From NCBI RefSeq assembly GCF_904846695.1, contig NZ_CAJHBR010000016.1, positions 1 to 64,000 on the forward strand: DNA of 64,000 nt, given 5' to 3'. This DNA comes from Psychrobacter urativorans (lineage in GTDB: Bacteria > Pseudomonadota > Gammaproteobacteria > Pseudomonadales > Moraxellaceae). Positions 1 to 64,000 of this stretch are shown one piece after another. Each line of letters opens with the position of its first letter. Positions within the stretch are counted from its first letter, which is position 1. The notes beneath the pieces were generated by a model that was given only the letters and a program-made list of their open reading frames with translations, did no database searches and was not told the DNA's origin. A program made the translations under genes and the position numbers.

Positions 1-297
1 ATCGGCATCAGCATCAGCATCAGCATCGGCATCGGCATCGGCATCGGCATCAGCATCAGCATCAGCATCAGCATCAGCATCAGCATCAGCATCAGCATCA
101 GCATCGGCATCGGCATCGGCATCGGCATCGGCATCGGCATCGGCGTCAGCATCGGCGTCAGCATCAGCATCAGCATCAGCATCGGCATCAGCATCAGCAT
201 CAGCATCAGCATCAGCATCAGCATCAGCATCGGCGTCAGCATCGGCATCGGCATCGGCATCGGCATCAGCATCGGCATCGGCATCAGCGTCAGCGTC
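1..297 (-). repeat. Hexanucleotide tandem repeat encoding (Asp-Ala)n
   Basis: About 49 tandem 6-base units (plus-strand variants atcagc, atcggc, gtcagc) without interruption. Each unit encodes Asp-Ala on the minus strand, so unit gain or loss keeps the reading frame. The array continues beyond base 1. The third-base variants occur in blocks, which suggests repeated local duplication. Confidence 0.95.
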
Positions 298-795
298 GCT
301 GTCATCATCATCATGACCGAAAATAGCTGCTGCTAAACCAACACCAGCTAGTCCAACTAGCCAAGGAAGAGCATTAAAGCCTTCCGTAGCACCAACCCAC
401 CAAGGGGAAGCCTGTGACTGACCGCCAATCGCTTGGCCTTCAATTTCACCAGCTTGTAACTCAGTAACGTAATCCCCTACTTTTCCTGTATCTGGCACGT
501 AGTAATAGTAGCTACCATCTTCGCCTAAACCTATAAGAGCGCTATCGGTGCTGTCATAGAAGCCTTCAATGATAAGATCAGGTGTATTACTGTCCTCTTC
601 AAATGAGATTTCTAAATGCTTGCCTACCCGCTTAGTTATTATATGATCTGGTGCCTTTCCAGTAACTTGCTCAATAAGCTCATAGTTCACTTTATTTCTG
701 GCTTGGATAACTGTAGGTAAGCTATCTTTTGTAACAATGATTTTTTCAGCAATGACACTGTCTTTACCGTTGACTTTAACCATAATGTTATTCAT
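1..795 (-). CDS. Bap-like giant adhesin, N-terminal part (cut by window edge)
   Basis: Reading leftward from ATG at 795 (AAGGA about 7 bases upstream; a second in-frame ATG lies at 783) the frame stays open to base 1, giving 265 residues. Residues 1-135 resemble the N-terminal prefix domain of Bap/BapA-type biofilm adhesins. A hydrophobic segment near residues 140-160 (PWLVGLAGVGLAAAIFG) follows, then HDDDDS, then 99 residues of strict Asp-Ala alternation (167-265) that run off the edge. In this family the prefix is followed by Ig-like repeats and a C-terminal type I secretion signal; none is visible here, so the full length is unknown. It starts 63 bases after the OmpA-type lipoprotein gene on the same strand and may share its transcript. 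Family call fairly sure; cell-surface adhesion is inferred. Confidence 0.75.
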   Translation of the reverse strand, partial: MNNIMVKVNGKDSVIAEKIIVTKDSLPTVIQARNKVNYELIEQVTGKAPDHIITKRVGKHLEISFEEDSNTPDLIIEGFYDSTDSALIGLGEDGSYYYYVPDTGKVGDYVTELQAGEIEGQAIGGQSQASPWWVGATEGFNALPWLVGLAGVGLAAAIFGHDDDDSDADADADADADADADADADADADADADADADADADADADADADADADADADADADADADADADADADADADADADADADADADADADADADADADADAD

Positions 796-858
796 AAGTT
801 CATCCTTGGACTATTGATTTTGAGGGAAATTATTATCGAAATAAAATTATTGAGAGAT

Positions 859-1851
859 CTATTCTTCCGATATGACAGTAGCGACAACTCGACGATTATT
901 TCGACGTCCTTGTCTAGTAGTATTAGTATCTACAGGTTTATATTCGCCATATCCCATAGGAGTCAGCTTCATACTGTCGACGCCATATATATTTACTAAA
1001 ATACTTTTAGCTTTATTAGCGCGTGCCTGAGAAAGCTCTAAGTTGTAGTTATCAGAGCCTTTGTTGTCAGTGTGACCTTCTAAAATAATTTTATTAATCG
1101 TACGACGGGTTTTGATAAAGTCAGCCATTGCACCTAACTCAGCTGTGGTATTGGTTGTAATTTTAGTGCTGTCAAAGTCAAACAAGACTGTGAACTGTTT
1201 TTCATTTCTTATCGGTTGATTTGATGCTGGAGATTCTACTGTTAAGGGCATTACAACAATAGGTTGAGGAATTACTGCTGGTTGAGGGCTGCTACAGTCT
1301 ATGAAAACACGACTAATTTGATGCGTTTGACGCATGCTTTGACTCAACAGCGACAATGCTTGTGTAGTAGGCAGTTTTTCAATCGTAGGTGCGCCTGCTG
1401 CAGACAGGCTTATTTTTAAATAAGTCGTGGTTTGCGGTATAAAGTCAAACCGCTTTGACTGAGCTAGTACTTGTGCGCTTATGCTATTCATATTTTGAAC
1501 AGTAATTATCTGTGAGCCATTACAGATAACAACATCTGAATAATGATTATTAGTTAAGCTAACTTGAAACAGGTTGTCTAAATTAGCGCCAACAAGATCA
1601 TCAGAACCAATCCCCACTACGATAGGGTTTGTTTCAGTAGCAGTCTCACTTTGACGTATAAAAACAATTCGGCTTTCGTTAGCTTTTAGCATGTTGTCAC
1701 TGGGCTGCTCAAAAACAACTCCACTCTTTTTCCACTTGATTTTATTGATTGCAATATCAGCATTGGATAGCTGATTGCCAGCCATCATTTGACAACCAAT
1801 TAGACTCATTGCTATTACTAGTACTGGCGATAATAATATTTTGCTATTCAT
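859..1851 (-). CDS. OmpA-family lipoprotein upstream of the Bap-like adhesin
   Basis: 330 residues from ATG at 1851, chosen because AGAGGT sits 7 bases upstream and a lipoprotein signal follows at once (MNSKILLSPVLVIAMSLIGC). A longer frame to 1917 would bury the signal. The middle region is not recognised. The last ~115 residues are an OmpA/Pal-type peptidoglycan-binding domain: LFDFDSTKI, GHTDNKGSDNYN, and a terminal GRRNNRRV. Expected to be an outer-membrane-anchored lipoprotein gripping peptidoglycan. It lies directly before the Bap-like gene on the same strand, so a role in surface display or stability of the adhesin is plausible but inferred. Confidence 0.85.
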   Translation of the reverse strand: MNSKILLSPVLVIAMSLIGCQMMAGNQLSNADIAINKIKWKKSGVVFEQPSDNMLKANESRIVFIRQSETATETNPIVVGIGSDDLVGANLDNLFQVSLTNNHYSDVVICNGSQIITVQNMNSISAQVLAQSKRFDFIPQTTTYLKISLSAAGAPTIEKLPTTQALSLLSQSMRQTHQISRVFIDCSSPQPAVIPQPIVVMPLTVESPASNQPIRNEKQFTVLFDFDSTKITTNTTAELGAMADFIKTRRTINKIILEGHTDNKGSDNYNLELSQARANKAKSILVNIYGVDSMKLTPMGYGEYKPVDTNTTRQGRRNNRRVVATVISEE

Positions 1852-2481
1852 GTCATTACCTCTAAGTAAGCGAAAAATGAAGCCTATTGGTATTTGTTCT
1901 ACTGAGCCTCTACCCATCCTACAAAAACAGCAGAAAAAGCCTTATTTCTCTCATTGAATTTAGTTTGTTAATACAACAAACGCATTAGCAGCTATCCCAG
2001 TAGCTGTTAATGCTTTCTATTAACATTATTAATTTATTGTAAAACCATCTATTTTCATCGTTTCAATATTCCGACCTAAACGCAGTAAACTCAGAGAAAA
2101 TATGATAGTTAGAGTTAAAATTAATTATATTCGAATAAACGGATATAAATATTCGTTTTAATGAATATATCACAGTTGATTAAGGTTCACAGCAAAAAAT
2201 CAAATTTAATGACATGAGGTAAAGCCTGAAATTATTTAGAAGAGCCTGAAAAAGATAAATTGCTTACCAGTAATGACCATTCATTTCTTATTCATCACAT
2301 ACTCATTAGAGGGATTACTGTGCTTACTAGTAATGAATACTGAAGCTAGTAGCAAAAAATAACTATGCTGCTGATAAGCTTTAGAAAACGGACTACAGAA
2401 CACGTGAGTAGTGACAGGAATTTACTTAAGCTGGAATTGCAAAACGTTTGGTAATAATAGGCGATCATTATTTAGCAAAAA

Positions 2482-2509
2482 AAAATCCCAGCTATTAAGC
2501 TGGGATTTT
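2482..2509. terminator. Bidirectional hairpin terminator
   Basis: Perfect 12-bp stem (aaaatcccagct / agctgggatttt) with a 4-base loop, and an A-run on the left that is a T-run on the minus strand. It lies isolated in the long gap, so the transcript it ends is not identified. Confidence 0.75.
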
Positions 2510-2633
2510 GATATTCAGTGCTAACAATTGTCATATAAAACGTTTATATAGACTGTCTGCTACTTCTATTAATATGATAGAAGTATAAATTACTATTTTT
2601 TGATAGCGAATGGTCAGATATGATTTAATATTT

Positions 2634-2659
2634 ATTAGAGCGGTGTATTAGAGCGGTGT
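2634..2659. repeat. 13-bp tandem duplication
   Basis: Two exact copies of attagagcggtgt followed by the first 6 bases of a third. Intergenic, no evident function. Confidence 0.85.
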
Positions 2660-2971
2660 ATTAGACCTTTCAATTAGCAAGAATCATGGGGCAATGAATA
2701 GTTTTGAAGCTCTGTAGCTAAAATCAGCTACCCGCTTAATTGATATTCAATAAAGGCCCGTATACTGTGTAGCTAATTGATGGTAAAAATGATATAGCGA
2801 AATTGGCTTGGAGTAATAGGTGATGCAGAGAATATGAAAAATACACTAATATAAGCTCAATTACAGTGACCACCACTATGCTAAGGATCAAATCAATTCT
2901 GTATCAGCTTTAATTAAGATATAGAAGGCGGCTGATTTATCGACTTAAGCACCGAATTGCAGGCATAAAAA

Positions 2972-3000
2972 AAGCCTCACTACATTACATAGTGAGGCTT
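2972..3000 (-). terminator. Terminator of the tRNA-Gly transcript
   Basis: 11-bp stem (aagcctcacta / tagtgaggctt), followed on the minus strand by a run of T (the A-run at 2967-2973). It lies 22 bases downstream of the tRNA 3' end. Confidence 0.85.
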
Positions 3001-3021
3001 CCTGCTTTTTCAAGCCATATT

Positions 3022-3096
3022 TGGAGCGGGAAAAGAGATTCGAACTCTCGACCCCAACCTTGGCAAGGTTATGCTCTACCACTGAGCTATTCCCGC
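3022..3096 (-). tRNA. tRNA-Gly (anticodon GCC)
   Basis: 75 bases including an encoded CCA end. The acceptor stem pairs GCGGGAA with TTCCCGC, followed by discriminator T. The D-arm has AGCTCAGTGGTAGAGC, the T-arm has GAGAGTTCGAATCTC, and the anticodon loop sits within ACCTTGCCAAGGT, with GCC at 3064-3062. The sequence is close to the Escherichia coli GCC isoacceptor. It stands alone with its own terminator. Confidence 0.97.
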
Positions 3097-3625
3097 ATAT
3101 ATCAAAATGTAGCGTTATTCACGACTACCTCTGGATAGGCTGGCTATTCTAGCAACTTCTACGAAAGTGTCAATCTTTATTTTCTTCAATAACACCTACC
3201 ATAGACTCTTTAGACCTATAATAATACTAGATTCGATTTCAAACAATTGATTTAAAACTATATTTCTTCAGTATAAATATTTTTTATTTTAATTAAAATT
3301 TTAAAAAAGGTAATCTAATAATCAGCTCTTATAACAATGTCTGATAAAATTAGATGCAACGGCTAGAGTTTAGGATCTTTTATAGACTACTATTTCTATC
3401 GCTACCGCCTTTTCCCAGCTTTAGTATCAAGCAATATCTGTGTTTTAGTTACCTATCATTACATAACTTATGAATTACATGCTAGTAAATCGTATTACTT
3501 ACAATGCTACGCTGTATTGTTACTATTGCAGTGTTGGATTTGCACAGTAATGCTTATTATAATAAAGCGAATTATTTTTCATCTTTATTATTTGTACAAC
3601 TTTATCTCTTACGAGGACGTATATT
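3097..3625. other. Intergenic region between tRNA-Gly and the M48 protease
   Basis: AT-rich DNA with stop codons in all frames that I checked by eye. Besides the candidate promoter at 3534-3563 I see no structured element. Confidence 0.5.
3534..3563 (+). promoter_or_regulatory. Candidate sigma-70 promoter of the M48 gene
   Basis: ttggat at 3534-3539 and a perfect tataat at 3558-3563, spaced 18 bases, about 60 bases before the start codon. Prediction only. Confidence 0.45.
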
Positions 3626-4438
3626 ATGAAAAAGCTAGTAACTACTACAGTTATGGCAGCATCACTATCAGTACTAAGCTTAACAGGTTGTAGTACTACT
3701 ACTAACGGTGGTGCTATCGGTGTCGATCGTCAGCAACTATTGCTAGTATCTAGCGAGCAAGTATTACAGCTTTCAGCGCAAAGCTATAACAAAAATATTC
3801 AAGAAGCACGGGCTAAAGGCGTACTGGATACTAATAAAGCTCAACTTAATCGTTTAAAAGGCATCGCTAATCGCTTGGTAGGTCAAGTAGGCGTTTATCG
3901 TCCAGATGCAGCCAAATGGAATTGGGAAGTTCACACCATCAAGTCTGATCAGCTAAACGCTTTTGTTATGCCTGGTGGTAAGATCATGTTCTATTCTGGT
4001 ATTATTGATAAATTAAATTTAACCGACGACGAAATTGCTGCCATTATGGGTCATGAGATGTCGCATGCTTTACGTGAGCATTCACGTGAACGCTTATCGC
4101 GTGAGTATGCAACGCAAACTGGTATTGGTGTAGCTGCTAGTGTATTCGGTCTCTCACAAGGTCAAGCACAGCTGGCAAACTTAGCTGGTGACTTTGGTTT
4201 AAGTCGTCCTCATAGTCGTACGCAAGAGAGTGAAGCAGATCAAATCGGTCTAGAGCTAATGGCACGTGCCGGTTATAACCCACAAGCAGCTATTAGCTTA
4301 TGGCAAAAAATGCAACGTGCCAGCCAAGGTGAGCCACCGCAGTTCTTAAGCACTCACCCATCGAGTAGCAATCGTATTACCCAGTTGCAAGCTTTGATGC
4401 CTAAGGTCACGCCGCTGTATCAAAAATCACGTCGCTAG
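3626..4438 (+). CDS. M48-family zinc metalloprotease, lipoprotein (LoiP/YcaL-like)
   Basis: 270 residues. It has a lipoprotein signal (lipobox LTGC, Cys at about 22) followed by an M48 peptidase domain. The zinc-binding HEMSH begins at His143, and ESEAD at 201-205 supplies the expected third ligand. Length and architecture match the periplasmic LoiP/YcaL/BepA-type proteases that act on outer membrane proteins, though no TPR domain is present, so it is not BepA-like in full. It is monocistronic: its own promoter candidate lies upstream and a terminator at 4505. Substrate unknown. Confidence 0.88.
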   Translation: MKKLVTTTVMAASLSVLSLTGCSTTTNGGAIGVDRQQLLLVSSEQVLQLSAQSYNKNIQEARAKGVLDTNKAQLNRLKGIANRLVGQVGVYRPDAAKWNWEVHTIKSDQLNAFVMPGGKIMFYSGIIDKLNLTDDEIAAIMGHEMSHALREHSRERLSREYATQTGIGVAASVFGLSQGQAQLANLAGDFGLSRPHSRTQESEADQIGLELMARAGYNPQAAISLWQKMQRASQGEPPQFLSTHPSSSNRITQLQALMPKVTPLYQKSRR

Positions 4439-4504
4439 TTGCTAACTATTGATGATTAATACAGTAAATTAAGTAAGTCTAGCATTTGAGAAACCACAAC
4501 TATT

Positions 4505-4540
4505 AATAGAGTATGAATGACTGTTCATGCTCTATTTTTT
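4505..4540 (+). terminator. Terminator after the M48 protease gene
   Basis: Stem aatagagtatgaa / ttcatgctctatt (13 bp with one G-T pair), short loop, then a run of T. Confidence 0.85.
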
Positions 4541-4709
4541 GCTTGAGTGTTTTATATACTGAGGTATATCAATCAGCTATACGTAAGGTACAACCATTCC
4601 TAGCGTACTGCTACCCTACTTTAGCTCTATATTATTAAGGTTTTACTATCTGTTATACTAAACGCTTAATTTTATAACTGTTTAGCGTTTAGATCATTGA
4701 GGTATAACT

Positions 4710-5033
4710 ATGAATACGCCTACTGCTGCTGCTCTTGACTTAGGGCTACAGGAATTACATCCTCAACACCTTGAACTGATTAATGAGTCCATGAATCATG
4801 CTGGCTATTTTGAAGGTAAGGAGAGCCATTTTAAGCTCACTATCGTCAGCGCAGTTTTTGATAATAAACGTCTAGTGGCACGTCATCAGCTGGTTTATGC
4901 TTCAGTCGCAGAATTATTAACTTCAAAAGGAGGTAATGTTCATGCGCTTGCTATTCATGCTTATACGCCTGCGGAGTGGCAGCAGCAAACTCAAAGCCCT
5001 ACTAGCCCGCTATGTGCAGGTCAAAACTCATAA
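4710..5033 (+). CDS. bolA: BolA family protein
   Basis: 107 residues. The core matches BolA: SHFKLTIVSAVFDNKRLVARH, then VHALAIHAYTPAEW near the C terminus, including the conserved HAL-IH segment whose His can help coordinate an Fe-S cluster with monothiol glutaredoxin. BolA proteins link iron-sulfur handling and stress morphology. The C-terminal tail (QSPTSPLCAGQNS) is outside the family core. The start lies after GAGG in ttgaggtataacta. It could be another BolA-type paralogue such as IbaG, but the RHQLVY motif fits BolA proper better. Confidence 0.85.
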   Translation: MNTPTAAALDLGLQELHPQHLELINESMNHAGYFEGKESHFKLTIVSAVFDNKRLVARHQLVYASVAELLTSKGGNVHALAIHAYTPAEWQQQTQSPTSPLCAGQNS

Positions 5034-5237
5034 TAGATATGACAAAATAATAGTATCTTTACTCTTATAGTAGCTGCTAGCTAACCTTAGTGCCTATAGA
5101 ATTATCGCTTATAAATAACAGCTATTTTACTAATATACTTTTATCATTATATAAAAGTATATTTCCAGCAGACTTCATATGAATTTGTGCATCATCGCTC
5201 TCGTTCGTGAACTTTCATACTAAAGGATTAACACTTA

Positions 5238-5597
5238 ATGAAACATTTGCACACTCTGTTGGCACTGTTGGTGATAGGCCTATTTATATATCAGAGCTAC
5301 TTAGTATTGAGCGCGCAGAAACGGCCGCCACGAGTAATCAAAATTGCTAACCATATTCTTTACGCCTTGATTATTGTTTCAGGCGGCTGGATGCTCATGC
5401 AGCTACTAAGCGTTAATGCTCCTATTCAATGGGTATTGGCCAAAATTGTTTTACTCATTGCTGCTATTAGCGCCAGTATCAAAGCCTTTAGTCCCAATGC
5501 CCTGCCGTCACAAACTAAAGTGGGGGTTGCTATCGCCACCATAGCTTATATAGGCATAGTAGTATTAGCTTGTACCAAGCCGGCTAACTTTTTTTAA
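5238..5597 (+). CDS. SirB2-family membrane protein
   Basis: 119 residues with four predicted membrane helices (about 4-25, 38-59, 66-84, 93-113). The N-terminal His (MKHLH) followed by a hydrophobic helix and QSY, and the KIANHILYALIIVSGGWM segment, fit the SirB/SirB2 family of small inner-membrane proteins. The biochemical function of the family is not established. AAAGGA precedes the start. Confidence 0.75.
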   Translation: MKHLHTLLALLVIGLFIYQSYLVLSAQKRPPRVIKIANHILYALIIVSGGWMLMQLLSVNAPIQWVLAKIVLLIAAISASIKAFSPNALPSQTKVGVAIATIAYIGIVVLACTKPANFF

Positions 5598-5777
5598 GTT
5601 CTAAGTTTTGGGTCTAAATCACTCTATAATTAATGCTCTGGTTTTTTAGCATCGATTTAGACTTCAAATGCTATGTTTTTAGTATCACCAGCGCTTTAAT
5701 TTTGCTATCTTAAGCACTTGTATTATATTATTAATATATTCCATGCAAATACAATACCTTAGCCTTACGGAGCCACT

Positions 5778-6179
5778 ATGAAAAAACTCACAGCAGCAAC
5801 GCTTTTGAGCGCAGCTGGTATATTTGGTCTCTCAGGCTGTGCAACAACTGGCAATCTAACCCCACAATATGTACCGCCCAGCACTTATCAAAGCTACGAC
5901 TGCCAAGCACTCACTCAAGAGTATAATCGAGTCAATAGCTATGTTGAGGCTACACGTAACGAGCGCTCAACTTTATCATCCTCTGGGGTCGGCGTAGGTA
6001 TCTCTGCAGGACGCTGGGGTATCTCTCCCAATATCAGTTTTGGGGTGGGCAAAAGCAACGACACCAACGCTCGCGATGTTAAGTTATCACGGCTTTATGG
6101 TGAGCGTGATGCCATCATTCAATCTGCCCGTATTAAGCGCTGTAGCTTTGCCAATGGTATTAAGATTTATGGTGAATAA
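5778..6179 (+). CDS. Small lipoprotein of unknown function
   Basis: 133 residues with a clear lipoprotein signal (MKKLTAATLLSAAGIFGLSGC). The mature part has a two-Cys pattern (YDCQAL near 41 and KRCSF near 121) that could form a disulfide, a central Gly/Ser-rich stretch (SSGVGVGISAGRWGISPN) and a probable helix before it. The family is not recognised. ACGGAG precedes the start, and a shared terminator follows at 6214. Confidence 0.75.
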   Translation: MKKLTAATLLSAAGIFGLSGCATTGNLTPQYVPPSTYQSYDCQALTQEYNRVNSYVEATRNERSTLSSSGVGVGISAGRWGISPNISFGVGKSNDTNARDVKLSRLYGERDAIIQSARIKRCSFANGIKIYGE

Positions 6180-6213
6180 AGTTAAACAATAGTTAATCTC
6201 AAATGTTCAACAT

Positions 6214-6250
6214 AAAAAAGCCAATACCTTAGTAAAGTATTGGCTTTTTT
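6214..6250. terminator. Bidirectional terminator between the lipoprotein gene and trxC
   Basis: Stem aaaaagccaatac / gtattggctttttt with a 9-base loop, giving T-runs on both strands. It separates two convergent genes. Confidence 0.9.
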
Positions 6251-6286
6251 GTCGCTTAAATGCAGGCAATTAGCATCAAAAGCTAT

Positions 6287-6724
6287 TTATGATGGCAAGC
6301 TTTGTATCCACTGTACGATCTGACCACTAGACAAAGCACCTGACTGCCGTGCTATTTCTTTACCGCCTCGAAAAGCCACCATCGTCGGTAGGCTACGAAT
6401 ATTATAAGGGGCGGCGGCTTGCTCGTATTTATCGGTTTGCAGCTTAGCCAGCACTACTTGCGGTAATTGACTAGCAGCCGTCTTAAAATGTGGTGCCATC
6501 ATTAAGCAGGGCTGACACCAGCTCGCCCAAAAGTCCACAATAGTTAGGACATCATTCTTTTGAATAACTTTATTGGTCGATTGCGTCGTTAGCTCATGCA
6601 CGCTAGCTGTCAACAATGCCTCGCCGCATTTACCGCAGTTAGGATTAGCCGCTAGACGCTCCGCTGGTAACCGGTTAGTCGCTTGGCAATTATTACAAAC
6701 GATATGCAAGCTTTGTTCACTCAT
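6287..6724 (-). CDS. trxC: Thioredoxin 2 (TrxC-type, zinc-binding N terminus)
   Basis: 145 residues. The N terminus has two CxxC pairs (CNNC at 10-13 and CGKC further on), the zinc site typical of TrxC. The thioredoxin fold follows with the active site WASWCQPC, Cys70 and Cys73, and the cis-Pro in SLPTMVAF. The usual TrxC active site is WCGPC; here the Gly is Gln, which should shift redox potential or partner choice. TrxC is often peroxide-induced in relatives, and oxyR lies in this window, but no OxyR site was established here. CGGTAACTCC precedes the ATG as a GGAG-type ribosome site on the minus strand. Confidence 0.92.
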   Translation of the reverse strand: MSEQSLHIVCNNCQATNRLPAERLAANPNCGKCGEALLTASVHELTTQSTNKVIQKNDVLTIVDFWASWCQPCLMMAPHFKTAASQLPQVVLAKLQTDKYEQAAAPYNIRSLPTMVAFRGGKEIARQSGALSSGQIVQWIQSLPS

Positions 6725-6989
6725 TCGGTAACTCCTATTTTAATTATTATTTGCTGGTTATCATGATCCATGATTGTTAGCTTAAAGCGCGGATAGCTAA
6801 AAAACTGGCTTTAACTTAAAAAGAGGTGCTTATTACTAACTAGGTTAACACTTTTATTGAGTTTATGGCTCTATGCTTACGTTTGGCGGACTTAATACTA
6901 TATGGGCTTACGCTTTGTTGCAGAGACTTACTTAGCAAGGTACTGCCTAGTTTATTTACAGTGTTGATTGAATGTTCTGCACAGCAACA

Positions 6990-7010
6990 ATTGCTAATTG
7001 CTAATTGCTA
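6990..7010. repeat. Heptamer tandem repeat, three copies of attgcta
   Basis: Three exact 7-base copies. The last one supplies the TAG stop codon of the methyltransferase gene (minus strand). It is similar in kind to the attgctc array at 11554. Confidence 0.85.
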
Positions 7011-7634
7011 ATTTTGGCATGATGGTCGGGCTGAGCCGCTATAGATATAGGTTAGCGCCCGTGGCGCTGATAAATACTCTGCCCTTAGCTCCTCAATGCT
7101 AAACCCAGCTGCTTCAATAAGTGCTGGAATATCACGATTGAGATGACAGCCACCTGCTAGCGGCTTCCACCAAGGCGTCAATCGCTGTTGCCAACGCGCA
7201 ACTGGGGCATCCGGTGCTAAGCCATGCTCACAAAATAGCAATCGCCCTGCTGGTTTCAGCACTCGCATCATTTCTTGCAGCGCTGGTATTGGCTCATTGA
7301 TACTACATAGTGTAAAAGTCATAACAATAGTATCGAATCGATCGGTTGCCGCATGAATGCCCTGCACATCAACAGCCATTATCTCAACGGGGATACCAAT
7401 AGCATCGGCACGCCGACGTGCCACAGTCTGCATCTGTGCAGCTGGGTCAACTGCAACTATAGTTGCCACCTTTTGCCGATCATAAAACTCTAAGTTAAGA
7501 CCGCTACCGATGCCAATCTCTAATACTTCGCCTAGTGCTTGCGGAACGATTTTGGCGCGGGCACTCATCACAGCATCAGTGCTACAAGCTATATCAATTA
7601 TTTTTGGCAGTACATAGCGTTTGTAAGGGTTCAT
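7008..7634 (-). CDS. Class I SAM methyltransferase, METTL7-like (possible thiol S-methyltransferase)
   Basis: 208 residues from ATG at 7634, preferred over 7646 because GGAGA lies 6 bases upstream. The SAM-binding motif I is VLEIGIGSGLNLEFY; the motif II/III region is VMTFTLCSINEP, then RVLKPAGRLLFCEHG. After this comes WQQRLTPWWKPLAGGCHLNRD. From memory this series (LE-G-G-G-N-FY, TL-LCS, LKPGG..EH, WQQ...P.WK...GC.L.R) closely follows the human METTL7A/B (TMT1A/B) proteins, reported to be alkyl-thiol/H2S methyltransferases. It lies on the same strand behind the DUF2892 and persulfide-dioxygenase genes. Class certain; thiol substrate is inference from similarity and context. No hydrophobic N-terminal anchor is present, unlike METTL7. 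Confidence 0.8.
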   Translation of the reverse strand: MNPYKRYVLPKIIDIACSTDAVMSARAKIVPQALGEVLEIGIGSGLNLEFYDRQKVATIVAVDPAAQMQTVARRRADAIGIPVEIMAVDVQGIHAATDRFDTIVMTFTLCSINEPIPALQEMMRVLKPAGRLLFCEHGLAPDAPVARWQQRLTPWWKPLAGGCHLNRDIPALIEAAGFSIEELRAEYLSAPRALTYIYSGSARPSCQN

Positions 7635-7759
7635 TGCGTTCTCCATTTGCCGCAGTAGCTAATAGTTTATTTTCGCTATTTACTGCATTTAGTAAGGTCA
7701 ATAACACTAAGTATTATTGACCTTTGACAACAGAGCAGCGGCTTTGCTATGGCATTAGC

Positions 7760-7942
7760 TTAACGTTTGCAGGTATTCATACCCAGCATAGTATATAACG
7801 GACAAAAACGGAATATACCAGTCAATAAAGGCACTAACCCGATAATACCCCACAAGCTCTGAAAATAAACCCCAAGGCCGATGATAATTACTCCGACAAT
7901 AATGCGTAGTACTCTCTCGTTGTTGCCAATATTAATCTGCAT
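7760..7942 (-). CDS. DUF2892 (YgaP-like) small inner-membrane protein
   Basis: 60 residues: MQINIGNNERVLRIIVGVII, then two membrane helices (about 10-27 and 30-45), and a C-terminal GIFRFCPLYTMLGMNTCK with the paired Cys typical of this family. DUF2892 segments are often fused to or placed beside rhodanese and MBL sulfur enzymes (the membrane part of YgaP). It lies between the MBL gene (118 bases) and the methyltransferase gene (125 bases) on one strand, so all three may be co-transcribed. Confidence 0.85.
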   Translation of the reverse strand: MQINIGNNERVLRIIVGVIIIGLGVYFQSLWGIIGLVPLLTGIFRFCPLYTMLGMNTCKR

Positions 7943-8060
7943 AATTAACTCCTTTATTGCAGTTGCTGATGCGCTCAGAAACTTTAAATAATAAGCTAGA
8001 CATATCTGGACTAGCCATAGTAAAAAGACTATTTATATCATACTGATTTAGGCTGTAGAA

Positions 8061-8933
8061 TCATTGCCCAAGTACATTAATAGGTACTTTTAGATAACGA
8101 GTTCCATTCGATTCAGGCTCAGGCAATTTACCAGCATCGATATTCACTTGGACTGAAGGGATTATTAAGCGTGGCATCTCTAAAGTCGCATCGCGGCGCT
8201 CACGCATTTCTACAAACTCGGCTTCGTTGATACCTTCTTTGACATGAATATTAGCCAATTTCTGCGCCGCAACTGTCGTAGTCGCACAGTGCTTACGACC
8301 TTGGCTAGGATAGTCATGGCATAGATAAATGACCGTATCATCAGCTAGAGCTAATATTTTTTGGATAGACTGATACAAAGTTCGGGCATCGCCGCCTGGG
8401 AAGTCGCAACGTGCAGTGCCCACATCAGGGGCGAATAGCGTGTCACCCACAAAGACTGCTGTTTTACTGTCATCAGTAGCGATATAGGCCATGTCAGCAG
8501 GCGTGTGTCCGGGCACATGCATAGCAGTGATAGTAATATCACCTAACACCAAAGTATCACCTTCTGCCGTTAAAATATCGAACTGACTGGCATCAGTACG
8601 GAAACTAGTATCAAAATTAAAAATTTGCTTAAATATTTTCTGTACTTGGGTGATATATTTACCCATCACTAATTCGCCACCTAAGGTTTGTTGCAAGTGG
8701 ATAGCCGCAGATAAATGATCAGCATGCGCATGCGTTTCAATAATATACACCAGCTGCCACTCCTGGCTACGCACGAACTCAATAACCTCATCGATTCCGG
8801 TGCTGCCAGTACTTCCTGACTTAGGATCAAAATCCAGTACAGGATCAATAACGGCGCATAGCTGCTTTGAGGTATCTGCTAATACGTGGGTAAAAGTCTC
8901 TGTGTCTTGATGTAAGAAAGAATGTACTTGCAT
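8061..8933 (-). CDS. MBL-fold persulfide dioxygenase-like enzyme (Blh/ETHE1 type)
   Basis: 290 residues. The metallo-beta-lactamase motif is THAHADH with His68, His70, Asp72 and His73. VPGHTPADMAY carries the next His, VGDTLFAPDVGTARCDFPGG the bridging Asp, and YLCHDYPSQGR the late His. This is the ETHE1/Blh subgroup, which oxidises glutathione persulfide to sulfite with a single iron. The divergent neighbour is BigR, and two DUF442 proteins, the usual fusion partner of Blh, lie nearby as separate genes. It is probably induced by sulfide or persulfide through BigR at 9096-9145. Activity inferred from family and context. Confidence 0.88.
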   Translation of the reverse strand: MQVHSFLHQDTETFTHVLADTSKQLCAVIDPVLDFDPKSGSTGSTGIDEVIEFVRSQEWQLVYIIETHAHADHLSAAIHLQQTLGGELVMGKYITQVQKIFKQIFNFDTSFRTDASQFDILTAEGDTLVLGDITITAMHVPGHTPADMAYIATDDSKTAVFVGDTLFAPDVGTARCDFPGGDARTLYQSIQKILALADDTVIYLCHDYPSQGRKHCATTTVAAQKLANIHVKEGINEAEFVEMRERRDATLEMPRLIIPSVQVNIDAGKLPEPESNGTRYLKVPINVLGQ

Positions 8934-9285
8934 GCTGTCCTCGCTGTAATCGAAACCTAGTATTCAGGGTTTAGTCTTAAGCTACTATCGCTAGCTTCTA
9001 ATTATATTGATGGTCTGCCAAGATGTAATAGAGTTTGGCAGCTTTAGTTAATAGTCGAACTCATGGTCAATATAACAACCCCTAAACACTTTATCAATTT
9101 ATATAATGTAAATTTTGATAATTATATTGGGTATACTATATAATTAACCTTCAGCTCGCTCAGATTAGATAATATTGGACAGTCAGCTACAGCAGTAATC
9201 GACTTGTAAATGTCCAAAACGCCCTAAATAACATAATAATTAGTATAAAATAATGACATTACTGTGACTACTTAAGGAGTCCGCT
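8934..9285. other. Divergent control region between the persulfide dioxygenase gene and bigR
   Basis: 352 bases, strongly AT-rich around 9090-9150, with two inverted repeats listed separately. No ORF of interest. Confidence 0.6.
9096..9145. promoter_or_regulatory. Candidate BigR operators (two AT-rich inverted repeats)
   Basis: Site 1: aattta (9096-9101), 7-base spacer, taaatt (9109-9114). Site 2: aattatat (9120-9127), 10-base spacer, atataatt (9138-9145), a perfect 8-bp dyad. Both lie in the divergent promoter region, and tatact at 9133 could be a -10 element within site 2. ArsR-type repressors bind such dyads; assignment to BigR is by position only. Confidence 0.5.
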
Positions 9286-9315
9286 CTGACAACTACTACT
9301 TCATTAACGACCCCG

Positions 9316-9681
9316 TTGATACCGACTGATACTGATAAAAGCGATGGCTTAGAATCAGTAAATATGGCTGACTTTGTCCCGCTAGATCTTGCTAAGCAAA
9401 TGCAACAAGCTTCACAGCAAGCAAGCAAACTTCTGAAGTCATTATCACACCCTGATCGTTTGCTATTGCTATGTCAGCTAACCCAAGGTGAATATTGTGT
9501 TAGCGAGCTTGAGAGTTCAGTTGGTGTTGGACAGCCAAGCTTATCACAACAGCTTGGCATTCTACGTAAAGACAAGCTAGTAGCTACTCGTCGCGAAGGC
9601 AAACAAATTTATTATAGTATCGCCAGTGATGATGCTTTAGCGGTGTTGCAGCTTCTCTATGAGCGCTTTTGTTCAAAGTAA
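9316..9681 (+). CDS. bigR: BigR/SqrR-type ArsR-family sulfide-sensing repressor
   Basis: 121 residues from TTG at 9316. It has a winged-helix ArsR domain (LKSLSHPDRLLLLCQL, then GVGQPSLSQQLGILRKDKLV as recognition helix). Cys53 (LLLLCQ) and Cys119 (ERFCSK) stand where BigR has its two reactive Cys that form a disulfide or sulfur bridge; a further Cys61 is present. The metal-site Cys motif of ArsR/SmtB is absent. The true start is unclear: the only strong ribosome site, AAGGAG at 9274-9279, is placed for an in-frame CTG at 9286. Divergent from the persulfide dioxygenase gene and 84 bases before sulP; likely represses both sides. Confidence 0.88.
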   Translation: MIPTDTDKSDGLESVNMADFVPLDLAKQMQQASQQASKLLKSLSHPDRLLLLCQLTQGEYCVSELESSVGVGQPSLSQQLGILRKDKLVATRREGKQIYYSIASDDALAVLQLLYERFCSK

Positions 9682-9765
9682 AATTGACAGCTAGCGCTGT
9701 GATTTGACCGCTGTTTTGTATGCTAAGCTTAACCTGATAACTGTTCAAGACGATGGTACTTTCTT

Positions 9766-11475
9766 ATGACTAATGCTGCTCAGCGTCTGATACCGATTTG
9801 GTTGCGCCAATACCCACTCTCTGCCCTATTGACTGACTTAGTCGCCGGATTAGTGGTAGGGGTGTTAGTCATTCCACAAAGCTTAGGCTATGCGGTGTTA
9901 GCAGGTCTGCCGCCTGTTTATGGGCTGTATGCCGCTATAGTGCCAGTTATGGTTTATGCTTGGATTGGCTCTAGTAACGTACAGGCAGTGGGCCCTGTTG
10001 CCATCACCGCCATTATGACCGCTAGTGCTCTACACGCTTACGCGGATCAAGGGGCTGAGCAGTACGTATTAATGGCCAGTCTATTAGCGTTAATGGTCGG
10101 AGCACTGTTATGGATAGCAGGTTGGCTGAAACTTGGCTGGATTATGCAGTTCATTAGTCGCGGGGTATCAGCTGGCTTTATTAGCGGTGCTGCCGTACTG
10201 ATCTTCGTCAGCCAGCTCAAATATTTAACGGATATTCCAGTCGCTGGCAACAGCTTAGTTGGCTATGTGTCGAGTATGGTGAAGTATGCTCAGCAACTGC
10301 ACCCATTAACGCTATTGATTGGGGTGGCGGCCTTTAGCTTGTTAGTCGCTAATCGCTATGCCAGCCAGTGGGTCTGGCGCTCGTGGCTCTCGGTCAGCTA
10401 CGCCAAATGGGCTGAGCGCTTGTTTCCTCTTATCCTACTCATCAGCGCGCTGTTACTGAGCTCAATACTGCACTGGTCTTCTGCTGGAGTAGCCACTATT
10501 GGCGCTATTCCGCAGGGATTACCTAGTTTTACTTTGCCTTATATTCCAGACTTACGTGAGGCGCTGAACCTATTGCCAACAGCAGGTCTAATGGCATTGA
10601 TTGTCTTTGTCTCCAGTAGTTCAGTTGCTAGTAACTATGCGCGCTTACGCGGGGAAACCTTTGACGCTAATCGTGAACTGACCGGCTTAGGGCTGGCTAA
10701 CCTAGCTGGTGGATTTTTTCAGAGCTTTGCGGTTGCTGGTGGATTTTCGCGTACCGCTATTAACGCTGACTCAGGGGCTAAAACCCCACTGGCCAGTTTA
10801 GTGACTGTAATCGTGATGATTGCTGCTTTGATCGCCTTTGGCACAGCCCTGGCTCCCCTGCCTTATGCGATACTAGGCGCAACTATTATGGCCTCGATTA
10901 TTGGCCTGATTGATATTGCTACTTTTAAATCGGCTTGGCAGCGTGATCGTTTAGATGCTGCAAGCTTTATAGCTGCTTTTATTGGGGTGCTGATATTTGG
11001 CTTAAATACTGGCTTAGTTATCGGCTTGATGGTGTCTTTTGCTAGCTTGATTTTGCAGTCCAGCCAGCCGCATGTAGCTGTCGTCGGGCAGCTGGCAGGT
11101 ACTGGACACTTTCGCAATATTAATCGTCATGACGTCATCACTTATCATAACTTAGTGATGCTACGCGTTGATGAGAGTTTGTTTTTTGGTAATAGCGAAT
11201 CGGTACATCGCCACGTTATACAAGCGACAAAAAAGTATCCTGAGGCCAAGGAAATCATCTTAATTATGGCTGCTGTCAATCATATTGACCTCACCGCTCA
11301 AGAGATGCTAATCACCCTTAATCAAGAGCTTGCTGCGCAGAACAAGCGTCTACATTTTAGCTTTATTAAGGGGCCAGTCATGGATATTATTGAACATACG
11401 CCATTGATCTCTGAACTATCTGGGCAAGTCTATTTGAGCAATATGGATGCTGTTACTGCTCTAAAAGATACTTAA
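9766..11475 (+). CDS. SulP-family anion transporter with STAS domain
   Basis: 569 residues. The SulP signature region is near the N terminus (LVAGLVVGVLVIPQSLGYAV, LAGLPPVYGLYAA), followed by about a dozen membrane helices up to residue ~430. A cytoplasmic STAS domain follows at ~450-560 (NLVMLRVDESLFFGN, IILIMAAVNHIDLTAQE). It is a predicted importer or exchanger of sulfate, bicarbonate or a related anion. Its place behind bigR suggests it moves sulfite or sulfate formed by sulfide oxidation, as proposed for other BigR-linked transporters. Substrate not shown by sequence. Confidence 0.88.
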   Translation: MTNAAQRLIPIWLRQYPLSALLTDLVAGLVVGVLVIPQSLGYAVLAGLPPVYGLYAAIVPVMVYAWIGSSNVQAVGPVAITAIMTASALHAYADQGAEQYVLMASLLALMVGALLWIAGWLKLGWIMQFISRGVSAGFISGAAVLIFVSQLKYLTDIPVAGNSLVGYVSSMVKYAQQLHPLTLLIGVAAFSLLVANRYASQWVWRSWLSVSYAKWAERLFPLILLISALLLSSILHWSSAGVATIGAIPQGLPSFTLPYIPDLREALNLLPTAGLMALIVFVSSSSVASNYARLRGETFDANRELTGLGLANLAGGFFQSFAVAGGFSRTAINADSGAKTPLASLVTVIVMIAALIAFGTALAPLPYAILGATIMASIIGLIDIATFKSAWQRDRLDAASFIAAFIGVLIFGLNTGLVIGLMVSFASLILQSSQPHVAVVGQLAGTGHFRNINRHDVITYHNLVMLRVDESLFFGNSESVHRHVIQATKKYPEAKEIILIMAAVNHIDLTAQEMLITLNQELAAQNKRLHFSFIKGPVMDIIEHTPLISELSGQVYLSNMDAVTALKDT

Positions 11476-11507
11476 GCTATTTTGCACCGCTGATGAGTAT
11501 TGCTTGT

Positions 11508-11527
11508 ATGCTATAAAATAGCATTTT
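11508..11527 (+). terminator. Probable weak terminator after sulP
   Basis: Stem atgctat / atagcat, loop aaa, then tttt-free extension of only three to four T. Plausible, but the stem is short. Confidence 0.4.
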
Positions 11528-11553
11528 GTTGAGCGATAACGAGCGAACCCTAA

Positions 11554-11588
11554 ATTGCTCATTGCTCATTGCTCATTGCTCATTGCTC
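11554..11588. repeat. Heptamer tandem repeat, five copies of attgctc
   Basis: Five exact 7-base copies between sulP and the first DUF442 gene. Copy number of such arrays can vary by slippage; no function visible. Confidence 0.9.
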
Positions 11589-11857
11589 AGCAAGGTAAAC
11601 GACTTAGCACAACGTAATGGGTGTAAGACATTTAACCTAAATAACTGAGCAGAAGGCACTAATTAGAAGATAGTCGGCATCAAATATTCCCTATAAAAGC
11701 AGCCTAGCCTATAACCAAGTTATTAATTGAACTATATTCACCACGCTTAAGCTCAGTTATACTGTAAGGCTACCATTTAAAATTCTGTTTAGAGGCTAAT
11801 ACTCAAGTAATCGCTACTCAAGTAACCGCTACTCAACACAAGCAACTGACATTACTT

Positions 11858-12184
11858 ATGACTGATAATCTCACTATTTATAAACAAATCTATCCTACGC
11901 AATGCGCTAAGATTGCTGAGCTAGGCTATCGTTCAGTGATTAATATTCGTCCTGATGATGAGCATATCACTCAGCCAAGTAGCCAAGAGCTAGCCACTGC
12001 TACTAAGCAAGCAAACTTAGCCTACCATCATCTACCTTTTGACGATGAACGCTTAAGCTTACTCACGGTCGAGCAGTTTGCCACTTATTATCATGCTTTT
12101 CCTAAGCCTATCTTGATGTTTTGTGGTACTGGCGCTCGCGCTAAATTGCTTTATCAAAGTGCATTAATGCAAGGTCTGCTCTAG
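11858..12184 (+). CDS. DUF442 (TIGR01244-type) sulfurtransferase-like protein, divergent copy
   Basis: 108 residues: beta strand GYRSVINIRPDDE near 23-35, then the active loop ILMFCGTGARAK with Cys89. The fold is the phosphatase/rhodanese-like DUF442 domain that forms the N-terminal part of Blh and CstB fusions. Unlike its neighbour, the residue after the catalytic Cys is Gly rather than Arg. The C terminus is a few residues shorter, ending MQGLL. It starts 52 bases upstream of the second copy and probably shares its transcript. Likely acts in persulfide transfer, or has diverged. Confidence 0.8.
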   Translation: MTDNLTIYKQIYPTQCAKIAELGYRSVINIRPDDEHITQPSSQELATATKQANLAYHHLPFDDERLSLLTVEQFATYYHAFPKPILMFCGTGARAKLLYQSALMQGLL

Positions 12185-12236
12185 ATAGCTAAACCTATCA
12201 CCGTTTTAACTCAATAATCCAAACCGAGGAATTTTT

Positions 12237-12569
12237 ATGGCGCATAATATTAGTATCCAAGGACAAGTCACTCCTGAACAAGTTGCTATGCTGGCTGAAA
12301 ATGGCTTCAAAACCATTATTAATAATCGTCCTGACGGCGAAGAGAGTAATCAGCCTACTAGCGCTGATATTGCTGCTGCTGCCGAAAAGGCCGGTATTGC
12401 TTACAAAGAGATTTCTTTTGCAGGAACTGGACTTACTCAGCCTCATGTTGAAGAGTTCGCCGATTTTTTTAATCAAGCCGAACAGCCAATCTTGATATTT
12501 TGTCGTACGGGTGCGCGCTCAACAGGTATCTATGAAGCGGCCAAGCAGATGGATTTGTTAGACGACTGA
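12237..12569 (+). CDS. DUF442 (TIGR01244-type) sulfurtransferase-like protein
   Basis: 110 residues: VTPEQVAMLAENGFKTIINNRPDGE near the N terminus, and the rhodanese-style loop ILIFCRTGARSTG with catalytic Cys89 and Arg94 (Cys-X4-Arg). This is the domain found fused to the MBL persulfide dioxygenase in Blh; here the two parts are separate genes within one cluster. GAGGAA lies before the start. A terminator follows at 12620, ending the plus-strand part of the sulfur cluster. Confidence 0.87.
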   Translation: MAHNISIQGQVTPEQVAMLAENGFKTIINNRPDGEESNQPTSADIAAAAEKAGIAYKEISFAGTGLTQPHVEEFADFFNQAEQPILIFCRTGARSTGIYEAAKQMDLLDD

Positions 12570-12619
12570 TCTACCTAAAGACTAAACTAAATAGTCTGTG
12601 CCTACTGTCTCTAACTACG

Positions 12620-12648
12620 CCTATCATAAATAATGATGGGTGTTTTTT
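12620..12648 (+). terminator. Terminator after the DUF442 pair
   Basis: Stem cctatcat / atgatggg (8 bp with one wobble), loop aaata, then tgtttttt. Confidence 0.75.
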
Positions 12649-12812
12649 ATGAGCGTTGCCGCAAAAAGCGGTTTAGTCTTGATTGCAGTGGTTATCCTTG
12701 CTTAAACACTCGATTGCGGGGACTTGGCTGGGGGAGTTATCGAGACGCCATCAGACTCTAGTCACCGCTCCAGTGGGTGAGCAAGATAGGAGCGCAAAGC
12801 AAGATTAGCTAC

Positions 12813-12846
12813 AAAAAAAACCACCTCGATATCGAGATGGTTTTTT
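12813..12846. terminator. Bidirectional terminator, end of ahpF
   Basis: Near-palindrome around gatatc with arms aaaaccacctcgat / atcgagatggtttt (one C-A mismatch) and A/T runs on both sides. Confidence 0.8.
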
Positions 12847-12879
12847 AAAATAAGTTCACTCTATTGAGAAGTATTAATC

Positions 12880-14460
12880 TTACTGCATTACTAGATATTC
12901 AAAAGCACTTAATGCAGCTTTACTACCCTCACCCATAGCAATATTAATCTGCTTAAACGGTACAGTAGTGACATCGCCACAAGCAAAGATACCTTTGCGA
13001 TCGGTACGGCAGCGCTCATCAATCTCAATCTCACCAAAGCGATTCATATCGACGAAACCTTTGATAAAGTCAGTATTAGGTATCAGTCCAATCTGCACAA
13101 ATACCCCAGCTAAATCAACTTCTTTAATCTCGCTAGTTTTGCGGTCTTCATAGACGATAGAGCTAACTTTACCATCTGTGGCTTTGATTTCTTTGGTCGC
13201 CGCACTAGTGATGATTTCGATGTTGTTTTTTTCACGGGCTTTATTGATTAACACCTGATCAGCTTTTAGCTCATCAGCATATTCAAAGACTGTAACATGG
13301 TTGACGATACCAGCTAAATCTAGTGCTGCTTCGATACCGGAGTTACCACCGCCAATCACTGAAACATCTTTACCTTTAAAGAAAGGGCCATCGCAATGAG
13401 CGCAATAAGCTACGCCTTTACCCGTGTTTTCTTCTTCGCCTGGAATGTTAAGCTTACGCCATTGAGCACCAGTCGCTAGAATAATACTACGACTCTCAAA
13501 AGTCTCACCAGTATTCAGATGAATGCTGTAGTTTTCGTCTTCAGTTTGATCAAGCGACTTAACATTGACGTGTTGCTTTATGGTGATGTTGTATTCACCC
13601 AAATGCTTGATCAAATTATTCGATAAATCGGTACCATTAGTCAAAGGGACTGAAATCAAGTTTTCGATATCTTGAGTATCTTTAACTTGTCCGCCAATAC
13701 GGTCAGCGACCATAGTGACTTTTAGGCCTTTACGAGCCGTATAGATTGCCGCTGCAACGCCAGCTGGTCCGGCACCAATGATAGTGACATCTTGCTGCTC
13801 AAGTTGCTCAGTATCTTCTGCGCTCGCTTCATTTAACAAGTCTGGATACTGCTCTTGTAGTTTTGCGATTAGTTTGGCAGTGTCAATCAAACCGTTAGCA
13901 AAGGGCTTACCGTTTAAGAATACCGCAGGCACGCCTTGGATCTTATTAGCGTCTACTTGCTCTTGAAACAAGGCCCCATCAATCATCTCATTGCTAATAC
14001 CTTCATTCAATAAGGCAAACTGATTGAGTGCTTGTACTACTTCTGGGCAACTGTGGCATGACAGAGATACGTAAGTCTGAAACTGGAGCGGCTTGTTAAA
14101 ACGCTTCACTAACTTTTGGATACCTTCATCCAGCTTTAAGGTATGACCACCCGCTTGCAAAATAGCTAAGATCAATGACGTGAACTCATGGCCACCAGGG
14201 ATACCACTAAACACAATACCATTATCAACTAAAGTATCATCAATATGGCTACGCACCGCAAAACTAATAGGGCTTGGCAAACTGCTGTCATTGGCTTCAG
14301 GATTAAAATTAATCTTGTCAGTAGTACTAGCGATACTAGTCAAAAATTCTATCAATTCGGCACGTTTAGCGTGTTCGCCTCTACCCAATACAAAGGTAAT
14401 AGGACGGGACATCTTTTCACTATAGCTCTTGACTGCATCTAATAAGCTTTGGTCTATCAT
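12880..14460 (-). CDS. ahpF: Alkyl hydroperoxide reductase subunit F
   Basis: 526 residues, close to the usual ~521. The N-terminal double thioredoxin-like domain carries Cys135-His-Ser-Cys138 (SCHSCPEV). The FAD-binding motif is [20 protein letters not shown], the NAD(P)H motif is [16 protein letters not shown], and the catalytic disulfide is Cys353-Ala-His-Cys356 (CAHCDGPFF). [11 protein letters not shown] is the second FAD motif. It reduces AhpC using NADH. AGGAATCACC precedes the ATG. ahpF is separated from ahpC by ydcH on the other strand, so the two are not one operon here. Confidence 0.97.
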
Positions 14461-14902
14461 GGTGATTCCTATTTTATTATAGAGTAAATGTCGTTAAAAT
14501 TTTAAAAAGTAGCAAGTCAGTAGTTACTAAGTATTAGCCGTTGCTCAATATAGGCAAGCTGTTACCAGCTATCTACTAACTTTTGATAACTCTATTATCA
14601 GGGGTTTCATTATTTTGGGCAAGCTGAGAAATCCGAATATTAACTTTAGTAAAACCAATCGTATAATGATAAGTATTTTGTATTTTAAATAGATACAGAG
14701 CTGTTATGACAGTGTTGTAATAGCTTGCTGTAGACGGTTAGAGATAGTATCAAGGTGATTATTTCGCTACAATCAAGGGTAGCTACTTATTAAAAAGATA
14801 AGCTAGCTCCACCGGTTTATTGTTGAAGTAGCTAAGAAAACTCCAGCTTCATCATAAAGTGCTAGTTCTCATACTAGCGCCACATAAAACAAGGATGACC
14901 TC
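14461..14902. other. Intergenic region ahpF / ydcH
   Basis: 442 bases containing the divergent promoters of ahpF and ydcH. AT-rich; no repeat or gene recognised and no clear OxyR site found. Confidence 0.5.
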
Positions 14903-15139
14903 ATGAGAAAAACTGATACTTTTCAAGACAACAAAGATATCATTGCCGAACTCAAGCAAAAAGACAGCCACTTCGCGGTGCTGTTTGATGAGCATACTCT
15001 ACTTGATCAGCAAATTAATCAGCTTGAGAAAGATAGGGTTAAAAATGCCAGCCGTGATGATGAAATTGAACAAATGAAACGCCGCAAATTAAAGCTCAAA
15101 GATGAGATTTATAAAATAATAGATAAAAACAAACTATAA
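14903..15139 (+). CDS. YdcH family (DUF465) small protein
   Basis: 78 residues, almost wholly helical and charged. The FDEHTLLDQQINQLEKD core matches YdcH/DUF465 (usual length ~74), including the H-LD-QI pattern. Function unknown; predicted coiled coil. AAGGATGACCTC precedes the start. The gene sits between ahpF and ahpC in the opposite direction, with a shared terminator at 15160. Confidence 0.85.
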   Translation: MRKTDTFQDNKDIIAELKQKDSHFAVLFDEHTLLDQQINQLEKDRVKNASRDDEIEQMKRRKLKLKDEIYKIIDKNKL

Positions 15140-15159
15140 TCTCAATTCATTTAGAGCAT

Positions 15160-15198
15160 AAAAATGCCCCATCAACTTAAGCTAATGGGGCATTTTTT
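15160..15198. terminator. Bidirectional terminator ydcH / ahpC
   Basis: Stem aaaatgccccat / atggggcatttt, 12-base loop, T-run on both strands; separates convergent genes. Confidence 0.92.
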
Positions 15199-15248
15199 AA
15201 TAGCTAAACTTTACAGCGTAAAATGTACTTAAACACGCTATAACTGGC

Positions 15249-15815
15249 TTAGATTTTACCAACTAAGTCTAGGCTTGGTTTTAGGGTTGCTTGACCCGCT
15301 TCCCATGCTGCTGGACATACTTCACCATCATTATCACGCACATATTGTGCCGCTTTAACTTTACGTAGCATATCTTTTGCACTACGGCCGATACCTAAGT
15401 CATGAATCTCTGCAACTTTGATAAGACCATCTGGATCCACTAAGAAAGTACCGCGCAATGCTGCGTTGTCTTCTTCGATCATGATGTTGAAACCGCGAGT
15501 GATTTTACCAGTGCCGTCACCAAGCATTGGGTAAGTTACTTTACCGATAGCGTCTGAAGAATCATGCCATGCTTTATGAACAAAATGAGTATCTGTAGAT
15601 ACTGCATAGACTTCTACGCCTAAGCTTTTTAGCTCTTCGTAATGATTAGCCATGTCTTCTAATTCAGTAGGACATACAAAAGTAAAGTCATGTGGGTAGA
15701 ACATAAAGATTGCCCAGCTACCTTTTACGTCTTCTGAAGTGATAGTTTTGAATTCACCATTTACAAATGCTTGGGTTGAAAATTCTGGGATTTCTTGATT
15801 GATAATAGCTGCCAT
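15249..15815 (-). CDS. ahpC: Alkyl hydroperoxide reductase subunit C (typical 2-Cys peroxiredoxin)
   Basis: 188 residues, normal for AhpC. Peroxidatic Cys48 lies in [13 protein letters not shown] and resolving Cys167 in [11 protein letters not shown]. Reduces peroxides and is recycled by AhpF. AAAGGATC precedes the ATG. It is divergent from oxyR across a 372-base region, the normal arrangement for OxyR control. Confidence 0.97.
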
Positions 15816-16187
15816 GAGTAGATCCTTTATTATTAAGTTAATTGATTACCACTTGTCTAGTAGACTGGCTAATATTTATCTCAGTTAGCGGTTGGCCTAA
15901 CTAGGCTTACCAAACAGACTATACGCTAATTCTATGATTACTCTATTTAAAAGTTTCTATTTTGATGTTTGGTTTTATTAATGTTGTTAAAGCCTATTGC
16001 TCATTATCTAATTATACGTAAACCACCTATGCCTACCGCTTTGTTCACTATAGAATAGAGAGAATATATAACCGCTAAAAAAAGTAAGTAAAAATCATAG
16101 TATTATTAGCCCTGTGTGTCACATTTTAACTTTTGTTAAGTCTTACACTTATTATCTTTATCAAAAGCCCTTTATTAAAGGATTTAT
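15816..16187. promoter_or_regulatory. Divergent ahpC-oxyR control region
   Basis: 372 bases. An OxyR site is expected. The best stretch is 15921-15946 (atac, 7 bases, ctat, 7 bases, ctat), which matches only part of the ATAG-N7-CTAT-N7-ATAG-N7-CTAT pattern. A small dyad ttaac-tttt-gttaa lies at 16126-16139, close to oxyR. Neither is secure. Confidence 0.4.
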
Positions 16188-17096
16188 ATGATCACCTTAC
16201 GTCAGCTTGAATTTGCTTTAGCAGTCGCCAAACACCGTCACTTCAAACGCGCTGCTGAAGATTGTAATATCTCTCAATCGGCACTTAGTTTAGGCATAGC
16301 AGAGCTTGAAAAACAGCTAGATACCCAAATTTTTGAGCGCAATAATAAGCAAGTACTGATCACCCCTATCGGACAAGACATCTTGACTCGAGCGCAGCGG
16401 GTATTTTCTGAGGTCAACGATTTGACCACTCGTGCTCACAGTCATCAGACGCCACTGGCTTATCCTATGACTGTAGGTATTATTCCAACGATCGCGCCTT
16501 ACTTACTGCCTAAAGTGTTGCCTGCCTTACGCCAACATTATCCAGAATTTCGTATGTCTATTATTGAACAGCAGACTGAACGCTTGCTTGAGCAAGTACG
16601 CTACGGTCATATCGATACTGCTATCATTGCGTTACCTTATGCTATTGATGGGCTACATAGCTTTGAGTTTTGGAGCGAGGATTTCTTTGCGGTATTTCCA
16701 AAAGACGATGACCATGCCAAACTTGAAACTATCGATTCTGACCAACTGGCTGCTGCTAACTTAATGTTACTCGGTGAAGGGCATTGTTTGACTGATCAGA
16801 CCTTATCCGTTTGTCATTTTGATCGCGAACAAATGAAGTCTAGTTTTTCTGATGCTAGCTTAAACACGCTTATTCAAATGGCTTTGGCGAATATGGGTAC
16901 TACTTTGGCACCGCAAATGGCTCTCGAACAATTACACTTGCAGAATCAAAATGCTGTAGCTATTCCGCTTGCCGAGAAAGGTCCTCATCGCCATATTGCC
17001 TTTGTTACTCGCCTAAACTATGCCCGTGTTGATGATGTCAATCTATTAGGCGAAGTCTTTAAGCAAGCGCTATACGACAGCGCTCATCCTCAATAG
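16188..17096 (+). CDS. oxyR: OxyR, LysR-type peroxide regulator
   Basis: 302 residues. The N-terminal LysR helix-turn-helix is FALAVAKHRHFKRAAEDCNI then SQSALSLGIAELEKQL. In the effector domain, GEGHCLTDQTLSVCHF carries Cys200 and Cys209, at the places of the redox pair (Cys199/Cys208) of E. coli OxyR. It senses hydrogen peroxide by disulfide formation and activates ahpC and other genes. AAAGGATTTAT precedes the ATG. The HD-hydrolase gene starts only 10 bases after its stop, suggesting co-transcription. Confidence 0.95.
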   Translation: MITLRQLEFALAVAKHRHFKRAAEDCNISQSALSLGIAELEKQLDTQIFERNNKQVLITPIGQDILTRAQRVFSEVNDLTTRAHSHQTPLAYPMTVGIIPTIAPYLLPKVLPALRQHYPEFRMSIIEQQTERLLEQVRYGHIDTAIIALPYAIDGLHSFEFWSEDFFAVFPKDDDHAKLETIDSDQLAAANLMLLGEGHCLTDQTLSVCHFDREQMKSSFSDASLNTLIQMALANMGTTLAPQMALEQLHLQNQNAVAIPLAEKGPHRHIAFVTRLNYARVDDVNLLGEVFKQALYDSAHPQ

Positions 17097-17106
17097 AGCC
17101 GTCAGA

Positions 17107-17838
17107 ATGACTGATAACCATCCATCGCTAACATCGCTGAATACTGTTGGCTTAGAGAGTCACATAGAGAGTCAAAGAAATAGACACATAGACAGACAAA
17201 TGGTTAGCGATTTATATAAGCACTTTGTTCAGCACTTAGCGATTATCGATCCCTGTATTACCCCTGCCATTACTGAAACCCTATGGCAGAGCATCGTTGG
17301 CTATTATAGTGAACCGATTCGTGCTTATCATAATCTGACTCATCTTCAACAGTTATTCGAGCAATTTGCACAAGTAAAAAATAAGCTAAGACAGCCAAGT
17401 ATTGTGGCTTTGGCACTGTTTTATCACGATATTATTTATGATCCAAGCCGACAAGACAATGAGCTAAAAAGCGCGGTTTTCTTAGAGCAGGCCTATGCAA
17501 AGCTGTTGCCTAGTGGCTTGATAGCGCGTATATATCAACTGATTATAATGACTGCCAGCCATGAGCTTACCGATCAGACAGATACTGATGCCGCTTATTT
17601 ATTGGATATGGATCTAAGTATTTTGGCGTCCGATTGGCTACAGTACGAGCAGTATGCGCAAGCGATACGACGAGAATACGCTCACGTTACAAACGCTGAT
17701 TATCGTAGCGGTCGTACTTCAGTATTAGCAGGATTATTAACCCATCCCAGATTATATTTGACTGATTACTATCAGCGCTTAGAGCAGCAAGCTCGGCAAA
17801 ACATTAGCCGTGAACTTGCGTTTTTTGCTGCCGTTTAA
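17107..17838 (+). CDS. HD-domain metal-dependent phosphohydrolase (COG4339-like)
   Basis: 243 residues. The HD pattern is visible: YHNLTHL near 77, LALFYHDIIYDPSRQDNELKSA near 101-122, then SHELTDQTDTDAAYLLDMDLSILA. This matches the predicted HD-superfamily hydrolases of COG4339, whose substrate is unknown. The first 30 residues are low complexity and an internal start is possible. It follows oxyR by 10 bases and is probably on the same mRNA. Confidence 0.8.
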   Translation: MTDNHPSLTSLNTVGLESHIESQRNRHIDRQMVSDLYKHFVQHLAIIDPCITPAITETLWQSIVGYYSEPIRAYHNLTHLQQLFEQFAQVKNKLRQPSIVALALFYHDIIYDPSRQDNELKSAVFLEQAYAKLLPSGLIARIYQLIIMTASHELTDQTDTDAAYLLDMDLSILASDWLQYEQYAQAIRREYAHVTNADYRSGRTSVLAGLLTHPRLYLTDYYQRLEQQARQNISRELAFFAAV

Positions 17839-17893
17839 TGAATGATTTACGACAGAGTAATTAAAAATAGCTCCCTACCAAATAGTTGACAAT

Positions 17894-17923
17894 GATGACA
17901 TCTAGTGTGGAGTGATGACATCT
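17894..17923. repeat. Two direct repeats gatgacatct, 20 bases apart
   Basis: Exact 10-base copies at 17894-17903 and 17914-17923 in the gap between two convergent genes. Spacing equals two helical turns. Function unknown. Confidence 0.6.
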
Positions 17924-18006
17924 TCAGAATTGCGCAACCTAAGCTATTATCAGCAGCTAAAATAATTACTAATAGCAGTAAAGCGTATTGTCCAATCAAA
18001 GTAGGG

Positions 18007-18660
18007 TTAATCTAGCTTGCCAGCCTTACCGGCCAGCATCTTATGCCACTGCTTATACTCTGGCATCGCAGTCTCAACGGTTTGCCAAAACGCACGGCTA
18101 TGATTAGCATGATGTAGATGGCATAACTCATGAACGATTACATACTCAGTGCATTCGATAGGAAAAGCTGGTAGATAGACCGACAGCCAAATACGCTGCG
18201 CACGAGTATTGCAGCTGCCCCAACGAGTATGCATTTTTTTGATGCGAGTCTCTTTAGCTTGAGCCCCAACGATAGGTTGCCATTTATCAAATAATTCTGG
18301 CATAACTTCAGCCAGTTGCTGTCGATAGTAAACTAATTTTTCCTGCTCATTAAGATTTATCGACTGTGCTTTGCCCCATAGTAAAATAGGGTGGGCAACT
18401 GTTGGAGTCATGGAGAAGAGTTGCTGTTGGCGTATAAGCAGTTGTTTATGATGATCTAACGCCCAATCCACCCGCCTGTCTATAGCTTGCGCAACTTGCT
18501 TAGCGCTAATTGCTACTGGTACGGAAACCGCTAACTGATAAGGTTTTAGAGAAAAATTAATATTCCTAACTGGTTTTTGACTTACTTTTAACTCAATATC
18601 TGCTGCTGCTAAACGCTCAATGAGAGCCGTTAATAAGGACTCGCTCAACGCTGTTGTCAT
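18007..18660 (-). CDS. YgjP-type zinc metalloprotease (DUF45, M48-like)
   Basis: 217 residues. The DUF45 signature is present: RWGSCNTRAQRIWLS, then VIVHELCHLHHANHSRAFW with HELCH at 177-181 and the distal His in the HHANH segment. The Glu is catalytic by family rule. Members include YgjP; they are cytoplasmic and little characterised. The start is followed by MTTALSESLL with CGAGG upstream. It lies downstream of the iron cluster on the same strand, 136 bases from DUF1513, but is probably unrelated. Confidence 0.85.
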   Translation of the reverse strand: MTTALSESLLTALIERLAAADIELKVSQKPVRNINFSLKPYQLAVSVPVAISAKQVAQAIDRRVDWALDHHKQLLIRQQQLFSMTPTVAHPILLWGKAQSINLNEQEKLVYYRQQLAEVMPELFDKWQPIVGAQAKETRIKKMHTRWGSCNTRAQRIWLSVYLPAFPIECTEYVIVHELCHLHHANHSRAFWQTVETAMPEYKQWHKMLAGKAGKLD

Positions 18661-18796
18661 GATGTCTACCTCGAGCCCTTAATAAAGAATAATTAGAAAC
18701 CAACGATGACTAAAAAATAGCTAGTAGTAAGTAATTAATAAGAAGCAATTAGTAAAAAGCAATTACTGTCAAATAATCAGCATAAAGCGCGCCTAT

Positions 18797-20362
18797 TTAC
18801 AGCGCTTGTAAATGATTATCGAAAGCCATTTTATGTAATTGGCTGTCTATTATAATTGCTCCTACTGGCTGAGCATTTACCGCACCATTTGCGCACCTAA
18901 TATTGACTGACAGAGTGGTTAGCTGCCCTTGCCCATCACTAACGATAAAACCTGGACGCCCCGCACTGGCATAAGTGTCATCATTGGCACTGATTTGACA
19001 GGCTAGTTCAGTATCGCTAATCATAGTACTGCCAGATAACTCTGAATCTGATAGCAATGACGCTCCTGCACAATCCAACAAGCGCACATCATCAATCAGC
19101 TCACGAGTGGTTAAGTCGTAGATAGCAGCACAGCCCCCTATCGGAGTGGTGACGCACAATAGATTGTTTTTGCTATCAACAGCGACGCTAGCGATATATT
19201 GGTGAAAGCGTTGCCATTGATTGTTAGGCATAATTAACGGCTTAAACTCCCTATCACCACGCTGATGAGTGAGCACTAGTGGTACATTTATGTGCTTTTC
19301 GCCTTGGAACTGGATACCTATCATTACTGTACCATCAGCATGTATAGCTAAATGACGAATGCTCATCTGCTTGTGCTCAGGAACGATTTGCTCTAAAAGC
19401 ACTCCATTATGGCGATTCAAATAAACCAATGAGGGATGCATAGTGTCTAAATTGAGTTCTTCACGCGAGGCTTGCTCAGTTTTTATACCACCGTTAGCGA
19501 TAATAAGAGTTTGGCTATCAGGATGGATAATCAGCTCATGGGGACCGATACCATAAGAGTCAAACTCGGCTATTTTTTGATAATGATTGTTAGCGTCATA
19601 CACCCCAATCTTACCGTTTAAAGTGAGTGTGTCGTTCTCAGTCACATACAGCTGCCCACCATCTAGACTATAACAAGCATGACCATAAAAATGCCGATCA
19701 GCTCCTGCTTTTATGGCCTGTAGCACTTGTCCAGTAGCAGTGTCCAACACCCAAAAACTTTCGCTTGGACGCCGCCCCATTACTACTACATCTCGACTTA
19801 AGTTAGTAGCGTTAGCTTTGTTAATACTATTAACAGCAGGTTGTACTACGATATCATGTACGCGTTCAGGCATAGTCGTCTGCCAGACGATTTGCCGATC
19901 AGCATCAATACCTACTACCCCGCAGCATCTTTCACTAGTAAGCGAGTTAGTTTTTGGCATAGACGATACGCCACTCACCCAGCTAACTGGCCGCGCGAGC
20001 ATAGTAGTATGGATTGTGGTTAGATCCATACTGTCTTTACTTGGGCGACTTAGGCTAAGGCCATCATAATGGTGATAAGCAGACGTCGCCTGTTGATAGG
20101 TATATTGCAAACGCTTAAGCTGCGCCAGATAGGCGGCTGGCGATATTAGTGACAAAGACGGTGCTAAAGTTAAGCGCTGAACATTAAGCCCCGTCAAATA
20201 ATCCTGCAAGCGCGCGTCTGGCGAACGTTGTTTACGATAACGATGATGAATGCCAACTAGAGCTACAGTACCCAGCACTGTGCCGAATGCTGTACTTAAA
20301 GAAGTCTTTACAACGTTAGCTTCTAATGCTGATCTGCTCTTAGAACGTCCATGCTTATCCAT
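18797..20362 (-). CDS. DUF1513 protein, last gene of the imelysin cluster
   Basis: 521 residues from ATG at 20362 (GAAGG about 10 bases upstream; ATG at 20386 has no ribosome site). A hydrophobic segment near residues 20-35 (LSTAFGTVLGTVALVGI) may be a signal or anchor. The beta-propeller DUF1513 core runs from ~145 on: VVVMGRRPSESFWVLDTATG, HFYGHACYSLDGGQLYVTEND, GIGPHELIIHPDSQTL, ANGGIKTE, LNLDTMHPSL and SIRHLAIHADG. Family members are usually near 360 residues; this one has a longer N terminus and an acidic insert near 440-470. Always found with imelysins and the di-heme oxidoreductase; role unknown, probably periplasmic iron uptake. Confidence 0.85.
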   Translation of the reverse strand: MDKHGRSKSRSALEANVVKTSLSTAFGTVLGTVALVGIHHRYRKQRSPDARLQDYLTGLNVQRLTLAPSLSLISPAAYLAQLKRLQYTYQQATSAYHHYDGLSLSRPSKDSMDLTTIHTTMLARPVSWVSGVSSMPKTNSLTSERCCGVVGIDADRQIVWQTTMPERVHDIVVQPAVNSINKANATNLSRDVVVMGRRPSESFWVLDTATGQVLQAIKAGADRHFYGHACYSLDGGQLYVTENDTLTLNGKIGVYDANNHYQKIAEFDSYGIGPHELIIHPDSQTLIIANGGIKTEQASREELNLDTMHPSLVYLNRHNGVLLEQIVPEHKQMSIRHLAIHADGTVMIGIQFQGEKHINVPLVLTHQRGDREFKPLIMPNNQWQRFHQYIASVAVDSKNNLLCVTTPIGGCAAIYDLTTRELIDDVRLLDCAGASLLSDSELSGSTMISDTELACQISANDDTYASAGRPGFIVSDGQGQLTTLSVNIRCANGAVNAQPVGAIIIDSQLHKMAFDNHLQAL

Positions 20363-20437
20363 CGTTTTAACGCCTTCAGTTATCATCTAGTTATCATCGC
20401 TAAAACTATCATTTAATTGTTAGGTGATGGCTAGTAT

Positions 20438-21592
20438 CTAATCACCATCATTACTATTAAAACCAACCCGAATACCAAGAGTCGGAATCAACTGACGTTT
20501 AATCAAACGAGTCACTTTAGTCAAACTGTCGAATAATTGCTGCTGTGTTTTTTTATCCGCAGTCGCTAAATCCTCTGGCATTTGGGCCAATAAAGTTGTA
20601 GTGTCAGCCAATGCTGTTGCCAGCTCATTACCGACTTTACTGTCATTATTACTGTTCAAGATGGCAGTCAATACCGGATCGGTTAGCACCTTATTAAGCG
20701 TTGCTAGTTTGGCATTGATAATGGCTCGACTTTGGCCAGCAGTAGCTGCTGGCAGATGACCTTTAGCCTTTCCGGTTAAACCTAAAGGCTGATCGATAGC
20801 GTTAGTTTTCATAACTTCTAGCAATGAGAGTAAGGAGTTAAACCATTGATTAAGACCTTGGTTACTAGTAGCCGTTTTATCAATAGCTAATAACTGTGTG
20901 GCACTGTTCTGCCAGTCTTTTTCAATACTTTGTAAACGGGTACTTAACGCTTGGCTGGCACTTATCACATAAGCGCATTGGCCAGCATCTAAGCTGTCGT
21001 TAGCATACAGCACTTCTTCTAAACCTGGTACACCTTGTACGATAGCACTTTCATTCATCAACTGCTTAGCCGTCAAAGTTGGATTGGCGCTAATAAGATC
21101 AGCAACGCCACTATGTACTAGCCCACGCTCATCAGGATAATAATTGATATATAGATTGCTCATACTATCAGTTGCGGGACCAAAGTTAACCATCTCAGCA
21201 CTAGCCCAAGCTTGAGCTAACACTAACCACTGATCACGCAGAGCTTGTAGCTTATCACCGCTGACAGGAGACTGTTTACAGTGCTGCTGAGCCAAATCAT
21301 GCAGCACTGTGCTTTGTTTAGCGGCATCAGCATATGCTGGGATAACGATATTATTAGCGACGTGAGTCAGGTAAGCTTTTTGGCTTTCAGCACTAATAGC
21401 GACTGCCTTGATATTGACGCTCTGCTCACTGCTTGCTGGGTCATTTGCAGCTGTAGCAGCGGCACTTTGCTTGGCTACTTCTTGACTATTAACATCAGCT
21501 TTTTGATTGTCATCAGTCGGCTTAACACAGCTGATTAATAATCCAGCGCTGAGCGCGGATAGAGCCATCATTAAGGCGTGGTTCTTTTTCAT
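20438..21592 (-). CDS. Imelysin-family lipoprotein (second copy)
   Basis: 384 residues with a lipoprotein signal (lipobox LISC near 22). The imelysin/EfeM-like helical domain covers ~70-375: RDQWLVLAQAWASAEMVNFGP, then QGVPGLEEVLYAN, where the family GxHxxE motif appears as G-V-P-G-L-E without the His, and GKAKGHLPAATAGQSRA near the end. Imelysin-like proteins are outer-membrane or periplasmic lipoproteins linked to iron acquisition. It lies 75 bases upstream of DUF1513. Loss of the His suggests a different metal role from the first copy. Confidence 0.87.
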   Translation of the reverse strand: MKKNHALMMALSALSAGLLISCVKPTDDNQKADVNSQEVAKQSAAATAANDPASSEQSVNIKAVAISAESQKAYLTHVANNIVIPAYADAAKQSTVLHDLAQQHCKQSPVSGDKLQALRDQWLVLAQAWASAEMVNFGPATDSMSNLYINYYPDERGLVHSGVADLISANPTLTAKQLMNESAIVQGVPGLEEVLYANDSLDAGQCAYVISASQALSTRLQSIEKDWQNSATQLLAIDKTATSNQGLNQWFNSLLSLLEVMKTNAIDQPLGLTGKAKGHLPAATAGQSRAIINAKLATLNKVLTDPVLTAILNSNNDSKVGNELATALADTTTLLAQMPEDLATADKKTQQQLFDSLTKVTRLIKRQLIPTLGIRVGFNSNDGD

Positions 21593-21742
21593 AGTGTTCT
21601 CGGTAGTGGCCTAGTGGTTCTATTGATTGATAGCTAAAGCGGATAACTCTAGCTCCATGAGCATAATCATTTATAGAATTGCTGGTCATTTATTACTTGG
21701 TTACTTGTTACTTGGTTACTTATTACTTAGCACTTAAGCGCT

Positions 21743-23353
21743 TTATAACGATTTCAAAAAGGCCTGTAACTCATCACGACCTTGCTTATCTAACTGCAAA
21801 ACTTTTTGTTGTTGGCTTGCTGCTTCACCGCTATGCCAAAGCACTGCCTCCATTAGCGTGCGCGCGCGACCATCATGTAAGAATGTCGCTTGCGGATCCA
21901 CCGTTTGCGCCAGACCGATGCCCCATAATGCTGGCGTGCGCCACTCATAAGAGTTGGCTAAGAACTCAACCTGTAAGTCTTTCGCCGGTAATTTACCAGC
22001 GATAGTCCGATCCGCTAAGCCGTCACCCATGTCATGCAGCAATAAATCGGTATAAGGGTAGATTACTTGTCCGTGTTGCTCAAGGTGATCATCGTCAGTT
22101 TTTGGCAACTGATATCTAGGAGTATGGCAGCTCTGACAACCCATATCATAAAAACGCTTTTTGCCAGCTAATACTAATTGATTGTCGGCATCGCGGCGGT
22201 GTGGAACCGCAAGATTACGAGTATAAAACTCAACGAACTTCACCACTTCATCACTGACTTCAACGGCGGGCTTGCCGTTACCTTGTTCATCAGCGCCAGT
22301 AGTGGCTTTTAGACAAGCGGTCTGCAAAGGCGTACAAGATTCTATCGGTCGAATATTAGAGGTCAAGCCCATATCTTCATTAAAGGCGCTTTGATTTTGG
22401 GTAATAAGTTTGGTTTGTCCAGCTTTCCAACCAAAACGTCCCAAGGCTTTTTGGCCGGTTTGTGGATCCATTACCCAGTTGAATTTGCCACTAATGTTAT
22501 TGCTACTCTTATCAGCACTGACAGCTTGTTGTTTGATAGCAGCCTCAGGAATCTGATCTAATAGCCCAAGACCTATCATTGGTAAAGCAATACGTGGCGA
22601 AACCATCAGCTCGTCATCAAAAGCCCCGTAGCCAGGATTGGTTAGCTTAAAGGTAGGCTGTCGCAGAGTTTCAATATGGCCGTCAGCAAAAGTAACTGGT
22701 TTGTCTGTCCATTGCACAGCAATACGAGCTTCAGCAGGAACACCTTGGATAGCACGGTCTTGCAACTGACCGCCATACATAGGATGCGCTACTTTTTCGA
22801 TCATCGACTGCTGTAACTGCTGACGTTGCTCGTCAGTAGTAGCCGGCATAGCCAAACGAATCAATAAGCTATCAGCATCATCCTCGCTAGTCATTGGCGC
22901 ATGGCCGCGACCATCTTTTACATGGCAGGATTGGCAAGCAGCAACGTTGAATAATGCTCCAATGCCATCACGACTGTCAGTACTAGCAGGCGCGATCACC
23001 CAAGGCTGCTTAAAGAACGCATTACCAATAAAAAAGTTGCCTTTACGTGAAGCCGATAGGTTCGACGAAGGTTTTGAATAACTCTCAGAGCTAGTGATAG
23101 TAATACCAGTATCACCACCTTGTTTAATTTCTTGCGGATCAAAAGTAGCTAGTTGCTGTAAGGGTACACCAGCCAGCCCTTCAATAGTTTGGCTACGCTC
23201 AACAGATAAGGCTGCAGACGAGCTTTTATCAGCGCTCGCTACAGACTCTTGCTTGGACGCGCTATCAGTTGGCTGACAAGCACTAATAGCTAGCACACAC
23301 CCTAGCGCTAACGACAGCTTAGTATAGTTATGAGTTGATAGTTTTTTTGACAT
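21743..23353 (-). CDS. Di-heme thiol oxidoreductase (DHOR family), lipoprotein
   Basis: 536 residues from the ATG at 23353, which places a lipoprotein signal at the N terminus (lipobox ISAC). Longer starts at 23371 and 23479 are possible; none has a clear ribosome site. Two c-type heme motifs, CQSCH (in NVAACQSCHVKDGRG and YDMGCQSCHTPRYQL), define the DHOR family. The C terminus has FLHDGRARTLMEAVLWHSGEA, typical of MauG/DHOR cytochromes. Probably periplasmic and part of the imelysin iron cluster. The heme would need the Ccm system, of which ccmABCDE is present at 50175-53591. Confidence 0.88.
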   Translation of the reverse strand: MSKKLSTHNYTKLSLALGCVLAISACQPTDSASKQESVASADKSSSAALSVERSQTIEGLAGVPLQQLATFDPQEIKQGGDTGITITSSESYSKPSSNLSASRKGNFFIGNAFFKQPWVIAPASTDSRDGIGALFNVAACQSCHVKDGRGHAPMTSEDDADSLLIRLAMPATTDEQRQQLQQSMIEKVAHPMYGGQLQDRAIQGVPAEARIAVQWTDKPVTFADGHIETLRQPTFKLTNPGYGAFDDELMVSPRIALPMIGLGLLDQIPEAAIKQQAVSADKSSNNISGKFNWVMDPQTGQKALGRFGWKAGQTKLITQNQSAFNEDMGLTSNIRPIESCTPLQTACLKATTGADEQGNGKPAVEVSDEVVKFVEFYTRNLAVPHRRDADNQLVLAGKKRFYDMGCQSCHTPRYQLPKTDDDHLEQHGQVIYPYTDLLLHDMGDGLADRTIAGKLPAKDLQVEFLANSYEWRTPALWGIGLAQTVDPQATFLHDGRARTLMEAVLWHSGEAASQQQKVLQLDKQGRDELQAFLKSL

Positions 23354-23701
23354 TAGGGTGGTCTTCATCATGTAACTGGGCGCTATAAATACTAGCTTAG
23401 GATAAGAGCTAAAGGAGTGCTTATCAGCCTGAGTAGATAAAAAACTAAAAGCTGGATGTAGCGCCTTTATAGAGCTCATAAAGATTACTTTAGCTTTACT
23501 GTAGAACTGTCAAAAGGGTAAAAGCACGCTACCAACTAATATTAGCAACGTGCTTATTATACCTAAATCAGATGGTCATCAAAATAATTCTCATTAACTA
23601 ATAGCGACTTATCAGGCATTTATTAACCATAAATAAGATAGAAAATTAAGATCACGAATGAGCAAATCTAGGCCAATAATACTGAGTTTATAATGGTGAG
23701 T
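23354..23701. other. Gap between the first imelysin and the DHOR gene
   Basis: 348 bases, partly an N-terminal extension of the DHOR frame up to 23479. It contains a weak hairpin aagcacg / cgtgctt (23522-23555) that could attenuate transcription into the DHOR gene, and a 14-base tandem duplication at 23684-23711. Confidence 0.45.
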
Positions 23702-23711
23702 TTATAATGGT
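23684..23711. repeat. 14-bp tandem duplication across a stop codon
   Basis: Two exact copies of gagtttataatggt; the second includes the TAA stop of the first imelysin gene (minus strand). Confidence 0.85.
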
Positions 23712-25150
23712 GAGCCTGCATCAGCATCTAAGTTATCGATACCGATAGCACTAGCCGCATTTTCAATGCCTGCAGTCAGCTGCTGCAAACTACTAATACC
23801 ATTCTCAATCCAGCCACGACGCTTATTTTGCTCCTCGCTTGAGATATTGTGTTTGCTGGCCTGACCAACTGTAGCGATCATTTGATCAACTTTGATACCG
23901 TCTTTTTCAGCTTTTTCAACGATTACATTAAAGGCATCTTCTACGTTTTTGAAGTCTGCCGTCAGTTTATCAGCCGCATCTTTGTGCTCAGTATCTATAA
24001 GATACTGCTTGATACCATAGCCACCAATCGACTTGCCAGCAACTGTCTTATAGTTACCATTAAAGATATTTTGAATACCACGGGCATTATTAGCGTAGCT
24101 CAGATGAGTCAAATCACTAAAGCAGTCATGTTCATCTTCAGTCGAACCAGTGACAAAGGCAACTTGCATACGCTGAGAAGCCAATTCACCAAGAGCTAAA
24201 CTACCCATTTGATACATAACCTGACGTACCGCATTACCATTTTTACGCTCTATCATATCGCTACGTAAAGTATTTTCGCTTTCAGCCTGCCACTGAGCTT
24301 CCATGGCGCTTAAATCATCGACTAATAGTTGAGTTGCCGCCTTCAAGTACTGACCACGGCGGGTACAAACACTGGCGTCTGTATTAGTAGTCTCACCGCT
24401 AGTGCACTGACCATCAGTGGTAATATAATCAGTGAATGGACGCGTACCTGCCCCTTCACCAACACCATTAGTATCTTGGCCCCATAACAGGAACTCAATC
24501 GCATGATAACCAGTAGTCACGTTAGCTTCGCTGCCACCAATCTCATTCATCTCGACTAATAGTTCAGGAGTAATAGTGCTAGTGTCTTGCTTTAGGCTGC
24601 CGACACTAATACTGTCACTATTGATAATATTATCTGGGCTATTATATTCACCCTCATAGCTGTCGCTCACATAATCAATTAACGCTTCATCAAGTGGCCA
24701 CGCATTTACTTGCCCTTCCCAGCCATCGATATTGGCTATCTTACGCTTATCATTAGCAGTCACAAACCCCTCATCAAAACGAAAAACCTCTGTTTGTGAA
24801 TAAGGTAGACGTGCTGCTTTATAGGCGACTTTTGCTGCTTCAAGATTAGCCTCAGTAGGCGTATCCACATATGTATTTATTGCGGTCTGTAAGAGCTTTG
24901 CCGTATCAAGAGAGTCTTTATAGGCGGCGTGGGCCATATCAGCATAGCTGATCAGTAATCTATCAATATTAGCTTGCTGAGCATTAGGTGTAGTTGCACT
25001 ATCTGCTACCTTTTGAGTCTGCGTTTGATTATCAGTCGCGACCGTATCATCAGCCTGCTTAGTACAGCCTGACAACAGCAAGATACCGGCAAGCGCCGCA
25101 GCTAAAGTTGTCGGCAAAATCTTACGGTTAGTCGTGGTAGTGATAGTCAT
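23702..25150 (-). CDS. Imelysin-family lipoprotein (first gene of iron cluster)
   Basis: 482 residues with a lipoprotein signal (LLLSGC). The peptidase-M75/imelysin domain carries the full GxHxxE motif in TTGYHAIEFLLWGQD, and DCFSDLTHLSYANNARGIQ, HKDAADK and related segments follow. The family was named for insulin cleavage, but most members, EfeM/EfeO relatives, bind iron for uptake. It is the promoter-proximal gene of the imelysin-DHOR-imelysin-DUF1513 cluster, and a Fur box lies 78 bases upstream of its start, so iron-repressed expression is expected. Confidence 0.92.
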   Translation of the reverse strand: MTITTTTNRKILPTTLAAALAGILLLSGCTKQADDTVATDNQTQTQKVADSATTPNAQQANIDRLLISYADMAHAAYKDSLDTAKLLQTAINTYVDTPTEANLEAAKVAYKAARLPYSQTEVFRFDEGFVTANDKRKIANIDGWEGQVNAWPLDEALIDYVSDSYEGEYNSPDNIINSDSISVGSLKQDTSTITPELLVEMNEIGGSEANVTTGYHAIEFLLWGQDTNGVGEGAGTRPFTDYITTDGQCTSGETTNTDASVCTRRGQYLKAATQLLVDDLSAMEAQWQAESENTLRSDMIERKNGNAVRQVMYQMGSLALGELASQRMQVAFVTGSTEDEHDCFSDLTHLSYANNARGIQNIFNGNYKTVAGKSIGGYGIKQYLIDTEHKDAADKLTADFKNVEDAFNVIVEKAEKDGIKVDQMIATVGQASKHNISSEEQNKRRGWIENGISSLQQLTAGIENAASAIGIDNLDADAGSPL

Positions 25151-25227
25151 ACATATCCTTGAAGAATTATAGAGAATAATTTAACATTCAGCTCATGATC
25201 ATTGATGTTAATCATCCAAATTATAAT

Positions 25228-25246
25228 GATATTGATAACGATTATC
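25228..25246 (-). promoter_or_regulatory. Fur box controlling the imelysin cluster
   Basis: The 19 bases gatattgataacgattatc match the GATAATGATAATCATTATC consensus at 16 of 19 positions by eye. Placed 78-96 bases before the first imelysin start, in the promoter zone. Confidence 0.8.
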
Positions 25247-25385
25247 AACTATATATTAAAAATCTGTAACTTGGCTTTGGATGGCGTTAATTAGTCGACT
25301 GTAGCTAGGGATATTTATGCAGGATCAAACCGTACTAAACCCTAGTAAAACCAAAGGATTGTTTAGAAAAAGTAAAAAAAAAGAC

Positions 25386-25419
25386 AAAAAAAAGGCCAGC
25401 GCTATGCTGACCTTTTTTT
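25386..25419 (-). terminator. Terminator after the OmpA-like lipoprotein gene
   Basis: Arms aaaaaggccagc / gctgaccttttt with one C-A mismatch and a 5-base loop; A-run on the left is a T-run for the minus strand. Confidence 0.8.
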
Positions 25420-25474
25420 AATTGCTGTTATTCTATAGTTGTCTATTTATGACATTACTATATATAAAGCTAGA

Positions 25475-26128
25475 TTAATTAACGCTCTGTGGAGAGTTAA
25501 TAGTTAACTCAACACGACGGTTTTGTTGACGACCATTTTCAGTGTTGTTATCAGCAACTGGACGTGACTCACCATAAGCTACTACATTAATACGGCTGCT
25601 TGGTACACCATTAGCAGTTAAGTAGTTAGCAACGGCATAAGCACGGTCACGTGATAGACCTTGGTTATAAGCAGCAGCACCTTTACTATCAGTGTGGCCT
25701 GCGATAGTGATAGTATTTTGGTTATACTCTTTCATAGTAGAAGCAAGCTTATTAAGCGTTGGCTTGAACGATGAGTTTAGAGTAGCGTCATCGAATGAGA
25801 AAGTGATGCTACCAGGCATAACTAAATCGATGTTACCGTTAGCGTTTGGCGTAACAGTTACACCAGTACCGGCCATTTGCTGTGCAAGCTGCTTAGCTTG
25901 ACGTTCCATGTAATAGCCAACGCCCGTTCCTAATGCTGCACCAATAGCGGCATCACGACCAGTTTTGTTACCACCTGTTGCTTTAGAAATAACTGCGCCG
26001 CCTGCTGCGCCTGCTAAAGTACCGATAGCAGTTTTGTTTAGACGCTGTTGTCCAGTACTAGGATCAGTAGTACAACCACTAAGAGCTAGACCTGATGCTA
26101 CTGCTAAAATCATAATTTGGTTACGCAT
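25475..26128 (-). CDS. OmpA-family lipoprotein (YiaD-like)
   Basis: 217 residues from ATG at 26128 (AGAGGA 7 bases upstream; a longer start at 26149 has none). Lipoprotein signal MRNQIMILAVASGLALSGC. A glycine-zipper segment follows at ~35-70 (GTLAGAAGGAVISKATGG, GAALGTGVGYYM). The OmpA C-terminal domain has ITFSFDDATL, IAGHTDSKGAAAYNQGLS, and a terminal GRQQNRRVELTI. Same architecture as YiaD: outer-membrane lipoprotein binding peptidoglycan. Monocistronic with its own terminator. Confidence 0.92.
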   Translation of the reverse strand: MRNQIMILAVASGLALSGCTTDPSTGQQRLNKTAIGTLAGAAGGAVISKATGGNKTGRDAAIGAALGTGVGYYMERQAKQLAQQMAGTGVTVTPNANGNIDLVMPGSITFSFDDATLNSSFKPTLNKLASTMKEYNQNTITIAGHTDSKGAAAYNQGLSRDRAYAVANYLTANGVPSSRINVVAYGESRPVADNNTENGRQQNRRVELTINSPQSVN

Positions 26129-26529
26129 AATTTTTCCTCTTAAGTGCAAAGTTAGCTTTATAATAAGTTTTGCTTGATGCTTGTTCTTTATTTATGAAGG
26201 TTCTTTCATATCCGTCATTATTATCGCAATCTCAATCTATCTGTGTGTAATATTTTGTCACATCTATGTATATAAAGTGCATGAAATCTTACAGCTAACG
26301 TGTTATTAAGGCGGTTGTAGACAATTATAGCGAGATCGGAGTAGCTAATAACAGTGCCAGTTGCCTTTAGCCTTAAAGCAGATTAAATCATCGTTCATAT
26401 TTGCTACTACAAGTCATCTTTAAGCAGATATTCTATGGTTCGTTTCTGCTAAAATCAGCTAATCTATTTTGATAACAAATAACTATTAAACAGCTATTTA
26501 GACCGCTATTGTAAAAAAAAGGATTTTAT
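26129..26529. other. Divergent intergenic region, nothing specific seen
   Basis: 401 bases, AT-rich, containing the promoters of the YiaD-like gene (left) and the acyltransferase gene (right). No repeat or ORF of note. Confidence 0.5.
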
Positions 26530-27486
26530 ATGAGCATCGCCTCTTCTGTTCGAAACTTGCATAAACGCTCACCGAAGCTTGGCCAAGCCGTGTCATTAGT
26601 CACTGCTGCAGGAGTCATCACTAGAAGCAGCTTTCGAGCAAGTGTGCCTTTATGGGTTATGGGTGCAACTAAGGTCATCACCGGTTCGCAAACTGCCGAT
26701 GATCAAGTTATCAAAATCACTAATCGCTGGATCGGTAGCAATAACGACATGATAGATACTATGTTGCCGGATAGAGATTGGCGCATTAGTTTACCTGACG
26801 ACGTCCATCCTGAAGGTAAGTATCTGCTAATTAGCAATCATCAGTCTTGGGTTGATACTAGCATTGTGCAGTATATTAGTGCGAAACGCTTACCTTTGAC
26901 GCGGTTTTTCACCAAATTTGAACTAATTTATATCCCTGTAGTTGGACAAGCCTTTTACTTTTTAGACTTTCCGATGATGCGCCGGCACTCTAAAGAAGCG
27001 GTAGCTAAGAACCCCGCTCTAAAAGGTAAAGATATCATCGAGGCCAAACGCGCTTGTGCCTTACTGAAAAATAAGCCTTTTACTTTACTTAATTATTTAG
27101 AAGGTACGCGCTTTACCGCAGCTAAGCATGACAAGCAGCAGTCTCCTTATCAGCACCTATTAAAACCTCGCGCTGGCGGCCTAGCGCTAGCTATTAACGC
27201 CTTAGGGGAAAATATAGATGGTATCTTAGACATGACCATCGTTTATCCTGATGGAGTGCCCACTTATAGCGACTTGTGGAAAGGTAATATCAAGCGTTTG
27301 GGGGTTGATGTTCGCCACATTAAAATGCCAAAAGACCTGTTTGATAAAGTTGAATCAGGCAGCTATGAGGAAGACGAAGCTATCAAAGCTCAGCTGTTTG
27401 ACTGGTTGGACGATGCTTGGCAACAAAAAGATAAGTTGATTAGCAAGATGCTTGCTGAGTTCGCAGAGGACTCTACAGCTAAATAG
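26530..27486 (+). CDS. Acyltransferase, YihG-like lysophospholipid acyltransferase
   Basis: 318 residues. The LPLAT motif I is NHQSWVD (His104, Asp109; HX4D) and motif III is LEGTRFT (Glu191). FYFLDFPMMRRHSKEA lies between them. Size and motif spacing match the YihG/AGPAT group that transfers acyl chains to lysophosphatidic acid or adjusts membrane lipids. The N-terminal 60 residues contain a hydrophobic membrane-associating stretch. AAAAGGATTTTAT precedes the ATG. Confidence 0.88.
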   Translation: MSIASSVRNLHKRSPKLGQAVSLVTAAGVITRSSFRASVPLWVMGATKVITGSQTADDQVIKITNRWIGSNNDMIDTMLPDRDWRISLPDDVHPEGKYLLISNHQSWVDTSIVQYISAKRLPLTRFFTKFELIYIPVVGQAFYFLDFPMMRRHSKEAVAKNPALKGKDIIEAKRACALLKNKPFTLLNYLEGTRFTAAKHDKQQSPYQHLLKPRAGGLALAINALGENIDGILDMTIVYPDGVPTYSDLWKGNIKRLGVDVRHIKMPKDLFDKVESGSYEEDEAIKAQLFDWLDDAWQQKDKLISKMLAEFAEDSTAK

Positions 27487-27829
27487 GCCTACGATTAGCG
27501 CTATTCACCCTGCTGTTTTGTGCGCAGGATTAGTGCTAGCAATGCTGAATGCTCACAGGGTTATTACTTCTCCGTAAGCCGCTTAACAATCCATGCTACT
27601 AGGAATAATACTAACAGTGGCTAGTAGGCACAATCCAGTCGCTTCAAGCCGGAGACTGTACTAGCGACTCTCTACAGAGTATTGTTTTTAATATGCAAAC
27701 TTATCAATACTGCCCTATTGGTTTATAAGCACTGGCATATCTAGTTTTGTAGCGTTACTATTGTAGCCATAGCCCTTCATGTAGTCATAGCACTGCAATA
27801 GTAACATTCACTCAACTTAAGGTCTGACT
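27487..27829. other. Structured intergenic region
   Basis: 343 bases with several complementary segments (see the candidate RNA at 27594-27692). Upstream, accctg at 27509 can pair with cagggt near 27556. No protein gene. Confidence 0.5.
27594..27692 (+). ncRNA. Candidate structured RNA ending in a terminator-like hairpin
   Basis: Three local stems in ~100 bases: tgctactag (27594) with ctagtaggca (27621), agtcgct (27637) with agcgact (27663), and actct (27667) with agagt (27676), the last followed by attgttttt. It could be a small RNA or just the 3' end of the acyltransferase mRNA. No known family recognised. Confidence 0.25.
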
Positions 27830-28942
27830 GTGCCCGCCTCTTCTGCCCACTCGATTATTGACTCTAAGACGCTACCCAAGCCAGCAAGCGATCCGCTAAC
27901 TAATAATCCCGTCAAATCCAGCGACAATGCTAAGCCTCCTCTAGATCCTAAACCGAATTACCTTAAACTGAGCTATGATATTACGATGATTATCGCTATC
28001 AGTATTGATCTGTTATTGATCAGCTTGGATGCGATTTTGATGAGTAACTTCAGTATCAAGGTTGCCAGTTGGCTAATGCTTAGTGATGGACTCAATTGGT
28101 ATCAGAATGCGTTGCACATACCTTTACGTACTGCCGGTGGATTTTTTACTATATTTTTGATTTTTGAGCTGCTAATACGTTGGGCTATTGCTATTAAGCA
28201 ACAAGTCTATTATCGTTGGTTTTTCTTTCCCTTTATCCATTGGTATGAACTGCTTGGTTGTTTTCCACAGCTGCGTGCATTGCGTTTATTTCGGGTGGTC
28301 ATTATTGGTCGACGTCTATACCAATTAGGCTATCAAGTGTTGCCACAGCCTTGGATCGATCGTATAAAATTCTATATCAACTTATTATTAGAAGAGCTGT
28401 CTGACCGCGTCATCTTGACTACTATTCATAACTATCGACAGCAGCTTACTGACTCCGCTATGCAAAAGTCGCTGATAGGAAATTTAGTTGATAGTAATCG
28501 CGATGACATGGAAGCCGTTTTGTTATCATTGTTACGCACGCAACTAGTCCCAGAGCTACAGAAGCTCTCAGGTAAATCACCAGCTGGTAATAAACTTGCC
28601 AGTGAGGTCGGTAATGCGATTGAAGATGGTATCGCTAATACTCCTGAGTTACATCGGTTATTACGCCTGATCCCTATTGCTGGTAGCTTGATTGAATCAC
28701 AACTACAGAGTATCGGTCATAGTGTTGGTGAAAACGTGGTCTACTCGCTAAATGAACGCTTGCTGGATCCTGAGCTTGTTGATAGCCTGATAGTTAGCAT
28801 TGCACACAGCATTGCTCATATTGATATCAATAATACGGCACTCGATACTTTGATAGCCAGTATTGTCACTGATAGTTTGACCGAGTTTGAGGCACAAATA
28901 AAAGTACAGCAATGGAAATACCAAGATGTGCTGAAATTTTAG
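27830..28942 (+). CDS. Membrane protein of unknown function with S4-like helix
   Basis: 370 residues from GTG (AAGG upstream). Residues 1-45 are Ser/Pro/Lys-rich. Predicted helices lie at ~52-75, 85-95, 103-122 and 133-146. Next comes LRALRLFRVVIIGRRL with Arg149, 152, 155, 161 and 162 at three-residue steps, resembling the S3-S4 part of voltage-sensor domains (HWYELLGCFPQLRALRLFRV). No selectivity-filter motif follows. Instead, the C-terminal ~200 residues are a soluble, helical region (RLIPIAGSLIESQLQSIGHSVGENV). I do not recognise the family and assign no function. Confidence 0.7.
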   Translation: MPASSAHSIIDSKTLPKPASDPLTNNPVKSSDNAKPPLDPKPNYLKLSYDITMIIAISIDLLLISLDAILMSNFSIKVASWLMLSDGLNWYQNALHIPLRTAGGFFTIFLIFELLIRWAIAIKQQVYYRWFFFPFIHWYELLGCFPQLRALRLFRVVIIGRRLYQLGYQVLPQPWIDRIKFYINLLLEELSDRVILTTIHNYRQQLTDSAMQKSLIGNLVDSNRDDMEAVLLSLLRTQLVPELQKLSGKSPAGNKLASEVGNAIEDGIANTPELHRLLRLIPIAGSLIESQLQSIGHSVGENVVYSLNERLLDPELVDSLIVSIAHSIAHIDINNTALDTLIASIVTDSLTEFEAQIKVQQWKYQDVLKF

Positions 28943-29104
28943 TTATCGGCTATTGTTTTAGCCGTCAATTGATTTAACATACTAGCGAAAACAACTTTAA
29001 CAAATGATCGGCCTGATATAGCGTTAATAACCTAACTGAACTGGCTAAATTGGCCAAGCTGGTTCGTTATTAAAGCGCTACCAGTATTTTTAAGGACTGA
29101 CTTT

Positions 29105-29917
29105 ATGACGATTTTGGATAACGCCGAGCAAGCTACTCCTGCTGTGACTTTTTATGGCAAAATGCTTACTTTTTCTCGTCTGCAAATAACTACTAGCGAT
29201 TTGAGCATTATTGATGCCCAATTGGGCGCTATGCTTAGCAACAAAACCAGTAATATCCCTGTCCTCATTGATAGCGATGTCGAACAGGACTTGCCTGCTT
29301 TAGTAGACCTCTTGTGGTCTTGGGGGCTACAACCTATTGGTGTAGTAAAAGGACTATTAGAGCAACAGGCCCGTAGCCAACGTTTGGCTATATTCCCTGC
29401 TGATGGCAAACGCATCGAACGTATTTTACCTAGTAAAAAAACGGCTCTACAGACGCCAGTGGCTCAGCCTGCCGATAGCAGTACAGCTACTGAAGGCGCT
29501 GAGAGGTTTGCAGAGACTAATACAAATACGCTAAATGCGGCGGTTATGACCCCAGAAACTCTGATAAGCGCAGAGCAGATCACTAGTCTTATCTATGATC
29601 AAATGTTGCGCTCAGGCCAAAGCCTGAACCATGTCGGTGGTGATTTGATCCTAACTAATAGTATCAATAGCGGTGCTGAAGCTATCACTGATAATAGCCT
29701 GCATGTCTATGGCCGTGCTCAAGGACGCTTAGTAGCAGGCGCTACTGGTGATAAGGATGCTCGTATATTCTGTCAAGCATTCAACCCTTCGTTAGTCTCT
29801 GTGGCAGGCACTTATTGCTTACGAGACAATTTACCAGCACATGTTATCGATAAGTCAGTACAAGTACGCTTCGTTGAAGGAGAAGGTTTAGTCTTTAAAG
29901 TTATGGAAGATATATAG
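29105..29917 (+). CDS. minC: Septum-site protein MinC
   Basis: 270 residues. The N-terminal domain (FYGKMLTFSRLQITTSDLSI) is followed by a linker rich in Ala/Thr/Glu at ~120-160. The C-terminal MinD-binding beta-helix is canonical: RSGQSLNHVGGDLILT, SLHVYGRAQGRLVAGATGD, ARIFCQAFNPSLVSVAGTY. It inhibits FtsZ polymerisation away from midcell together with MinD. AAGGACTGACTTT precedes the ATG. Unusually, it is separated from minD by 467 bases. Confidence 0.95.
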   Translation: MTILDNAEQATPAVTFYGKMLTFSRLQITTSDLSIIDAQLGAMLSNKTSNIPVLIDSDVEQDLPALVDLLWSWGLQPIGVVKGLLEQQARSQRLAIFPADGKRIERILPSKKTALQTPVAQPADSSTATEGAERFAETNTNTLNAAVMTPETLISAEQITSLIYDQMLRSGQSLNHVGGDLILTNSINSGAEAITDNSLHVYGRAQGRLVAGATGDKDARIFCQAFNPSLVSVAGTYCLRDNLPAHVIDKSVQVRFVEGEGLVFKVMEDI

Positions 29918-30384
29918 CTTATAGTTATTAGTGCTACCCTTGCTTAGTTGCTTAGTTGCTTAGTTGCTTAGTCAAGGTAGCACAAGCTTTTACTTGATGA
30001 TGAATCAAGTTTATTTGAGCACCAGGTGCTACTAGGCGCTACCCTAAACTTTTAATGCAAACCTTAGTTATACAGATAGCTGATACTTGCAAAAAGGTAG
30101 TACAATAAAAATATTACTTTATGCTAATTATTTTATGCCGTTATCGATTAAAATTACTTATGTTGGGTAGTGACTAGCTATAAATTTTTGTTTATTTATG
30201 CTAGGCTTACGCTTTTAGAAAACATCTATACTGTCTTTAGATTATCTAGCACTTAGCTATAGTGAATGGCTGTCTTTTAGAGGGCTATTCTTATAGAAAG
30301 CTGATGTTTATATTTAACTGTTTTACCGATTATTATATTGTCTTATTTAATAGACATCCCATTGATTAATAGGAGTGTGCCATC
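29918..30384. other. Long gap between minC and minD
   Basis: 467 bases holding an 11-bp stem with octamer repeats in its loop (29931-29983) and otherwise AT-rich DNA that should contain a minD promoter (for example the TA-rich stretch 30325-30355). No ORF of note. Confidence 0.55.
29931..29983 (+). repeat. Octamer repeat (4 x ttgcttag) held in a hairpin loop
   Basis: Four exact ttgcttag copies at 29940-29971. They are flanked by gtgctacccttg (29931-29942) and caaggtagcac (29973-29983), which pair apart from one extra C. The hairpin could end the minC transcript, though the T-run after it is short (aagctttta). Confidence 0.75.
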
Positions 30385-31197
30385 GTGGCGAAGATTGTTG
30401 TAATCACTTCAGGTAAGGGCGGTGTGGGCAAAACCACCACTAGCGCTTCTTTTGCCGCTGGTTTAGCACTACGTGGCTATAAAACAGTGGTTATCGATTT
30501 TGATGTTGGCCTCCGTAATCTAGACTTGATTATGGGTTGTGAAAATCGTATCGTTTATGACTTCGTTGACGTCATTAACGGTAATGCCCGTTTATCGCAA
30601 GCGTTAGTCAAAGACAAGCAATTAGAAAACTTATTTATTCTACCTGCTAGCCAAACCCGTGATAAAGATGCCCTAACTGACGAAGGGGTGTCAGAAGTCA
30701 TGGCTGAGCTGTCAAAACAATTTGACTATATCATTTGTGACTCACCAGCTGGTATCGAACGCGGTGCACAATTAGCTATGTACCATGCTGATGAAGCTAT
30801 CATTGTTACTAACCCTGAGATCTCATCAGTACGTGACTCTGATCGCATAATAGGTATCTTACAAAGCCGTACTAAAAAGGTCGAAGAAGGTCAAGGAACT
30901 ATCCGTGAGCATCTTATCATTACTCGATATAATGCTGAACGTGCGGCGGCTAATGAGATGATGGACATCGATACTATCTCTAATGACATTCTAAAAGTAC
31001 CTTTATTAGGTGTCGTTCCTGAGAGTCACGCTGTACTTGAGGCCTCAAACCATGGTGAACCAGTCATTCATTATACTGACTCAGTAGCTGGACAATGTTA
31101 TGACGATATTGTCGCTCGTTTCCTAGGAGAAGAGAGACCATTGCGTCATATTGATGTTAAGAAAAAGAGTCTATTTCAGCGCTGGTTTGGAGGTTAG
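30385..31197 (+). CDS. minD: Septum-site ATPase MinD
   Basis: 270 residues from GTG with TAGGAG upstream. Deviant Walker [13 protein letters not shown] at 10-21, switch [34 protein letters not shown], and a C-terminal amphipathic membrane-targeting helix ([12 protein letters not shown]). ATP-dependent membrane binding, recruits MinC, released by MinE. minE begins 3 bases after its stop. Confidence 0.97.
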
Positions 31198-31199
31198 TA

Positions 31200-31487
31200 A
31201 TGAGTAAGAAAAAGGGATTTTGGAGTAATCTATTCGGTGCAGATGACACTAGCTCCGGTAGCGCTAATATGGCCACTGAACGTCTAAAGGTTATTGTCGC
31301 TAGCGAAAATCGTCTAAACAATCGCTTAACGGCTGATCGTATCGAAAAGATGAAACGTGAGATATTAGAAGTGGTTAATAAGTATGTCAATGGCGTACAG
31401 ATTGATGATGTTAATATTAATCACCGCTCTGAAGACAGCTTAGATGTATTAGAGATGAATATCAGCTTGCCTGAACACAAAAAGTAA
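31200..31487 (+). CDS. minE: Cell-division topological specificity factor MinE
   Basis: 95 residues (family ~88). The N-terminal amphipathic segment is [12 protein letters not shown], the MinD-contact region includes [14 protein letters not shown], and the C-terminal dimer domain is present ([18 protein letters not shown]). Stimulates MinD ATPase to set up pole-to-pole oscillation. Tightly coupled to minD and followed by a strong terminator. Confidence 0.96.
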
Positions 31488-31512
31488 CAGGCTAGCAGAC
31501 CGTCTTTATAAC

Positions 31513-31546
31513 AAAAGCCCTACTCGTTATGTGTAGGGCTTTTTTT
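31513..31546 (+). terminator. Terminator after minE
   Basis: Stem aaaagccctac / gtagggctttt with a 9-base loop and a T-run. Confidence 0.92.
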
Positions 31547-31611
31547 GTAGAGATTTTTTAGCTGTAGTTTTCAGCCCTAACTACAATCTAGTGCTAGGTA
31601 CGCAAAGCTCA

Positions 31612-32139
31612 TTATTTCATGCGGTTGATAAGCTTGTCTTTCATAAAGAACTGATGATATAGCGCAGCGCCTATATGCAATACGGTAAAAGCTATAATCA
31701 TCGGCCAAATAATATTAGTATGAATATCATCAAATAATCGTGCGGCACTGCGATCGGGAGTGACGAAGACGGGGATTTGAAACAGTCCAAAAATATCCAC
31801 TGGGCGACCACCATAAACCGACATCAATAAGCCAGCTATGGGCATGGCAATCAATAACGCATAGAGAACAAAGTGATTTAACTGCGATACTAGCATTTGC
31901 CATTTAGGCATAGGTACAGGGGCTGGTGCTTTGGTCAATATCCGATTGAGAACTCGCGCTATCATCCAACACAATACGCTAATACCAAAAGCCTTGTGCA
32001 GCCCTATATATAGCTTAGTTTCAGTGTACTGGTATACTACCATTAGCAACCAAGTCACTAGCAATAATAGAGCGCTTATCCAATGAAATATTCGACTGCT
32101 AACCGGCCACTTACTCGGCTGTATACTGGCATTGTTCAT
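31612..32139 (-). CDS. Cytochrome b561 family protein
   Basis: 175 residues, four membrane helices. Family features: IFHWISALLLLVTWLLM with an N-terminal heme His, YIGLHKAFGISVLCWMIARVLNR, LNHFVLYALLIAMPIAGLLM, and DIHTNIIWPMIIAFTVLHIGAALYHQF. The His residues in helices 1, 2 and 4 fit di-heme b561 of the CybB type, a quinol-linked electron carrier or superoxide:quinone oxidoreductase. It follows the chp cluster on the same strand (111 bases), but the functional link is doubtful. Confidence 0.9.
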   Translation of the reverse strand: MNNASIQPSKWPVSSRIFHWISALLLLVTWLLMVVYQYTETKLYIGLHKAFGISVLCWMIARVLNRILTKAPAPVPMPKWQMLVSQLNHFVLYALLIAMPIAGLLMSVYGGRPVDIFGLFQIPVFVTPDRSAARLFDDIHTNIIWPMIIAFTVLHIGAALYHQFFMKDKLINRMK

Positions 32140-32249
32140 AAAATACCTTTTTATTAACTGGGCTTGTATTGGATAAAGGAATATTGAGCAGGTTTTTACT
32201 TAGAGGAATTAGCCAACAGCCTTGCGACTATTTGGCTTAGGCATGGTAA

Positions 32250-32840
32250 TTAATCAACTGCTGCAAGCAATTGATGAGCAATTTTATCCAAATCAGCTAT
32301 TAGATAAGGCTGTTCATCAATCATTACCGTTTGCAATAAATAACTGATTATATTCTCTTCTGTCAATTGTTGATAGTCACCAGCGTTATTATCTAGCGCA
32401 TTGCGCTCAATAGTAGGCCCTGAGCTTGTGTAGCTTTGATAGCTAGTCTCAATAGTACTATCCGCAATACTATCGGCAGTAGACGTTTGCTGATAATGTT
32501 TTGGTAAGACTATATCTCGAACTTCAGAGATACACAACTGTATTTGGCGCAACTCTCCTGCAGTCTGTAAAGCCATGCGCTGCTTGGCAGTGTTACCTTC
32601 TATAATAATTATTTTATCTACCGCTTGCTCAGGCGCTTGCAGGTGAAAGACTGGCAGTTGTTGCTGTTGCCATAAATAATGATCAGTCCATTGCTGACAA
32701 CTATCAATAGCAAGAATAAGACTACTGGGTATAAGCCAGTCGGGCTGATTGTAAGCAGGAATCATGGTAACGTCTAGCCTGCCTCTAGCAGTGGTCAATA
32801 GGCTGACGGCTTCAAATGAATGTTTTATGATCTGGTCCAT
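32250..32840 (-). CDS. chpC: CheW-like protein ChpC (Pil-Chp cluster)
   Basis: 196 residues. The CheW-like pattern is weak but visible: PDWLIPSSLILAIDSC, then QQQLPVFHLQAPEQAVDKIIIIEGNT, RMALQTAGELRQIQLCISEVRDI. A low-complexity Ser/Thr insert lies at ~115-145. It follows chpA on the same strand by 70 bases, the place of ChpC in Pseudomonas aeruginosa. It would couple a further receptor to the ChpA kinase. Identity rests as much on position as on sequence. Confidence 0.6.
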   Translation of the reverse strand: MDQIIKHSFEAVSLLTTARGRLDVTMIPAYNQPDWLIPSSLILAIDSCQQWTDHYLWQQQQLPVFHLQAPEQAVDKIIIIEGNTAKQRMALQTAGELRQIQLCISEVRDIVLPKHYQQTSTADSIADSTIETSYQSYTSSGPTIERNALDNNAGDYQQLTEENIISYLLQTVMIDEQPYLIADLDKIAHQLLAAVD

Positions 32841-32910
32841 AAGCTACTCACGATGAATTCAAAGGTTTCAATGGCTAAGAAGGTAACCAACAGTAATAAA
32901 GCTATGCTTG

Positions 32911-35900
32911 CTAATCTAAGCTTACTTTATGAGCTAGCAATGACTTTATCTTTTTTAGCAGTTGTTTTTCTTGGAAAGGTTTGCCTATATAGTCATCGAC
33001 GCCAATCTTAAACGCACGCTGACGATGCTTTTCGCCCGTGCGTGAAGTGATCATAATAATAGGAATATGCTGCAAGTGCTTGCTATGTTTTATTTGGGTG
33101 GCCACTTCAAAACCGTCCATCCGTGGCATCTCAATATCTAGCAATATCAAGTCTGGAGTAGTCTGTTGTAAAGTCTCTATAGCCTCGATTCCGTCTTTAG
33201 CGATAAGTACTTTGATACCTTGACGCTCAAGGAAGCGTGAAGTAACTTTGCGTACCGTCACTGAGTCATCAACTACTAATATGGTAGGTTGTACTGTCAT
33301 GCTAAGCTGATCAGTAGTAAGCACTGGATTTATCACTGGTTGCGACGGTGCGTTTCTCATTAGCGCTATCAAGTCTAAGATGAACATCACTGAGCCATCA
33401 CCCATAATAGTAGCCGCAGATATACCAGCTATGGGTGATAGCTGACGGCCTAACGGCTTAACTACTATTTCGATACGCGAGCCTGCAATCTGATCCACTT
33501 GTAGGGCAAGATTCTGTCCAGTGCGACTTTTAATTATAATCAAAGGTAAGCTAGTATTAGTAGTAACCAGCAGCTCATTAAACTTATTACCAGAGAGTAT
33601 CTCGTTCAAATAACGAATACGATAGTCACGGTCTTCGATAGCTAGCTTCGCGGCTCCTGACTGATAGTAGTCATAAAGCTGCTCTGGCTTGACTCTTACT
33701 ATCCGCTCGATCTGTACTAGTGGAATAGCATAATAATGATCAGCTACTCGCACTACTAAAGCATCGCAGATGGCCACCGACAGAGGTATTCGCATAGTGA
33801 ACTGCGAGCCCTGTCCAGGCTCAGACGATACAGATACTATACCGCCTAATTGACGAATCTCACTAATGACTACATCCATACCCATACCACGACCAGATAT
33901 TTGGGTCAGTTTGTCAGTAGTGCTAAGCCCAGCATTAAAAATATACTGCATCACATCTAAGTCACTAAGCGTATCGTCATTACTATCAATCAAGCCTTTG
34001 GCGATGGCTTTTTTACGTACTGCCTCAACGTCGATACCGCAACCATCATCAGTGAGATGAATGATCACTTCACTACCTTCGCGCAGTACCTCTAAAGTAA
34101 TATGACCGTTACGCTCTTTGCCCGCTTGCAAGCGCGTTTGCGTGTCTTCGATACCGTGATCAACTGCATTTCTGAGCATGTGCTCAAGCGGTGAAGTTAT
34201 ACGCTCAAGAATATTTCTATCCATTTCATCATCAGCATTGATGATAGTTAGTTCGACAGATTTATTGAGTTCGTTGGCAGTTTGACGCACTATACGTTCA
34301 AGACGAGGGGTAAGACGAGTAAAAGGTACTATTTGCGACTTCATCAAGCCATCTTGCAGCTCAGTCTGGGTGCGCGATAACTGTAATAATAAGCTTTCAC
34401 TATCACGAGTCTTTTCTAATAAAGTACTATTAATATCGACTAAATCCGAAGCCGATTCGCTTAAAGATTTAGACAATTGATTCAACGATGAATATTGATC
34501 CAATTCTAAAGGGTCAAAGTCTTTATTATCAAGCAGCTCTTCATCGATCTGTGCCAGTATCTGCACTTCAAGCTCACCTTCCATACGGCGCAGCTGATCG
34601 GCCAAACGCTGAACGGTAGTACCCATCTCCTCGATACTAGTAGTCAAGCTGCTCATACCCATCTCAATACGAGCACGGTTGATCGCTGATTCACCAGATA
34701 GATTAATCATCTGCTCGACCAAACTACTTGAGATACTAATCATCTCTGTACTACTATTCTTGTCACCTTGCTCAGCAAAGCTACCCGTCATTGCTGGCAT
34801 CTGATCAATATTAGTAGCTGACTGTTGGGGCTTGCGCTCAGCTTTAGCAGCTATAATAGCGTCACGCTGCGCCTGCAATGAGTGATTAGGGATTTGCTTT
34901 AATCCCTCAGGATCGGCACTAAATTGTTTTAATGCTTCAATCAATGCTGTTGGCCTATACGGATTAACTCGTTGCCTAAGAATAAAAATAGCGTCAATTA
35001 TCCAGTCATAGCAAGCAGTAAGGAGCTCGGACAGCATCTTGGTAATTGGCCGGCGCTGCTTGGCCAGCTTTTCGTACACTGTCTCCATCTCGTGCGCCAA
35101 ATCCGCAATACCATTGGCCGCTACCATACGAGCGCCGCCTTTAACAGTATGCAAATTACGCTGTAGTGATTGTAGAGCCTCAGTGTCTTGATCATCAGTC
35201 AAAAACTGCTGTAGCAAAAACTGCTGTAGATAGTTATTACTACTACTGACTAACTCATCAGCTTCTTCTAAATAAACCTCTAGGATATCGGGGTCGGGCT
35301 GTCCATTCGGCCATGAGTCAGCAATCAGCTGCTTGATACTGGTAGCATGTTTTAGCGTGTCTAGCCCTTGCCTATCCTTATTATTTACCACTAGTGGCTC
35401 AATAGAGCGCTGGCTTTTTGGCACTATAAGGTTTACTTCTGCTGGCTGTTCCCTAGTAGCTTGCCCGACTTGCCTACTAATATCATATAAGCTCTCAACT
35501 ACTTGCGTATCAATCTTTAGCGACATACTGCCTGCTAAGGCATCGAATAAACCGACCAGCTGCGCATGACCATTTAACAGGGCGTTACGCACTTGCGCAT
35601 CAGTCGCTCTCATTGGCTGGTTATCAAGATAAGCGTACGCATTATCTAAAGCTGCGAGCAAAATGGTGAACTTCGGTGACTGTCCGGTCTTTGCGGTTAG
35701 TTGCACAATCTGCTGGCGCATCTGGCTAATGTAACTATGGATTCGCTGTAAATCGTCGGTAGTACTTAGCGCATTTGCTGTTGGCTCTGATTGCGTAGTT
35801 AGTGCAGCATCTAACTGCCACTCAGCATCTAATAAAGCATCAATATCACCGTCTAATAAGTGAGTAATGTTTAATAGACGGTCATTGACTAGCGCCTCCT

Positions 35901-38079
35901 CCTCATAGTCATCGAGCATAGCTTGTAGAGAGGCCAAATCTTGATAGCCTTGTGGATCATCACTAACAGTATTGGCTTGCTGTTGTATGTTTTTATCGTA
36001 GCGACTCAAATAGCTGGTTATCAATGCCACCGATTGGGTAAGGGCCTGCAAATGCTGCGAAGTCATAGGTATATCACACTGTTGTAGCTGCTCTAAACTT
36101 TGCTCAATAGTAGCGCTGACTTCACTAATAGCCAGCAAAGCGCTAGAGCCAGAGGCCGCACGCAAAGTATGAAAGGCGCGGACAATTTTATCACTGACTT
36201 CAACCTGGCTCTGCTGCTCATTAGCCTGCACAAAATCAGTGATCTGTTGTAATAAACTATGAGCCTCTTCGCTAAATACTTGGTAAAAGGCCTGCTCTGC
36301 CTTACTTTGCGGGGTGACTACTACAACCGCTTCCGCCATAATCTCATTAACAGAATAAATCGTTTGTAGACTAGCATTAGCATGGCTATCAGTCTGCTCA
36401 TTGACGGTGATAATATCCATATCACTGACCAATTGCGCCCTAGCTATTAGCCTCTGCTTACCCCAAGCATAGTAGCTAAATTCTTGCGCTTTACTTTGGC
36501 TATAAGCATTAGCACAAGCCACCCATAGCAATGCGTCAGCTGGATAGTCTTCTCTATTTTCAGCAAAAGTAGTAAGCAGCTGTGGATAACAGCTCAACAC
36601 ATCCATAATTAACTGCTCAACATCTCTAGAAACGCTAATACTCTGTGCTAATAACTGATTAAGCAGATGTTCAATTGACCCTGCCAGCTCGGCACTAAAA
36701 TTAGCACCAACTAGGCGTCCTGACCCTTTTAAGGTGTGAAAGCCACGACGAATATCTACTAGTTCTTTAAGTTCATTAGGGTCTTGGCGCCATAGCGTGA
36801 ATAACGGCTGGATCTCAGCCAATACTTCTTTGGCTTCCTCAATAAATATCTCTTTGATATCAGGATCTATAACGTTAGTATCTGCAGGCATGGGCGCTAC
36901 TTGCTCTATAAAATATAAAAGCTCAGTGGGCATTTGCGCTTGCGAATCTGGAATATTAACGCTGTGGGGCGTCGTAGCTGTTAGTGCTTGCTTATCACTA
37001 CTGTCTGACTCTAAAGACTGATGCTTATAGTGACTGCACACTTCAAGAGTTGCCTTTATATCGTCGAAGCCATCTACCTGATCATTATTGATACTAGTAG
37101 CTATTGGCAATTCCAATATTAAGTTATCACTTTGTTGTATTAGGTTAGTCCCATCTACAGGTGACGTTTGTGACGCTAAAAAATCAGTGATTAAGCTTGG
37201 CAGCTGCTGTATTAATTGTCGCGCACTCATCATTAAGTCATCACTGATAATTACAGTACCCGCCAATACTTGCGCTAACCGCTCAGCAAGCTGGCCTGCC
37301 AAATGGCTGATATTATCAGCATCGACACTCTGCGCAGACTGTTGTAGCGTATAGAAGTTTCTTCTAACTTCAGTCAATGCAGTTGTATCTTCTGGCTCTT
37401 CTGCCCAAATTAGGAAAAAACTCTGCAAGTTACTAGTGATTTCTGTAGCTTGAGCCATAAAGCTATGACGACTAGTGTCCTCTACTGGTGCTTTATGGAC
37501 TGTTGCTTGCTCAGTATCGGACTCAGTATCGGACTCAGTAGCAGTTGTCTGCAACTGACCGCTGGCTACTACCTCACCACTATCGTCATAACGCAAGACA
37601 TCAGTAGCACTTTGATTTATTAATGACTTATTAATATAGTGAGTATTACTGGCATAATTAACTTCAGCACTATCTGGCACAGCCAACCTTGCTGCTTCTA
37701 ACTGTCCTATGGACAACAGCGTTTGGCTGATCTCATCAACAGTACTATCGATCACCGTCCGATGATAATACCCATTCTTTACATAATAATTTAATTCATT
37801 CCTGAGCAGCTGATGGGCAAAATAACCTAGACTTTTTAAGCGTGCTATCAACGAAGTGTGCTCAGCTACTGCTGCCAGCTGGCTAAGTTTACTGGCTAAA
37901 TGACTCAACCTTGGCAGATTGGCCATAACTAAAGTGCTAGCAACTTGCTGATAGTTCGCTGACATAGTGTCAACAGCAACGCTACTATGTTGCCAGCCAT
38001 CGAGTACTTGCGCTAGTTGCTGATCGAGTAGCGGCAAAAGCCATTCAAGCCTCAGAATTTCATTTGACTGGATTTTCAT
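32911..38079 (-). CDS. chpA: ChpA, multi-HPt CheA-type hybrid kinase for twitching motility
   Basis: 1722 residues, shorter than the ~2470 of P. aeruginosa ChpA. Phosphotransfer domains in order: a degenerate one with Tyr243 in place of His (NFYTLQQSA), then His448 (FHTLKGSGRLVGAN), His637 (FHTLRAASGSS) and His977 (LHTVKGGARMVAAN). The CheA dimer region and ATPase follow (N-box Asn1304 in MLRNAVDHGIED, DDGCGIDVEA, SGRGMGMDVV). A CheW domain is next, then a C-terminal receiver with Asp1648 (LLDIEMPRMDGFE). Phosphorylates PilG and PilH to steer type IV pilus extension and retraction and surface sensing. Between pilJ and chpC on one strand. Confidence 0.93.
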   Translation of the reverse strand: MKIQSNEILRLEWLLPLLDQQLAQVLDGWQHSSVAVDTMSANYQQVASTLVMANLPRLSHLASKLSQLAAVAEHTSLIARLKSLGYFAHQLLRNELNYYVKNGYYHRTVIDSTVDEISQTLLSIGQLEAARLAVPDSAEVNYASNTHYINKSLINQSATDVLRYDDSGEVVASGQLQTTATESDTESDTEQATVHKAPVEDTSRHSFMAQATEITSNLQSFFLIWAEEPEDTTALTEVRRNFYTLQQSAQSVDADNISHLAGQLAERLAQVLAGTVIISDDLMMSARQLIQQLPSLITDFLASQTSPVDGTNLIQQSDNLILELPIATSINNDQVDGFDDIKATLEVCSHYKHQSLESDSSDKQALTATTPHSVNIPDSQAQMPTELLYFIEQVAPMPADTNVIDPDIKEIFIEEAKEVLAEIQPLFTLWRQDPNELKELVDIRRGFHTLKGSGRLVGANFSAELAGSIEHLLNQLLAQSISVSRDVEQLIMDVLSCYPQLLTTFAENREDYPADALLWVACANAYSQSKAQEFSYYAWGKQRLIARAQLVSDMDIITVNEQTDSHANASLQTIYSVNEIMAEAVVVVTPQSKAEQAFYQVFSEEAHSLLQQITDFVQANEQQSQVEVSDKIVRAFHTLRAASGSSALLAISEVSATIEQSLEQLQQCDIPMTSQHLQALTQSVALITSYLSRYDKNIQQQANTVSDDPQGYQDLASLQAMLDDYEEEALVNDRLLNITHLLDGDIDALLDAEWQLDAALTTQSEPTANALSTTDDLQRIHSYISQMRQQIVQLTAKTGQSPKFTILLAALDNAYAYLDNQPMRATDAQVRNALLNGHAQLVGLFDALAGSMSLKIDTQVVESLYDISRQVGQATREQPAEVNLIVPKSQRSIEPLVVNNKDRQGLDTLKHATSIKQLIADSWPNGQPDPDILEVYLEEADELVSSSNNYLQQFLLQQFLTDDQDTEALQSLQRNLHTVKGGARMVAANGIADLAHEMETVYEKLAKQRRPITKMLSELLTACYDWIIDAIFILRQRVNPYRPTALIEALKQFSADPEGLKQIPNHSLQAQRDAIIAAKAERKPQQSATNIDQMPAMTGSFAEQGDKNSSTEMISISSSLVEQMINLSGESAINRARIEMGMSSLTTSIEEMGTTVQRLADQLRRMEGELEVQILAQIDEELLDNKDFDPLELDQYSSLNQLSKSLSESASDLVDINSTLLEKTRDSESLLLQLSRTQTELQDGLMKSQIVPFTRLTPRLERIVRQTANELNKSVELTIINADDEMDRNILERITSPLEHMLRNAVDHGIEDTQTRLQAGKERNGHITLEVLREGSEVIIHLTDDGCGIDVEAVRKKAIAKGLIDSNDDTLSDLDVMQYIFNAGLSTTDKLTQISGRGMGMDVVISEIRQLGGIVSVSSEPGQGSQFTMRIPLSVAICDALVVRVADHYYAIPLVQIERIVRVKPEQLYDYYQSGAAKLAIEDRDYRIRYLNEILSGNKFNELLVTTNTSLPLIIIKSRTGQNLALQVDQIAGSRIEIVVKPLGRQLSPIAGISAATIMGDGSVMFILDLIALMRNAPSQPVINPVLTTDQLSMTVQPTILVVDDSVTVRKVTSRFLERQGIKVLIAKDGIEAIETLQQTTPDLILLDIEMPRMDGFEVATQIKHSKHLQHIPIIMITSRTGEKHRQRAFKIGVDDYIGKPFQEKQLLKKIKSLLAHKVSLD

Positions 38080-38292
38080 AGGACTATCCTAACTTATTAA
38101 AACACCAATTGTTGCCAGTTTTTTCTTTTAGCGACTATATTTATGACCCAACAATACTGTTAATTTAATACTAGTTATGACTCAGCAAATAGCTGTAAGC
38201 GTTCGGTATATTTGGCTGCTCAATGCCTATATATACGCTGTTATAGAGAAGCTACTTTCTATTATCAAAGCTCTATTTTCTATATCAAAGCG

Positions 38293-39654
38293 CTAGCTAT
38301 TATTCGATAACTTAAAGCCTGTAACCGACTGTTGCAATGCTCCTGCCATTGCACTTAGCTCACCTACCGAACGGGCGGTCGCCATAGTGCCTGCAGAGGT
38401 CTGTGAAGTGATGTTTTGAATAACGGTCATGGTGCTGGAGATTTGACCAGCTGATTGCGCTTGCTGCTGTGCAGCATTGGAGATGTTTTGAATCAGATCG
38501 GACAGAGTGTTAGAGACGTTTTGTACTTGTTCTAGGGCTTCACCTGCATCTTTTGCCAAACGTGCGCCACGCACAACCTCTGAGGTGGTCGACTCCATTG
38601 ATATCACTGCTTCACTAGTATCAGCTTGAATGGTTTTAACCAGAGTCTCGATCTGCTTTGTTGCTTTGGCTGAGCACTCAGCCAGACGCTGTACTTCGTC
38701 AGCCACTACCGCAAATCCTCGTCCAGCCTCCCCTGCCATCGATGCTTGAATAGCGGCATTGAGTGCCAAAACGTTAGTCTGATCGGCAATGTCGTTGATT
38801 AAGTTGACGATATCACCAATCTCTTGTGAGGACTCACCTAAGCGTTTAATACGCTTTGAGGTCTCTTGAATCTGGTTACGAATAACGTTCATACCTTCGA
38901 TTGAACGCTGGACTACTTCTGCTCCGTTATAGGCAATAGCAACAGAGCGCTCAGCGACAGTCGCCGATTCAGTAGCGTTAGTCGATACTTGGTCAATCGA
39001 TATCACCATATCGCTAATGGCTGCTGACACCCCAGTAATCTCTTGCGCTTGTAGCGCGGAAGCTGCTACCAGTTCACCCGCTTTGAGCTGGGTTTGCTCC
39101 GAGGATTGAGAAACTTGGTCAGCGGTACTATTAATAACTAATACCAGCTGACGCAACTGATCGATAGCGAAGTTAACTGAGTCAGCAATAGCACCAGTAA
39201 AATCTTCTGATACAGTAGCGTTAACCGTCAAATCCCCTTCTGCTAAATCCCCCAATTCATCTAGTAGGCGCAAAATAGCCATCTGGTTACGCTCATTTTC
39301 CTGTTGGATTTGGCGGGCGCGTTCCGACTCTATTTCGGCCTCTTGACGACGACGTAAGGTTTCTTTTTCAATCAAATCCCGCTCACTACTACCCCGCTGT
39401 TTGAATAGTTGAGCTAAAGCATATACCGCGCACAGCAAGCCTAATAAAAACACTACTGACGGTAGTAAGACTGCTTGATTAAAATTACTTAAATACTGGC
39501 TTACTGAATTTAGAGAATGGATCATCCATAGTAAGCAAGCCCCACTCACTAAGGCAAAAAACCCTAATAAAAATTTCCATTTATTATCGTTTTCTTCAGT
39601 AGCAAGCACAGGTTTATTAACCCTAAGTACAGCGCTTTTCGTCATATCATTCAT
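38293..39654 (-). CDS. pilJ: PilJ-like methyl-accepting protein, periplasmic sensor domain missing
   Basis: 453 residues from ATG at 39654 (AAGGA 8 bases upstream; the frame opens further at 39684). Helix 1 is ~26-45 and helix 2 ~64-84, with only ~18 residues between them, so the ~270-residue periplasmic PilJ domains of P. aeruginosa PilJ (~680 residues) are absent. The cytoplasmic part is intact: a HAMP-like stretch near 130-180, then the signalling hairpin with [20 protein letters not shown] and [16 protein letters not shown]. Position between pilI and chpA fixes the identity. It must sense through its membrane helices or a partner protein. Confidence 0.88.
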
Positions 39655-39667
39655 TGTGGTTATTCCT

Positions 39668-40198
39668 TTATATTGCCGCATCACTATAGCGTGGGTCTTG
39701 TGCTAATAAACTTGGCATAAAAATAAACCAATCCTGTTGGTCTTTTAGAAACTTGCCATGATTATAAAGAGCAAATGGCGAATGAATATCTATAGGCTCA
39801 GCACAGTACTGTTGACGAGTAAACTGCTCAATACCCAACACTCGATCGACGATCAATCCGGAGAATAAGCTATGATGATCGATGACGATCACTTTACGTT
39901 GGTTCATTTTTGGCAACTGACTGGGCACTGATAATAATTTGCATAAGTCAGTCAGTGGCAACAAGCGTCCACGAACATTAGCAACACCTAATAACCAAGG
40001 TTGCGCGAGCGGCATACGAGTGTACTCAGGCATTGTAAGCACCTCCGACACCTCTCCTATAGGGGCAACTAAGCGCTGACCACCAAGCTCAAATACCACC
40101 CCTCGCCAGTCATAATCTTGTCCGCTTTGACGGCCACTAAGACGTGCTTGAGCTAAATCTGCTAGACGCAGTAGTTCAATGAACCCTCTAGAAGCCAC
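39668..40198 (-). CDS. pilI: PilI, CheW-like coupling protein
   Basis: 176 residues from GTG at 40198, almost touching the pilH stop (translational coupling). CheW features: [63 protein letters not shown]. Links PilJ to ChpA. The start has no clear ribosome site, so a shorter form is possible. Confidence 0.9.
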
Positions 40199-40201
40199 CC
40201 T

Positions 40202-40564
40202 TTACTCCATTACCATACGCATAATCCGCATCAATTCAGATTCATCGATAGGCTTAGTCAAATACTCTTTTGCGCCTTGACGTTTACCCCAAACTTGGTC
40301 AGTCTCTTGATTTTTGGTACTGATCATCACCACCGGAATATGGGCTGTGGTTTTGTCATGGGTGATTTTACGAGTAGCTTGGAAGCCATTCATCTCTGGC
40401 ATCACCACATCCATCAAGATAACGTCGGGCAAATGCTCAGTAGCCATTTGGTAACCTTGCTCACCATTAACTGCCTCCAAGACTTGATAGCTGTTTTTGC
40501 CAAGCATGTCACGAAATTTTGCTATTTCAGATGGCGAGTCGTCGATGACTAGAACTGTTGTCAT
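40202..40564 (-). CDS. pilH: PilH, single-domain response regulator
   Basis: 120 residues, one receiver domain: VLVIDDSPSEIAKF (acidic pair), VILMDVVMPEMNGFQ (phospho-Asp), VVMISTKNQETDQVWGKRQGAKEYLTKP (Thr/Ser and Lys). Length and the ISTKNQETDQVW segment match PilH, which controls pilus retraction. GGAATTCCC upstream holds the ribosome site. Second gene of the pil-chp run. Confidence 0.92.
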   Translation of the reverse strand: MTTVLVIDDSPSEIAKFRDMLGKNSYQVLEAVNGEQGYQMATEHLPDVILMDVVMPEMNGFQATRKITHDKTTAHIPVVMISTKNQETDQVWGKRQGAKEYLTKPIDESELMRIMRMVME

Positions 40565-40696
40565 GGGAATTCCTTAATTGTCGATAATATCCTTGAAGAT
40601 ATATAATTGAACCGCCCAAGGTATTTAGTAGCTGTCAATATTAACGGGGTATTGAAGCTGGTAACCTTGATGCTAGAAGAAGCGAACCGTTAACTA

Positions 40697-41074
40697 TTAA
40701 CAGTAATGATTGATCGCCTCAAACAGCTCATCTCTACTAAAAGGTTTAGTTAAATACTCATCAGAACCAACAATACGTCCACGAGCTTTATCGAATAAGC
40801 CATCTTTAGAAGACAGCATAATGACTGGCTTGCTGGCGTAATCAGGGTTGTTCTTAATAACGGCGCAAGTTTGGTAGCCATCAAGACGTGGCATCATGAT
40901 GTCGATAAAAATAATGTCTGGATTATTATCTACAATCTTTGCTAAGGCATCAAAACCATCAACAGCCGTCACCACTTCACAGCCCGCTTTTTGTAGCAAG
41001 GTTTCAGCAGTACGGCGGATGGTTTTTGAATCGTCAATAACCATCACCTTTAAACCTTCAAAATTATTTTCCAT
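40697..41074 (-). CDS. pilG: PilG, single-domain response regulator
   Basis: 125 residues, one receiver domain: VMVIDDSKTIRRTAETLLQKAGC, IIFIDIMMPRLDGYQTCAVIKNN (phospho-Asp), VIMLSSKDGLFDKARGRIVGSDEYLTKPF. Typical PilG, the ChpA output that promotes pilus extension and cAMP signalling in Pseudomonas. First gene of the cluster; the pil-chp promoter should lie in 41080-41400. Confidence 0.92.
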   Translation of the reverse strand: MENNFEGLKVMVIDDSKTIRRTAETLLQKAGCEVVTAVDGFDALAKIVDNNPDIIFIDIMMPRLDGYQTCAVIKNNPDYASKPVIMLSSKDGLFDKARGRIVGSDEYLTKPFSRDELFEAINHYC

Positions 41075-41511
41075 TATCTTTATCCTATGAACAATAGCTG
41101 GTTTTTAATAGTATCTTTATTGGCTATAAAAATGGCTTCATTTGGTTAATAATACTATTTTTCTACTATCGAAGCCTATTTAGAGCCGTTATTATTACTA
41201 ACATCATTATCGATTACTATATTATTAATAGACTATAGTCTGCTAATTAAAAAACAACTATAACACTTAATTGATCTATAATTTTAAGAGAAATTCTAAA
41301 CTGATCATTCACATTATCTTAATATTCAAATTGTTTATAAAATTAGCCCCTTAATATTTGACCAGTCGGCTTACTGGAAGTGGCGATTGCTAGTGACAGA
41401 TTATTGCTACTTTGGGCAGTGCTGACATCAACTAATAATATTTAATTGCAAGTTGAAGTAGACAGTTTGGTTTCCCCCCTTGCGCTTTGTCTATATAATT
41501 AAATAACCTTT
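41075..41511. other. Divergent region between pilG and the MFP-like gene
   Basis: 437 bases, very AT-rich, especially 41150-41350. It must contain the pil-chp promoter and that of the MFP-like gene. No repeat or ORF of note. Confidence 0.5.
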
Positions 41512-42642
41512 ATGACAACAGTAGTAGTGAAGATGAGAGTTAGTATGCTAGCTAGTAAAAAAACATCACCGTATCGCAAAAATAGCCTGCTGCTATTAAG
41601 CACGCTATTTATTGTCGGCTGTCAGCCAGCTACTGATGAAGTTTCTGCTCCTGCTCCTAACAGTGAAAACTCGCCTATCGTCGCTGATGCTGAGACGGTG
41701 ACTATGAGTCAAAATCATATTTTAAGTATCAAACCTTCACGCTATCAACCAAGTTTAGGCTTGCAAGGCGATATCGAACCTATAAGACAAGCTCGTCTTA
41801 AGTCAGCCCAAGCGCTAATAGTGCAACAAGTATTAGTGACTGAAGGTCAATGGGTGGAAGCGGGAACGCCCCTATTCGTAGTACAGCGCCAAGCACTTAA
41901 ACAATCGGCTCAAAATGATGAGGTTACCGATGAAGGTACTTATGCAAGTACTGATGCAAGTACTAATGAAGGGACTGATAGAATAAAAGTCGGTCAGCCC
42001 CCTTCCTCTAAAGCGACTACCATAGAGCTGATAACTGTCAAAGCGCCTATTACTGGTCGGGTAGATCGACTCAATATAGCAGCAGCGCAGCAAATAGCGG
42101 CTAATACCCCGTTGCTGCGTTTAGGGGATGACAATAATCTACAGTTCATCGCAACCGTGCCTATGCAAGCGCAGTCGCAACTCTCTGTAGGTCAAAACGT
42201 CAATTTCACCAGAAAAGGTATGAATGATAAATTCACTGGACAAGTCAGTGAACTGCTAGCCAGTGATAGCCCTGATAAACTGAAAGTTTATGTGCATATC
42301 ATCGATAATGAAGCCAGCCGTGGCAAGCTCAAACCTAATGTGGCAGTGAATGGTCGGGTAGACTATGGACAGATAGAGGTTGGGACTATCGTTCCTGAAA
42401 GCGCTATTCATGATGTCGATTTGTCAGTGCTAAAAGTCGCCCCTTATCGACCTATTATGCCTTTGACAGCCAACGTTTGGATTATTCAACAAGACCAACG
42501 CCTCACTCGTCAACCAGTAGAAGTTATCGAATATGACCCTATTGCTGATCGCTATCTGATCGCTGGTATTAATAACGATAGCCTGATCTGCTTAGCAGAA
42601 CTACCGCTGAAATCTGCTGGTAAAAAAGTCATTATTTCTTAA
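41512..42642 (+). CDS. Membrane-fusion-type periplasmic adaptor lipoprotein without a pump
   Basis: 376 residues; starts at 41512, 41533 or 41545 are possible, the last with GAGAG upstream and a tight lipoprotein signal (lipobox IVGC). An RND/HlyD adaptor fold is visible: GLQGDIEPIRQARLKSAQALIVQQVLVTEGQWVEAGTPL (split biotinyl-lipoyl half), ITVKAPITGRVDRLNI (second half), then a beta-barrel part. A Thr/Ser/Asp insert (~145-165) replaces the usual helical hairpin. No RND or ABC pump is adjacent; the next genes are a two-component pair. It may serve a pump elsewhere. Confidence 0.75.
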   Translation: MTTVVVKMRVSMLASKKTSPYRKNSLLLLSTLFIVGCQPATDEVSAPAPNSENSPIVADAETVTMSQNHILSIKPSRYQPSLGLQGDIEPIRQARLKSAQALIVQQVLVTEGQWVEAGTPLFVVQRQALKQSAQNDEVTDEGTYASTDASTNEGTDRIKVGQPPSSKATTIELITVKAPITGRVDRLNIAAAQQIAANTPLLRLGDDNNLQFIATVPMQAQSQLSVGQNVNFTRKGMNDKFTGQVSELLASDSPDKLKVYVHIIDNEASRGKLKPNVAVNGRVDYGQIEVGTIVPESAIHDVDLSVLKVAPYRPIMPLTANVWIIQQDQRLTRQPVEVIEYDPIADRYLIAGINNDSLICLAELPLKSAGKKVIIS

Positions 42643-42951
42643 CGCTCAGTCTATTATTACCAATAAAAGTAGCACTATTAATCCTCAAGCTATAGTGCTT
42701 AATAGCAGCAGCTGTAACATGGCGTAGAATTAGTAACAAACCAAGTCTTGTTTGCTGAGGTGTTAATTCGGCAAGATAGCAGTAACTCTGACTGTGGGAT
42801 CAAAGCCTACGGCTGTATCAACAGCCAGATAGACAAAAAAGCTACGTTAAAAAAGCAAAAAATATAACCATAGCCAGTTGACTCATTAATTATTTTTATA
42901 GACGATACCGTTAATACTTATACTATTACTCACTACATTAGAGGACCCCTT
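42643..42951. other. Intergenic region before the two-component pair
   Basis: 309 bases. An inverted repeat agcactat (42671-42678) / atagtgct (42692-42699) lies after the MFP-like gene and could be a weak terminator without T-run. GAGGACCCC precedes the regulator start. Confidence 0.5.
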
Positions 42952-43674
42952 ATGAGCAAGCAGATATTATTGATCGAAGATGATCCAGATTTAGCTGAAT
43001 TGATCAGCGATTACTTAACTATGAATTACTATGACGTTCATCATGCTGGTCTTGGTCAAGAAGGTTTAGATATCTTGGATACCAAAGAGCGTGATATAGA
43101 TCTAGTGGTTTTAGATTTGATGTTACCAGATATGGATGGTATGCAAGTTTGTCAGAAGGTTCGTGGCAATAAGAACAATATGACTAATAAAGTACCTATC
43201 ATCATGCTAACGGCCAAAGGCGATACTACCGATCGCGTCCTAGGGCTAGAGATGGGTGCTGATGACTATATTTCTAAGCCTTTTGAGCCACGTGAACTGC
43301 TAGCCCGTATTCGTGCTGTTATCCGCCGTCACGAGCAGCCTAATCAAGCAGAAAGCCAGTCAGACAGCTTAACTTTTGGTCGTTTGAGTGTCTATCCTGA
43401 TAGTCATGAAGTCACTATCGATGAGCAGCCAGTACGCCTAACTACCCATCAGTTTCAGTTGTTACATTATTTTGCCACGCATTCTGGCAAAGTACTTAAT
43501 CGTGAACAGTTATGGCAAGCGATGCCTAATGATGATAGCTCAGACAATATAGATCGCGCTATTGATGTACACATCTCACGCCTGCGTGCGCTGATTGAAG
43601 ATAATCCACGCCAGCCAAAACGCATTATTACTGTACGTGGTGTTGGTTATCAATTCGCTACTGATCAAGTTTAA
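42952..43674 (+). CDS. OmpR-family response regulator
   Basis: 240 residues. The receiver is at 1-120 (LLIEDDPDLAEL, LVVLDLMLPDMDGMQ with phospho-Asp, MLTAKGDTTDRVLGLEMGADDYISKPF). The winged-helix output is at ~140-236 (LTTHQFQLLHYFATHSGKVL, DRAIDVHISRLRALI, ITVRGVGYQF). Pairs with the kinase gene 90 bases downstream. Target genes unknown; the adaptor gene just upstream is an obvious candidate. Confidence 0.93.
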   Translation: MSKQILLIEDDPDLAELISDYLTMNYYDVHHAGLGQEGLDILDTKERDIDLVVLDLMLPDMDGMQVCQKVRGNKNNMTNKVPIIMLTAKGDTTDRVLGLEMGADDYISKPFEPRELLARIRAVIRRHEQPNQAESQSDSLTFGRLSVYPDSHEVTIDEQPVRLTTHQFQLLHYFATHSGKVLNREQLWQAMPNDDSSDNIDRAIDVHISRLRALIEDNPRQPKRIITVRGVGYQFATDQV

Positions 43675-43764
43675 TAAATATTAAACTGGCGCTTAATAAC
43701 CGCTATAATGAGGGTTATTAAGTACTAAAAATTGATCTGAGCTTATGATAATAGAGACTATTTA

Positions 43765-45807
43765 ATGCAGCAATTAGGGTTTTACTCTGTTTTTGCCAGA
43801 CTATTTGCCAGCGTCATGCTGGCACTTATCTTATTTGCCGTAGCAATGGTATTGCTAACTCAATTGGTACATGACAAAGATGCTAGTATTCGCTCTGAAG
43901 TATTAGCGACTCAAATTTTGGGACAAATAGACCCTTTTTTACAAGAGCTCAATGTCTCAGTTAGTAAAGAAAATAGACTGCAAGCACGCTTTATGTTGGC
44001 AGTAGTAAAAAAAAGCTTCGATATCTTTGATGAGTCGCTACAAGCCAAAATGGGCTTGTATGACAATCAAGGTAAGTTGTTGATGCAGACTGATAATAGC
44101 GATTTGCCATTAGAGCTGCCAGCAACGCCCTCTTTATTATCTCGCGTATTCCCTTCTATTGTAGATACTCCGCCGACCCAACAAGCTCAGGTTTATAGTA
44201 GTACTGGCTACACTTTGCTATACGAATCGCGCTTGCCGCCCAAAAAGCCTGTGTTGTCTGCTGCACTAAATTTATTCACTGGCACCTTATTACTGCTATT
44301 GATCATGTCGGGTGCGCTGTGGTGGATTGCCCGCTCGATGACTTGGCGTATCAACCAGATGAGTCAGCAAATGGGACAGTTGGGTGATGGCGACTTTAGC
44401 GTCAGAGTGAATGCTCGTGGTAATGATGAGATTGCCCTACTAGCACGTGGCTTTAACCAAGCAGCGCAAAAGATTGAGCATCTAATCAATGCTAATAACT
44501 TATTATTAGCCCATGCCTCACACGAGCTGCGTACCCCTATTACTCGTATCCGCTTGCAAATCGAAATGATGGATATGCTTACTGAGCCGCTACCCAGCGA
44601 TAATAAAGCAAAGTTTGATAAACGCGCTCAAGCCATCAATCGTGACTTGTCGGGTCTAAACGATTTGGTCGAGAGTATCTTGCTGGTCAGCCGTTTAGAT
44701 GCGGGTCATGTGATGCAACAAATAGAGACCTTAGACTTATATGACTTAGTCAATCAAGAGCGCCAACATTTCTCTGAGAGTACTTTGATTGGTGAGCATA
44801 TCGTCATTGATGGTCAACCGGCTATGCTGACTCACCTCATTCGTAACTTATTGACTAATGCTATGCTGCATGGCGAGCCACCAGTCACTGTCTTATTATA
44901 TGGGGTACAAAGTATCGATAAAGCCGATACTGTCCCTGATTACTTGATGCAGTCTTTATTGTCTAACAGTTTGCTTGATTATAATAATTCAGCTTATAGC
45001 CATTATGATGACTCATTCACTGAGGCTGAGTCGTCAAAACCTAGTCAATATGAACAAGCTAATAATGTTGCTACTGATGGGTCTCGTAGCAATAATCAAA
45101 AAGCTAAAGATAACCGTGATAAGCTTAAAGCTGAATCCCTCGAGTCTACTACAGGCATAGATACACTACCGGCACCTATTATTTATTGCAATGGCGAGAC
45201 CTTGATAGACGGTATTGATATTATTGACAACAGCGATCACTCTGATGCTCTTGACTATAGTACTGATGCTAGTACGCAAGCAGCTTTAACATCTCGATCA
45301 ACAGGGTCGCCGTCAACATTGACAGACACTGTGATCTATGACGATGAACCTATCATCAAAAATACCAGCTCAAATGACAGTAATAAGCCTAATCAAAATA
45401 ATGATAAGGCGCTAGTGAAAGCAGATAAAGCTGAAACTAGCAAAGCATCAGAAGACACTGCTAACGCTCCTCGTAAAGAAAGCTTGTTTAAAAAGCACTT
45501 AAAAAAATCCAAAGCTGAGCCTATGCGCCCATTGCCTAAATATGTAGTGCTGGCAGTAATTGACGAAGGTCAAGGAATTCCTGAAGCTAAACGCGAAGAA
45601 ATCTTTAGCCCTTTTGTACGATTACAACAAAAGAAAAAAGGGTCGGGACTGGGATTGTCATTAGTCTCACAAATCGTCACCGCCCATCAAGGCCGCATTA
45701 CGACTGACACTATCAATGGCTACACACGGTTTTTGGTAGTATTACCGGTGCACCATGATCCTGATTACAATTATAACGACCATGATAGCCATAACCTAAC
45801 AGGCTAA
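43765..45807 (+). CDS. Sensor histidine kinase with a long insert in the ATPase domain
   Basis: 680 residues, where ~450-480 is usual. Helix 1 ~10-34, sensor region ~35-165, helix 2 ~168-190, HAMP ~190-240. H-box HASHELRTPITRIRL has His253. The N-box (LIRNLLTNAMLHG; Asn361, Asn365) is followed by ~200 residues of Ser/Asp/Asn/Lys-rich sequence before the G1 box DEGQGIP (Asp600). The F and G2 boxes follow (IFSPFV, GSGLGLSLVSQIV). The two ATPase halves are usually ~35 residues apart. The frame is continuous, so the insert is real. Partner of the upstream OmpR-type regulator. Confidence 0.92.
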   Translation: MQQLGFYSVFARLFASVMLALILFAVAMVLLTQLVHDKDASIRSEVLATQILGQIDPFLQELNVSVSKENRLQARFMLAVVKKSFDIFDESLQAKMGLYDNQGKLLMQTDNSDLPLELPATPSLLSRVFPSIVDTPPTQQAQVYSSTGYTLLYESRLPPKKPVLSAALNLFTGTLLLLLIMSGALWWIARSMTWRINQMSQQMGQLGDGDFSVRVNARGNDEIALLARGFNQAAQKIEHLINANNLLLAHASHELRTPITRIRLQIEMMDMLTEPLPSDNKAKFDKRAQAINRDLSGLNDLVESILLVSRLDAGHVMQQIETLDLYDLVNQERQHFSESTLIGEHIVIDGQPAMLTHLIRNLLTNAMLHGEPPVTVLLYGVQSIDKADTVPDYLMQSLLSNSLLDYNNSAYSHYDDSFTEAESSKPSQYEQANNVATDGSRSNNQKAKDNRDKLKAESLESTTGIDTLPAPIIYCNGETLIDGIDIIDNSDHSDALDYSTDASTQAALTSRSTGSPSTLTDTVIYDDEPIIKNTSSNDSNKPNQNNDKALVKADKAETSKASEDTANAPRKESLFKKHLKKSKAEPMRPLPKYVVLAVIDEGQGIPEAKREEIFSPFVRLQQKKKGSGLGLSLVSQIVTAHQGRITTDTINGYTRFLVVLPVHHDPDYNYNDHDSHNLTG

Positions 45808-45983
45808 TCTATCCCTACTGCCAGTCAACAATCATCATATCCAAAACCCTACATAATATGCTATATTATTGCCCCCTATTATCTCGTTATTGAGCGTGGC
45901 TGGTGAGCGGTTAGCTGAAACTTAGCTTAGGTTCACTGCACGATCAATAACTGTCCAAAAATCTACTGAATTTTGAGCCTGAA

Positions 45984-46754
45984 ATGAGTGACATGATCGT
46001 CCTAAATGATGTGACTAAAAGCTTTATGAGTGATCGCTCCATAAAGGGTGCCGATGGCAAAGCGCATTGGTTTACTGCTGTTGAACCTACGTCGCTAGCT
46101 ATAAAGCAAGGTGAAATTTTTGGCTTGATGGGTTATTCAGGTGCTGGTAAGTCAACCTTATTGCGTTTAATAAATATGCTTGAGCGTCCTGACAGTGGTG
46201 AAGTGATTATCGACGGTGTCGACTTGACTCAATTGTCTGCTAGTGATTTGCGTATTGCTCGGCATAATATAGGCATGATCTTTCAGCAGTTCAACTTGAT
46301 GTCCAATCGTACGGTATATGATAACGTGGCTTTTAATCTCACGGTCTCAGGCTATCCTAGTCGAGATATCAATAAACGAGTGATGCAGTGCTTAGAGATT
46401 GTTGATCTAATCGATCGGGCCGGTCACTTCCCAGCTCAATTGTCGGGTGGTCAAATGCAGCGTGTTGGTATTGCTCGCGCTATCGCTCCGAGTCCCAAAG
46501 TATTGCTAGCTGATGAGCCTACTAGTGCTCTTGATCCAGCGACTACTCGTAGTTTGCTCACTTGCTTGCGTGATATCAATGAGCAGTTGGGCGTCACTAT
46601 AGTTATCGTCACTCATGAGATGAGCGTTATTCGGCGCTTGTGTCATCGTGCAGCTTTGCTTCATCAAGGACAGTTACTGGAAGTTGCCCCTATTCACGAT
46701 GGCCTAATTCAAGCCACTACCCCAATCGGAAAAGCCCTAGTCGTTGAGGACTAA
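45984..46754 (+). CDS. metN: Methionine importer ATPase MetN, lacking the C-terminal regulatory domain
   Basis: 256 residues; E. coli MetN has 343. ABC ATPase features: GYSGAGKSTLLRLINMLERP (Walker A), LSGGQMQRVGIARAI (signature), VLLADEPTSALDPAT (Walker B), VTHEM (H-loop). The characteristic FxxR-like start IVLNDVTKSF and gene order with metI and metQ fix identity. The C-terminal NIL/ACT-like domain that lets methionine shut the transporter (trans-inhibition) is absent: the stop at 46752 is only 19 bases before metI. So transport should not be inhibited that way. Confidence 0.9.
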   Translation: MSDMIVLNDVTKSFMSDRSIKGADGKAHWFTAVEPTSLAIKQGEIFGLMGYSGAGKSTLLRLINMLERPDSGEVIIDGVDLTQLSASDLRIARHNIGMIFQQFNLMSNRTVYDNVAFNLTVSGYPSRDINKRVMQCLEIVDLIDRAGHFPAQLSGGQMQRVGIARAIAPSPKVLLADEPTSALDPATTRSLLTCLRDINEQLGVTIVIVTHEMSVIRRLCHRAALLHQGQLLEVAPIHDGLIQATTPIGKALVVED

Positions 46755-46773
46755 TGAGCCAGGAGAAATAACG

Positions 46774-47460
46774 ATGTTAACTGGCGCTGAACTATCCGCC
46801 TCGATAGAGAAACTGTTGACCTTGCGCAAAGAGATTTGGCAAGCAACCCTTGATACTTTTATTATGCTGGGTATCTCCACTACTGCTGCGATCATTATCG
46901 GTGGTTTATTTGGCATATTCTTATTCTTATCTAGCGATAAGCAGTTTTTACAGAATAAAGCGCTATACGGAATACTGGGCGGCATTACCAACTTTATGCG
47001 TGCTTTTCCGTTCGTGATTTTGATGATTGCTATGAGTCCTTTTACTAAGGTCATCGTCGGTACAGGTATTGGTCCTTTTGCCGCCTCCTTAGTACTAGCT
47101 ATTGCGGGCTCATTCTACTTTGCACGTTTGGTTGAGCAGAATTTACGTGAAGTCCCGCGTGGTATTATCGAAGCCACAGAGTCGATGGGTGCACGCCCCT
47201 TCACTATTATCAAAGTACTCCTCAATGAGGCACGCTCAGGACTAGTGCTGTCGGTCACTATTCTGTGTATTAGTCTGCTGTCTTACTCAGCAGCGGCAGG
47301 CATGATCGGTGGTGGCGGTCTTGGTGACTTAGCTATTCGCTATGGCTATTACCGTTATCAGACTGAGGTGATGGTATTTATCGTCATCATGTTGTCGGTG
47401 ATGGTCATCTCTATTCAAGCCTTCGGTAATTGGCTAGCCACTCGTTTGGATAAACGTTAA
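46774..47460 (+). CDS. metI: Methionine importer permease MetI
   Basis: 228 residues from ATG at 46774, preceded by CAGGAG 9 bases upstream. Five or more membrane helices. The coupling EAA loop is visible as EVPRGIIEATESMGARPFTIIKVLL, and the MetI signature AAGMIGGGGLGDLAIRYGY follows. Works with MetN and MetQ to import methionine. Directly behind metN. Confidence 0.94.
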   Translation: MLTGAELSASIEKLLTLRKEIWQATLDTFIMLGISTTAAIIIGGLFGIFLFLSSDKQFLQNKALYGILGGITNFMRAFPFVILMIAMSPFTKVIVGTGIGPFAASLVLAIAGSFYFARLVEQNLREVPRGIIEATESMGARPFTIIKVLLNEARSGLVLSVTILCISLLSYSAAAGMIGGGGLGDLAIRYGYYRYQTEVMVFIVIMLSVMVISIQAFGNWLATRLDKR

Positions 47461-47591
47461 CTTGCGCTAGTGTTTCGCTACTAATGCATAATCCTTAACA
47501 GCTATTGCCGATTAATACTAAGCAAAAAGCCTTAATTTATGGCAGACTAGGCATAACTTTGTTATTCTTCAAATATTTTGTTATATAGCGG

Positions 47592-47630
47592 CATTATGGC
47601 TCATGATTATGGTCATAATGTTGCTTTTTT
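47592..47630 (+). terminator. Possible terminator or attenuator between metI and metQ
   Basis: Stem cattatg (47592-47598) / cataatg (47614-47620) followed by ttgctttttt. The 272-base gap between metI and metQ suggests metQ has its own control. Stem is AT-rich, so only moderately convincing. Confidence 0.45.
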
Positions 47631-47732
47631 AATGGCTAACTTATATGTATTTTAAGTAAGGCCTGTTTATGCATTATTAGTCTTGATCAAAACTTTGTTA
47701 TATTTACTCTATTTTCTTATTAAGGAACACCC

Positions 47733-48704
47733 ATGAAATTAATAGATATTAGCCGTCAGGTGGCCACTGCTCTAGCAACTGTTGGCGTATCAGGTTTAGT
47801 ACTTGTTGGTTGTAATAACTCATCAGCACCAGAAACTACTAAAGCACCCGTTACTGAAAGTGAAACTACAGTAGCCGCTACTAGCGACGTAGATCCTGAC
47901 CACAAAAAAATAATTATCGGTACTACTGAAGGTGATTTTGCTGATATGGTTCGTAACCAAGTCAAAGGCTCACTCGAAGCAAAAGGCTATGAAGTCGAAC
48001 TGATTACTTTTACTGATTATGTGCGTCCTAACTTAGCTTTGGCTGATGGCGATTTAGATATCAACATTTTCCAACACAAGCCTTATTTAGATACTTTTAA
48101 AGCTGAGAACAAGCTTGATTTGATAGAGTTATTCCAAGTCCCTACTGCTCCTCTTGGCGTCTATTCTGGTAAAAAAACCAAAATCGAAGAAGTCTACAAA
48201 GGCATGAGTGTCTCTGCACCTAATGACCCAAGTAACTTTGCACGTGCCTTAGTGATGATGAATGAGCTAGGCTGGATCACTCTAAAGGATAATATCGATC
48301 CTTTAAAAGCGGCAAAGTCTGACATTGCTGATAACAGCAAGTACGAAATCAAAATCGTTGAGTTAGAAGCCGCTCAGCTACCACGTGCTCGTGATGAAGT
48401 TGATTTTGCTATTATTAATGGTAACTATGCTACTGACTCTGGCATCAAATTGACTGAAGCTTTATATCAAGAGCCAAGCTTCGCCTATGTGAACTGGTCA
48501 GCAATCAAAACAGCAGATGTTTCGAAAAAATGGGTTAAAGATGTCACAGAAGCTTATAACTCTGATAGCTTTAAAAAGTATGCTCATGATACTTTCCCAG
48601 GCTACAAATACCCTAAAATCTGGATGGGTAACGAGACTGCAGTTGCGCCTACTGCTGCCAAGGCCCCTGCTACTGGTGAAGTTGCCGCTGCAGCAGCTAA
48701 GTAA
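47733..48704 (+). CDS. metQ: Methionine-binding lipoprotein MetQ (NlpA family)
   Basis: 323 residues with a lipoprotein signal (lipobox LVGC near 27). NlpA-family core: IIIGTTEGDFADMVRNQVKG, VELITFTDYVRPNLALADGD, DINIFQHKPYLDTF, VSAPNDPSNFARALVMM, DFAIINGNYATDSG. The C terminus has an extra Ala/Pro-rich tail of ~25 residues. Delivers methionine to MetNI. AAGGAACACCC precedes the ATG. Confidence 0.94.
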   Translation: MKLIDISRQVATALATVGVSGLVLVGCNNSSAPETTKAPVTESETTVAATSDVDPDHKKIIIGTTEGDFADMVRNQVKGSLEAKGYEVELITFTDYVRPNLALADGDLDINIFQHKPYLDTFKAENKLDLIELFQVPTAPLGVYSGKKTKIEEVYKGMSVSAPNDPSNFARALVMMNELGWITLKDNIDPLKAAKSDIADNSKYEIKIVELEAAQLPRARDEVDFAIINGNYATDSGIKLTEALYQEPSFAYVNWSAIKTADVSKKWVKDVTEAYNSDSFKKYAHDTFPGYKYPKIWMGNETAVAPTAAKAPATGEVAAAAAK

Positions 48705-49160
48705 AACAACCTTACATTATAATGCCTGAGCTTTTAGCAGCTGTAATTTGAGTAATGAAGTCAATATTTTTATAGTAAATGCTTTTATAACAATTGCTTT
48801 TATAAAAAGTATCTTTATAACAGTATCCTTACAGCTAACCGTTACTAAAACGCCCACTACCTATTGCTAGTGGGCGTTTTTTTGTGCTGTGCTTAATACT
48901 AGTGCAATCCTTTGCTAAACCCTATCTATTATTGGCAAATGACGTTAACGCCTTGTTTGACCTTTGTAGGGAAGTATCACTAGCTCTTTAGTTTTATAGC
49001 AATTTTTCTTATAGTAGGTCAGTCGCATTTTTATTATAAAGAATGCTCCGCCTAACCATAGCCTAAATTAAAGCTAGTCGTGAATTCGCAGCTGCAACTA
49101 TTTCGATCCAGCGCCGGCTTTATAACAAGGTTAGCTTTACAAAATCATAAGGATAATAAA
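48705..49160. other. Intergenic region metQ / aldo-keto reductase
   Basis: 456 bases holding the metQ terminator (48847-48883) and, before it, near-repeats of cttttataa and tttataaca at 48780-48825. The reductase frame is open upstream to 49080 but lacks a ribosome site there. Confidence 0.55.
48847..48883 (+). terminator. Terminator after metQ
   Basis: Stem aaaacgcccacta / tagtgggcgtttt, 8-base loop, T-run. Confidence 0.92.
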
Positions 49161-50009
49161 ATGAGCTCTAAAACCTATAACATGCGCACCGCAGGTCAAG
49201 CAAAAATTCCAGTATTAGGCCTAGGCACTTGGCAATCAACAGGAGCTGACTGCATTGAAGTGGTGAGTAAAGCCTTGCAAATGGGCTATGAGCATATCGA
49301 TACAGCTCAAGCTTATGGTAATGAGAAAGAAGTTGGTCAAGGTATCAAGCAATCAGGCGTTGGCCGTGATAAATTCTTTTTGACTACTAAAATATTTCCT
49401 GATGATTTAAAGTTTCAGCCAGAGAAGTTATTAGCAGCAGCTAAACGCTCATTAGAGAATCTCGATACTGATTATCTGGATTTATTACTGTTGCATTGGC
49501 CTGATGATCGAGTGCCTTTGTCTGAAACTATTCCAATGTTGTGCGAGTTACAAAAACAAGGATTAACTCGTAATATTGGGGTTTCCAACTTTAACATTGC
49601 TCATTTACTCGAAGCTCAAAAATACGCTGATGTGCCAATTGTGGTCAACCAAGTCGAATTTCATCCGTTTATTAAACAACATACTCTGCAGACCTTTTTA
49701 GCCAATCATCACATTTTGTTAGAAGCCTATTCGCCGTTGGCACGTGGTGATGTTTTTGATAATGAAGTGATAAAAAGTATTGCTGATACTCATAATGTTA
49801 CTCCAGCACAGATATCTTTGGCTTGGATCTTGTCAGATAAACACCGAGTAGCTATTCCAAAGACCGCTAATCCTGAGCATCTACAAGGCAATTTAGACGC
49901 CATCAAGGTACAGCTTAGTGCAGATGAATTGCAGCAAATCGATAGCCTTGCGCGTAGTGATGGGCGCAAGATTGAGCACCCAGACTATACTCCTGAATGG
50001 GATGATTGA
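49161..50009 (+). CDS. Aldo/keto reductase (DkgB-like)
   Basis: 282 residues from ATG at 49161 (AAGGATAATAAA upstream), normal for the family. The catalytic tetrad is visible: Asp47 and Tyr52 (DTAQAYGNE), Lys77 (TTKIF) and His112 (LLLLHWP). NIGVSNFNIAHL and the NADP-binding region RVAIPKTANPEHL follow. Close in pattern to the 2,5-diketo-D-gluconate reductase B group; natural substrate unknown, probably aldehydes such as methylglyoxal. Monocistronic. Confidence 0.92.
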   Translation: MSSKTYNMRTAGQAKIPVLGLGTWQSTGADCIEVVSKALQMGYEHIDTAQAYGNEKEVGQGIKQSGVGRDKFFLTTKIFPDDLKFQPEKLLAAAKRSLENLDTDYLDLLLLHWPDDRVPLSETIPMLCELQKQGLTRNIGVSNFNIAHLLEAQKYADVPIVVNQVEFHPFIKQHTLQTFLANHHILLEAYSPLARGDVFDNEVIKSIADTHNVTPAQISLAWILSDKHRVAIPKTANPEHLQGNLDAIKVQLSADELQQIDSLARSDGRKIEHPDYTPEWDD

Positions 50010-50071
50010 TCGTAACAGCCTGCTGCTGTCAAAGTTTAGTACTGTAAATATTTTGATAAAATTTAGCTGAT

Positions 50072-50107
50072 AAAAAAGCCACTGATAATATTATTAGTGG
50101 CTTTTTT
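50072..50107. terminator. Terminator after the aldo/keto reductase, facing ccmE
   Basis: Arms aaaagccactgataat / attattagtggctttt (one wobble pair) with A/T runs on both sides; serves convergent genes. Confidence 0.88.
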
Positions 50108-50174
50108 GCGGCTTAGACTAACAGCTAACTTAGCTTAAGTGGTTTAAATAGCTTAACTATTGAGCCACTAAGCA

Positions 50175-50675
50175 TTATTGTACTAGCGTCTTACTCTCAT
50201 GAACTGGCTCGGCAGGATTGTACTGCTCAGAGGCAGCAATAGTGGTTTGGCGATTATTCTCTTTTAATGATTTGGCGACTTCTGGTGGCATATAGTTCTC
50301 ATCATGCTTAGCCAACACTTCACCTGCCACAAAAGTATCACCTTGCATTTTACCTGTAGCCACTACTCCAGAATTTTCAGCAAATAAATCCGGTAAAATA
50401 CCTTGATAAGTAACGGGCACTGTTGATTTAAAGTCGGTAATAGCAAACTCTACATTAAGTGGATTATCTGCGGCACGCTGCACACTACCTGCTACTACCA
50501 TACCACCAGCACGAATACGCTTATCTTGTGGTGCGTCACCTTGGGCAATAGCTGTAGGATCAAAATAGTAATCAGTTTGCTGTCCAATAGCATACAATAC
50601 GAGTACTACTACCACGGCTGCACCAGCCAGTGTAAAGAAAACCCACATGAGTTTTTTGCGTCGAACTGCGTTCAT
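50175..50675 (-). CDS. ccmE: Cytochrome c maturation heme chaperone CcmE
   Basis: 166 residues. N-terminal membrane anchor ~8-28. The periplasmic OB-fold includes [34 protein letters not shown], then [13 protein letters not shown] with the heme-binding His124 and Tyr128 (HxxxY). Carries heme from CcmC to the CcmFH ligase. Last gene of the local ccm run; ccmF, ccmG and ccmH do not follow. Confidence 0.96.
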
Positions 50676-50847
50676 ACTACTACCTCATTAATGCGTGACT
50701 ACTGCACAGAAAATATCTTAGGCGTTACTAGTCGTTATAGTGCTAAGCACGCCTTTATGATAGCTATATGGTAACTTTTTTGCTATAAATCAACAACCTC
50801 TTACAAATACTACTACTCTACTAAAAAACTCTTAATCAACAATAAAA

Positions 50848-51063
50848 TCAATAATTTGAGGGCTTAGTAGTAGTAGTAGTGCTACGCTGCGCTTGCCTTG
50901 CTTGCTGAATCGTAAGCTGCTTGATAAGTGCTTGTCTTTGTCGACGACTATAGATGATGAAAATAAACATCATGCCAAAGGTGATCGCCCAACATGACCA
51001 AACAAAAACACCATGCTTACCCATAGCAAAAAACTCAGATAAGCTATAAAAATAGGGTTGCAT
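50848..51063 (-). CDS. ccmD: Heme exporter subunit CcmD
   Basis: 71 residues, one membrane helix (~16-38), with the CcmD pattern SLSEFFAMGKHGVFVWSCW and a basic cytoplasmic tail (RRQRQALIKQL). Small adaptor that helps release holo-CcmE from CcmABC. Lies 70 bases after ccmC. Confidence 0.88.
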   Translation of the reverse strand: MQPYFYSLSEFFAMGKHGVFVWSCWAITFGMMFIFIIYSRRQRQALIKQLTIQQARQAQRSTTTTTKPSNY

Positions 51064-51133
51064 ATTATACTCCTAAAACTTTATTCTTTTAGACGCTAGG
51101 CGATAATAACCCTGGCAATGATGCTATAGAAGC

Positions 51134-51922
51134 TTATTTATTCTGCTTACGGATATACTCTTTTACCCAAGCTTTACCTTGATCGCGATAGAGAATCAAA
51201 GTATTAGTCCGATAAATTACTAAAGTCGCTACTAGCAAATAGCTACCAATAATCATCAACAATAACGGCATCCACATATCTGCAGACATCTTTGGCGCTT
51301 CGGTCAAAGTAAAAGTCGCGCCTTGGTGTAGAGTGTTCCACCACTCAACCGAGTATTTGATAATAGGTAGATTCACCGCTCCGACGATGGACAGTATAGC
51401 CGCCGCTTTACCACGGTTAGCGGTATGCTCAAAGGCGGCAAACAGCGCCATCACTCCAGCATATAAAAATGCCAAAATCAGCATAGAAGTCAGACGAGCA
51501 TCCCAAACCCAATAGGTACCCCAAGTTGGCTTAGCCCAAATAGAACCCGTAAACAGACTAATGACGCATAGTAAAAAGCCAATAGGCGCTAATGCTTGCG
51601 CTACTAAGTTAGCAGTCTTTATCTTCCAAACTAAATAGATGACTCCTAGTACTGCTAGGGCAAAATAGATAGAGATGGCGATGCTAGCCGCTGGCACATG
51701 GATAAAAATAATCCGATAGCTATTACCCTGCAAATAATCAGGTGGCGCAAAAGCCAAACCCCAAATGCTACCAATAGTTAGGCAGATAGCCGCTAAAATA
51801 GCGAGCCATTTGACCCAAGGAGCGAACATATGGAAAAATTGCTTAGTACCTACAGTGGTCAAGAAACCTTGCCAAATGCGCTGCCATAGGCTGGGGGTTG
51901 AGCTATTATTCAGGTTGGGCAT
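51134..51922 (-). CDS. ccmC: Heme handling protein CcmC
   Basis: 262 residues from ATG at 51922; an earlier ATG at 51976 adds 18 residues and has no ribosome site. Six membrane helices. The tryptophan-rich heme signature is WGTYWVWDARLTSMLILAF, and the external His residues flank it (FIHVPAAS, WWNTLHQGATF). Presents heme to CcmE. Confidence 0.95.
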   Translation of the reverse strand: MPNLNNSSTPSLWQRIWQGFLTTVGTKQFFHMFAPWVKWLAILAAICLTIGSIWGLAFAPPDYLQGNSYRIIFIHVPAASIAISIYFALAVLGVIYLVWKIKTANLVAQALAPIGFLLCVISLFTGSIWAKPTWGTYWVWDARLTSMLILAFLYAGVMALFAAFEHTANRGKAAAILSIVGAVNLPIIKYSVEWWNTLHQGATFTLTEAPKMSADMWMPLLLMIIGSYLLVATLVIYRTNTLILYRDQGKAWVKEYIRKQNK

Positions 51923-52135
51923 GAGGATGGACCTATTGCACAGCGTGTGATTAAAAAGGATATCGTAAGTTGCCATCTAAGCGGCTAATACTAATATCGA
52001 CTTAACCTGCCGGCGTTAAATACTGACAGAATATATACCTAATGATCTAACCACTCATTATAACAAACTTGGCGCTTTGCACCATGATGTTAATGCTTCC
52101 GCTAAGTGACAGGGTGTTAAACAAATACACAGGCC

Positions 52136-52912
52136 TTAATTAAGCCATGACATTTTTAGGGTCAGCGCTATAACCCAAGGCATTACTAATACTGAGATAA
52201 TACTACCGGCTAATAGCAAAGCTAAAATAGGCAATCCATTAAGACCAGTGGCAAATAAATCTACTGCCCCAGTAGCGAAAATCAGTACTGGTAGCTGCAT
52301 GGGTAAGGCGATCAAGGGCACTAGTACTGCCCCATTTTTTAGCGATAAGGTCAAGCTACTGGCTACTGCTGAGAGCATCAACAGCATAGGGCTACCCGCT
52401 ATAATAGACAGCATCAAAATACCCGCTTCAAACCAACTCAGCTGAAACAATGGCACTGCCAGCAAGCTCAGTAACGCCACAATACCGCTACTAAATAGCC
52501 AATGAATAGTTAGACGAATGAGTACCCACAATGGCAGCGATGCTTTAGCTACTACTAACTGCGCCAAAGTACCGTTATCGAGCGCCGGCTTAAACAAACC
52601 ATCAACGCCCATCACCAATGATAGTAGGGCGGCAATCCACACCGCTGACACTGCTAGACGTTTCAGTAGTTCAGGCTCACTACCTACTGCTAATGGAAAC
52701 AAAGTAACAATGACCAAAAACAGTACTAAAGGATAAAGCCACTGCACTGCACCTTGCTGCTTGACTTGCCATTCGCGACGCCAAAGCTGCATAAAGCTAA
52801 TGCTACGCGGCTCAATACCCTGCACCGCTTTTAGCTCAGTCATATTATCGATATTGAGCACAGTTATTCTATTATCAGCAGTTGAGCTCTCTGCTAGTCG
52901 GCTATCTATCAT
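52136..52912 (-). CDS. ccmB: Heme exporter permease CcmB
   Basis: 258 residues; AAGGA 6 bases before the ATG at 52912. The first ~35 residues are an unusual soluble extension. The CcmB core follows: LWRREWQVKQQGAVQWLYPL, LFPLAVGSEPELL, LMGVDGLFKPALDNGTLAQL (as LVMGVDGLF), and six membrane helices. With CcmA forms the ATP-driven CcmABCD complex. Confidence 0.94.
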   Translation of the reverse strand: MIDSRLAESSTADNRITVLNIDNMTELKAVQGIEPRSISFMQLWRREWQVKQQGAVQWLYPLVLFLVIVTLFPLAVGSEPELLKRLAVSAVWIAALLSLVMGVDGLFKPALDNGTLAQLVVAKASLPLWVLIRLTIHWLFSSGIVALLSLLAVPLFQLSWFEAGILMLSIIAGSPMLLMLSAVASSLTLSLKNGAVLVPLIALPMQLPVLIFATGAVDLFATGLNGLPILALLLAGSIISVLVMPWVIALTLKMSWLN

Positions 52913-52946
52913 AGTTTATCCTTGGGACTGCTACTGTTCACCCTAA

Positions 52947-53591
52947 TCATGCCATGTACTCTGTCAAATCAAGTACTTGGTTTGCCACGCCTACAGGTTG
53001 ATGGCTAGTCATCAGTATCGCTCCGCCTGCATCGGCAAACTCACGTAGCCGAGACTCCATTCGGATCACCATATCGACATCAAGCGCCGTAAAAGGTTCA
53101 TCGAGCAACCATAAGGGGGTGATTGCTGGAGTCAATAGATACAATCGAGCTAGAGTAATGCGCCGGGTTTGACCGGCTGACAAATGGCTTGAACTAATAG
53201 TTTCAAAGCCTTGTAGCCCGACCCAAGCTAGAGCCTCGTCAATATCAGCATTGCTAGGGCTGATACCATATAAATTCAGCAAGAACGTCAAGTTTTGTGC
53301 CACGGTCAAGCTTGAGTTGATACCCAACTGGTGCGAAACGTATAAAGGCTGCACTGGTAGTCCTGCTAATCCTAGATAACTGACCTTGCCTATTAATACT
53401 GGCAATAGGCCTGCCAGCTGCATCAGCAAGGTCGTTTTACCCGTACCATTTGCACCGATTAAATGACAGATATTACCAGTCGTTAAGCATAATTTGACTT
53501 GCTCACACAAAGGGATTTCCCCACGCTGAACGGTCAACTGCTCAAACTGTAGTATGGATGGCGCACTAATGACCATTGCAGATAGAGACAT
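52947..53591 (-). CDS. ccmA: Heme exporter ATPase CcmA
   Basis: 214 residues. Walker A is LIGANGTGKTTLLMQLAGLL, the signature is LSAGQTRRITLARL, Walker B is LWLLDEPFTALD, and MTSHQP forms the switch. The Q-T-R-R signature variant and small size are typical of CcmA. First gene of the ccmABCDE run (minus strand). Confidence 0.95.
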   Translation of the reverse strand: MSLSAMVISAPSILQFEQLTVQRGEIPLCEQVKLCLTTGNICHLIGANGTGKTTLLMQLAGLLPVLIGKVSYLGLAGLPVQPLYVSHQLGINSSLTVAQNLTFLLNLYGISPSNADIDEALAWVGLQGFETISSSHLSAGQTRRITLARLYLLTPAITPLWLLDEPFTALDVDMVIRMESRLREFADAGGAILMTSHQPVGVANQVLDLTEYMA

Positions 53592-53713
53592 TACAGTTAT
53601 CTAAACCTCTTATATTTTACTTGAGCGAGCAATAAATATTCACCATAAAAAGATACTATCTTGATGGCATAATAGGCTATGCTCACTATCACATACAGTA
53701 TAACAAATTGTCG

Positions 53714-54787
53714 ATGACTATGACCTTAAAAGATACTCAAGACCTGACCCTAAAAGACAGCCAAGACTCTATGACGGCTGCTTCTGTAAAGCCCTTAAAT
53801 ACCGATCAGCTCATTGAAGCGCAAGTAGCCTTTATGCAGCACTGGTTACATCAACAAGCTCAGCCTTTAGCACTACAAGCTTGGCAGTGGCTTGGTGAGC
53901 AACCAATCAGTCATTATCTGCATTGCGAGGATATACAACACTTAATCAACGACTGGCTATTGGGCCAATCAATGAGTGTAGTTATGCGTGCTGATATTCG
54001 TGATATTTTGCAGCAAGTTATTTATCATCCAGCTAATGATACTGTGCCGTTGTCTGAGCTGATTGAAGATAGCCAAATCGATACCTTGGCTAATTATATT
54101 GGTAGTCATGAACAGCAGCGCACTATGCTCATCCATACCTTGATAGGGAACGATACCTTTGCTGATTTACTGACCCAAACGCTCTATCATGCTATCAATG
54201 ACTTTATGGAAAGTACTTTGGAAAAAGCGGGTGGCGTTGGTAAATTGATGAAAATGGGCCGCAGCTCTTTTGAAAAAGCCACCAATCGTAGTTTGGATGA
54301 AAAGCTGCAAACTTATCTCAATCGTAATATCAAAGATTTAGCTCGCCGTGCAGAAGTCAACGCTCAACAACATCTGTCCAATCAAGAGGTAGCTCGTCTG
54401 TTGACTAGCGGATGGGCGCGTATCAAGGATCAACCAGTCAGCCATATTCAGACATATTTGAACGCCGATCCTGACACTGGAAGCATTCATCATATTGAAG
54501 CTAGTGTCCAGCAGAGCTATGAGCGCTTAAGAGTCTCACCTTATTTGCGTAGTCTAATCAGTGCTGGAGTCGCGACTTGGTATGGCAACCATCAAGCTGA
54601 TACTTTTGCCAGCTTAGCGAATAGTTTAAATGTCGATGAGCTAGCAGTGACACAATTGAGCACTGCCCTGCTTCCGTTAGCACAAGACGCTATCAATAGT
54701 CCTTGGGTCAGTGCCCATATTAGAGAAATGCTACAAGCCTTTTATAATCAACCGACCATTAAAGACAGTTTTAGTTTTTACAGCTGA
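53714..54787 (+). CDS. Conserved-looking protein of unknown function
   Basis: 357 residues from ATG at 53714 (a TTG two codons earlier and ATG at 53720 are alternatives; no clear ribosome site). No signal peptide. Predicted almost all helical: QHWLHQQAQPLALQAWQWLG near 45, a possible short hydrophobic helix near 150-170, and KAGGVGKLMKMGRSSFEKATNRSL near 175-200. The rest is charged helices. Family not recognised. It is divergent from ccmA, with no obvious partner. Confidence 0.65.
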   Translation: MTMTLKDTQDLTLKDSQDSMTAASVKPLNTDQLIEAQVAFMQHWLHQQAQPLALQAWQWLGEQPISHYLHCEDIQHLINDWLLGQSMSVVMRADIRDILQQVIYHPANDTVPLSELIEDSQIDTLANYIGSHEQQRTMLIHTLIGNDTFADLLTQTLYHAINDFMESTLEKAGGVGKLMKMGRSSFEKATNRSLDEKLQTYLNRNIKDLARRAEVNAQQHLSNQEVARLLTSGWARIKDQPVSHIQTYLNADPDTGSIHHIEASVQQSYERLRVSPYLRSLISAGVATWYGNHQADTFASLANSLNVDELAVTQLSTALLPLAQDAINSPWVSAHIREMLQAFYNQPTIKDSFSFYS

Positions 54788-54931
54788 CACTACGGTTAAA
54801 GCTTTATCGATTAGCTAAAAAGCTATTTTCGCCGTAAGCCATGCCATTATACTCAGTATCGCCCCAGAGCATTTGAGCGGTAGTAAACAAGCTTAGGCGC
54901 AAATATTTTTTTAGTTATACTAAAAAACAAT

Positions 54932-54953
54932 AAGCGCCGGATAAGGGCGCTTT
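54932..54953. repeat. GC-rich hairpin aagcgcc / gggcgctt
   Basis: Seven-base stem with a 6-base loop in the gap before the deacetylase gene, without a T-run. Possibly a weak terminator of the preceding gene. Confidence 0.4.
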
Positions 54954-55054
54954 AGCTTGCTAGTTACTTTATCTGGCTAGTGAACTGGTATTAAAATAAA
55001 TTTCTTCCTAGAGCCCATTATTAGCCAGCGCTCTTAAAATGACAGACCAAAATT

Positions 55055-55972
55055 ATGTTAAAAATTGCCTACTCTGACGTTTTTCGTTATGCAGTACCTG
55101 AAAAGCATCGTTTTCCGATGCAAAAGTACACTATGATTCCAGAGCGGCTGCTAGCGGAAGGAACCATCACTAGCGCTAACTTCTTCGCCCCCAAACGCTT
55201 GTCCGAAGAGGAGATTTTAACGACTCATACTGCTGAATATTGGTACAAACTAAAAACCCAAACCTTGAGTACAAAAGAAGCGCGACCGATTGGCTTTGAG
55301 ATGACCCCCAGCTTAGTAGATCGTGGACGATATATTGCTCATGCAACTTATGAATGTGCCTTATATGCCCAACAATATGGGGTAGCCATGAATGTCGCAG
55401 GCGGTACTCATCATGCTTTTGCTGATCATGGTGAAGGATTTTGTGTGTTCAACGATGTCTGTATCGCCAGCAATTTATTATTGAATCGCGGGCAGGCACA
55501 AAAAATACTAGTAGTAGATTTGGATGTCCATCAAGGTAACGGCAATGCCAGTATTATGGCCAACGAGCCGCGGGTGTTCATCTTTAGTATTCATGGTGCC
55601 AAAAATTATCCATTTCGTAAGCAGATATCTGATCTAGATATTGAGCTGGAAAATGATACTGGTGATGAAGAATATTTGGAAATTTTAGCAGAGACTTTGC
55701 CACGCTTGATAAAAGACGTCGCACCGGATATTATTTTTTATCAGTCTGCGGTCGATGTGTTAGCTACTGATAAATTGGGTAAGCTAGGATTAACCCAACA
55801 AGGCTGTATGGCACGTGATGAGTATGTGTTACGCCAAGCAAAAGCCGCTAATATTCCAGTAGCTATCGTCATGGGTGGCGGCTATTCAGAGAATATTGAA
55901 GATGTGGTTGAAGCGCATTGCAATACTTTTCGTATTGCCCAGCGCCTTTATTTTGGTGAGGCTGCCGATTAG
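55055..55972 (+). CDS. Histone-deacetylase-family (AcuC-like) hydrolase
   Basis: 305 residues. Zinc-hydrolase motifs: GGTHHAFADHGEGFCVFNDVCIAS (His-His pair), VVDLDVHQGNGNASI (Asp and His metal ligands), FYQSAVDVLATDKLG (third Asp) and VMGGGYS. This is the bacterial deacetylase group related to acetoin-utilisation protein AcuC and polyamine deacetylases; substrate not predictable. The small DUF2905 gene follows after 49 bases. Confidence 0.92.
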   Translation: MLKIAYSDVFRYAVPEKHRFPMQKYTMIPERLLAEGTITSANFFAPKRLSEEEILTTHTAEYWYKLKTQTLSTKEARPIGFEMTPSLVDRGRYIAHATYECALYAQQYGVAMNVAGGTHHAFADHGEGFCVFNDVCIASNLLLNRGQAQKILVVDLDVHQGNGNASIMANEPRVFIFSIHGAKNYPFRKQISDLDIELENDTGDEEYLEILAETLPRLIKDVAPDIIFYQSAVDVLATDKLGKLGLTQQGCMARDEYVLRQAKAANIPVAIVMGGGYSENIEDVVEAHCNTFRIAQRLYFGEAAD

Positions 55973-56021
55973 GGCGTCTCGAAATATTAATAGTTTTATA
56001 ACTTAATGAGAGGGTTTCTAT

Positions 56022-56228
56022 ATGGCAAAAATATTGATTGCCCTAGGTGTTTTATTGTTAGTTATAGGCTGCATTTGGCTAGTATTTCCCAGCGCATTTT
56101 CGTGGTTAGGCAATATGCCAGGAGATATTAAATACAAATCAGGCAATACTAGGGTTTATTTCCCAATCGTCACTATGATAGTGATAAGTATAGTTGCCAG
56201 CATACTGTTAAATTTGTTTAAACGGTAA
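56022..56228 (+). CDS. DUF2905 small membrane protein
   Basis: 68 residues with two membrane helices (3-25, 46-65) joined by SWLGNMPGDIKYKSGNTRVYFPI, the signature of DUF2905. Function unknown. GAGAGGGTTTCTAT precedes the start. Confidence 0.88.
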   Translation: MAKILIALGVLLLVIGCIWLVFPSAFSWLGNMPGDIKYKSGNTRVYFPIVTMIVISIVASILLNLFKR

Positions 56229-56300
56229 ATTACTAGCCGTAGAGTCCACTCTATACGGTGATTACTAATTGCCATGCCACTACTGGCTAAGATTTCAACA

Positions 56301-56334
56301 ATGCCATGCAAGCTAAACAACGCTTGCATGGCAT
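56301..56334. repeat. Perfect 13-bp inverted repeat between convergent genes
   Basis: atgccatgcaagc (56301-56313), 8-base loop, gcttgcatggcat (56322-56334). No T-run on either side. It may end transcripts of DUF2905 or coaBC, or bind a protein. Confidence 0.8.
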
Positions 56335-56480
56335 CATAAGTATCCTCTTACTATAACAACGCTGTTATTCCCTGCCAGCTCGCTAATACCCCGTGATAAA
56401 CAGGAAAATGCAAATATAAACATCAATAATGCCTTTTCAGTGTTAGCACTGTCAGCCCTATTATTAGCCGCTTAATTGAT

Positions 56481-57869
56481 TTAACGTTGATGTAGGGTCT
56501 CGCCAATAATAGTAGCCAATTGCTGCGCTATTTTATCTTTGCTAGCTTTTTCAAGGGTTACTGCCTCATGCTCATAGCGCTTAGCAAAAAATACTTGCAT
56601 AGCATTGTCATCACTAGCAAAACCAATATCTTTGCGCGACACATCATTACAAGCGATTAGATCCAAATCTTTAGCCACCAACTTACCACGAGCATAACGC
56701 TCAACATCTTGCGTTTCAGCGGCAAAGCCCACTACAAATAGTTGTGGATGTGCCAAAGAGATAGTCGCTAAAATATCAGGGTTTTTGACCAAATTTAGAC
56801 TCATAGACTGTTGGGTCTTTTTGATTTTTTGCGGGGCGGCTTCTTCAGTACGGTAATCAGCAACAGCTGCTGTGGAGATAAAAATATCAGCAGCTAAGCT
56901 TTGCAGTTCAGTGGCTACTGGAGTATGGGTATCTGACTGCTCGTACTCATGCTCATGATGGCAATCGCAGCTACCGTCTTGGTGAAAATGGTCATGTTGG
57001 TGAGAATGCTCATGGCTATCACTATTATGAGAGCTGATAGTATCCATAGCCTGCATAGACACATGGCTGCCATCGACACATTGCTGCGCAGCAATAAGCA
57101 TATCTTCGGCGGACAATACATCGATACGCGTAACGCCCAGCGGGGTCGGTAGAGCCACTTTACCACCAACAATTAAGATCACTTGTGCTCCTGCCTCAAC
57201 ACAAGCACGGGCTAATGCAAAGCCCATCTTTCCAGAAGAATGATTAGATAAATAGCGCACTGGATCGATAGCTTCGACAGTAGGCCCTGCGGTAATCACT
57301 ACTGTTTTGTCTGCCAGTAACTGGGCGGTGGTTTGCTGCGCGCAAAACAAACGTACTGCGTCCAGTAGCTGTTCAGGCTCAGGTAAGCGCCCTGCTCCTA
57401 CGTCACCACACGCCTGCTCACCACTAGCCGGATCGATAAGGTAATAGTTCATATCACGTAGCGTCTGCACGTTTAGATTAACCGCTGGATGCGCCCACAT
57501 CTGCTGGTTCATCGCTGGAGCAATAATCACTGGGGCGGTGGTCGCTAGACAGACGGTGGTTAGCAAATCATCTGCCATGCCCATCGCTAAACGCGCTAAA
57601 GTGTTGGCCGAAGCTGGCGCTATGATAATTAAGTCTGCCCACTTAGCCAGTTCGATATGTCCCATACCTGCTTCCGCTTGCTCGTCCAACAAAGAAGTGT
57701 GGACTTCGTTGCCAGTCAAAGCTTGCAAAGTTAGCGGGGTGATAAAAGCCTGCGCACCAGTAGTCATAATGACGCGCACCTCAAACCCGGCCTTAATCAA
57801 AAGGCGAGCAAAGATAGCAGATTTATAAGCGGCAATACCGCCTGTGATAGCGAGCACAATGTTTTTCAT
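56481..57869 (-). CDS. coaBC: CoaBC: phosphopantothenoylcysteine decarboxylase / phosphopantothenate-cysteine ligase, with His-rich insert
   Basis: 462 residues from ATG at 57869, where the flavoprotein starts (MKNIVLAITGGIAAYKSAIF); the frame extends to 57977 without a ribosome site. The CoaC domain is at 1-185 (IIAPASANTLARLAMGMADDL, PAMNQQMWAHP). The CoaB domain follows at ~195-455 (VVITAGPTVEAIDPVRYLSNHSSGKMG, AAVADYR, KIKK). Between SAEDMLIAAQQ and the AAVADYR segment lies an insert of ~50 residues with 11 His and 2 Cys between 281 and 315, not part of the usual enzyme. Two steps of coenzyme A synthesis; radC is divergent, as in many bacteria. Confidence 0.95.
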   Translation of the reverse strand: MKNIVLAITGGIAAYKSAIFARLLIKAGFEVRVIMTTGAQAFITPLTLQALTGNEVHTSLLDEQAEAGMGHIELAKWADLIIIAPASANTLARLAMGMADDLLTTVCLATTAPVIIAPAMNQQMWAHPAVNLNVQTLRDMNYYLIDPASGEQACGDVGAGRLPEPEQLLDAVRLFCAQQTTAQLLADKTVVITAGPTVEAIDPVRYLSNHSSGKMGFALARACVEAGAQVILIVGGKVALPTPLGVTRIDVLSAEDMLIAAQQCVDGSHVSMQAMDTISSHNSDSHEHSHQHDHFHQDGSCDCHHEHEYEQSDTHTPVATELQSLAADIFISTAAVADYRTEEAAPQKIKKTQQSMSLNLVKNPDILATISLAHPQLFVVGFAAETQDVERYARGKLVAKDLDLIACNDVSRKDIGFASDDNAMQVFFAKRYEHEAVTLEKASKDKIAQQLATIIGETLHQR

Positions 57870-58022
57870 AAGCGTGACATAACTATAATTAATAGAAGAG
57901 TAATAGAAAAAAGAGGGAAAGATAAAATTGCGCTTATAGTAACAATTATGAGATAAGTTAGGTAAGGTTTTACGCATTTATCTACTAAGACGGTGCATTT
58001 TTTCTATAACTAAGGGATGATA

Positions 58023-58706
58023 ATGGCCATCAAAGACTGGCATGAGGATGATCGACCACGTGAAAAGCTATTAAAATTTGGGGCGCCTCATCTTACTGAT
58101 GCGGAAATACTAGCTATATTTTTGCGTACTGGCACTCAAGCGCAATCCGCTATCGAATTAGCCCGCCATTTGATCCAACAGTTTGGCACTTTAGCTGAGC
58201 TATTAGCAGCGCCCAAAGAAAGTGTGCTCGCCTGTCATGGCATTGGTCCTGCTAAATATGCGCAAATGTTAGCTTCGCTTGAGATGGGTACTCGTTATCT
58301 CGATAGTCAGCTCAAGACCGGTCAAGCCCTTGGACGTTCATCAGCAGTCAAAGACTATATTAGCACTCAATTGCGTAGTGAGTCTCGTGAAGTATTTGCA
58401 GTATTATGTTTAGATAATACCTTGAATTTACTGAACTTTGAGATTCTATTTACTGGCGGCCTATCCTCCTGCTCAGTCTGTATCAAACATGTATTGCGCC
58501 ATGCTCTGAATCATGCTGCCAGTCAGCTGATTATCGCTCATAATCACCCTCATACTAATGCTCAGCCCTCCATTGCTGACAACTTATTAACTCACGAATT
58601 GAAAAAAGCTTGTGATCTAATCGATTTATCATTGATTGACCATATTATTGTTGGACGTAATAATACTTTATCTTATGCCGAGAGCAGCTTGCCACCTTTT
58701 GATTAA
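58023..58706 (+). CDS. radC: RadC family JAB1/MPN protein
   Basis: 227 residues from ATG at 58023, with AAGGG about 7 bases upstream (ATG at 58017 is closer to it). The helix-hairpin-helix-like N terminus includes RPREKLLKFGAPHLTDAEILA and CHGIGPAKYAQM. The JAMM motif is IIAHNHPHTNAQPSIADN (His-x-His, Ser, Asp). Once linked to DNA repair; its true role is unsettled. Usual neighbour of coaBC. Confidence 0.94.
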   Translation: MAIKDWHEDDRPREKLLKFGAPHLTDAEILAIFLRTGTQAQSAIELARHLIQQFGTLAELLAAPKESVLACHGIGPAKYAQMLASLEMGTRYLDSQLKTGQALGRSSAVKDYISTQLRSESREVFAVLCLDNTLNLLNFEILFTGGLSSCSVCIKHVLRHALNHAASQLIIAHNHPHTNAQPSIADNLLTHELKKACDLIDLSLIDHIIVGRNNTLSYAESSLPPFD

Positions 58707-59063
58707 TATGCATTGACCCAGCTGTATTGACTACTAATAATGAGCAACTGCTGATGAAGACAAATAATAAAGTCAGATAGGTATTGTAGTTATAATATAG
58801 CTAGTAGAGTTGATACACATTTTCGACACAGGGTAGCATTTTCACTATTGCTAGTTAGCTCAACTAGTTTCATAGTAGTAGACATATTTATCAGTATTTT
58901 GTCTTAGTAAAGTATTATTTTGATAGCCATTAGTCTATAGTCAGCTATTGATCAGCCAATAGCTATTAGCGGGCTTTATAAGCTAATAAATCATTATAAA
59001 TAAACCACTATAAATAACTCATTTAACATTCATAACTAACTAAGTTTTGCTAAGGAGATCGTC
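58707..59063. other. Intergenic region radC / fadE
   Basis: 357 bases, AT-rich, with near-repeats of cattataaataaacca and cactataaataact at 58990-59025. No fatty-acid regulator site could be assigned and no gene seen. Confidence 0.5.
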
Positions 59064-62012
59064 ATGGCGATTGGCTTATTTATTTTGGCAGTAATCATCC
59101 AGTTAGCCGTCGTTTTGGCCATCTTTTTGCTGTCACTATCCAGAGTCACTGGCAGTATCGTAGCGCTAGTCACAGTAGTAATCGCCGCCATTATTAGTCC
59201 ATGGTCGCTAATATTAGGGATCCCTATTGCGCTATTGTGTATAGTTCTATTGATCACACCTCTGCGCCAATCTTTGCTCACTAAGCCAGTATACAAGGCC
59301 TTAGGCAATGCGATGCCGAGTATGAGTGATACTGAACGCGAAGCCCTCGATGCGGGTACTAGCTGGTGGGAAAAAGAGCTATTTATGGGTGCGCCCGACT
59401 GGAATACTTTTGCTGCGTATCCTTACCCGCAACTCTCAGAAGAAGAGCAAAGCTTCCTCGATAATGAAGTGGAAACTTTATGCACTATGCTCGATGAGTG
59501 GCAAATCCAACACCAAGATAAAGAGCTATCGCAAGAAGCTTGGCAGTTTATAAAAGCCAACGGCTTCTTAGGTTTGATTATTCCTAAAGAATATGGTGGT
59601 CTAGCCTTTACTTCTTATGCCCAGAGCCGAGTGATGAGTAAGATTGCCTCACGCTCGCCAACTGCTGCCGTCACTTGTATGGTTCCCAACTCTTTAGGGC
59701 CTGGCGAGCTGTTGATGCACTATGGTACTGAGGCGCAAAAGCAGCGCTGGTTACCGGGATTAGCGATAGGTGATGAAGTCCCTTGTTTTGGTCTTACAGG
59801 ACCAGAAGCCGGATCTGACGCTGGTGCCATTCCTGATACTGGTGTGGTCTGTTATGGGATGCACGAAGGTGAGGAAGTACTCGGACTACGGATGAATTTT
59901 TCGAAACGCTGGATCACCTTAGCGCCTATCGCTACTGTAGTCGGTCTTGCCTTTAAGATGTATGACCCTGAAGCGCTGTTAGGAGATATCAATAAAACTG
60001 ATTATGGTATTACTTGTGCTCTAGTCCCAGCTAACCACGAAGGGGTAATCACTGGACCACGCCATAGCCCTAGTGGCTCACCTTTTATGAATGGTATAGT
60101 CGATGGTACAGATGTATTTATACCACTAGATTATATCATCGGTGGTGTTGAGAACGCCGGTCGCGGTTGGCGGATGCTGATGGAGTGTCTTGGTGTCGGT
60201 CGTGGTATCTCTCTACCCGCTCTATCCACTTCAGCGAGCGAAATGACTTATCTATCAGTCGGGGCCTTTGCCAAAGTTCGTGAGCAGTTTAAGATTTCAG
60301 TAGGTAAGTTTGAAGGGGTGCAAGATGCTACTAGTCGCATTGCCAGTCAGACTTATATGCTAGAAGCTTTTCGCCACTTAGTTACTTGTGGATTGAACCA
60401 AGGCGGCACCCCTTCAGTGATGACTGCTATGGCCAAATACTATGCTACTGAGACTATGCGTGATTTGGTCAATGATGGTATGGATGTAGTCGGTGGTCGC
60501 GCTATTCAGATGGGGCCACGCAATTTCTTAGCAGTTCCTTATCAAGCAATTCCCGTATCTATTACCGTTGAAGGCGCCAATATTCTTACGCGCTCATTGA
60601 TGATATTTGGTCAAGGTGCTATGCGCTGTCATCCTTATCTATTTGACGAGCTGCAACTGCTGCAAAGCGAAGATAAGAGCAGCGCGGTAAAAGAATTCGA
60701 TACTTTATTCTTTAAACATTTAGGCTACACTTTTAATCGTGGCGCTAGAGCCTTTATTGCTGGTTATGTCGGAGGCAGCAATGATTATCCTAGCTTTGCC
60801 GACGGCTTTACTCGCCCCTACTATAAGCATATCAACCGCTTAAGTGCTAGCTTTGCACTAACTGCTGATATGGCCTTAGGTTTATTGGCAGGGGATCTTA
60901 AGCGTAAAGAGATGCTCTCTGGTCGTTTAGCGGATATTCATGGACATTTATTTATTGCCACCGCTATTTTGCAGTTCTATCAGCATGGCAGTAAGTCTAA
61001 AGCCGAACGTTTACATGCTGAGGTCGCCCTACAGCACAGCTTATATACTATTCAAGAAGCTTTTATGGCTTTGTTTGCTAACTTCCCTAATCGCATAGCA
61101 GCTACCCTAGTCAGCTTTGTCACTTTTCCTAGTGGTCGTATCTTTACCCCAGCCAGTGATGAGCTAAAATGTCAGCTTGGCGATACTTTTATGGATGACT
61201 TTGCAGAAAATCCATTCCGTGATTACCTAAAAACTATGGTCTATTACAATACTGAGCCTGATGATGTTACCGGACGCATGGAGCACGCTTATCAGACTCT
61301 GTTGGCAATGGAACCTTTATGGCAGAAGTTCAAAAAATCTGAACATAAAGGCAGCTTTGAGGGCTTAACTTTTGAAGATCATGTAGTACATGCCAGCCAA
61401 AGTGGCGAGATCACTGAAACTGAGGCTGAGCAGCTCATTAGTTATAACGCTTTACGCTTTGATTCGCTATTAACTGACGTGTTCGATGAACATTTAGATC
61501 AAGTATTAGAACGCTTTAATCCACATAGCTTAGAGAACGCTGTAGATAGGCTTACTGACTACGCTGAACTTAAGAACAGAACTCAACTTAAAAACAATGT
61601 TCATCCAAAAACTAATGCCGCTGTGCAAAATACTACGCTAGCTGGTCAAGCGCAGCCAACGACTACCGCAGGCAGCTCTACTAATAATGCGGCTGCGCCT
61701 ATACAACAGCAGACAGGTGACGCCAATCCAGATCATGGCTATGAGACTGATGGCGATGTAAAAATGGTCGGCGAGCAAAGTACGGTTAAAGAAGTGACTC
61801 AGCAAGCTGATTTCAGCACTAATCAGCCTAAAAATGAAGCGTTTCATCATCGTACTCGTGATGCAGAATCAATACTGAGCGAGCGCATGAGTTATAACCA
61901 CAGTGAACACCCTACCTCTGCTCAAATACCGAGCAATAATAGCAACACCGACGCTGCAACCAATGAAAAATGGCATGATGGTTTGCGCCGCGAGGAAGAT
62001 CACCAAGCTTAG
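59064..62012 (+). CDS. fadE: Long-chain acyl-CoA dehydrogenase FadE with extended C terminus
   Basis: 982 residues; E. coli FadE has 814. Two N-terminal membrane helices (~5-25, 32-72). Acyl-CoA dehydrogenase core ~100-600: PKEYGGLAFTSYAQSRVM, CFGLTGPEAGSDAGAIPD (flavin region), GITCALVPANHEGV, GRGISLPALS, YQAIPVSITVEGANILTRSLM. The FadE-type C domain runs to ~830. The last ~140 residues (from ~845) are Asn/Thr/Gln/His-rich, apparently disordered, and not part of FadE. First oxidation step of fatty-acid beta-oxidation. AAGGAGATCGTC precedes the ATG. Confidence 0.93.
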   Translation: MAIGLFILAVIIQLAVVLAIFLLSLSRVTGSIVALVTVVIAAIISPWSLILGIPIALLCIVLLITPLRQSLLTKPVYKALGNAMPSMSDTEREALDAGTSWWEKELFMGAPDWNTFAAYPYPQLSEEEQSFLDNEVETLCTMLDEWQIQHQDKELSQEAWQFIKANGFLGLIIPKEYGGLAFTSYAQSRVMSKIASRSPTAAVTCMVPNSLGPGELLMHYGTEAQKQRWLPGLAIGDEVPCFGLTGPEAGSDAGAIPDTGVVCYGMHEGEEVLGLRMNFSKRWITLAPIATVVGLAFKMYDPEALLGDINKTDYGITCALVPANHEGVITGPRHSPSGSPFMNGIVDGTDVFIPLDYIIGGVENAGRGWRMLMECLGVGRGISLPALSTSASEMTYLSVGAFAKVREQFKISVGKFEGVQDATSRIASQTYMLEAFRHLVTCGLNQGGTPSVMTAMAKYYATETMRDLVNDGMDVVGGRAIQMGPRNFLAVPYQAIPVSITVEGANILTRSLMIFGQGAMRCHPYLFDELQLLQSEDKSSAVKEFDTLFFKHLGYTFNRGARAFIAGYVGGSNDYPSFADGFTRPYYKHINRLSASFALTADMALGLLAGDLKRKEMLSGRLADIHGHLFIATAILQFYQHGSKSKAERLHAEVALQHSLYTIQEAFMALFANFPNRIAATLVSFVTFPSGRIFTPASDELKCQLGDTFMDDFAENPFRDYLKTMVYYNTEPDDVTGRMEHAYQTLLAMEPLWQKFKKSEHKGSFEGLTFEDHVVHASQSGEITETEAEQLISYNALRFDSLLTDVFDEHLDQVLERFNPHSLENAVDRLTDYAELKNRTQLKNNVHPKTNAAVQNTTLAGQAQPTTTAGSSTNNAAAPIQQQTGDANPDHGYETDGDVKMVGEQSTVKEVTQQADFSTNQPKNEAFHHRTRDAESILSERMSYNHSEHPTSAQIPSNNSNTDAATNEKWHDGLRREEDHQA

Positions 62013-62073
62013 GTACAGTTAACAGCCATGGCTAGATAACGGTTAAAAATGGCAAAACCATTAAAGAGCAGTA

Positions 62074-62113
62074 AAAAGCAAGATTGTCGGCTATCGACAA
62101 TCTTGCTTTTTTT
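62074..62113 (+). terminator. Terminator after fadE
   Basis: Perfect 16-bp stem aaaagcaagattgtcg / cgacaatcttgctttt, 5-base loop, T-run. Confidence 0.93.
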
Positions 62114-62326
62114 ATATATCAGCACATACTCTGCTGTTTTTAATCAATAAATGACATTGATAAAAAAATCTTGCAGTGCTCCTAACCATTATTTCATATT
62201 GTCTGCTAAAATGCGCCAAGTGCAAATCTTTGCTTTTAGTACTGAACGTCATGCCAGCTAATAACTATTGCGTAATTCACACACAACTATTGATTAGCTT
62301 CTGAGAAGCTTATTAAACCACTTACA

Positions 62327-62376
62327 ATCAAGCTAAATTTAGGACAAGACTAGGATTATTCTAAATTTAGCTTGAT
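62327..62376. promoter_or_regulatory. Perfect 16-bp inverted repeat with twin palindromes before gltS
   Basis: atcaagctaaatttag (62327-62342) and ctaaatttagcttgat (62361-62376), 18 bases between. Each arm contains the self-palindrome ctaaatttag, so the site can be read as two copies of a 10-bp dyad 28 bases apart, or as one RNA hairpin ending 25 bases before the gltS start. Either an operator pair or a leader structure. Confidence 0.75.
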
Positions 62377-62401
62377 AGGTGTATATAGAGAGGAAAAAGT
62401 T

Positions 62402-63673
62402 ATGGAAATCACCTTAAACGGCTATTACACCCTGATATTTGCAACGCTAGTGCTGTTACTCGGCCGCTTTATGATTAAAAATATTAAGGTACTCGAAGAC
62501 TTTAATATACCAGAGCCTGTAGTAGGTGGTCTAGTTGCAGCAATTATTGTTTATTCCCTCAATATTTTTTGGGGGTATACCTTCAACTTTCACCAAGGTC
62601 TACAGACTGCGACGATGCTGATGTTCTTCGCCTCTATCGGACTTAGTGCTGATTTTGGTAGGCTTAAAGCCGGTGGCACCCCATTATTAATTTTTCTCGC
62701 TGTAGTATCCGTATTTATTGTTTTACAGGATGTGGTCGGTGTCGGTATGGCAAGCGCACTTGGACTTGATCCTTTACTCGGCTTAGTGACGGGTTCTATT
62801 TCCCTAACTGGTGGCCATGGTACTGCAGGTGCATGGGGCGTAGTATTAGAAGAAGAGTACGGAGTTGTTGGCGCAACCACACTAGGTATCGCAGTTGCTA
62901 CCTATGGTTTGGTAGCTGGCGGTATTGTTGGTGGTCCTGTTGCCCGCCGATTAATCAAAAACCTTGGTTTACAACCAACACCAGCTAATCCAAATCCGAC
63001 TAAAGCTGAAAAAGTCGCTGGCGCGCAGTCCATATACAGCACTAAGCATGATGAAGATGGAGATCATCGCGAAGAAGAGATGTTTGAAAAGCCCGATAAC
63101 ATTCGTCTTATCACTGCCTCCTCTACTATTGAGACTTTAGCGCTATTCGCTGCCGCTTTGGCTATTGCCGACATCATGACCATCGTTGCAGAAGGCACTT
63201 GGTTTCAGCTACCAACGTTCGTTTGGGCACTAGCTGCTGGGGTGATTATTCGTAACTCACTTACTATCGTGTTTAACTTCGATATGTTTGACCGAGCGAT
63301 TGACGTTATTGGTAATGCGTCTTTAAGTCTATTCCTTGCGATGGCATTATTATCTCTAAAACTATGGCAATTAACTGATTTAGCAGGTCCGGTATTAATT
63401 ATATTACTAGTACAAACCATTGTTATGATCTTATATGCTTACTTTGTAACTTCTAGAATAATGGGCAAGGATTACGATGCTGCTGTATTGGCAGCGGGTC
63501 ATTGTGGCTTTGGTATGGGTGCAACACCGACCGCTATTGCGAACATGCAGGCTGTCACCGATCGCTACTTACCTTCGCCAAAGGCGTTCTTAATTGTACC
63601 TATGGTTGGCGCTTTCTTCGTTGATATTATCAATGCTACGGTATTACAGATATTTACTAAAATACCGTTCTAA
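62402..63673 (+). CDS. gltS: Sodium/glutamate symporter GltS
   Basis: 423 residues from ATG at 62402 (GAGGAAAAAGTT upstream); a TTG at 62372 lies inside the inverted repeat and is unlikely. GltS features: NIPEPVVGGLVAAI, two inverted halves with Gly-rich reentrant loops (SLTGGHGTAGAWGVVLEE and GHCGFGMGATPTAIANM), ten or more helices, and a charged cytoplasmic loop at ~205-240 (KHDEDGDHREEEMFEKPDN). Na+-driven glutamate uptake. Confidence 0.95.
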   Translation: MEITLNGYYTLIFATLVLLLGRFMIKNIKVLEDFNIPEPVVGGLVAAIIVYSLNIFWGYTFNFHQGLQTATMLMFFASIGLSADFGRLKAGGTPLLIFLAVVSVFIVLQDVVGVGMASALGLDPLLGLVTGSISLTGGHGTAGAWGVVLEEEYGVVGATTLGIAVATYGLVAGGIVGGPVARRLIKNLGLQPTPANPNPTKAEKVAGAQSIYSTKHDEDGDHREEEMFEKPDNIRLITASSTIETLALFAAALAIADIMTIVAEGTWFQLPTFVWALAAGVIIRNSLTIVFNFDMFDRAIDVIGNASLSLFLAMALLSLKLWQLTDLAGPVLIILLVQTIVMILYAYFVTSRIMGKDYDAAVLAAGHCGFGMGATPTAIANMQAVTDRYLPSPKAFLIVPMVGAFFVDIINATVLQIFTKIPF

Positions 63674-63702
63674 TCATTGGCTAAAACGATTTCAGTAATT
63701 TT

Positions 63703-63740
63703 AAAACCCCCAAACTATGATGGCTTGGGGGTTTTATTTT
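63703..63740. terminator. Terminator after gltS
   Basis: Stem aaaacccccaa / ttgggggtttt with an 11-base loop, then attttg. Also usable by the convergent exporter gene. Confidence 0.88.
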
Positions 63741-63782
63741 GTAGATAAATAATGGGTTTAGTTATTGAGATATTTTAAAGAG

Positions 63783-64000
63783 TTAACCAAACACATATTT
63801 AGTGATCATGGCTAAACACACGACTACAATCATGGGTCGAATCAGCTTGCTACCGCCTTTCACCACCATATGCGAGCCAAAATAGGCACCGATAGTTTGT
63901 CCAACCATCATCGCTAGCCCCACTTTCCACAGTACATTACCGCCTAAGATGAAGAATATTAGCGAGCCGATGTTAGTAGATAAGTTCAATACTTTCGCGG
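63783..64000 (-). CDS. TauE/SafE (TSUP) family exporter, C-terminal end only
   Basis: 72 complete codons visible, ending KLIRPMIVVVCLAMITKYVFG; the frame runs off the window on its N-terminal side. NLSTNIGSLIFFILGGNVLW and GQTIGAYFGSHMVVKGG are typical of the last helices of the TauE/SafE sulfite/organosulfonate exporter family. Substrate cannot be told from this end. Confidence 0.85.
   Translation of the reverse strand, partial: AKVLNLSTNIGSLIFFILGGNVLWKVGLAMMVGQTIGAYFGSHMVVKGGSKLIRPMIVVVCLAMITKYVFG

Follow-up and report, generated by a model that had tools for sequence, protein, structure and literature searches.

In the plant cytokinin receptors the β2-β3 linker holds an insert exceeding 50 residues, opposite the ATP site, which is said to distinguish these receptors from bacterial histidine kinases (PMC10779265). 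The same paper describes a shorter insert at the β2-β3 place of CckA from Caulobacter crescentus, where it forms an α-helix (PMC10779265). WalK of Streptococcus mutans carries a disordered C-terminal tail in which a Trp stands among acidic residues; this tail is reported to bind WalR, and efficient phosphotransfer and phosphatase activity depend on it (PMC9087282). An insert in the Psychrobacter/Moraxella kinase was described in no paper among the literature matches listed.

The window, i.e. the whole stretch of 64,000 nucleotides of Psychrobacter urativorans DNA analyzed here, encodes on the + strand (43765..45807, ATG start) a sensor histidine kinase of 680 amino acids, as assigned from the open reading frame, Pfam and an AlphaFold2 model. 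Two long hydrophobic helices, recognized by eye and in the model, and a sensor region are followed by HAMP (residues 187-238), HisKA (244-314) and a split HATPase_c domain, scoring 48, 44.2 and 60.4 bits respectively, all above the curated cut-offs; these three were the only domains returned by Pfam at E up to 0.1, with neither a CHASE nor a receiver domain. The HATPase_c match was confined to residues 592-662 (profile positions 36-109), and by starting at 592 it illustrates how a domain profile can truncate such a kinase. The highest NCBIfam scores were obtained with EnvZ (NF007004, 126.9 bits) and RstB (NF007898, 126.7 bits), both falling short of the respective cut-offs of 415 and 478 bits. 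The phospho-acceptor His253, Asn365 of the N box (44857..44859, + strand), Asp600 of the G1 box (45562..45564, + strand) and the glycines G602, G604, G626, G628 and G630 were invariant in 68 aligned rows, leaving the N, G1 and G2 boxes intact, and superposition of the model on ThkA (3a0t; Z 18.7, rmsd 1.9 over 139 residues, model range 316-667) returned an intact Bergerat fold. The kinase is probably catalytically active.

Asn365 and Asp600 are 235 residues apart, a value already given by the initial annotation and recovered on the 680-residue frame. That annotation had set the usual spacing at about 35; the large excess stands, and the usual value came out a little shorter, 23-32 in the 11 kinases scored in a small control, a single genome of genus g15, which we take to be Acinetobacter (the Acinetobacter-like matches being presumably BfmS). 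Sequence comparison indicates that the insert responsible is real, old and lineage-wide, placed at a known site for inserts and of a length far beyond the published case. Tentatively, and with less than even confidence, we read it as a flexible arm for interaction, the cognate regulator being its most likely partner.

Box spacing, orthologue alignment and the AlphaFold2 model, the latter built with 67 orthologues, place the insert at residues 380-592 (213 residues; 44902..45540, + strand). Residue counts (29 Ser, 24 Asp, 19 Lys, 19 Ala, 17 Asn and 17 Thr) agree with its earlier description as rich in Ser, Asp, Asn and Lys; Trp is absent. The strand preceding it, assigned by DSSP on the model, spans residues 374-381 (VTVLLYGV; 44884..44907, + strand), and the chain re-enters the modelled fold at the strand 593-603 (45541..45573, + strand), 7 residues ahead of Asp600, which this strand bears. 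The block pLDDT values of the two strands were 93 and 96. Because of these flanking strands and the superposition on known kinases, the insert is read as a replacement of the β2-β3 turn; in the model it occupies this turn and the remaining ATPase fold is normal. By strand order the turn would correspond to the β2-β3 linker of the cytokinin-receptor paper. The ATP lid, at about 605-626, connects G1 to G2 and is separated from the insert by G1. Judged by strand length, the ends of the insert would be about 20 angstrom from the nucleotide residues, and the insert thus appears distant from the ATP site. Its location within the ATPase domain, as first proposed, is borne out by the model and the orthologues, in which it sits at a strand-strand turn inside the fold and not at a domain border, the other placement that had been considered.

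Within the insert, ordered patches alternate with disordered linkers. Motif 1 (IDKADTVPDYLMQSLLSNSLLDY; residues 384-406, 44914..44982, + strand) was predicted as a helix in the models of two orthologues, the window protein and its relative L034. In the window protein it comprises helices 384-388 and 392-406, with pLDDT falling from 93 (381-390) through 86 (391-400) to 58 (401-410). Linker A (residues 411-466, 44995..45162, + strand), variable and with pLDDT under 50, leads to motif 2 (LPAPIIYCNGETL; residues 468-480, 45166..45204, + strand), for which both models predict a small β-hairpin, located at 474-479 in the window protein with a block pLDDT of 81. Linker B (residues 483-573, 45211..45483, + strand) is again variable with pLDDT under 50 and leads to motif 4, a basic stretch defined by its conserved pattern (RKESLFKKHLKKSKAEPMRPLPK; residues 570-592, 45472..45540, + strand). 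Model confidence for motif 4 was low to moderate (block pLDDT 47 and 66), which counts against a docking arm. The helix recurred in the L034 model (blocks 96 and 91), as did the hairpin (86 and 70), and a further helix was predicted there at motif 3, of KIKKVIW type (51 and 75). Structure prediction, suggested as a check in the initial annotation, returned a helix and a hairpin between disordered linkers in the β2-β3 turn: the predicted disorder holds for residues 411-466 and 483-573 and fails for the helix 384-406 and the hairpin 474-479.

A search of 100 genomes of the genus found the kinase in each. Among 149 genomes drawn from the family it was present in 41/41 of the own genus, 21/22 of g10 (taken as Moraxella) and 5/6 of the genus g7, and in none of the 80 representing the other 13 genera, where the best matches were 2e-22 or weaker. 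Loci were extracted for 82 Psychrobacter (81 of the 100 searched genomes plus G201), 21 Moraxella and 5 g7 kinases, and both boxes could be placed in 106 of the 108 (80/82, 21/21 and 5/5); L124 and L125 were left unscored since the gene is broken, and L123, split over two frames, was scored on the longer one. These three loci (genomes G058, G056 and G076 for L123, L124 and L125, 84-86% completeness) are the 3/100 genus genomes in which the kinase occupies more than one frame, which may be due to sequencing error. The spacing between the N and G1 residues was 135-324 (median 271) in the 80 Psychrobacter loci, where the insert is longest, 114-139 in the g7 loci and 70-129 (median 84) in the Moraxella loci, with no value under 70 among the 106 scored orthologues. 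As even the shortest orthologue spacing exceeds the 23-32 of the g15 kinases, the insert is probably ancestral to the three genera. The orthologue alignment proposed earlier for mapping length and conservation thus gave a spacing of 70 to 324, with both ends of the insert conserved and the linkers diverging.

Selection was estimated as dN/dS pooled over 23 independent, non-overlapping pairs with 80-97% identity. Values of 0.023 and 0.043 were obtained for the core before and after the insert, 0.144 for motif 1, 0.371 for the linker and 0.141 for motif 4. On these pooled pairs the linker evolves loosely, not freely, and the ends of the insert are kept. For the window protein against its sister G030 alone, motif 4 (0.232, 32 codons) was not below the linker (0.209), which counts against a docking function. 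Synonymous change was alike throughout the kinase (pS 0.26-0.31), and the linker value of 0.270 resembles the core values of 0.272 and 0.31, so that no second constraint on the insert DNA is apparent. An overprinted gene within the insert was rejected on this core-like synonymous change and since no other open reading frame of at least 80 residues overlaps the kinase. A repeat or mobile origin was rejected as well, no tandem array being reported in the insert; a search of the own genome (that of the window) with the L034 insert found, apart from this gene, one match elsewhere at E 0.06.

The patches differ in how widely they are kept. In motif 1, A387, P391 and L394 are retained in at least 90% of 68 rows, and P..[LIM] occurs within the first 25 insert residues in 80/80 Psychrobacter and 21/21 Moraxella sequences; its absence from all 5 g7 sequences weighs against the docking reading. 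The motif 2 pattern [YF].NG was found in 65/80 Psychrobacter sequences, against a mean of 1.6/80 in shuffled ones, and corresponds to a single state change on the tree (support 100/93), being kept in 65/65 rows of its clade; it is missing in the other 15 Psychrobacter, in all 21 Moraxella and in all 5 g7 sequences, a further point against docking. The motif 4 pattern is present in 80/80, 21/21 and 5/5 sequences of the three genera (shuffled Psychrobacter mean 8.0/80). The last 32 insert residues are net positive in 80/80 Psychrobacter, 20/21 Moraxella and 5/5 g7 sequences. The linker is net negative in 79/80 Psychrobacter, 5/5 g7 and 6 Moraxella inserts, those 6 being the ones among 21 long enough for linker charge to be measured. 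The mean end charge was +4.24 compared with -1.97 in shuffles, a contrast inflated by shared ancestry; tested per sequence, the shuffle test gave p<0.05 in 86/106 cases, including the window protein (p 0.010). The acidic-then-basic order of the insert sequences thus exceeds what composition would give by chance.

Motif 3 occurs in most Psychrobacter inserts (for example L034, L040 and L122) and is supported as an amphipathic helix, its helical moment of 0.55 being reached by 3% of shuffles. G030 (L029) lacks it, and so does the window protein; its absence from the latter counts against a docking arm, as does the rejection of amphipathic helices for motifs 1 and 4, whose helical moments were not above those of shuffles. 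As a text pattern, motif 3 shows 8 changes on the tree, at least 6 of them on starred branches. Repeated loss is not claimed, since most of the 10 rows scored as lacking it hold intact, partial or worn copies: L031 is intact with an Arg, six are worn or partial (L030, L074, L107, L120, L033 and L032), and any trace is missing only in the window protein, L029 and L075.

Directly upstream of the kinase lies the gene for its partner response regulator, a 240-residue protein of the OmpR family (42952..43674, + strand; Pfam Response_reg and Trans_reg_C), preceded by an HlyD/RND adaptor-like gene (41512-42642, Pfam); ABC transporter genes, which we take to be metN, metI and metQ, are found downstream. 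A 24-base repeat at 41925-41979 encodes a TDEGTYASTDASTNEGT stretch in the adaptor-like gene, another low-complexity stretch of this neighbourhood, and at the start of the window, positions 1-294, the hexamer ATCAGC is repeated about 49 times. Regulator identity is 92-97% in other Psychrobacter rows, 87-90% in Moraxella, 77-79% in g7 and at most 48% in other genera among the best rows listed, and its conservation far exceeds that of the kinase. Since the two proteins show a like distribution, the sequences indicate a two-component system limited to one sub-lineage of the family. Among 80 named loci (77 Psychrobacter, 3 Moraxella), 78 have the regulator beside the kinase, and in 69, all of them Psychrobacter, the adaptor-like, regulator, kinase and three transporter genes occur together. 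Of the two exceptions for the regulator, L225 is cut by a contig end. In the other, the metagenome-assembled Psychrobacter contig L214, a search of the 5 kb upstream gave no regulator match at E up to 1e-3, which counts against docking of the regulator. The g10 genome G146 (2.0 Mb, rated 100% complete) gave no candidate for either kinase or regulator, an odd outcome for a response-regulator search.

The data establish where the insert lies in sequence and model, that boxes and fold are intact, the age of the insert, its conserved patches and its order of charges; we further infer that the conserved patches may bind something, and that the bound partner may be the regulator. In the mechanism proposed, the β2-β3 turn of a working membrane sensor kinase, on the face away from ATP, would have grown into a flexible arm. 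The helix after the first strand, the central hairpin (in most Psychrobacter) and the basic stretch before the next strand would be the parts kept, and the acidic low-complexity linkers between them would vary freely. Such an arm could hold a partner near the catalytic domain, the first candidate being the cognate OmpR-family regulator, and by holding it might tune phosphotransfer or phosphatase activity. We prefer this docking function because conserved patches are set on acidic linkers, the insert is anchored at both ends and the regulator, whose gene adjoins that of the kinase in nearly all named loci, is far more conserved than its partner. It is supported by the slower evolution of motifs 1 and 4 relative to the linker on pooled pairs, by the ordered patches in two orthologue models, by the clade-wide retention of motif 2, by the kept charge order and by the WalK precedent. 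The presence of the insert in all 106 scored orthologues and the lack of another convincing match of the L034 insert in the own genome also argue for it.

The close rival, plausible enough that we give it nearly equal weight, is mostly neutral growth, whereby surface turns of Psychrobacter kinases gather polar low-complexity sequence and the conserved ends merely protect the fold. A turn far from the active site would tolerate growth, the pooled linker dN/dS is 0.371 and the length of the linker changes freely. The strongest argument comes from the other kinases of the genus: a spacing above 50 was found by pattern in 4 of the 14 kinases scored in the own genome and 4/11 of G094, in both cases with the window kinase or its orthologue included, compared with 0/11 in the g15 genome. 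The further values were 71, 63 and 56, with one more at 50, in the own genome, and 65, 63 and 53 in G094. Rows left unscored in the three genomes (13/27, 13/24 and 10/21) had boxes missed by the pattern or belonged to the same gene; for L005 of the own genome the pattern gave 41 from wrong boxes and the spacing was about 75 by eye. Moderately enlarged β2-β3 turns (50 to about 75) were thus seen in the own-genome kinases L005, L017, L008, L009 and L021. The stretch between G1 and G2 that forms the ATP lid is enlarged, and rich in Ser, Asn and Gln, in L027, L018 and L021, and such enlargement of some lids also fits general growth. Since several kinases exceed 50 in the two genomes and none does in the control, Psychrobacter kinases tend to a grown turn; it looks like a habit of the lineage with the present gene as its extreme, the spacing of the window-kinase type being about 3 to 4.4 times that of the next largest kinase. 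Enlargement at the same place in other kinases, in pointing to a general habit, weakens the case for a docking arm. Neutrality is harder to reconcile with the constraint on motifs 1 and 4 in pooled pairs, with the retention of motif 2 throughout its clade, far from the ends of the loop, and with the absence of any scored orthologue with a spacing under 70.

An unlikely alternative is an intramolecular cap, in which the helix, the hairpin and the basic end would pack onto the kinase's own ATPase domain, HisKA or HAMP of the dimer and set the movement of the ATPase domain with no outside partner. The two patches ordered in both models and the oppositely charged acidic and basic segments on one chain would suit such a cap, against which stand the modest whole-model confidence (pTM 0.45 and 0.55 for the models of the window protein and L034) and a motif 4 that is not confidently ordered.

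The initial annotation had placed the insert near the ATP lid and proposed that it could regulate nucleotide access or bind a partner; the second of these is the reading preferred here. That it gates the nucleotide jointly with the lid is very improbable: the insert does lie within the ATPase domain between two nucleotide-binding boxes, but both of its ends open at the strands' far turn, with the lid across G1, and in cytokinin receptors this turn is described as opposite the ATP site (PMC10779265). As the β2-β3 turn faces away from ATP, the lid idea is unsupported, and we rejected it on topology and on this published description. A frameshift or misassembly fusing unrelated sequence into the gene, for which nothing specific speaks beyond the multi-frame genes in 3/100 genomes, is barely conceivable, as a near relative (94% identity) carries the same insert in frame on a 3.2 Mb scaffold and an insert occurs in 106/106 scored orthologues; the single open reading frame agrees with the earlier statement that the insert is in frame, and the assembly error considered there is ruled out by the orthologues.

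Returning to the docking arm, the kinase can be set against the systems closest to it. It shares domain order, boxes and an adjacent OmpR-family regulator with the EnvZ/RstB class, whereas only about 16 residues separate the two matched stretches of the EnvZ chain 4cti. CckA is a hybrid PAS kinase; its catalytic domain (5idm) superposes on the window model with Z 15.9 and rmsd 3.4 over 149 residues, and it differs in its shorter insert. The WalK tail and the present insert are both disordered appendages with acidic residues, a likeness of working and not of kinship; the WalK feature is a Trp in a disordered C-terminal tail, whereas the window insert is internal and devoid of Trp, a difference that counts against docking. 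With the plant cytokinin receptors (AHK/StHK) the likeness is one of site: box spacing and model strand order give the window kinase well over 50 inserted residues between β2 and β3, and an insert above that length is the feature reported for them. A docking arm whose folded anchor points recruit the regulator or another client, as a use of the β2-β3 turn separate from that of the cytokinin receptors, is a possibility that we entertain with some doubt. Among species the extra length is graded between about 40 and about 300 residues, a natural gradient in which to ask if a long disordered loop in a signalling enzyme's core is tuned or merely tolerated. The window kinase is a HAMP kinase with neither CHASE nor receiver domain, and its insert of about 205 residues, with spacings up to 324 in relatives, represents a bacterial lineage with a far larger insert than that of the cytokinin receptors.
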